From assembly GCA_003117195.1 (NCBI GenBank), contig BDSI01000099.1:208479-272478 (forward strand): a stretch of 64,000 nucleotides of DNA, in the 5' to 3' direction. This document shows positions 1 to 64,000 of the stretch, piece after piece. The stretch comes from Eudorina sp. 2006-703-Eu-15. Lineage: Eukaryota > Chlorophyta > Chlorophyceae > Chlamydomonadales > Volvocaceae. Position 1 is the first letter of the stretch. Every line of letters starts with the position of its first letter. Below the pieces are notes generated by a model, which did not search any database, was not told the origin of the DNA, and was given only the letters and a program-made list of their open reading frames with translations. The position numbers and the translations under genes are program-made.

Positions 1-22869
<22,869 letters not shown>

Positions 22870-23841
22870 TGAGACAGGGCCGGGCGCACAGGTTCGATGT
22901 GCAGAAGACTAACTTCAGCCGTCGCCGTGTTGTAGCAGCTGGGCAGATATCAACATGTATGATGACGGACACATTTCTTAGTGTCTAATGTTTCCTTACG
23001 TGACCACAATGAAATTGGACATTAGGCTATATCGCAAGGGTTGAGTATGGGTTCATGTTTCCTCAAATAACGTCGGTTCGAGCGACTAACAGCAATGTTT
23101 GTCCTGCCTGCGAGGAGTGTACGCTCACTCCAAGGCATTTGTGTTAATTTCCTGAATTGCATGATTGCAGTGTCTAGGAAGCGATCATTACTACAAGGGG
23201 GACCGAGTCCCACGTGCGGATCCTGTTTAGGTATAAAGTGTACGGTAATCCTTTATCCGATCGCCAGGTCAGCATGTACGTCAAAAAGAAACTCGTTGCT
23301 GCAAACAATGTAATGTGCTGAATTCTGACACACTGGCAAAGTACATTGCGTTTTAATTCGCCCTGCAGCTCCGACTTGAAAAGGGAGTGTCAGGGTTCAT
23401 GGTGACGATTGATGACGGATCATTTCTTGCCGTAATCCAGTTTCTTGACTCAGGCCCAGCGGATGGAAACTGTAAGAGTTATGACCGGGACCGGAGGCGG
23501 ACCGGAGGTTGATGTGAAAAAAGGTTGGATTGGATTGAATTGGATTGGATTGGAGCGCTTGCTTTTTGATAGGAAGTGGCTACTTTCGTTTCGTTGCCCC
23601 TGCTTTCTACCTTCTTTCTGCCGTACAATAATCTTCCTACTCGCCGAGCAGCATGTCCCTGTGTATATGTCAGTGGTGAAGGTAGGCAAAAAGTACGAGT
23701 ATCACTTTGTCGTGTTGGCTTTTTGCTTTTTCGTGGGCCTTTTGGACGAGCAAATGCCGCAACAGCAATGTGAACTTGTCATTAGTTGTGGATTAAGATA
23801 TTGAGACTAACTGCCGATATGCAATAGGTGAACAACGGTGA
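22870..23841. other. Intergenic region between the ankyrin gene start and the Rep gene
   Basis: No convincing gene was seen. The region is less GC-rich than the flanking exons. It holds a pair of direct repeats (GATGACGGACACATTTCTT at 22961-22979 and GATGACGGATCATTTCTT at 23411-23428), a TTGGA-type tandem run (about 23524-23556), and a short inverted pair CTAATGT/ACATTAG (22985-23025). It may hold divergent promoters, or the left end of a mobile element and its replication origin. Confidence 0.45.
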
Positions 23842-23985
23842 CGTTGGCAGAACGTAAAATACGCGCATTTGTTGTCATTGTTTGCGCCCGACGTAATTGG
23901 AACATCTAAACTAGTTACAATCGCGGAACAACGGACCGGCCCTAGCGGCCATGTTCACGGCTTCCAAGGCCTCCTTGCCGAGGCA

Positions 23986-25959
23986 ATGTTGCCCGTTCCG
24001 GCAGGTGATCCTGCGGCAGCCGGTCCCTCAAACGCACAAGGCCGTGTGGGCATGCCCACGATTGGCAACGTGCAATCCAATAGTAATGTATCCAACAGCG
24101 GAAACTTGTCGGCTCTGGGAGCCGTCCAGCACTTACTTGCAGTTCAGCACCTTCAACAGCGGCATGCGGCCCAGCAGCAGCTGGTTCAGCAAGCTGCATT
24201 ACAGCAGCACCTTCGCGCTCAACAGTTACAGCAACTACAGCAAGCCCAGCATCAACACCAACTTCGAAACGCTTTCCGGTTACAACAAGCGTTGCAGCAA
24301 CAAAGTGAGCAACAACAGCGTGTGGTCATCGCTCCGGGCCATCACGGTGATGCCGTCGCCGGCAACGGCGCAGCTGCCGCCGCGGTTACCCCCGCCGTTA
24401 TTATAGGCGGGGCGTACGGTGGTGGAGGTGACGGCGGGGCAAGTGCTGAACCTCCAGCTACAGTTGGCCGCGGTGGCGGTTCAACTGGCGATGGCGGCAG
24501 GGGAGCAACCATCACGCGCGGTCGGGGCCGGGGTCGCGGACGCGCCACCAGTGGCAGCGGTCGCCGCGGACGGAGCGGGTCGCGAGGTCGTGGCGGTCGG
24601 GGCCGCAGTGGTGGTCGACGACGTCGCAATTCAGGGTCAGATGCCGATGATGAGGATGGCGGCAGCGACTCTGATGATGCTGTGGGCGTTGGGGAGGAGG
24701 GGACAGCCGGCGAGGTGGCGTCAGATGCAGAACCCGCAGAGGAGGCAGGGCGGTATGGAGTTGCATCAACAGCGAAACCTGGCCGTGATAAGGCGGATGT
24801 GTATCCCCTAACGGAGTGGAGCATAACATTGTCGCAGCGGTGTAACGATGTTCCTAAGTCATGGGTCACCATAGTGGGGACATGGATTCACAACGTCTGC
24901 GATGCTGGCTTCGTGGCCTACGAACGTGGCACACGGAACGAACGTGGGCATCTGCAGGGCTGCATTCGGCTGTACTGGCCGACCGACAAGGCGTTCAAAA
25001 CCCGGCTGACAGCTATACTGAAGGATCTGTTGGGCGTGCGTGTTCACGACGGCAGTGCATTCGTGGTGAAGCCGTTCGCCCGTGAGCAGTCGTGGCTGGC
25101 GGTGCTGGGGTACTGTCAGAAGGACATGGGGTTGTCGCACTACCACTTCGCACGCAAGGAGTGTGACAACGTCATGCTGGCGGAAGCACGCGCGCAGTAC
25201 CGAGTGGTGGGGCGGAACTATCGTGGGGACCGCCGCCTCTTAACCCGCAAGGAGTTTGGAGCGGAGGTGTTGGGGTTCTACCAGCAGCATGTGGCGCCAC
25301 TCCAGATTCCCTTTGAGCAGGTGGTCTGGCACATGATTCGCAGCGGGCGGTATGTTCCCGATCATTCCTGGCTGTCCCCGGCTGTGGGCCGTGGCGTGGA
25401 TCTCCGTCGTGCTCGGGCGTTTATGCAGTGTGTGCAGTCGCCGGCAACTGTATCGGTGCTGGATGTTGCTACCGTTTTTTTCGAGCCCATTCACGGCACA
25501 ATGCTGCACACGTTGCGGCAGGAGTGGGGCTACGAGTTCGGAGGGGAGGAAGGCTTTGATTGGCACTCATCAAAGCACCGAGCTGAGCGCAACTATCGCG
25601 ACCTGGTGGAGCGGCGGCGTCAACGCGGCGATTTACGCCCGGAGGAGATCACGAAGATGCCGTGGGATATGCCTGACGGTGTCATCATGCGGATGGGGGA
25701 CCGCGTCATGGATTGGGACGCGGTTCAAACAGCGGTGCGTGCCACGCGAGGAGGTGACGCGGAGATTCCAGTCGGCGTTGAGGTTGAGGTTGGTGAGAAT
25801 GCAGTTGTGTTTGCGAATGCGCACGATGAGGATGTCGGGCGATATGATGCAGCCGAAGAGTGGGTCACGTTTCGCGATGCGGAGGGTGACGCGGCTGACG
25901 AGCCGTATGTTGACGCCGATGAGGACCCCGGTTTCCCCCGGTGCATGGACACATCCTAA
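23986..25959 (+). CDS. Rep-type HUH endonuclease (candidate Replitron-like / CRESS-Rep-related transposase)
   Basis: 657 codons from the first in-frame ATG. The frame stays open back to 23842 with no ATG, so an upstream exon (possible acceptor GTTGGCAG) is possible. N-terminus: Gln/His-rich coiled stretch, then an RGG/RGRGR basic region, then an acidic Asp/Ser tract. The nuclease core follows: motif I TEWSITL (276-282), motif II GHLQG (321-325; metal-binding His and Gln) and motif III YCQK with nicking Tyr376. In this family the single tyrosine nicks one strand and stays covalently on the 5' end. About 280 further residues are unrecognised, with an acidic tail. No Walker A/B motif was seen, so this is neither a full CRESS virus Rep nor a Helitron RepHel (one Tyr, no helicase). 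The frame is intact. The neighbouring RPA-like gene converges on it, with stops 14 bases apart. Confidence 0.75.
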   Translation: MLPVPAGDPAAAGPSNAQGRVGMPTIGNVQSNSNVSNSGNLSALGAVQHLLAVQHLQQRHAAQQQLVQQAALQQHLRAQQLQQLQQAQHQHQLRNAFRLQQALQQQSEQQQRVVIAPGHHGDAVAGNGAAAAAVTPAVIIGGAYGGGGDGGASAEPPATVGRGGGSTGDGGRGATITRGRGRGRGRATSGSGRRGRSGSRGRGGRGRSGGRRRRNSGSDADDEDGGSDSDDAVGVGEEGTAGEVASDAEPAEEAGRYGVASTAKPGRDKADVYPLTEWSITLSQRCNDVPKSWVTIVGTWIHNVCDAGFVAYERGTRNERGHLQGCIRLYWPTDKAFKTRLTAILKDLLGVRVHDGSAFVVKPFAREQSWLAVLGYCQKDMGLSHYHFARKECDNVMLAEARAQYRVVGRNYRGDRRLLTRKEFGAEVLGFYQQHVAPLQIPFEQVVWHMIRSGRYVPDHSWLSPAVGRGVDLRRARAFMQCVQSPATVSVLDVATVFFEPIHGTMLHTLRQEWGYEFGGEEGFDWHSSKHRAERNYRDLVERRRQRGDLRPEEITKMPWDMPDGVIMRMGDRVMDWDAVQTAVRATRGGDAEIPVGVEVEVGENAVVFANAHDEDVGRYDAAEEWVTFRDAEGDAADEPYVDADEDPGFPRCMDTS

Positions 25960-25973
25960 CCGTCAACTTGCCT

Positions 25974-27703
25974 TTAATCGTCGGCGACGTCGGCTGCGCG
26001 GGCGCGCTTGGGGGCGCGCGGCCTGGGTGGCGGTGTGAAAGGCTGCGATGGCGCTTGCTGGCTGGCGGCACCCATCAGCTGCAGCAACATGATGTTGAGG
26101 TATCCGTCCTTCTTCCAGACGCCCAAGATGGCCTTGGTGTTGCGCGTCTTGTCGATGACCGACATTTTCGTTGTCTCACGCTGCTTGGCCGATAATGCGC
26201 GCTGCGCCGTGAGGAACGCAGAGCACGAACTGTAGCCAGTGAGGGCGTTGCCCGCGTGCTCGAAGATGCGCAGCTCCTGCCGGCCAACCGGCACGTCGAT
26301 GTAGATCTTCATAAGGTAGACCGCCTTGGCGTTGGCAACCGTCATGCGACATTGCTTGCAGTAGATGCCGTCATCCTTCTCCACGCAGGGGTGCTCCGTG
26401 CTGCTGACCCAATTGCCGCAGCGCCAGTCCGCGATGGTGTCCGTGCGGGCTGTGATGGCGGCACCGCGGAGTATAGCTGCAATGACGTAGTTGCCGTCAG
26501 GCTTCGAAGCGAGGGAGTCGAAGGGAGTCGCGGCCTCGATGTCCTTGTAGTGCGATGGACGGACCTGTGGGTCGGTTACGGGCATTCCAAAAGTTAGTAG
26601 GTGTGATTTTCATAACAAAGACAAGTGTACACAATGTAATACCGGCAACGACGACAAAGTGTGACTAGTTTGCACCCATCTTACCCCTAAAAGCGGCTTC
26701 GTAGCGGTCGCGTGCTTGTACAGATTTGCGGCGGCGAGCTGCTCCTCGGACACCAGGCTGTCAAGCGCAGAGTCGAACCAGTCGGAGCCCGTAACAGCGC
26801 GGACACGCCGGAAGAACTTGTCCTGGTAATATGCTGCGTCGCACCGAAAGCCGATTAACACGACAAGGTTGCCGGCCCTCGGGAGAGGTTTGCCGACGTC
26901 GGTGCAGGCGGAGACGGTCGACGGCGAAAGGAAAACTTCAACAGTCTCGAAAGCTGTAACCAGTCGACCGGCCCACGACGCCTTCTCCTTGCCAACCAGT
27001 CCGCCACTCTCCAGGTACCCAATGACGTTGTAGCAGTGGTTAGGCGCGATGTCAGGCAAGGGCGTGATCGGTACTGTCATATCCAAGACAGCAGCCGTCG
27101 GAGCACTCGCAACCACCTCGCTGTGCTTCAGGACCTTCACCACGTCGTCATCGTATAACGGCGACAAGGTGATCTTGCGATGGCAGGTAACGTTGTAGTT
27201 CAGATCTGGTTGCTCCAGCGACAAACTGTTGATCTGCAGATACCTCCCGCGGATTGCGTCGGCAACGAACGGCGCCTCTTCGCCGTTCTGCACATGTACC
27301 TGAAAGACAGTCGCAACAACGCGAACATACAACCATTGCTGTGACTGTATTATGCGGCGCGGTTTCATGAGCGGTGCTTTCCATCATTCTACACGACCGT
27401 TACAAACGCCGCGCACAGCAGCGATCAATCAGTCCTTCACATACCAAAAAGTATTCTATGACGCCACAGTGCTAGCATTCATCAACAGCATGCGCACTTG
27501 CGGTCGCCTGCCCCATGTCCCAACGAACTCACATTGAATAGGTACTCATCGGACGTCTTCGTCTGGAATGTCATCCAGCCTTTCTCGTCGGCATCGCTGG
27601 CAGTGAGGATGCGAACTACCAGCACCCCAGGTTGCTCCCCTGTCAGCTCGGCGACATCAGCTCCAAACAGCAATCGAAGCGAACCTGCCTGTTCGGCGGC
27701 CAT
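25974..27703 (-). CDS. RPA1-like single-stranded DNA-binding protein, three exons
   Basis: Exons 27703-27533, 27299-26685 and 26564-25974 join in phase 0 to give 458 residues. The start is ATG at 27703 (MAAEQAGS). Intron 1 has donor GTGAGT; intron 2 has donor GTAAGA, a TACTAAC branch-type sequence and acceptor CCCACAG. Exon 3 carries a zinc ribbon, Cys311, Cys322, Cys331 and Cys334, in the context DGIYCKQC, followed by beta strands and FEHAGNALTG. This layout matches the zinc-binding DBD-C fold of the RPA large subunit. The earlier 260 residues look like one or two OB folds (for example CYNVIGYLESGG). It is shorter than typical RPA1 (about 600 aa) and shows no N-terminal protein-interaction OB domain. 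The C-terminus is Pro/Arg/Lys-rich (PRAPKRARA), a possible nuclear signal. Tail-to-tail pairing with a Rep nuclease suggests an element-borne RPA rather than the host gene. Confidence 0.72.
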
Positions 27704-28655
27704 GCTTCAAAAGATTTCAAATTCTGTATACCGACGAATCATTGCCATCTCAATCATTCACCACACACCAATGCTCCCATCTCTATTCGTCCAGTGTCGT
27801 GCGTCTCGTCCACTTTATCGTAACTTTCTTGTACAACTTCTTATTTGCGTGTGTGTATTTTTGGAAATGCTGGTAGTACAGCCATTAGAGTCGTTGAAGC
27901 AAGGCTCTATAGGAGTGTTGTAAAGAAACGAGTACGAGGCAGACGGATACTGCATGCGTGCGTGGTTCAAGCAATTATCCGTTCCGCGCTTCCGTCACTT
28001 GTTTCCCGTCCTGTTGCCCATGCACCCGGGCCCTATCGATTAGTCGAGTACCCATACATGTCGAGTCCTACATGCATGCAACCACTGCACAGTGAGGCCG
28101 CAGGTAATAACCTTGTCGTGTTCGTTATCGGCCCCACCCACGTGTTCGTTATCTGTGCCAACCGACCGACCTCATTTGTCCGCGTATCTCACATATTCGC
28201 GGCGGCGCACGCAAGCAAGCGAGGGTTCGTTTGACCAGCAAGCATTACCAAATGGACGCACTGCCCGCCGTGTCCAATGGGAATGTATGCCGGCATTTGC
28301 GCCCGTGTGGCGCGCTTGCACACGTACATACGGTGGGAGATGGATGCACACAGCAGCAGCAGCAGCGGCGGCATGTGAAACACGCGAGCGCCAGCAGGCT
28401 GCTGCCTGCTGCTGCCCGTGGCTGGACTACTGGCTGCTGGTGACTGGGCTCCGCACGGGCCCCACCCTATGCAATGAGATGCTCACACTCACGCTTTTTC
28501 GATCCCTGGCTATGGCTGGTCATCAGGAACGGGGTGGTTCCCTGGTACAATGCGTGGGTGCCGAGTTGGCGTGCTTCGGTGCACATGAGGAGCCTGTCCG
28601 GTGCGTGCGCCACGACGGTTTCGTTTCTGCAGTGTGCGGTGAGGAAGCTGCGGCT
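27704..28655. other. Region upstream of the RPA-like gene, no gene seen
   Basis: The first 250 bases are AT-richer and may be the promoter of the minus-strand RPA-like gene. TGTTCGTTATC occurs twice within about 30 bases (28118-28155). A CAG/GCA run lies near 28350-28420. No exon with a coherent protein was found. The right boundary of a Rep/RPA element may lie here but could not be fixed. Confidence 0.4.
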
Positions 28656-28682
28656 GTCACCGATGGCCCGCGGGGTCCACTG
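28656..28682 (+). repeat. Dispersed CACCGATG..GGGGTCCAC element, copy
   Basis: CACCGATGGCCCGCGGGGTCC followed by ACTGTG matches the reverse complement of 17803-17845 and 43521-43568. It lies directly left of the MITE at 28691. Confidence 0.5.
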
Positions 28683-28690
28683 TGAGAATA

Positions 28691-29244
28691 TAATGTAACC
28701 ATTACAAGGTGGACCCGTGAGAATATGCATGAATGAAGGCTTTGTCGGGGAAGGTTCATCATCGCTGCGGGATCTCGACCAAGGACCAGTCGCCGTGTAC
28801 GGGATTAATCCGTGCCTCCACCATCAGCAGGGGACCGTGCGGGCGGCGCCTAGACGGGGTCTACAACCCCTGCGGCGCGGATCGTGCACGATCAATGGGT
28901 TTGCCACACGCAGGCCATCAGAATGCACTAGCGGGAGAGGCCTCATGCATGGAAGCAGCTTCCCGTGCGTTCGGATGGCATTCTGTCCAGAGATCCGCGG
29001 TTCGGATCCCGGTTCCCTCACCGCCGTGTGATTAGGCGGGTCTGGCGCGGTTTCCAGGAGAGGCAATCCTGGCGCGCTGGTAACCTGGGGTGTTGGCCGG
29101 TATGGCTGCATGTCCCCCCCGCGGGTGATGGAGGATGGGTGCGCAGTCCTTGGTAGGGGTTGATGAGACGACGCACCTACGAGCTATCTGGGCCTGTCGG
29201 AACACCCGGTCGGGATACGGGTCCACCTTGTAACGGTTACATTA
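28691..29244. mobile_element. MITE with 28-base terminal inverted repeats
   Basis: The left end (28691-28718) begins TAATGTAACCATTACAAGG and runs to GGACCCGT. The right end (29217-29244) is its inverted complement with one mismatch, closing in GGTTACATTA. The outermost TA on each side may be a TA target duplication. The 554-base interior encodes nothing recognisable. It includes a polymerase III B-box-like GGTTCGGATCC at 28999-29009 and a conserved ~250-base right half that recurs at 56880-57159. Non-autonomous DNA transposon; superfamily not assigned. Confidence 0.7.
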
Positions 29245-29784
29245 CACATTCGGAAGGTAGGAACACATAATATGCTGTGCCTGGTTTTGCATTTCCGAGG
29301 ATTGAGCAGCAGAACGAGTGCGGGGTTGCTTCCATTCAGCGCCCGACCTGGCCCGACCTTGTCCATCTAGTCCATCGAGGCGATCAAGACACCCATGCAT
29401 GCTATGAACAGTTTGGATAGCTACTCCTAGCTCATAAAGGAAAAGAAATTGACTTCCCTTATTTATGTAGGCGCAAACGACCTGAGTAGTCCCGCATGGG
29501 CGTGGACGTTTGCCCCGTTCTCCTCGGCTGAAGATGTTACGCACGCACGCTTGGCCGAATTATGAAATTTCAGTGCCCTGACAAACGTTGCGGTCTTGCG
29601 CAAGCGTGGCAGAAGTGGCATTACTATATAGCAGACAGCAAACAAATTAACATGGGGTTCCGTTCGGTAACAGGGTGAGCCGTTCCAATCGTTCGCCAGC
29701 ATCGTAGAACGTACGTGTCGTAAAGCTCATGTCGTTGAACCAACGGCCGGGCAAAACTAATGTTCTGCATGAATCTCTACTGCT
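29245..29784. other. Upstream region of P450 gene A
   Basis: About 540 bases without a gene, lying between the MITE and the first P450 start codon. It probably contains the promoter and 5' UTR. No specific control site was recognised. Confidence 0.4.
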
Positions 29785-32700
29785 ATGAATCTCTCATACG
29801 TATTAGAGCCATTCGGTCGCATGGCACCTCCTATTACGCTGCGCAGTCCAGATGGCAGCGCGGGTTGTCCTTGGTCCTGGCTTGCGACCGCTGCGGCTGC
29901 GTCGCTTATTGCTTTTTTCGTGTTGAACTTTCGGCCAGGACGCAAACGTCTGCCCGGTCCGTGGTGGACCATTCCGTTCTTTGGCGAAACAATTGAACTT
30001 GCGAGCTCGGATCCGTTGAAGTTTTTGTGGAAAAGGCAAGTGACAAGTGTGCTTTTCATCCTTTGTACCGCCCGTCTATCTCACCCTTGCGGCGTTTTTT
30101 GCGCAGGTTCAAACGTTACGGCAGGTGATTGAGCTGGTTCGAAAGCGCTCTCTGCATGTGGGCGAGGTTCCTCCGTAAAGTCACTACTGCAGTATTAGTA
30201 GCAATGGGCGAGCCCTATATTACTGCTGCGATCAGGGTCACAAACCCTACAACCTGCACCGTCTTCCACGGAGGCGACCTTCGGGATCCCGGAAATCAAG
30301 ATGCGCTCCATTGTGCTCATCCTGTACATTGGCATACATATCCCGAGGGGCCCATTAGCCGCTCAAACCGGCCAACTGCAGAGTCGGGAGCGCATCGGGT
30401 CGCCGAAAAGCGAGTCCCAGATGCCAGATGCCTGGCCATTTCATGGCCCGGAGCGGCCGTCATGGCTGCAACAAGCTCTCCGTATCTTCGATCTCGGGGT
30501 TGCTACCGGTGTCGCTGCTGGGTGGGCTTCGAGGTGGCTATCCCCTGATTCCCGCGCCCTAACCCCCTGCTTCCTTACTCCCCTGCCACCCTCAGGGTGT
30601 TCCGGGTGTCGCTGCTGGGCTTCGAGGTCTACGCGGTGGCGGATCCGGAGGCGCTGCGCCCCGTGCTGAGCGACGAGGCCGCTCTCTACACCATGCCTGC
30701 TCAGAGCTTCAACTGGCTGATGGGCCGCTTCAGCTTCATGGACAAGAAGGACATCCATGGCCCCTGGGTGCGTGCGTGCGTGGGGAGATACACTGTGGAT
30801 GCGTGGGCACCGAGAACCCATTCTTGAGGGTCCGCTCTGCCACTCAATGACTCTCATCTGCCCAACACGGACCCAGTAGCCGGAATTTAGTCTCCATGGT
30901 GGCGACCAACAATCCTTGACTGAATGGCTAGGACAAGCTGCGTGGGGCAAGGTCGTGGGGCAAGGGCCGCGCGGTGTATGTTGCGCTGGGGCTCACCGGG
31001 TAGGGAAAGCTTCAAAAACTGGTACGGCGCGGCAACGTGGCAGCAGGCAAACATCCCGTGAGGGAGACCTCTTCCATGTTCCATCCCTTCACTCCGATGT
31101 CTTAGTCTTGGGGAAGAGGTAAACTTTGTGTTTGCACTTGCTGTATGTGGGAATGATTTCATTCGGTCGGCCTGGCCAGTTCTCGTAATGAGCAAGGCGA
31201 TGTTCTTCCTGCCGGAGGGGTCCCGTACCCTGCCCAGGTCCCAGAAAGGTTGTCACGCTGCCCGTAATCCGCCGGGCCAAGGCATTCCTTGGATAATAAC
31301 GCCAGAATGTGCTCGTATGAGTAAATAATAGAGCAGTGTGTAAAAGACAACTCAGCCGCGAGATGGGGAGTGGAGCAGTGGGACGGCGCCACAGAATCAC
31401 CGTAACGTCATTGGCGCACGGCAACGTCGCGGCGTGCTTGCGTCATGGCTCCTAATGCGCTGGTTCCTTGCATCCATCCGGCATCCAAAACCCCGGACCT
31501 TGAACCATCGTTTGCCACACCGCGCCGCGCATGCCTGCCCTGAAGACACCATCTGCTTGCTGCTGCTTGACGTCTTCGGTGTCCGCTGCGGTTGCAGCGC
31601 AAGCTCCAACTGTCGGTGGTGAGCGGAGCTGGATTGAAGAAGATGCTGCCACGTGTACGACGCGTCGTTGAGGGCTTTGTACGGCAGTGGGAGAGCAAGG
31701 GCCGCTTGGAGATCTTCGAGGCGGTGAGTGAGGCAGAGAGCTTGGGAATGGTCGCACCTCGCACGGGTAGGTAAAACAGATAGAGCGGGGGACGGAACAC
31801 ACGTGGGTTTCCAGAGAGCTAGGGAGGGCCCACACGGCCTCCCCGCCAGGGCTTTTATGCCTCTGAGCTTTGCGGTCACACCACTTTGGAATGCCATTTT
31901 CGCAAACGCATCAAAGCACGCGGGCTTCTCTGCTTTAGCCTTGACGAGGCCCTGGGCCCCTTCGTACGACCAACCGATACATCCAACCTGCCGCCGTCTT
32001 ATGTACATCGTTCCTGAGTGCTCCAAAAGGTGAACCGGTGACTTACGCTCGACCTCGACCCGGCGTACTTTGGGCACGCTCGTCGCGCAGCTCGGCGCCC
32101 TGCCCTCCCTCCACCACCATCGCCCATTGATTGCTGTGTATGTGTCGTGCATCTCCGCCTTTCCGGTTCGCAACGCTTCCCGGCTCCGGTTGCCCCCTCT
32201 CTCTCAGAGGAGGCCCGGCGGCCGCCGATGACAGTTGCTGACCGTACTTCTGTTGATTGACTTGATCGCTGCTGTCAGACCTTTCTGCCGTTGGTCCTTG
32301 ATAATCCTTCACGCACTGCGGGTTCTGCCAACTCCTGCGCGCACATGCGGAATCAATGTCGCGACGGGCGCTCTGGTCGCAGGCGCGTGTGCTGGGCCTG
32401 GATTTGGCGGTGCTGGCAATCACGGGAGTGGACCTGGAGGGCGTCGGAGTGGACATCGACTGGTTCAGGGGCCAGGTGGGCTGAGGTGGGGGCTGGGGCG
32501 GCTGTCCAGCGCTGCTCGGTGCGCCTCGTGTGGCATACATTAACGTCCAGCAGCGGCGCCCTAGAGCAGCCGGATAAATGGGGGGTTCGCATGGGTGGGT
32601 TGAAGGCTGCCCGTCGCCCACCAGGTAACAAGCTGTACGTCTATAATTACGGTAACCCGTACGAACGGTCTCTCGCTCGAGAGCGCGATGTAGACCGGTT

Positions 32701-33464
32701 GTGGCCGTCCAGGATCGGGCATCGGACGCTGCGGTGTGCACCAATCTGGGAAAGTGCCGAAACCTACCTCGGGCGCCAATCCCGTGCCTCCACTGCACTG
32801 CACTGCGCAGATGTCCGTGTTCCTGGCGGGTCTGTTCGGCCTGCCGCTGGCGCTGCCCGGCTCTCAGCTCGCCAAGGCCCTGGCGGCCAAGGAGCGGCTG
32901 CTGGATGCTCTGGAGCCCGTATTGCGGGAACGACACGAGGCGATCAGTGCTGAGGTGCGGTACAGTACGGCACAGCAGTACGGCAGCCTGGGGCCTAGGT
33001 CGCCACACTGCCCGGGTGTCATCCGCTTGAAACTTAACGGATGTGGTCGTTAATGCTGTTCGGCTCGGTGCGTGTTCTTTTGCCTTGCAGGGCAGAAGTG
33101 CCTGATATGCAACTGGCGTGAACCACCGCCGTCACCACCACCCCGTGTGTTTAATGAAGAAACCCTGTGTGCGCATCTCTCTTTCTCAATCTCGCCCTCT
33201 CTCTCTCTCTCTCCCTCTCTCAATCACTCTCCCTATCTCTCTCTCTTCCTCTCTCTCTCCCACTCTCTCTCTCCCTCTCAATCTCTCCCTCTCAATCTCT
33301 CCCACTCTCTCTCTCCCTCTCAATCTCTCTCTCTCTCTCCCTCTCAATCTCTCTCTCTCCCACTCTCTCTCTCTCCCTCTCAATCTCTCTCTCTCTCCCT
33401 CCCACTCTCTCTCTCCCTCTCAATCTCTCTCTCTCTCTCACCCACTCTCTCTTTCTCACCCTCT

Positions 33465-33503
<39 letters not shown>

Positions 33504-36197
33504 GAACTGCCGGGGACATCGGGGCGGCGGTCCTCCAGTGGGAGGCATCCGGCCGGGACTTCAACAAGGCGGCGGCTCGCATGGCGGAGTCGGAGGACTT
33601 CACGCTCAACAAGGTCCAGATGCTGGGTCTGCGCGCCATCGGGTAAGCGGATGCGCGGCCGAGACCCCATCACTGAGCGAACCTTTATTGGGTTGAGGCC
33701 ACTCCCTTATGTCGCAGGGTGTTGACCGGGCTCTCTGGGGCCATGGAAACGATCCCAACCCTCGGCGCTGGGTGACCATGGGTTGGTTCCATGGGTTACA
33801 TAACTCAGTGACGCCGAGCAGGTCATGCATGGGATTCCACCGGACAGGTCCACAGGGCATGTTGGAGGACCCCTCCTGCACTGCAACTTTGGACCTCACT
33901 CTCGACCTCATCCTCAGCTGCGCACGTCGGTCGTCCGGTCGTCGTTGTGGTTCGTCTCATATGCCGTACATACACCCGCACGCACGACACCCAACACGAC
34001 CGATGCACGACCCAAGCATGGCTCGGGGTCACAGGAGGCGATGGTCGTGATCGGTTCGATGAAGGAGGCCCACGGGTCGTGCGCGCTGGCCCACGTGCAG
34101 GGCCGAGAGCCTCCGTGACACGGCCATGTCGGTGCTCCACATCGTCATGACCTCCGCCGACACCACCCGCTTCGCGCTCTTCAACACGTGGGCCCTGCTG
34201 GCGCAGCTGCCTGCCGTGCAGGACAAGGCCTACGAGGAGCAGAAGAAGGTGGGGGTAGTGTGGGCGTGGTTGGGTGAGGGATCAGGTGCAGGCGGGGGTC
34301 CGGGTGGGGCCCTCGCGATCAGCTATGGTACAGGACACCTGCTTGTTGGGCATTGGCGAGTGGCGGTTGAAGTCCACCGGTTCTTGAGGGGCCAAGTGGA
34401 GGGGGCAAGCGGCCGGGCAGGAGGCCTGGGGCTGCCGCCGGGTCGGACGGGATGCAGGAGTGCGCCCGTCCTGCGAGAGGATCCCAAGGGGCAGGAGCTC
34501 GAGGGCAGATGACCAAATGGGAACGACGCGTCGGTTGGTTCGTTGTAGCTACCGTAGCGCCAACTGGTCATCATCCCGCCGGCGCCCGGGCCCTTGGGAA
34601 AAAACGGTTCCCGCGCCGTTCGCGCCCCGTTCGCTCGTTCGGGCGGAACGCGATGCGTGTGCTACTGCGTGTGCGTAATCTGTATTGGCGGCGGTCGCGC
34701 GCATGAACACTGCCCGGCCGCAGGTGGTGGCGGAGTTCGGTCCGGAGATCAGCTTCCAGGCGCTTTCCAACATGCCCTACCTGGAGGCCGTGTTCAAGGA
34801 GGCCATGCGGATCCTGTCGGCCGTGTCCGGCGGCTTCCGCCGGTTGACCCGGGACCTCACCGTGGGCGACGTGACGCTGCCGGCGGGTGAGCGAGCGCTG
34901 TGGCCCGGGGCATCAGATGGATACCGTGGATCAAGGGAGCCCAGAACGTAGCCACCAAGGCCCCTGCTCTTGGGTTCTGATGAAGGGAGCCCATAACGTG
35001 GACACCAAGGCCCCTGCTCTTGGGTTCTGATGAAGGGAGCTCATAACGTGGACACCAAGGCCCCTGCTCTTGGGTTCTGATCTAGAGAGCTCATAACGTA
35101 GCCACCACGGCCCCTGCTCTTGGGTTCTGATCTAGAGAGCTCATAACGTAGCCACCAAGGCCCCTGCTCTTGGGTTCTGATCTAGAGAGCTCAGAACGTA
35201 GACACCAAGGCCCCTGCTCTTGGGTTCTGATCTAGAGAGCTCATAACGTAGACACCAAGGCCCCTGCTCTTGGGTTCTGATCTAGAGAGCTCAGAACGTA
35301 GACACCAAGGCCCCTGCTCTTGGGTTCTGATCTAGAGAGCTCATAACGTAGACACCAAGGCCCCTGCTCTTGGGTTCTGATCTAGAGAGCTCAGAACGTA
35401 GCCACCAAGGCCCCTGCTCTTGGGTTCTGATCTAGAGAGCTCATAACGTAGACACCAAGGCCCCTGCTCTTGGGTTCTGAAAACGAAAAATAAAGGCATG
35501 AAGGCGTGATCTGGTAATGGAAAGGGACGCAGAGGGTCCCTTAGAGAGCATTCAAGTGCGTCGAAGCACACGCATCCACTCACCTCCGCACCCACACGCA
35601 CACAACACACATACGCACTGGGTGGGCTTCTCATTAAACACATACACACTGGGCGGGTCTCTTATCTAAACACATGCATTTCTCGCGGCGTGGTTACCTT
35701 AGACACACCCACCCACGCACGAACACAGGCACGACTGTTTGGTACAACGCGTGGCTGCTTCACCAGCTGGACCCCGCGCTGTGGGACGGCGACACCTCCG
35801 GCGAGGTGGCCAGCCACATGGACTGGCACAACAACCTGGCGGGCGTCTTCCAGCCCGAGCGCTGGCTGGGGGACGAGGCTAAGCGGCCGCGCAGCTTTTA
35901 CAACTTCGGCGGTGGGGCGCACCTGTGCGCGGGGATGCAGCTGGTGCTGATGGTGGGTGGGGCTAGGTTGCGCGTGCGTTGCATGCTGGGTGTGTGGATG
36001 GGGTGGTCGGTCCCCACCTGGGTGATGGTGCGTCCACCTGGTCAAAGCTACGGCGTGGAAGGCTAGGCTGAGTGGCGGGTCGGTTGTCCTGGGGCGTGAT
36101 GTTGGGTCGGAGGTACCGTACCGCGGGTGTGTGTGTGTGTAAAAGATAACTGAGTCGCGAGAAGTGAAGTCCAGCGTAATAGTGGAGTAATTGTGTT

Positions 36198-36245
<48 letters not shown>

Positions 36246-36600
36246 TAGATGGAGACCATGTGCCGTCTGCTGACAGGTGGTGGAGATGGAGACCCGCGCG
36301 CTCAGCACTACCTGTCCACTCTCCCAACGTTCAGCTCTGACAGCAGCGCAGCTTAAATCTGTCTACCAATTCCTACCTCCCAACTTCTTCTTGGTTATTC
36401 AAACCCCGACCGTCTCCGCGACCTGATTACGTCGACAGGAGGAGAAGCTGCTGCTGGCGATGCTGCTGCGGCGGCACCGCTTGGAGCTGGAGGTGCCGGA
36501 CATGCTCGCGCGCGCGGAGAAGTTCCCCATCTACAAGCCCGTCAAGGGCACGGACGGCGTGCGCCTGCTGCCCCGCGAGGAGCCCATCCCCTGGGCCTGA
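29785..36600 (+). CDS. Cytochrome P450 monooxygenase, tandem gene A
   Basis: Eleven exons: 29785-30035, 30107-30124, 30596-30767, 31598-31723, 32383-32475, 32811-32954, 33539-33642, 34101-34248, 34724-34886, 35729-35952, 36439-36600; 534 residues. An N-terminal membrane anchor (WLATAAAASLIAFFVL) precedes the proline hinge RLPGPWWTIPFFGETIEL, which predicts an ER-bound monooxygenase. I-helix SADTT (321-325; Thr324), K-helix ExxR Glu378-Arg381, PERW (449-452) and heme loop FGGGAHLCAG with Cys473 are all present. The layout (short hinge, RYGRVFRVSLLG, FGxGxHxCxG) resembles the CYP85-clan/CYP26/CYP120 type, but the family is not assigned and the substrate is unknown. The I-helix Gly is replaced by Ser. 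Intron 1 starts with GC (AAAAG then GCAAGT). Intron 6 holds a CT array and intron 9 an 11-copy minisatellite. It lies 2.2 kb before paralogue B. Confidence 0.9.
33180..33500. repeat. CT-rich simple repeat in intron 6 of P450 gene A
   Basis: About 320 bases of CTCTCT with regular CAATCT and CCACT interruptions. It runs up to about 40 bases before the exon 7 acceptor, so it acts as a very long polypyrimidine tract. Long Leu/Ser frames across it are artefacts. Confidence 0.95.
34931..35480. repeat. 50-base minisatellite, 11 copies, in intron 9 of P450 gene A
   Basis: Eleven head-to-tail units, each containing AAGGCCCCTGCTCTTGGGTT and ending in CTGATCTAGA or CTGATGAAGG. The first three units carry GATGAAGG and later ones GATCTAGA, which shows expansion from the right-hand variant. 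The units are contiguous with no unique spacers. Confidence 0.95.
36128..36241. repeat. (GT)n microsatellite in intron 10 of P450 gene A
   Basis: Two GT runs, the second about 55 bases long, are separated by a short unique stretch. No coding content. Confidence 0.9.
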
Positions 36601-38788
36601 GCTCTCGTGCGCTCTCGGCCCCTCGTGATGTCCCTTCGCTTTCGCGGTGAGCGTGCTAGCATGGACGGTGTACGCGTTGCGCGCATCGGTATAAGGCGGC
36701 CACCTGCACATGCTGCCCCTGGAGCTGCTGCGGACGGTCCCCTGATAAGGATGGATAATGGGTGGATCGGGACCAGGGGGGGCTATATCCCGGACCGGGG
36801 CGGGGCCTGCACCGGGGGGCCTATAGACAGCGACGGTAATGATGTCTTGGATGGTTTCCAAACAACTGAAAGGAGCACCCCGCAGACAGGAAGACAGAAA
36901 ATACGGAGTGGGGTGCGATGAGGGCGGGCGGCGAGCGGCAATCGGCAGCTGCAGGCACCGGTACAATGTCGTACATTTGTACAGATAGATATGCCCATGC
37001 GTGCGCATGCGTGTGTGTTTGAGGATGTGCGCCGCGGTCGGGGCGCCTGGATGCGTCCGAGGGGCGTTTGAAGGACCTACCAGAACTGCGGCGATCTTCT
37101 GGTTGTGGATTTTAGGGCCGAAGCAGGGGCGATGCAATTATTTCATGTATCTGTGAATCCGCTCGTCCTTGGGCACATGCATGGACATGGCTGTGTGTGC
37201 ATCCACGCGGTGCGTTGTGGAGTTGGGTTTGGGGGGGCCACGCATGCTGCTGCGGGGGAACTCATCCATTCGTACGACAAGGCGTCCCGGCTGGCAGCGA
37301 AGGTTTTACCTTCGGCGTATTTCCATGTGTTGCACCTTGCAAAGCGAGCGGTCAGCAGCGCCGGTGGGAGCGCGTGATATGTACATATACGATCGATACA
37401 GTAGGTTCGTGGTTGATGTGCATGGTCGCATGCTTGCATTTCGAAACGGGGTACACATGATCGACTAGGTTCACGGCGCCCTATTGCGGTGCGGTGCGAG
37501 GCAGGGTGGCCGTGCGTGTTTCGATGACTGGACGGCACTCCCGGGTCACGGCAGCCCTCCGGTTTCCGTTTGGCGATTACCCGTTCGTTGTTGTTTGAAA
37601 GTGGGTGGGTGAGACGGCTGCGTTGATGCCAGGAGCCAAGGGCGCATGTGGAAGAAATTTCGATGTGGACCAGCAAAACTGCTTCGGCCGTGAGGTGAAT
37701 CGGATTTACCATGATGTTGGATCTTGAAATGCAGGGACTGCTGGTGATTACGGCGTGGATTGTCATGCGGATTGTTGCTTGCCAACGAAGCAGTCGCCGT
37801 ACAGAATAGGCAGTACGGTAAGGCGGTGTCGGCCGCCTGTTGCCTTTCTCGCGGCCCTGCGGCAAGCGGAGGTCATTTTCGTTTCCGCCGCTTGCACCAG
37901 CTATGCACCACGCAACGTCTAAGCCCGCCCAGACTGTGTACCAGCCACACACGCAGGTCCTGGCAGCAGGAGCCTGGCAGAGTTTGACGTCTCGCTTGCG
38001 GCATCGATCTCTGCCATGCGGCGGACAGGCAGCACGTAATAGCAGAGGTAGCAGATGGCGCACGGGGGTCCAATGTAACATCTTTAATGAAGACGTGGCA
38101 ATTGCGCTGACCAGGGCAGACCATTACTGCAGGTATGGAATCGCCACCATTGTGTGTGGGTGGTTGTGCTGGCAGTTCTGGTTCCCCTCCTGTTCCACGT
38201 GACGTTTTGCAGCGGGGCTGCCTCCTCGTTGCTTCGGTAGGGTGGCGGGGCGCCGCTGGGGTTCCTCCGGGCAGGTAGGCACCGATGACCCCCACAAGGT
38301 CCGCTGCACCATTCATTCACTCATCGCCGTTACAAAGCTAATCCACCTAGCTCTTACTTGCCAGCCCGCAGCTTGCTCGTCCAAAGCCAAGCCCACCGTA
38401 CGTACGGAGTCGGACCAATCAAGGGGCGGGGCCTGGACCTCACGGCTAGTCAAGTGCGATCGCGGACGTCAAGGAAGGGCCGCTGGCTGTATGTGAGTGA
38501 TGCATGAAAGACCAAAACCAATAACAACCACTCAGCACTCGCGGCTGACTCCTTTGGCGGATTTGCCCGTAATTCGGTCTTAGGCGAGGAGACCGGCTTC
38601 CGTTCGGCCGTCATGTATACATCATCCGTAATCTGGATTCATCGTAGCCGATGGTTATGCCGGTTATGCCATTCGTTGGACGACCAATCAATACGTTCCT
38701 TGTGTCGAAACGTGTGCCCATTGTAATAATTATTCTCGCATTCGCTGTTAAGACATGTGAGGGGCAGATCAGTGGCGACTGACGAGCC
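36601..38788. other. Intergenic region between P450 genes A and B
   Basis: About 2.2 kb with no exon that I can support. It includes two dispersed-repeat matches (38060-38095 and 38280-38324). The remainder should contain the 3' UTR of gene A and the promoter of gene B, but no signal was identified with confidence. Confidence 0.4.
38280..38324 (+). repeat. Dispersed CACCGATGACC..GGTCCGCTG element, copy
   Basis: CACCGATGACCCCC, AGGTCCGCTG and CATTCATTCACTCAT align with the copy at 50207-50255. A further partial copy (GGGGGTCCAATGTAACATCT then TTAATGAA) lies at about 38060-38095. Confidence 0.5.
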
Positions 38789-41700
38789 ATGGAGGTGACC
38801 CCTCTGATAGGCCCGACAAATGGCGCGACCCACGGGCCGCTGCCATGGCTGGTGACCCTGACGGCCGGCCTGCTCCTGGTCGCATTCCTGCTCAAACAAA
38901 TATCTGGCGGGAAGCGTGTGCCGGGGCCTTGGCTCAGCATTCCGGTGCTGGGTCAGACGCTCGAGATGAAGCTCTCGGACCCCGCGCACTTCGTCTGGAG
39001 CAGGTGCGTGGGCCCGTTGAGTTCTTAGGTATTGTGCGACAGCTTGCCAAGCACGTTGCTCTTCACGAATGCCTATAGTTATGTGAGTTGTTTTCTTTCG
39101 GCGCAATAACTGAATGATTGCGCTTGCTGCCTTCGTTGTCTGTCACCGGCGCTGAGCCCCAGGTACCAGCGCTATGGCAGGTGAGCGAGAGCGGCCTCGA
39201 GGGAGACCAGCACCGGCTGACAGGCTGACAGGCACCTGCAGCAGCACCTGCACCTGCACCTGCAAGCGGTCCCGCATTATTGCTTGCAAGCAGCGCGCGT
39301 GAGGGCGGCTGTGCGGCCGCCCGTCAGCCCGCGTGCCGCCTTAGGCCCGTCAACGTGCTTCAATGTACGGCCGGCACGCCAAGCAACCGCGCTGGCTACT
39401 TGGTTGAACAGAACCACCCACCATCGCTCTCTAACCCCCAGGGGGCGGTGACGCTACGTCCAAGCAGTGGCGCTGCGTACCCTTTTAGCAAGGCGGCGGT
39501 GCTGTCACACTGTACGCACGCGTCACTCACTGCCGACTCCGCCGCATGTCGCCCGGCGTGATGCAGATGTGGCCCATACCATAGCGTTTTCCCTCTGCCT
39601 GCCTGCCTGCCTGCCTGCCTCCCCGCCTGCCTGTCCAGCACTCTAAGCTGCGTGTGGGTGCGGCGCAATGCGGGGGATCAGACCCCTGGGTGGGGTACGC
39701 ACCGAGGATCCCTATGTTGCGTCCGCTGTATCCATTCATCCTGGAACATCCGGGATCTTACGCCTCTTGGCACCGCATGCAGGGTGTTCCGCGTCAGCCT
39801 GCTGGGTCTGGATACGGTCCTGGTGGCGGACCTGGCGGCGCTGCGGCCCCTGCTCAGCGACCAGGGGGGCCTGTTCACGCTGCCCGTGCCCAGCTTCACC
39901 AGCCTCATGGGCTCCTACGTCATCCAGGACAAGCTGCAGCTACACGGGCCATGGGTGCGTGTGTGTGTTTATAGAGAAGCCCACCCAGAACCGCCGGGTG
40001 CGTGTGTGTGTGGGGGGGTGGGGGTGGGGGGTGGGGGTGTGTCTGCGTGCGTGGGGCTGGCCGGCCCTTGCGCCTGTGCGGCGCCTGGGCGGGACCGAGA
40101 CGGGGCATGCATGTACGTATTTATGGGGCCCTGTCGGCAACAAAGTTCCCAAGGCCCAAGCGCCCAACCCGCCCGCAGTTAAGGAAGTCGCGGGGCAGAT
40201 CAAGCTGGGCCATCAGAGTAGGACACGGGAACCCACCGTTGCTCCCGTCATCAAAATCAGCTACTACTTCCCCGCCTCCGGCTACCCCGCCCCCGGCTTC
40301 CCCAAACTGCCGCTTCCGCAACCGCTGCTACTCCCCGCGGTTATCAACAGCGCAAGCTCTTTCTGGCGGCAGCGAGCGGGGGCGGCCTCAAGGCGCTGCT
40401 GCCCCAGATCAAGGATATCATGGAGGAGCATGTACGGCAGTGGGAGAGCCAGGGCCGCGTTGAGATCTTCCAGGCGGTGGGTGAAAGCGCGCATTGCTGG
40501 TCATCAGCGAGGGGCAGCAGCAGGGGCGGAGGGGCCAGAAACCCGCCCGGGGCGGAGGGGCCAGAAACCCGCCCGGTAGCGAGCGCGTCACCACAACCGT
40601 TGCGTCTAGCGGTCAGATGCGGTTGCGCCGGCCGCGGGAAATAAGCAGACAGAGGTTCGTCGTCGATTCGTGCGCTCGGGTACCTATGGGGCCTCGTGCC
40701 GCCACCAATGAGAAACCGTGGCGCCTAAATAAACCCAATGGAACCAAACCAAACCATCCGGGGAACGACACAGGTGGACCGAACCTGAAATCCCCATTGC
40801 ACACACGCGCGCACAGAGTCAAGGATTCCGTATTCTGGCCCCGAGTCACGCAGCTGCTGAAGTCCTGAGCTGCTTTGGTTTTATTGTTGTTTCCAGCTGT
40901 ACACCCCCGTGCGCTTCGAATTCCTGTGTTGGGCGGGGTCCTTGCTGCGGGCCCGCCGCAACTGCAGTCCATGGCTCCTCCGTACATCGTCATTCCTGCT
41001 GGGCTGCGCTTGCAGGCCCGGCGCTTGGGTCTGGATCTCGGAATCGCCATCACGGGAGTCGACCTGGAGGGAAAGGGACTTGACATGGGCTGGTTCAAGG
41101 AGCAGGTGGGGACCTTGCTTGAGGGCGGGCTGCGCGCGTCTCGTGTACGTTTGCGGCAATTACTTAGTTGCGGGGCAGGGTTGGAGTGGGTTGCCCTACT
41201 AAGCAGCGCAGATAGAAACACGCCGCCGCCGCCTGCGCGAGTGCGCCGTAGCCGCGTTTCACTTACGGTGTATCCGCCGCGGATCGGCCCCTCGGGAATG
41301 TAACACTGGGAAGCTCGCTTCTCAGCTTTTCAGCGTCGTCTGGATGCTAGAGCCCCCCTCGCTTTCTGCCTCCATCCACGGCTGTTGGAGTTGCCTACCT
41401 CGGGCGCGGATCCCGCGCCTCCACTGCACTGCCCCGCGCAGATGTCCGTGTTCCTGGCGGGTCTGTTCGGCCTGCCGCTGGCGCTGCCCGGCTCTCAGCT
41501 CGCCAAGGCCCTGGCGGCCAAGGAGCGGCTGCTGGACGCCTTGGAGCCCGTCGTAAAGGCGCGACATGACGCCTTCCATGCCGAGGTACGATACTGTACG
41601 ACAACATATGGCACATTGCACGGACGTGTACGGTGCCATTGGTGCTCTAGTGGGCAGATCATCGGTGTGGGGATCGGTTTGACCGCATGCGGTTTAATTT

Positions 41701-44700
41701 GTTCGACGTGTCCGCGGGGATGTACGGCAACTGTTGTCATTCAAGGGATTCTAAGAGTCGACAACCTATGCGAACGTTGTACAGGACGGTGTGCGGAAGT
41801 GTTTGTCTTGACCCGTCGACCCGGCGTTCTGTCTGGCGCGCCGTACGGCGTGTGCGTCGCGTGTGACCTGTACGGCAGGGCATGCAGGGCAGGCAGTTCA
41901 AAACCATCCTCCCTTCTTTATCCTCACAGTGGCAGGACTGCGGTGCGGACTTCGCGGCGGCCGTGGAGCGCATGTACGAGTCTGCGCGGCCGGTCACGAT
42001 CAGCAATGTCCAGATGCTGGGCTTCCACGGCTTAGGGTGAGCGGTCGGTCCGGCGCCAGGTTGGTCCGGTCCAGGAGTTCCCGTTGACCGCCCCTGACGG
42101 CCTGCCTGACTCGTTAGCGGCTGGAAGCCCTGAAACACGACCGGGGACTGCTACGGACGCGAATGACGCACGGGTCGTTGTGCATGGCAACGGCTATAGG
42201 ACTGCGCGCTGCGCCAGGGCGGATCCCCTGGTGCATACATGGCGGCACATGCAGGGTTGGCTGGTATTTCCCCTGTGAGCACGCGGAGCGTGGGAATGTA
42301 CGGCGTGCCCCTCCACTGGTAGAGCTGCACACGCTCACACATGCTCGCACACACGCACCACTCCGTGTGCACATGGCCCAAACTTTGTCTATCGGACACA
42401 CGCCCGTAGCTAGTCAAACATGCGACATGATCGACCCACGGGTTACGAAGCCTTGAAGTTGCCGAGCCGAGCGCATGAACATGACCGCACTTGGCGCCGA
42501 GCGCATGAACATGACCGCACTTGGCGCCGAGCGCATGAACATGACCGCACTTGCCGCCGAGCGCATGAACACGACCGTACTTACTTGGCACTTACGATAT
42601 TATTCTTAATGTTTGTACAGTGGACCCCGCGGGTCCTCGCTGACAGCGGTATGCGGATCACAGCCGGGCGGGGCAAACGGTATCATCAACGGGACTGCTC
42701 ATGCCGCCCTCCTCGCGGCCCCCCTCATGCGGCATGTATGCAGGGCGCAGGAGGTGCGGGACAGCGCCATGTCCATCCTGCACAGCGTCATGGCGGCGGC
42801 CGACACCACCCGCTTCTCGCTGCTCAACACGTGGGCCCTTCTGGCGCAGCTGCCTGCCGTCCAGGACAAGATCTACGAGGAGCAAAAGAAGGTGGGTGCG
42901 GAAGGAGCAATTTGGTTTCAGCCGGGATGCATGCCGGGGTTACGTACAGATCCATTACCTGGGGGGGCCGGGGGAGGCGTAGCCGGACTGCAGTTACCGT
43001 ATTGGCAGACAAATGTGATTTCCTTGGGCAGCAGGGCGACGTGCGGTAGGCGCACTCCCGATTTCCTGTGCATGTCAACCGATGTGGTGATACATATGAA
43101 TGAACATTAACCCATATCACCACGACCGATCGATGTGGTGACATGTTTGCAAGAGCGTGACATGCATGGGAAGACACGACGCGATGGCTTGTACGGACTT
43201 GCCCCGGAATCTGTGGTGCCTGTGTGGTCGCAGGTAATGGCGGAGTTCGGCCCGGAGGTCGGCTTCCGTGCCCTGACGAGCATGCCGTACCTGGAAGCCG
43301 TGTTCAAGGAGGCCATGCGAGTCCTGCCCTCCACCTCGGGCGGCTTCCGACGGCTGACCCGGGACCTCACCGTGGGCGACGTGACGCTGCCGGCGGGTGA
43401 GCGAGCGCTGTGAAGACCAGCCAGCAGCAAGCGGTGGCGGCCCTGTCTGCCTGACTCTGCCGGCGAAATAGGACCCTGCCGGCCGGCCGTGCCTGTCCAC
43501 AACGCTAGGCCTCGCTTGAAGTTATTATTATCAAAGATGTTGCAGTGGACCCCGCGGGTCATCGGTAATTGCTGCAGCCTCCTCCCCAGGGGATGAGTTG
43601 TTCCATGCGTTCGCGGACTGTTGCCGACTGGGGTGCATTGTTACGGCCCTGCTTAGGTTTTCAGGGTTCGATTGGCCGTGGCCGTCTGCCGTGACAACAT
43701 TTATTGTACCGGACCAAGTACGACATGGTCGGCAGTACGACCCTCACAGATACCGAGCAGATCTCATTGTGGGTCTCCTCGCCTCGATTCCACCACATCC
43801 TTGCGCCTGGCCCTGGGCAGGCACCGTCGTCTGGTACCCCACCCTGCTGCTCCACATGCTGGACCCCGTTCTGTGGGACGGCGACACCCGCTGCGCCCTG
43901 CCCCGCCACATGGACTGGCGCAACAACCTGGAGGGCGTGTTCCAGCCCGAGCGCTGGCTGGGGGACGAGGCCAAGCGGCCGCGCAGCTTCTACGCCTTCG
44001 GGTCTGGGGCCCATCAGTGCGCGGGAATGCAGCTGGTGCTGATGGTGGGTCGCAAGGTCTCATTGGTTTTGCCGGGCTGGGCGGATGGTCGGGTGTTTAC
44101 AGAAGAGACCCGCCCGACCCAAACCAAGTGTCAACATACTAATTGTGGTAACATCCTTCATAGTAATAATGATGTTAATATTATGGTCGGGTGTTTATAT
44201 GTGCACGTCGTCGTCGGCATCCGGCACGCTGGCGGGATCATGTGTGTACGGGTAAGGATACGCAGTGCAGTTTCGAGCGCTGCTCCGTTTCTTTGGTGCT
44301 CTAGAGAAACCATGCGGAACAATGCCGTTGATGCCGTACTTGTGTCCGTACAGCGGTTCACGCAGCGGGCCTCTGTTGGTTCTCCGGCCAGGTTGCGCAG
44401 CGGATACCGCCCACATGCAGCGCCCTCATCCGGTGAATTCACGGAATGAGGCGACCGCATGCGTACATGCCCAGGTCGCCGTGTCCCGTTGGCCTGAGCG
44501 CCGCCCTGTGCTCCCTGTGCCGCCGTACCCGCCCCGCCCCGCCCAGCGCAGGAGATCAAGCTGTTGCTGGCGCGGATCATGCGACGCCACCGGCTGGCGC
44601 TGGAGGTGCCGGACATGCTGCACCGCGCGAACCTGTTCCCGTTCATTACGCCGGTCAAGGGCACGGACGGCGTGCGGCTGCTGCCGCGTGAGGATCCCCT

Positions 44701-44713
44701 GCCCTGGGAGTGA
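38789..44713 (+). CDS. Cytochrome P450 monooxygenase, tandem gene B
   Basis: Eleven exons: 38789-39003, 39163-39180, 39783-39954, 40351-40476, 41016-41105, 41442-41585, 41930-42036, 42744-42891, 43234-43396, 43821-44044, 44552-44713; 522 residues. The start ATG gives MEVTPLIG, then a membrane helix (LVTLTAGLLLVAFLL) and hinge RVPGPWLSIPVLGQTLEM. I-helix AAADTT (Asp311, Thr312), ExxR Glu366-Arg369, PERW and heme loop FGSGAHQCAG with Cys461 are intact. Unlike the other three genes, intron 1 has a normal GTGCGT donor. The residues after the microexon (LGLDTVLVADLAALRPLL) differ most from A, C and D, so substrate recognition may differ. The last exon ends in PLPWE and, with the 3' flank, is nearly identical to gene C, suggesting sequence exchange. 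Substrate unknown. Confidence 0.9.
42468..42587. repeat. 30-base tandem repeat in intron 7 of P450 gene B
   Basis: Four units of GCGCATGAACATGACCGCAC followed by TTGGCGCCGA; the last unit is diverged. Intronic. Confidence 0.85.
42608..42644 (-). repeat. Dispersed GACCCCGCGGGTC element, copy
   Basis: AATGTTTGTACAGTGGACCC then CGCGGGTCCTCGCTGAC, similar to 43521-43568. It lies in intron 7 of gene B, about 100 bases before exon 8. Confidence 0.5.
43521..43568 (-). repeat. Dispersed GACCCCGCGGGTC element, copy
   Basis: GTTATTATTATCAAAGATGT, then TGCAGTGGACCCCGCGGGTC, then ATCGGTAA. The best match is 17803-17845. It lies in intron 9 of gene B. Confidence 0.6.
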
Positions 44714-45615
44714 TGTATTGAGGTGCAGTGTCATGAATGGATGGAGCACTAATGGACCTGAGCAGCGGAGCTGAGCCGCGGGTCCATTACTTCCGTTCGG
44801 CTCCTGACTGGGCCGGGCTGGGTCGTACTGGGTCGGTCGTCGTACTGGGTCGGTCGTCGTACTGGGTCGGTCGTCGTGCGCAGCGGGCGGCGGGTTCTGT
44901 TTGTTCCGGTTAAATGCGATATAGGTCAGCAGCTGCCAGCACGTGTGTTGGCATCTCCGGAGCGACGTACGGCGCTGCGATGCCAGCCGCTGTGGGCACT
45001 CGTCGGTACCGGACTGGTCACCTTGCGGTCGCTAACTAACATGGTGCTTTGTACATGACGCCAGGAAACTGCACATGTGGACGTCCACCACACGGGAATT
45101 CTCTGATGAAAGACAGTTTAGGGCTTTTAGGGTCACAGGGTCAACCTTGTAACGTTTACTTTATTATTGTCGTATGCCAGTCAGCTGCGAATTGACGCCG
45201 GTTGATTAGGCAGGTCCAGTCAGGTTTCCAGATGAAGAAATCCTGGAGTTCCGGAGCTCAGGGTTTCCTCGGCTGGTATAGCTGTACGACTCCCTCTTCA
45301 GGGCGGAGGTGAATGGGCGCACAGTCCTTTATGGGTGCTGTAGGTATGAGGCTCTCACAAAGCTGACTGATTGGGTCCACCGACCCGCCCGGTGGGGACA
45401 ACTTCCACCCTGCGGTTTGATTTGAAACCGGTTACACCCGAACCAGAGATGAAGAGATAAATGGCGGACATGCAAATTTGATTGTAATATATTGTCGGCA
45501 ATTGGACTAAAGAATTTTTGAAGCAAAGTGCATTTCAAGGCAAAACCAAACTACTGCGGCGGTTGGTCCGATAGCCGTTCTTTTGGCCTATCTAAATTCC
45601 TGAATACCTGATTCA
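44714..45615. other. Intergenic region between P450 genes B and C
   Basis: It begins with a 3' flank shared with gene C (CAGTGTCATGAATGGATGG; ACCTGAGCAGCGGAGCTG). A short GTCGTACTGGGTCG tandem follows near 44823-44878. From about 45130 to 45440 lies a diverged relative of the MITE right half (TTGATTAGGCAGGTC; GTTTCCAG; GGGCGCACAGTCCTT). The last 150 bases should hold the promoter of gene C and resemble the sequence upstream of gene D. Confidence 0.5.
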
Positions 45616-48600
45616 ATGACCTATCTGAAAACCTTCGTGCTTGCGTTCTTGGCAATCTGGAACGTAAGCAATGTCTGTGCTGATGCCAATCGTTCGTCTG
45701 TCCCAGAGGGCACTGCGAACAACCCATTTGCCTGGGCAGCGACCGTTGCAGCCGGGCTTCTTCTGCTGCTGTACCTTTTCACACCTTTACTTGGAAGGAA
45801 ATGTTTGCCGGGGCCTTGGTTGACGATCCCACTACTTGGGGACACCATCGAACTTGCGACGTCGGACTTTGCGACATGGTCGTGGAACAGGCAAGGTCGT
45901 AAGAATAATAGAGAATTTGAATGCATTTTCCTCAATGAAAATTTCACGAAAATGACAGCCAGGTGTTGCCGTGTGCAGGTTCAAGCGTTACGGCAGGTGT
46001 GCTCGCCAGCTGTGGCCTGCGGACATGCGTTGCCATGGAAGTTGCGCATGAAACTTCAATACATTAGAGAAATAAGTTTTCTCCCTACCGGACAATCACT
46101 CTAGCGACCGGCAACGCGGACCGATTGATCAGCGTTGTCCGCGCGAAGTGCACCCTCTGGCAGCAGCGCAGTTTAAATATGTCTACCACTGTCCTGTACT
46201 CCGCCACGGAACATCCCCATTGCAGTATAGCAATCCCTTTTTCCCATGTCTGGCCGCTATTTCCCCATGTCTGGGATGCAAGCGAACCCGGCAGGCCGTT
46301 GTTCTGTTACGATTACTGACCCCTGCCTGCGCCCTCCTTCCCCCTATCTGCGCCCTGAACCCCACCGTCCCCATCCACCTGCAACCTCAGGGTGTTCCGG
46401 GTGTCGCTGCTGGGCTTCGAGGTCTACACGGTGGCGGATCCGGAGGCGTTGCGCCCAATTCTGAGCGACGAGGCCGCTCTCTTTACCATGCCTGCTCAGA
46501 GCTTCAACCGGCTGATGGGTTCGTACAACACGATGGAGAAGAAGGACGTCCACGGCCTGTGGGTGAGTGAGTGGGTGCGTGGATGGGGATAGGGAAATGG
46601 CACGTTCGAAGGTCGCCCGTCGCCTCCGCAATGTGCCGTGCGCGGCTCCTGATGTTACATTTTGGCTCGGTGTCGAGTTCCGGTTGAGGGATGCAGCATC
46701 TGGAGAGAGGGGGGAGGAAGGGCCGCCACGCCATCTGGCTGAATGGGCCCGCCCGCCACGCAGCGCGCCAGGCCAGGGGATCAACTGTTGGGAGGGAGTG
46801 GCGGCGTTTGTTGCAGCTGCTGGTGTCGGGTGCACTCGCGGGGAGCTCGGAACCGCCTCAGCACGGCCTATCCAGCTGCTGAGTGCCGTACATCCCTGCT
46901 GTGCAACGCACGCTTGCTGCTGCCACGCGGTCGCAGCGGAGGCTGCACCTCGCGGCGCTGAGCGGCGGGGCCCTCAAGCTGCTGCTGCCACGTGTACGGC
47001 GGATTATTGAGGATCATGTACAACAGTGGGAGCGCCAAGGTCGCGTGGAAATCTTCGAGGCGGTAAGTCAGCAGCTGGTGCGGTGACGGGCGGCGACGCC
47101 GGGCGAGGGTTCACGGAGGGGGATGCTCCGCTCCTCTTCGCCCTCAGGGGGTCTCTTTACCACGTGGAGACGACCTAGACCAGGAGAGCCTGGTTGCCAC
47201 TACTTGTCCGTACATATAGTATGGTGGTACGACCGACGCGGTAGTGTCCAGGGCCACAAGTTGCTCCCTCGACACCCCGATCAAGACGCCGTCTGTGTGC
47301 TGTCCCCCGCATCCAATAGCTAACCAACCTCGGACGGAGTGCCCGCAGGCTGAGATGATGTCGCTCGACCTGGCCTTGTTCGCCATCACGGGAGTGGACC
47401 TGGAGGGCAACGGCGTAGATCTGGACTCGTTTAAGGAGCAGGTGGGGGCCTTGCTTGGGGGCTGGGAGCGGCATCGGGTGCCGGTAGTTTCGGGGGATGA
47501 GGGAGTGGGTCGGAAAGGTTGTTGACGGGGCGATTGGTCTCAATCAACGACATGCAGGGTATAATATGAATGGTACCACTTTGGTCATGGAACGAAACCT
47601 AAGCCGTCATGGGTGTGACCGTGGGAACGGACAAAGTTAGGGCAGGTGGGCCGGCAGAATGTTCACCGTCCAAGGACCGAGGCGATCCGGGGCCGTGAGG
47701 GGGCCGTTCTGGACGCATGCGACACGGGAACCAGCACGCCTGTCGGCCACCCCGCTGCCCGCTACGGCGCAGCTCAAGACGTTCCTGGCCGGCGTTTGGG
47801 CCCTGCCGGTGGCGCTACCTGGTTCCCCTCTCGCTAAGGCCCTGGCGGCCAAGGAGCGGCTGCTGGCTGTGCTGCAGCCCGTACTGCGGGAGCGGCACGA
47901 CGCCTTCCACTCCGAGGTGTGTGACCGACACAGGACACACCGCGGCCCGACGCAGCACTAATGATTATAAGTAATGCAAGTTGAGTGCTGTGCCTCCTGG
48001 AGTCCAGATGGAGTCAGCAGTCAGGGTATGCCTCCTGCCACTTGTGTCGCCATGACACCGATCATCCGTGTAGCGTCTTGTGTTGTGGTCACCATTCATG
48101 TTCCGTCAGTCCACTGTTGGCACCACCTTGACTCGCAGTGGGAGGCGTGCGAGGGTGACTTGGGCAAGGTTGCTGCCCGACTGGCGGAGTCGGGGGAGCC
48201 GATGACGGCCCACAAGGCTCAGCTGCTGGGCTACCACGCCATCGGGTGCGTAAGCGCGGGCCGACAAGGAGGGGCGCGACGCAGTGCAAAGTACCCATCC
48301 CTTCCCCTTTCGCGTCCACCCAACCCACCCAACGTGCAACCGCTGCCAGAATAGGTTGCTGCTCTTTTGGATTCCTCGCGTGTCAACGAGCGTAGCTCGC
48401 ATGGTTGGTGGACCTGATGCCGTGCATACACACCCTCCCACAGAGTCACCGTTTGTTCGGCGTATTCGAGACGATTCCCTGCATGCTGTAGGTCTATCCG
48501 GACGTAGGCCTGTCCGGATGCAGGTGACAGGAGGGCGCCACTTCGGCTCGCACAACGCCGGATTAGTTGATTACCCCTTACCTTCCAAGCTTCCATGCTT

Positions 48601-50728
48601 GCCGGCTTGCACGGACGCGCTGCACATCGCACGGGGCTTCTGACTTGCCGCCCAGACCCACCCGGATACTGGCCGACTGCCATTTGGCTTGCACGGCATG
48701 TTCAGCAGCCTCGTGACTATATCATGCTGTTAACTCCATAATCGGCTATGCCCACACGACCGACCGCATGGGTCGCAGGGCCCAAGCGCTGCGGGACTCG
48801 GCCATGTCGGTGCTCAACACCATCATGGGCGCAGCGGACACGACGCACTTTTCGCTCTTCACCACGTGGGGGCTGCTGGCACAGTTGCCTGCCGTACAGG
48901 ACAAGGTGTACGATGAGCAGAAGAAGGTACGGGCTAGGGTTTGGGTGCGCGCCCGTTGGTTCCGCCTGCTGGGGATGGTGGGGACAACAGATTACGGCGC
49001 GAAAAAAATGGTCTGTCGGCGGCCCATATCGCGGGCCGGGACTCCAGCCCCTGGTCGTTCACGCACCTCGGCGGGCTGTTACTCTCTCCCTAGAGACAGC
49101 TCGGGACTTGCGAGTTTCACTGACAGCCTGGCGCTGGTGACGAGGGTAGGGCTGGCAGGTGCCAACGGAAGCGCGCGCGAAGATCGCGGAACCAACAGCT
49201 CCCCTTTGGAGTAGTGTTCACGCAGTGCAACCATGTGAGCGGAGAGTGCAATATGTGACGGCGGTGCCCCCTGATTTGGGATCCGTGCTACGGCACCCGG
49301 CCGCAGGTGGTGGCGGAGTTCGGTCCGGAGATCAGCTCCCGTGCCCTGATGAGCATGCCCTACCTGGAGGCCGTGTTCAAGGAGGTCATGCGGCTCATGC
49401 CCTCCACCTCGGGCGGCTTCCGACGGCTGACCCGGGACGTGCACGCGGCAGGCGTGACACTGCCCAAGGGTGAGACCGGCCGGTTGATATCCAGACCCGA
49501 TGCCGCAGCGGGTGTGCAGAGGAACGCGAACGCTGCCGAAGGACGAGGATGAGGGCCAAAGAGGTGCAAAAGATGGGCGAAAGGGGGAAATCAAACCGCG
49601 ACGAACGCCAGCTGCGGCGCCCTCACCACATCGACCGGGCTCCATTCCTCCACGTGCGGTTCTTGTTTGACGGCGCAACAGACTGTCAACTCGGACAGGA
49701 GCGTGATGCCTGCTTTCGGGACCAACCTGAAGCCTACTACCCGCAAGAACAATGTAATGAAGCAACCGTTACCAGGTGTTCCAACGGGCCCAGATAGCTG
49801 GTAGGCTCGTGTACAGACTTGCAATGAAGGAGTGGAGCAGTGGACCTTAGCCGTCCGCGAGTCAGCAGTAAGCCCGTGTGTCATGCTCCGACCCCACGTG
49901 CCACGTCACCCCCCCCACAGGTACCGTCATCTGGCCGCACACCTACCTGCTCCACATGCTGGACCCCGTTCTGTGGGACGGCGACACCCGCTGCGCCCTG
50001 CCCCGCCACATGGACTGGCGCAACAACCTGGAGGGCGTCTTCCAGCCCGAGCGCTGGCTAGGGGACGAGGCCAAGCGGCCGCGCAGCTTCTACGCCTTCG
50101 GGTCTGGGGCCCATCAGTGCGCGGGAATGCACCTCGTGACGATGGTGGGTCCTAAGGCCTGGTCATCCGGCGACATGCGCACAAATGTGGCTGGGGCTTG
50201 CTCTGGTATACACCGATGATCCCGTTGGGGTCCGCTGTAACATTCATTCATTCAAATGTGGCATCTCTTACTTGGGCCTGGGCGGTCAGCTCCCCGTTGG
50301 GTGCAGAGGTGGCGAGGGTCATGTGTCCGCCTAACTTCTCCGGTCCTCAAGTGGTTGCAACGATATGGAGTGGTCCCCTGCCGGTGCTCTTATTTTTCCT
50401 CGCCGCAAGACCCTGCGCCGGAATTTTCAGATGGTGGTATGTGCAGCACAGCGCGTGTTCAAAGAATGGCGCGCATGAGCATCATCATAATCATCATAAT
50501 CATCATCACCGCCACTGCTGCCGCCACCGCTGCCACTGCGACCGCCGCCTGCCACTCCCCCCGCAGGAAGCCAAGCTGCAGATGGCGCTGGTGATGCGGC
50601 GGCACCGGGTGGAGCTGGAGGTGCCGGACATGCTGCACCGCGCGAACCTGTTCCCGTTCATTACGCCGGTCAAGGGCACGGACGGCGTGCGGCTGCTGCC
50701 GCGTGAGGATCCCCTGCCCTGGGAGTGA
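45616..50728 (+). CDS. Cytochrome P450 monooxygenase, tandem gene C
   Basis: Eleven exons: 45616-45890, 45979-45996, 46391-46562, 46937-47062, 47349-47441, 47773-47916, 48139-48245, 48779-48926, 49307-49469, 49921-50144, 50567-50728; 543 residues. It has the longest N-terminus of the four. A hydrophobic leader (TFVLAFLAIWNVSNVCADA) resembles a cleavable signal and comes before the usual anchor (WAATVAAGLLLLLYLF) and hinge CLPGPWLTIPLLGDTIEL. I-helix GAADTT (Asp332, Thr333), ExxR Glu387-Arg390 (with Val after Glu), PERW and heme loop FGSGAHQCAG with Cys482 are intact. Intron 1 begins GCAAGG, a GC donor as in A and D. Coding and some intron sequence is close to gene D, while the last exon and 3' flank are close to gene B. 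Substrate unknown. Confidence 0.9.
50207..50255 (+). repeat. Dispersed CACCGATGATCC..GGGGTCCGCTGTAAC element, copy
   Basis: Nearly the same as 7265-7315, including flanking TATACACCG and ATTCATTCATTCA. It lies in intron 10 of gene C. Confidence 0.6.
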
Positions 50729-51576
50729 TACGTGAGGTGCAGTGTCATGAATGGGTGGAGCACTAATGGACCTGAGCAGCGGAGCTGGAATCTCAGGTTC
50801 AAAACTTAGAGGAGGAAGGAAGGGCCGCCACGCTATCTGGATGGGCCCGTCCGCCATCCGATCGGCTCCTGACTGGGTTTGACTGGGTTCGACTATGTTG
50901 GTCGTGCTCAGCGGGGTTGAATCTGTTATCGTTCACGTAGGGAAGGACCGTCAAGGCAAATGTGGTAGGCCAAGTGTGTTGGCCGCCTGCCGACGTACGG
51001 TGCTGCTGTGGTGGCTGTAGCGTTCGTCGGTCCCCGAATATGTCACACGAGCACAAATTCATGACAAGACCAGCCCGGCGCAGTGTGCGGGAAGTTGTAC
51101 ATACATGTACATTCGGGATTTCTTAATTGCATCTGTTGCAGCGCGACCATGCGCATGGTCCGCCTTGTATTACTAACAGGGTCATGGGTCAGGACAATTT
51201 GCATTCCTCGAGTTCCGGACCTTGTGGTGTCGTTGGCTACACTCTACAGGACGGAGGTGAATGTGCGCGCAGTCCTTTGTGGCCCCTGTAAATATGGCTC
51301 TTACAAAGCTGCCGGGGCCCGTCATGAGGCGCCTAGCGGAGGGCAACGGAGCATGTTCATACAAAACTAGTTCGGTTTTGCCTTTACCTTGAGTAATACC
51401 GTTGTCACCTGGCAATCTGGGAGACTTGTGCAGCAAAGTGCAACCAAGAATCTGTGGCGAAACCTGTTGCGGTTGGTTGTAATGCCGTTCCTTACTGATG
51501 CGTTCAATGATCAATGTGACAGCTTATCTAGGAAATCAGTTGCGGCTCTAAGGTCAAGGACGCCTATTTCGCATGA
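50729..51576. other. Intergenic region between P450 genes C and D
   Basis: The first 80 bases repeat the 3' flank of gene B. Around 51180-51320 lies another diverged piece of the MITE-related sequence (GAGGTGAATGTGCGCGCAGT; CTTACAAAGCTG), also found upstream of gene C. The last 200 bases include AGCAAAGTGCA, shared with the gene C promoter side. No gene seen. Confidence 0.5.
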
Positions 51577-54500
51577 ATGCGAACATTTCTTCTGGGGGCG
51601 ATGACCACCCTATATGCCTGGGCAGCAACCGCTGCAGCCGGGCTTCTTCTTCTGCTGTATATATTCAAATTTTCCTTTGGAAACAAACGTTTGCCGGGGC
51701 CTTGGTTGACGGTTCCAATATTTGGGGACACCATCGAACTTGCGACGTCGGACTTGGCAACATGGTCGTGGAACAGGCAAGGACTGCCGAAACCTTAATT
51801 GCATCTAGCTATCGACGGCAATGACAGGCAGGCGTGGCCTTGTGCAGGTTCAAGCGTTATGGCAGGTGTGCTCGCCTGTGGACGTACGGGGCCATGGAAG
51901 TTACATGAAATACTTCAAGACATTATAGGACGACCTTCTCTCTGTCATAATCCCACGTTGGCAAGGGCTGTCAACTAGAAGTACCTCGATCCCCCGGGCC
52001 ACGGATCTTCCCTCTTGGAGTAACCCTGTGGCAAGGGCTGTTCACTACGATCCCCCGGGCCACGGATCTTCCCTCTTGGAGTAAAGCTATACAACCCTTT
52101 CTCCATACGGGCCGCTGCATTTCGCACTGATGTGTGGATGCACGCAGACTCGGCAGACCATGTGTCTCCTCCAATGCCTGCGCCCCCAATCCCCCCCTGC
52201 ACCCTAACCAACTGCTTCCTTACTCCCCTGCCACCCTCAGGGTGTTCCGGGTGTCGCTGCTGGGCTTCGAGGTCTACGCGGTGGCGGATCCGGAGGCGCT
52301 GCGCCCCGTGCTGAGCGACGAGGCGGGCTCCTTCACTGTCCCGGCCGCGAGCTTCATCCGCCTGGCGGGGTCCTACAACACGATGGACAAGAAGGACGTC
52401 CACGGTCCCTGGGTGGGTGGATGGGTGGGTGGGTGGGTAAGCGGGGATAGGAAGTGGGTTGCCCGAGATGGGATGCCAAAGGTCGTCCGTCGCCTTCTCA
52501 ATGCGCCGTCGCCTCTGTTGTAATTGCTGAGCCCCGTTTGGTGGAGTCAGCGTCGGGAGAGAGGGGGTGTGAAGGACCGCCGTCTGAATGGGGTCGCACT
52601 CCCAGTCAGCGAATCGAGTGGAAGGAATGGCGGCATTATGGTAGTTGCAGCTGCCGGTTGTGGCAGCACACGTAGGGACCGCGGCACGGCCTATCCGCCG
52701 CTGAGTGTCGTACATCCCTGCTGTGCAACGCACGCTTGCTGCTGCCACGCGGTCGCAGCGGAAACTGCACCTCGCGGCGCTGAGCGGCGGGGCCCTCAAG
52801 TTGATGCTGCCACGTGTACGGCGGATTATTGAGGATCATGTACGGCAGTGGGAGCGCAGCGGTCGCGTGGACACCTTCAAGGCGGTACGTCAGCAGTTGG
52901 TGCGGGGTGACGGGCGGGGAGGGCGGGCAAGGTTTCCATCTGGGGAGCGCGACCCTTCTCCCTTAGCTCTCGATTGCGTTGACCCTAGCACGTGTCGTTG
53001 TACTTGGAGACGACTATGACCAGATGAGCCCGTGTGTCGTCAAAGTCTGTCCGTAAACATAGTACGAACGTATGACAGACAGGGCCACAGGTTGCTCCCT
53101 CGACACGACGAGCAAGACGCGATGGCTGGGATGAGTTATGGGTGTGCGCTGCCCTCGCACCCAAGACCCAACCAGCCCTTGGTCGACTGCCTGCAGGCTC
53201 AGAGCATGTCGCTCGACCTGGCCTTGTTCGCCATCACGGGAGTGGACCTGGAGGGCAAGGGCGTAGATCTGGACTCGTTCAAGGAGCAGGTAGGGACTCA
53301 TGGAAATGGGAGCGGCGTCCGGGCAGTGTCGGGGCATGAGGGATTTGGGGGGCATAGGAAATTGGTACACATTTGGGGGCGGATAGCTTTTTACTGGGCA
53401 GTTGGCTATGACTAAAGTTGACTTTGATCAAACTTCATGGATGACATGATTGGACTTTTGTCATGAGGCAAAAACAAGCCAAGGAGTGGGCTAGGATGTG
53501 CCCGTGGGAATAGACGAAGCAAGGGAAGGTGAGCCGGCAGATTGGTCACCGTCCCATGCAATGCAAGGATCGAGGCGATCCGGGGCCGTGAGGGGGCCGT
53601 GCTGGGCGCATGCGACATGGAAACCAACAAGCCTGTCGGCCACCCCGCTGCCCGCTACGGCCGCCCCTGCGCAGCTCAAGACGTACCTGGCGGGCATCTG
53701 GGCCCTGCCGGTGGCGCTACCTGGTTCCCCTCTCGCCAAGGCCCTGGCGGCCAAGGAGCGGCTGCTGGCTGTGCTGCAGCCCGTACTGCGGGAGCGGCAC
53801 GACGTCTTCCACTCCGAGGTGTGTGACCGACACAGGACACGCACCGCATCCCACGCCTCGCTAATGGCATGCCATGTTGGTTGGCTGATGATGGGGCCGG
53901 GGTGCCGGCTGCCATCTGTCGCCATGTCTCCATCCATGCACCAATAGGTCGCTGTCGGCCGCCGCATTAGGGCCCCAGTGTCCCTTGCACAGTCAGGTTA
54001 CTGTTGGCCCCCATGGGTTTCACTTGGCTCGCAGTGGGAGGCGTGCGAGGGTGACTTGGGCAAGGTTGCTGCCCGACTGGCGGAGTCGGGGGAGCCGATG
54101 ACGGCACACAAGGCTCAGCTGCTGGGCTACCACGCCATCGGGTGAGTGAGCGCGGCAGACGAGGAGGGGCTCGACGCAGTGCAAACCGCCCTGTCCTTCT
54201 CCTCTTCCTCCCCTTCTACCTCCACCCGACCATCGCCCCCCGGCATTTGCTAACGCGCCGCACATCGTGTGGGATTTCCGACTTGTACAGGCCTACCCCA
54301 TCGACCCCATTATTGGCGTACCCGGCGGCCTGTCTCTTGATTGTCCATAATCATATTTTTGCCTCCTGCAGCGGCTTCATTCTTCCCCCATTACCGCTCG
54401 ATGGGTCACAGGGCCCAAGAGCTGCTGGACACCGCCATGTCGGTGCTCAATACCATCATGGGCGCAGCGGACACGACGCGCTTCTCGCTCTTCATCACGT

Positions 54501-56047
54501 GGGGGCTCCTGGCGCAGCTGCCTGCCGTACAGGACAAGGTGTACGACGAGCAGAAGAAGGTGCGGGCTAGGGTTTGGGTGCGAGGGCTTCAGGGAGCACT
54601 TCCCGACGGGACCCAGATCACCGCGTGCCGAGATGCATTCACACATCTGGGCATGCTGATGCTTTCAGCTCGAGGCTTCCCGGGACTTGAGAGCCCGCTG
54701 ATGGGGGACCGGTAGGGACCGGCGAAAGCGTGAAGAACGTGAAACCAGAGCCCGTCTGGAACCGTGTCACTAAGGCGGATGTGTACTGTGTGCCGGGTGT
54801 TTGTGATCCGTACCCGGCCGCAGGTGGTGGCGGAGTTCGGTCCGGAGATCAGCTTCCAGGCGCTTTCCAACATGCCGTACCTGGAGGCCGTGTTCAAGGA
54901 GGCCATGCGGCTCATGCCCTCCACCTCCGGCGGCTTTCGGAAACTCACCCGAGACCTGCACGCTGCCGGCGTCACACTGCCCAAGGGTGAGACCGGCCGG
55001 TCGATCCAGACCCAATGCCAGAGCGAATGTGGCAAGAAGAGCGCGGCAGTGAAAAGGACGAGAACGAGGGTGGCGGGGACGACTGCGACGGCCCTTCACA
55101 TCACCGACCAGGCCCCGTGTACGGTTCTGTGCGTAAGGCCTGGCAAGCCTTTGAGGAAGCTCTGCAGGGGAGCTGAATGCCTTGTTCCGGCACCGATCTG
55201 CAGCCGATCAGGTTCATAGTTGTTGGGTGTCGACTCGCTGTATCCGCGTGCCACCGTCTCCTCTGTTTGCCCGGTGTGCCATGCCACGACCCCATGTCGC
55301 CCCCACAGGTACGGTCATTTGGCTCAGTAATTACCTGCTCCACATGCTGGACCCCGTTCTGTGGGACGGCGACACCCGCTGCGCCCTGCCCCGCCACATG
55401 GACTGGCGCAACAACCTGGAGGGCGTCTTCCAGCCCGAGCGCTGGCTAGGGGACGAGGCCAAGCGGCCGCGCAGCTTCTACGCCTTCGGGTCTGGGGCCC
55501 ATCAGTGCGCGGGAATGCACCTCGTGACGATGGTGGGTCCTAAGGCCTGCAGGTCTCCCTGCGACCTGGGCCACCTGGCCAGATGCGTTTGGTTGTTGGG
55601 TCCTAAAGTCTCCCTGTGACTGGCGACATGGGCTTGGATGTTGTGGCATCGACCGGCGGTCAGGACAGACAACAACTTGACTGCATGTCAGTAGTTTCGG
55701 CGGGGCTCTCCTCCGTGTGGTCTCACTCCCACTGGAACACTCTGGGCTGGGGTTTGCAGAGTGTGCTGTGTGTGATACAGCTCTTTTTCTTACAGCTCCT
55801 GTTCAGGATCGGCGCGCGTGGGCTGAATCATCACCGCCACTGCTGCCGCCACCGCTGCCTCTGCGACCGCCGCCGCGCCCTGCAGGAAGCCAAGCTGCAG
55901 ATGGCGCTGGTGATGCGGCGGCACCGGGTGGAGCTGGAGGTGCCGGACATGCTGCACCGCTCCAACCTGTTCCCGTACATCGTGCCGGTTAAGGGCACAG
56001 ATGGCGTGCGGCTGCTGCCGCGTGAGGATCCCCTGCCCTGGGCCTGA
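51577..56047 (+). CDS. Cytochrome P450 monooxygenase, tandem gene D
   Basis: Eleven exons: 51577-51776, 51848-51865, 52241-52412, 52759-52884, 53197-53289, 53675-53818, 54035-54141, 54412-54559, 54824-54986, 55309-55532, 55886-56047; 518 residues. The start ATG at 51577 gives MRTFLLGAMTTLYAW, running into the anchor AATAAAGLLLLLYIF and hinge RLPGPWLTVPIFGDTIEL. An out-of-frame ATG lies four bases upstream. I-helix GAADTT (Asp307, Thr308), ExxR Glu362-Arg365, PERW and heme loop FGSGAHQCAG with Cys457 are intact. Intron 1 has a GC donor (GCAAGG). It is the closest paralogue of C: exon 4 shares not only coding sequence but also some 55 bases of preceding intron. It lacks the extra N-terminal leader of C. 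It ends PLPWA, as in gene A, not PLPWE. Substrate unknown. Confidence 0.9.
51961..52085. repeat. Two-copy tandem repeat in intron 2 of P450 gene D
   Basis: Two copies of a ~61-70-base unit sharing GCAAGGGCTGT and CGATCCCCCGGGCCACGGAT then CTTCCCTCTTGGAGTAA. The first copy has nine extra bases. Confidence 0.85.
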
Positions 56048-56879
56048 ACCCCAAAGTGGGAGGGGTACCTCACAATTGGGTGCTATGTTTATTTGGACAG
56101 CCGGCGGGGCACTCTCCTCGACATCCATCACCATACGCGTCTCTCAGTGCTGCCGCTGTTGCTGCTGCTGATACTCCTGATAGGAAACGAAAGAAAAGCT
56201 GAGTTGAAGCGCGAGCGGTTCCGTGACACTGAGCTGCAGGATCATTATTGCCGAAGCGACCGCGACCCGCCCAGGTCACATGCAGGTCTCGCGGCAGGAG
56301 GTCGCGCGTGAAGTGGAGAAGTGGTACAACTACGAGAAGGTGTGACTGTGAGATTGATGTGAGCGAAAATGCAAACAAGGAGCTGCCTGTCCACTGCATA
56401 TCAGTTGACTTGAATTCGTTAATCGGATGTGAACTGGTAAGCATGCAGTCGTTTGCGGGAAGGGGTATTGATCGCCGGATGGAAGCCTGCCCGCACCAAT
56501 CAAAGGGGTCGGTCTTGACCACGATCTCTCAGTCGGCTAACGACGGCCCTACACAGCGTAGGACCCCACCTGCAACCTACAACCCGGGATGGCACCGGGC
56601 CCACGGACACGCACCTACGCCCGCGGGGACCCCAGCTGGACACACTCGTGCGGGCGGGCGTCTCATGGAGCTTTGTTTACGTGTTGAGCGTGTGCGGTGC
56701 GTGGGTATCATTGTTAACCTTTATTGATTGTTTTGCATACCGGTGAATGCCGGATCCCAAGCGCGGTTTTGGAGCGAGGCCGAGGCCGAGGCGTTAGTAA
56801 CTGGGCCCCTCGGCTCCGGTTCCTTGTTGCTTGCGTCGAAGTGGTGTGAATCGCGCCTCCAATTCCATATTCGTCGAAT
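56048..56879. other. Region downstream of P450 gene D, no gene seen
   Basis: About 830 bases. It should contain the 3' UTR of gene D. No coherent exon, repeat or RNA gene was recognised before the MITE-related block. Confidence 0.4.
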
Positions 56880-57159
56880 GGGAAAGACGCTGGCATTCTG
56901 TCCAGACATCGGCGGTTCGAATCCCCGTCCCCTCACCGCCGTATGATTAGGCGGGTCTGGCGCGGTTTCCAGGAGAGGCAATCCTGGCGCGCTGGTAACC
57001 TGGTGTAGTGGCCGGTATGGCTGCGTGACCCCCCCGCGGGTGATGGAGGATGGGTGCGCAGTCCTTGGTAGGGGTTGATGAGACGAGGCACCTACGAGCT
57101 ATCTGGGCCCGTTGGAACACCCGGTCGGGATACGGGTCCACCTTGTAACGGTTACATTA
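56880..57159 (+). mobile_element. Truncated copy of the 28691-29244 MITE family
   Basis: About 280 bases closely match 28970-29244, including GATTAGGCGGGTCTGGCGCG, GATGGAGGATGGGTGCGCAG and the right terminal repeat ending in GGTTACATTA. A canonical polymerase III B box GGTTCGAATCC lies at 56914-56924. No matching left inverted repeat was found upstream, so the left end is lost. Confidence 0.65.
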
Positions 57160-58542
57160 TTACAATATATTGACGAGGATTCCTGGCACCTCCATTCCCA
57201 ATGCATTTTAATTGTTTGCCCTAATGCTTGCACGTCTGACTCGGGGAAGTCCTGGTTTCAGCACAGGTTGAACCGCGGTTGCGTGCAGCATAAATGTTTT
57301 GTGAGGCTCTTCATAGATCGGAGGACTCTGTATGGCGTGAGCCGATATGTACGGAGAAGAACGGTGTCATGGAAGGGGACTGTTGGTACAGTCCTTATAT
57401 ACGTTACGCCAGCGACTTGCGCACAGCCCCTCGGAGCTGAGTACAGTGAACACGGCTTCTTTGGCCCACCAGGTCTGAGGCCTCGCCCGTCCAGCTGTTG
57501 TGCAGCACTTCTTTGCGCGCGTTCGCCAACGAATATGTATGCATGGGTGCGTGCGCATAACCGTGCAGTCCCTCGCAGTTCTTGGTAGGCACTAAAGGTT
57601 TGTGTCTTAGGTCCACCATACTTCGCCAAATAGCCTCGGAAGCTATTGGCCAACAGCGCACGCTGCATGTACGAACAGATCACTCACCAATAGGTTCCCT
57701 GCCGTACGACGCACCCACAGCTTCACCGGCCGAACGCAAGAGGCCTCGGTTTTCACTAATTGCAACGCATGACGCGGTTATATGTTTTCTGGACAGCAGA
57801 CACGCGAAGAGCCGCACTGACACATCCGTACCCCCCAAAACGGCTTTCCTGGGCCACATCCCCAATCCCCCCATCCTTTCAAAGCCCCATTCCTCATGCC
57901 CGAAGTACCCCACCAACCTCGCGCGGCCGGCCCTCGCCCCCAACGCCATCATCGTAAAATGTCAGCGTGAATCCGACAAGCGTGTGTGCATACAGCATCG
58001 CTCACTGCTCACCCCGTCTTCTGAGGCCACTGCCGCGCCCGGCACACCCAGCAGTTGGCCCCGCCGGCTTCCCCTGACTGGCCTGCTGACCAGAGCGCAA
58101 CTCCTGACCCGTCGGTCCTGTCACGCCAGCAATAATGATCACGCGCGCGCACAGGACGGGTCACACCCTCAAGTCCCCACACGATACGTGGCCCTGGAGC
58201 TCAATGTAACGCATACTATCACGTAGGGTAATGACCCTTAACAGCATGTGAAGGCCCCAAGGTACCGTATCCACGCCGCACGGTGTTTGCAACCGTGGAT
58301 TCGATCTCCGCCAACCCACGGCGGCACAGAGGCACAGTCCTGGAGGCTTCGACGCGGCCCCTCTGGGTACGGTAAGGCTGTCAAACAGTGCAGTCGATAT
58401 GAAAGCATCACCGAGAATACACGCGACATGCGCTCCGCCCGTGACGGTGACGTTCACCTCCGCCAGCAATACCTGCATATGTATTGCACAATCCTGCGTG
58501 CGCTGCACTGTAATAAGCGCTGTATCGCTCGTTTGCGCAACG
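57160..58542. other. Region between the MITE copy and the low-complexity gene, no gene seen
   Basis: About 1.4 kb without a supported exon on either strand. The right part should hold the 3' UTR of the minus-strand gene whose stop is at 58543. Confidence 0.4.
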
Positions 58543-61500
58543 CTACCAGTCCTCCAGCATCAGCGCATCCACCCCATCCGCATACACAGTGACGTCGTCA
58601 TTGTCGTCGTCGTCGTCATCGCGCACATGTCGTACACCATCTTGATGGCTGGCCGTCGCTGTCGCCGTCGCTGGCGCGTCGGCTGCCTCCACAGCGGAAG
58701 CCGCGGCAGAGGCCGCGGCAGCGGCAGGATCCCCAGGAGGGCCGCAGCCCATCGGCGACTCCGCAGTGGCGCCGCGGGCCCCGGCGGCGGCTTGGCTCGC
58801 CGGCCCGTGAGCAGCAGGCCCGACCACATCTCCCATCGCTGGCATCGGCGAGCGCGTCTCAGCGGGCACCACGGAGGCTGACGCCCGCAGTGAACAGTCT
58901 GTGATACGTAAAGGAAGACCTGGCAGCGGTCGCTGCGAGGAGTGTGCCAGGAGTGTGGTGTCAGCTGGCGGCTCCTCGGCTGGACCCCTGTCACCTGCTG
59001 GCGACGTCGCGCGCGGGGAGGCGGACGCCGGCGAGCGCTGCCGCCGCGCGCGCTTCGCGGGCCGCCGGCTTCCGCTGGCGTCCGCCTCCTCCACCTCCCC
59101 GCCTTGGCAGCCATAGCCGCCGTCGTCGTGACCGCCGCCAGCGTTGCCACGACCGCCCTCACCGCCGTGCTCCACTGCCGCCCGAGCCCTCTCACCCCAA
59201 GGAGTTGCGGTAGCTGTCCCAGCGGCGGCGTCCGTGGGCGCCTGATGACGAACTGGCGGTGTGGGCGGCGCCGCTGTGGCTGCCACCGCCGATGGGACGT
59301 AAGCCGCCGCTGCACCGGTGGCTGCTGCCATGTCCGTTCCCAACGGGGGAGCCCCTATCGCCATGCCAGTTGCCCCTGACTTCGTCGTCATGCCACTGCT
59401 GGCTGGCTCATTGCAGCCAGCAGGGACGTCCGCCGCTTGGACGTCTGGCTCTTCCACGTCGTGTTCGAGTACCGCCTCAGCTGCCAGGACACCGCAGTCT
59501 GCCCGCGCATCCACGCCGTCTCGCAACGGCTCAGCCGCAGGCTCCGTCGAAACAGCTGATGTTGCTGCTGCTACTGGCTCTGCTTCTGTTGCTTCCGCAG
59601 GCATTGGTTCCGGCTCACGTCTAGCCTGCGCTGCCGTTCCCGTCTCTGCCGCCGCCGTGCCCGACACATCCGACTCGAATGCACATGCACCTGCAGCAGC
59701 TGATGCTACCGCAGCTCGATGCGCGGGGCCCCCGGCCGCGGCCTCAACACCCACAGGACTGCGGAGAGCACCTGATACGGCTTCGTCCTTCTGGACGGGA
59801 AGGCAACTAGATACTGGTGCCGGTGCCTTAGCACCAGCAGCAGGGATGCGGCCAGCAGTAGCCGCACCGGTAGTGGCAACGAACGGCACGTCATCGGCCG
59901 CCGCACACATTGCGGCCGCCGTTGGCGTCGTCGCCACAGCCGCCATCGCATCCACCAGTCTCGATCCATCCGCTGCCAACCTGATCCCGTTGTCGTCCTC
60001 CTTCCCTCTGTCCGGAGTGCAGCCGCCCTGGGCTGCCCCGGGATCGCCGCTGCAATCTTCATAGGGGCCATACCCAGCTGCTGCCAGCGCAGTTGCATCT
60101 GCCGCCGCCGCCGTATCCGCAATCACGCCGCCATCGCCAATCGCCGACAGCTTAACCGGCGGTGCTGCTACTGGCGGTGACTGCGAAGCCGGAACAAGGT
60201 CCATGGCATCTGACCCGTGGGTCGATGCCGCCTCCTCTTCCTCCGCTGGGTACGACTGCCTGCTTCTGGCTTCCGCCGCACCGCCGACGGTCTCCCTCTT
60301 GGGGCTCTTAGGCGCACCAGCCGCCGCGGCCTTGAGCGCCGACGTCGACGCCGTGTGGCCGAGCACACCGTCAGGCTCCGTCAGCCTGGCCGCCGCTTCG
60401 TCTTCCATAGGGCAGCCATCCTGTTGTGTGCCGCAATCGGCGGCAACGGCGGCGTCTGCTGGATGCTGCGAAGTCGGCTTCTCCGGCCCGCTGCGCTCTC
60501 CTCCACCAACACCTCCCCTTGCCGTCGCCTGAGGCTTCCTCTCGCCCTCTGGCTGGAGGTCCCCGCCTTCAGAGTCTTGCTGCGGCGCGTCTCTACCTAC
60601 TCCAGTGTCGTCTGCATCTCGTCTTGTGAAGGCGGTTTCACCAGTCGCTCTGACGCGGTGTGGGTCGGGCTGCTCCGCCGGCGGTGTGTCCCGCTGGTCG
60701 GTGTGCGGGCATGGGCACTCGTCCTGAGTATGGGGCTGATCCTGGGATTGGTCCTGGGGCTGAGGTCGAGGCTGGCCAGGGAACGCACTTGTACCCGCCG
60801 CAGCACCTGGCCCCGGCAGGTCTGAGCTCTCCTCGGCGTCCCCCACGCCGCTGACGCCAAGACAAGGCGGCACCTGCGGGTCAGCGCCTGTTACGTCCTC
60901 CTCCTCCACCACTTCCTCCACCACCTCCTCCGCCATCTCATCATCCACCTCCTCCTCCACGGCCACGTCCTCCACGGCCACCTCCTCCACAGCCACCTCC
61001 TCATCGCCCGACTGCGTCGGCGGCTGGACCGCGTCAGTTCCGCCAGGGTTCTGCTGTGTTAATGGCTGCAGCTGCGACGGCCCGTTCGGCTGGGACGGCG
61101 GCGCCGACGGCGGCTGGGCCGACGGCTCCGTCGGGTCCTGCGGTTCTGCAGGCGGCAGGAGCGGCGATTGAGGCGCCTGGGACAGCTGCAGCAGCACCGA
61201 CTGCGGCGGCGGTGGGACCTGCCGCGCAGTCGCAGACAAGGGCGGCTGCTCATCCTGGAGGGCACTCGGTCCGCGACCCGGCAGTGGGCCGGGCGGGATG
61301 TGGGTACCTTCTTCGGCCTGCTGGCGGCAGCAGTCCCCCGGGCGCCCGCAGCCGCCCTCCTCCAACATGCCCTCTCCGCGCTCCTCATTCACCACAGAGC
61401 AGCCCGCCGGATTCCCACCCGGATCCACATCCATTTCGTCGTCGTCCTCGTTCCCAGCCTTCCCCTCGGCATTGCCCTGGGCATCGTTCTCGGCCTTGTC

Positions 61501-63839
61501 CTTGGCCTTGGCCTTGTCCTTGCCCTCGTCCTTGTACTTGTCCTCGGCCTCCTCGCCCAGGATCATGTTGCTGTCCCCCGTCGGCTCCTGCTGACTCGCA
61601 TGGCCTGAACAGGAAAGGCCGCACGTGTTGGCAACGGCTGCTGCCGCTGCGGCGGCCGCGTCCGTGCAGCGGTGATCGTCCTTCTGCGTTTGAACAGTAT
61701 TAGTCGCTGGAGCTGCGCTGGCTGCATCGCGACATGGCACAGCAGCCGCAACGGGCTCGGATGCTGCCGCCGACGTCGGCTGTAACGCGCCGCTTCCACC
61801 ACGAGCATTTTCGCCCCCGGTGTCCGATGCCCCGCCGCCAGCCGCTACAGCCGCCGACACCGGCGCAGCCTGCATTGGCGGCGGAGGTGGCAGCGGCTCA
61901 GCTGAGCTGGACGGCCGCGCGGGGCTTACCGCACGATTAGCAGCGTCCAATAGCCTTGTGCAGTCTTCCTTCGAATCGCAGCCCTCCGAGCATCCATGAC
62001 CGGGCACGGCTGGCTGGCTCCTTGTGGCTCTTGGCAGCTGCAGGGCTGCTGGGCGCTGTGGCGGAAGCGGCAGTGCTGCTACTGGTGGCGGCGGTGGATC
62101 GGCGGACGCTGTCCCGGCATACGGATCAGCGGTGACGGGAGGATCCCGGCGCTGCCGCTTCTGCAGCTGCGGCTGCCGCTGCGGTGGCCGCTGCGGCTGC
62201 TGCGTCGGTTGCAGCTTTGGCGACAGCGCCGGCGGCGGTGCGTCGGCAGAAGCTTTCCGCCCGCGTTCTGCCGCCGGTGCGGGTGGCGACTGGGGAGCCA
62301 CCGCAGCAGCTGAAGCCGGCGCGGCCGCCCGCACCGATAGCGTCCGATCTGGCCTCTGCTGGAGGTCGCGACATTTGGCAGCTGTGATGCTGATCCTCCG
62401 AGCTTCGCCGCCGGATAGCCGTTCCGTACCTTCCCCCTCGGGCTCTGGTCGACCCCGCAGCGGCGGCCGCTCATGTCGCTGCTGCGGCGGCGTCGGCCGG
62501 GACGCCAGCGGCTGGATGCGCTGCTGCGGCTGCTGCTGCTGAGGGGGCTGGCTCGCAGCAGCCTCACTACGCTCTCTTGCATCGTTACTTGCCCCGCTGT
62601 GCGCTGCCTCCGCAGCAGCATCGGCTGCTGCAGTGGCGGCAGCAGCACCAGCACGAGTGTGGGCAGCAGCGGTCGCGTCGGCAGCGGGTCGGACCAGTGG
62701 ACCGTCAGTAGCGTTGATAGCCGGGGTGGTAGTAGTCGGGTTGGGTGTGGCCTTCGGAGCCTGGTGCTGCTGCTGCGGCGGCTGCTCTGCAGGTGACGGC
62801 CGTGTCGGCGGTCGGGCGGTGTTTCCTCCTGGCGGCGCCTGGACGGTGGGTCCAGGAGCGGCTTTCTGCTTTCCAAATCCCGGCGGCAGCACGGATGCTG
62901 CTGATGCTGCCGATGGCGGTGGCGGTGGTGGCTGTGCTGGCGGCGGTATAATGGGTTCCAATGATGCTGCGAACGCCTGCGTGGAACGGCAGCGGTGGCG
63001 GCGGCCGAGGAGGCCGGTTGTGCGGTATTAGCAAAGGGGATGGCAGGGGAAATCTCGCGAGAAGGTTCGCGGAGATATGCACTGGTTTAGAGTCATGCAT
63101 CACACATGTGACGGTGCCGCTACCTGGATGGATGCTGTTACGGTATGTCCCGACGGCACTGCCGCACCGCCGCACAGTCCATGACTCCCACTTTCACGGG
63201 CCGATTAGGGCGAAGAGTGCTTTATTACCGAATGAGTTCTGCGTCTCTTCTTCCATCACACCTCACCTTCTCTAGCAGACCCGCCAGCTCCGAAGTGCTG
63301 CCCCCGCCGTCTTCCGTCGAGCTGCCAGCCGCGGCGCCGTCGGCCGTCACGGCATGCTCCCCGGCCGCACTCAGCCCCGCTAACCTGGACGCCATTGACA
63401 GAAGTCGCTGCGACATGCCAGCCGCTGCTGGCGGCCCAGCCGCTGCCGCCGCCGCTGCCGCCACCGCCGCCGCCAGGGCCGCGCCGGACGCGGCAACCTG
63501 CCCCCGCACGCGACTGCCGGCGCCACCACCCCCACCGCCGCTGGCTGGCACCATCCCGCTGGCTGGCACTGTTCCACTGGCCCACCCAGCCCTGAACTCT
63601 TCAGCTACAGCCGCGTTGTAACAGGAAGCCCACAGGTGCTGCAGCTCGGAGGTGGGGTACAGCGACGGCGGCCGGTCGCCGCCTGTGGTGGGCTCCGCCG
63701 ATGACTGCGGCCGGGGTACGTCGGCGCCGTTGCCCGGCCGCCGCTGCTGGCGCCTCAGGTGATCGGCCACCTCCGCCGCCCGGTCACATACACGCAGACG
63801 CACGGCGGGGCCACCCAGCTGGAACAGCCGCCGGATAGC
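58543..63839 (-). CDS. Low-complexity Ala/Pro/Gln-rich protein, last two exons (5' part beyond window)
   Basis: Two exons on the minus strand: 63839-63267 (191 codons; acceptor CCCGCCAG, donor GTGAGG) and 62976-58543 (acceptor CCACGCAG). They join in phase 0 to about 1,670 codons. The first visible exon contains the only ordered-looking part (LFQLGGPAVRLRVCDRAAEV; SELQHLWASCYNAAVAEEF). The final 4.4-kb exon is extreme low complexity: Pro runs, Ala runs, Gln-rich blocks, a Lys/Asp/Ala region (DKAKAKDKAEND) and Val/Glu repeats (EEVAVEEVAVEDVAVEE). It closes with an Asp run and YADGVDALMLEDW. I do not recognise the family; such tails are common in large algal regulatory or scaffold proteins. The first in-frame start was not found because the gene runs out of the window or has further 5' exons; telomere-like TTTAGGG units lie in its intron at 63879-63892. 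Confidence 0.6.
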
Positions 63840-64000
63840 CTGGCGGGCAGCGGCGGGGGCGGGGGCCCGAGCGGCGGGGTTTAGGGTTTAGGTGGCCAGC
63901 GGCGGGCGCAGACAGCGACACCGGCGCACATGTGTTGTGTGCCGGTGAGGCGGTGGTAGGTGCGGATAAGCGTGGAGGTGCGGTACGGCAAAGAGTTTGG

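Follow-up and report, generated by a model that had tools for sequence, protein, structure and literature searches.

The 64,000-nucleotide stretch of Eudorina sp. DNA analyzed here (the window, which lies on contig C99; other contigs of the assembly are designated likewise) contains a gene for a Rep-type HUH endonuclease beside a gene resembling RPA1. This arrangement raises the questions of whether the two genes belong to one mobile element, which group such an element represents, and what an RPA-like protein might do in it. Helitron transposases combine a two-tyrosine HUH domain with a helicase, CRESS Rep proteins carry a one-tyrosine HUH endonuclease followed by a superfamily-3 helicase, and Replitrons transpose by copy-and-paste. 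To our knowledge Replitrons have no helicase, and we know of no settled account of how their single-stranded intermediate is made or protected. Their founding description is reportedly that of Craig (2023, PNAS e2301424120). An earlier note on this DNA had proposed a new rolling-circle-type element, Replitron-like or CRESS-derived, that had recruited its own ssDNA-binding protein.

The Rep open frame spans 23869-25959 on the plus strand (696 aa), and an ATG at 23986 within it begins a 657-aa protein (23986-25959), the putative Replitron transposase, whose N-terminal third is rich in Q and GRGRGR. The earlier description of an intact one-tyrosine HUH protein with WSITL, HLQG and YCQK motifs agrees with our motif scan of the whole protein, which placed WSIT at residue 278, HLQ (motif II) at 322 and YCQK at 376 (657-aa numbering) and showed a single YxxK. 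The candidate catalytic tyrosine (Y376, positions 25111-25113, plus strand) is kept in P0001, the one Rep relative found among public proteins (47% identity over 74% of the searched region), which comes from a metagenome contig of 4065 bases; PHROGs gave no matches. Rep contains no Walker A pattern, and its Pfam matches include no helicase family, so the absence of a helicase motif, also claimed previously, was borne out. The HMM search that the note had recommended for the 657-aa protein matched both Replitron domains far over the Pfam cutoffs: Replitron_HUH (PF21859; 114 bits, E 7.6e-33, cutoff 28.5) at 24826-25203 on the plus strand, residues 320-445 of the 696-aa frame, and Replitron_C (PF21860; 77.6 bits, E 9.5e-22, cutoff 27), which we take to be an oligomerization domain, at 25252-25482 on the plus strand, residues 462-538.

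Because both domains score so far over cutoff, the element belongs to a known group, the Replitrons, and the proposal of a new type is contradicted. Judged from these domain matches, the region from 23660 to 27860 is almost certainly a Replitron, and probably an autonomous one. Of the two origins suggested earlier, Replitron-like holds, as does the recruitment of a ssDNA-binding protein, and a CRESS origin is needless. Rep shares a one-tyrosine HUH endonuclease with CRESS viruses and plasmids but, unlike CRESS Rep, has no superfamily-3 helicase pattern, and in Pfam it matches nothing but Replitron models; a CRESS provirus was rejected on these grounds. A Helitron was also rejected, since Rep has one YxxK, no Walker A pattern and Replitron domains, whereas the Helitron protein has two tyrosines and a helicase.

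To define the unit, the 181-Mb assembly was searched at the DNA level with positions 23000-28200 of the window. The 37 matched pieces were read as 12 copies, with one 102-base match on C30 set aside. The copies comprise that of the window, eight shortened ones (C49, C29, C120, C66, C3, C580 and two on C88) and three diverged ones (C18, C5 and C48). The shortened copies retain approximately 23660-24500, 26540-27144 and 27219-27860 and lack 24501-26539 and 27145-27218, with junctions that agree within 2 bases in all eight; the C120 copy has one further small gap. Such uniform junctions must mean common descent of these copies from a single founder that already carried the deletions and had neither gene intact. 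Both outer ends are common to the window copy and the eight deleted copies, and the shared limits of similarity give a whole element of about 4.2 kb (23660-27860). Within it, Rep on the plus strand and the RPA-like gene on the minus strand stand tail-to-tail with their stop codons 14 bp apart, so the arrangement noticed earlier is that of one repeated unit. The two genes are therefore placed, with high confidence, in a single mobile unit of which the RPA-like gene is a part.

The sequence TGTGTAT is present at both ends of the element (23660-23666 and 27852-27858, plus strand) and constitutes a 7-bp terminal direct repeat. The 5' end was TGTGTATATGTCAGTGG in 6/10 copies examined, and the remaining 4/10 diverge upstream of TCAGTGG. 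At the 3' end, TGTGTATTT was found in 11/12 copies examined (the exception being C18) and GTGTGTATTT, with which the element ends, in 10/12. No inverted pair linking both element ends was present among the 25 of 39 pairs listed, and a hairpin test of the termini gave a modest signal at the 5' end (z -1.86) and none at the 3' end, to which we attach no weight. GTATTT-like units in variable number continue past the 3' ends of the C29, C120, C48 and second C88 (C88b) copies, for which slippage or target choice could be the cause.

The C66 and C580 copies have common flanks, and the eight deleted copies therefore represent seven insertion sites. When copy flanks were joined and searched, with 40 of 123 candidates scored, empty counterparts were found for three insertions of deleted copies. 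The C66 flanks run uninterrupted at at least nine other places (seven of them inspected), C49 has at least two empty relatives (both inspected), and the C88 pair has at least three empty sites that contain neither copy; no empty counterpart of the window copy was among the candidates scored. No target duplication was visible at these three sites, where the ends are uncertain by 1-2 bases and the empty sites are paralogous. Roughly 1-4 bp of target was lost or changed, depending on end placement, and the three placeable junctions (C66, C49 and C88a) have a T at the target 3' side. In the C88 pair (C88:287768-291880), two deleted copies face each other head-to-head, about 2 bases apart; as they differ in small gaps, insertion of one into the 5' tip of the other is probable. 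The search for copies, which the earlier note advocated in related algal assemblies, was productive within this genome, yielding multiple copies, common ends and empty sites.

The RPA-like gene begins at the ATG at 27703 and reads on the minus strand through three exons (27533-27703, 26685-27299 and 25974-26564) separated by GT-AG introns, all of phase 0, to encode 458 aa. The first two exons rest on the splice model and on comparison with P0002, a Pleodorina starrii hypothetical protein (PLESTB_000449400) listed on three contigs and 61% identical to the RPA-like protein over the full length of P0002. This comparison decided the exon 1/2 junction and displaced a 473-aa model (acceptor 27345) in favor of the 458-aa model (acceptor 27300); the 473-aa model had served as the query for the identification of P0002, one solved-structure search and one curated-library search. 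Four cysteines (C311, C322, C331 and C334) in the Cys4 zinc-ribbon region (26349-26420, minus strand) are invariant across the window protein, P0002 and a relic on C23 (3/3 aligned). The previously noticed RPA1-like gene adjoining Rep is confirmed as an intact gene model of 458 aa, with the four cysteines of its putative zinc ribbon conserved.

The RPA assignment itself comes from exon 3, which resembles the RPA1 C-terminal domain. PF08646 matched this exon at E 2.9e-4 and 21.1 bits, below the 28.5 cutoff, and matched P0002 at E 8.6e-4, also below the curated cutoff. NCBIfam rpa1 matched exon 3 far below its cutoff (E 0.035, 12.6 bits) and gave no match to P0002. Exon 2 had no profile match of its own, and the C23 fragment matched no Pfam family. 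Aligned with four RPA1 domains by hhalign, the RPA-like profile scored 27.2 (probability 42%), compared to 18.6 for the best of 100 column shuffles. With sub-threshold matches, this hhalign probability and an unmatched exon 2, the name RPA-like is therefore likely, not proven, and the profile comparisons make an RPA-like fold of the minus-strand protein quite likely. A profile search of proteins with the family gave only P0002 and P0003 among 8000 candidates scored, and scans of IMG/VR with Rep, P0002 and alignments A3 and A4 gave no relative.

Canonical RPA1-type genes are found elsewhere in the genome. A profile search of the contigs gave PF08646 domains over cutoff on C51 and C154. Solved RPA1 chains are matched by the one on C51 (best 6i52_C, E 4e-9). 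The element's protein has no significant similarity to either gene, and the candidate of a host RPA1 orthologue was rejected for this reason. The element's own gene was not listed in the PF08646 genome search (E up to 0.01), consistent with its divergence. The earlier note had considered that the gene might be the single-copy host RPA1; instead the unit is multi-copy, and canonical RPA1 is elsewhere and dissimilar.

Comparison of the copies shows how the two genes have been maintained. Both are open only in the window copy; that of C18 has frameshifts and a Rep reduced to a piece, and in C5 Rep is broken and most of the RPA-like gene is gone. Between the window and C18, the codon positions of the RPA-like gene are 91, 91 and 72% identical, compared to 51% for the introns, with a dN/dS of 0.18 for 453 codons. 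For Rep, dN/dS was 0.18 (178 codons) and 0.18 (134 codons) in segments compared with C5 and 0.12 (90 codons) in the comparison with C18. RPA exon 1 against C48 gave 0.43, over 53 codons only. Purifying selection has held on both Rep and the RPA-like gene.

Locus L073 on C23 holds, at 2376-4178, an old relic of a second Rep-RPA element, about 30% identical. What is left of the Rep C-terminus there (34% over 70 aa, E 2.5e-11) stands tail-to-tail with what is left of the RPA C-domain (29% over 124 aa, E 2e-16), and no HUH domain was found at the locus. Since the pair keeps its orientation at this level of identity, the arrangement is older than that divergence. Whether a previously undescribed volvocine Replitron lineage gained its RPA-like, ssDNA-coating protein early, well ahead of the split of the branches seen today, and independently of Helitron RPA, is a question on which we are evenly divided. 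The earlier note had also envisaged that no other copy of the pair might exist; remnant pairs on C18, C5 and C23, along with the eight deleted copies, show otherwise.

Other Replitrons of the genome were located with the HUH profile, which matched 19 places: the window, C5 (two pieces), C29 (two), C17, C77 and twelve others, whose near-equal scores make them look like one family. No RPA homologue (E up to 10) was listed in 16 loci covering 1.5 kb each side of the other HUH domains. At lowered stringency, stretches of 6-6.5 kb at three of these four HUH loci (two on C29, one each on C17 and C77) also gave none, with a best chance score of 5.2 bits. The Replitrons of C29 and C17 have, after the Rep frame, another frame with many CxxC pairs, which may encode a zinc-finger tail or a second protein. 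Replitrons of different kinds also cluster (C17, C29, C49 and C88): of the 28 places listed, 5 pairs lie no more than 5 kb apart, whereas random placement (2000 runs) predicts 0.03 pairs and yielded at most 1, a null that is weak for transposon-rich regions. Elsewhere in the window, two minus-strand frames (19081-19443 and 21534-21947) resemble each other (HPQDA.FTLLHFL... and ...RKHGVYLQ) and may reflect duplication of part of a gene or a further repeat. In the same assembly, an exon of the Rubisco small subunit agrees at 58 of 59 residues with PDB chain 9hvm_B (small subunit, chloroplastic 1); this chain and 1gk8 come from Chlamydomonas reinhardtii, to which the host is most probably closely related.

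The minus-strand gene could instead encode an element-specific protein that is not RPA, with a likeness confined to the Cys4 zinc ribbon. The profile matches do come from the Cys4 region only, exon 2 matches nothing, and the structure models are uninformative: AlphaFold gave a pLDDT of 31.3 for P0002 with three further rows and 37.5 for window exon 3 with P0002, both too low to read a fold. When the protein and its profile were compared with the sequences of solved structures, all matches were at chance level. We nevertheless judge this reading unlikely, because in both curated libraries the family indicated is the RPA1 C-terminal domain, with no other family listed, the profile score exceeds all 100 shuffle controls, and the length is near the 472 aa that PMC4683698 gives for the Helitron RPA of the rice Mothra mother element.

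If the protein is RPA-like, it might still be a passenger, a captured copy of host RPA1 without part in transposition, comparable to the gene pieces captured by Helitrons. That the other Replitrons of the genome have no RPA in the stretches examined shows that Replitrons can manage without one. Set against this are the dN/dS of 0.18, like that of Rep, the survival of the tail-to-tail order at about 30% identity in C23, and the lack of significant similarity to the canonical genes on C51 and C154, which together make a passenger improbable. Still less credible is a chance meeting of a Replitron and an independent RPA gene, a reading to which the presence of both open genes in the window only lends something. 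In eight further copies the two genes, or what is left of them, lie between the same outer ends, and the Rep and RPA remnants stay tail-to-tail in C18, C5 and C23; we give such coincidence hardly any weight.

The reading that we prefer, and hold as a whole to be likely, is a lineage of RPA-bearing Replitrons in which Rep nicks, an RPA-like protein coats the strand, and deleted copies are mobilized in trans. Rep would cut one strand at a terminus through its single tyrosine and stay attached to the 5' end, and host replication would free the single strand, as an element without a helicase must rely on the host for this step. The RPA-like protein, for which a role in transposition by ssDNA coating is probable, would cover the freed strand, prevent its folding and shield it, and may also hold this strand ready for transfer into the target during copy-and-paste. 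Because both of their genes are broken, the deleted copies presumably relied on proteins acting in trans, and this suggests that little beyond the ends is needed in cis.

The element resembles known Replitrons in both Pfam domains, its one tyrosine, the lack of a helicase and of terminal inverted repeats, and its green-algal host. PMC10741241 describes Replitrons with short terminal direct repeats of 5-11 bp (7 bp here) and no terminal inverted repeats, sizes of 0.9-4 kb, compared to 4.2 kb here, and insertions that can make 2-8 bp target duplications, whereas none was seen at our three sites. The RPA-like gene is a further difference. Plant Helitron RPA genes (PHRPA) are well described, and were found only in monocots and dicots (PMC4683698). 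Like the RPA-bearing Helitrons, the window element is an HUH transposon, encodes an RPA-like protein of comparable size (458 versus 472 aa; PMC4683698) and has deleted copies that apparently moved in trans. An RPA-bearing Replitron was not found in the literature searched (HUH, Rep, RPA, transposon, alga), a set that excludes the founding Replitron paper; judged without that paper, the accessory RPA-like gene may be new among Replitrons.

That selection has maintained an RPA-like gene within the element is a pointer to a single-stranded intermediate in Replitrons. As the other Replitrons of this genome appear to be without such a gene, its role is testable by comparison. If the early gain independent of Helitron RPA is true, the element supplies its own strand-protection factor, and HUH transposons with a helicase (Helitrons) and without one (Replitrons) would have converged in meeting the same need in the same way.
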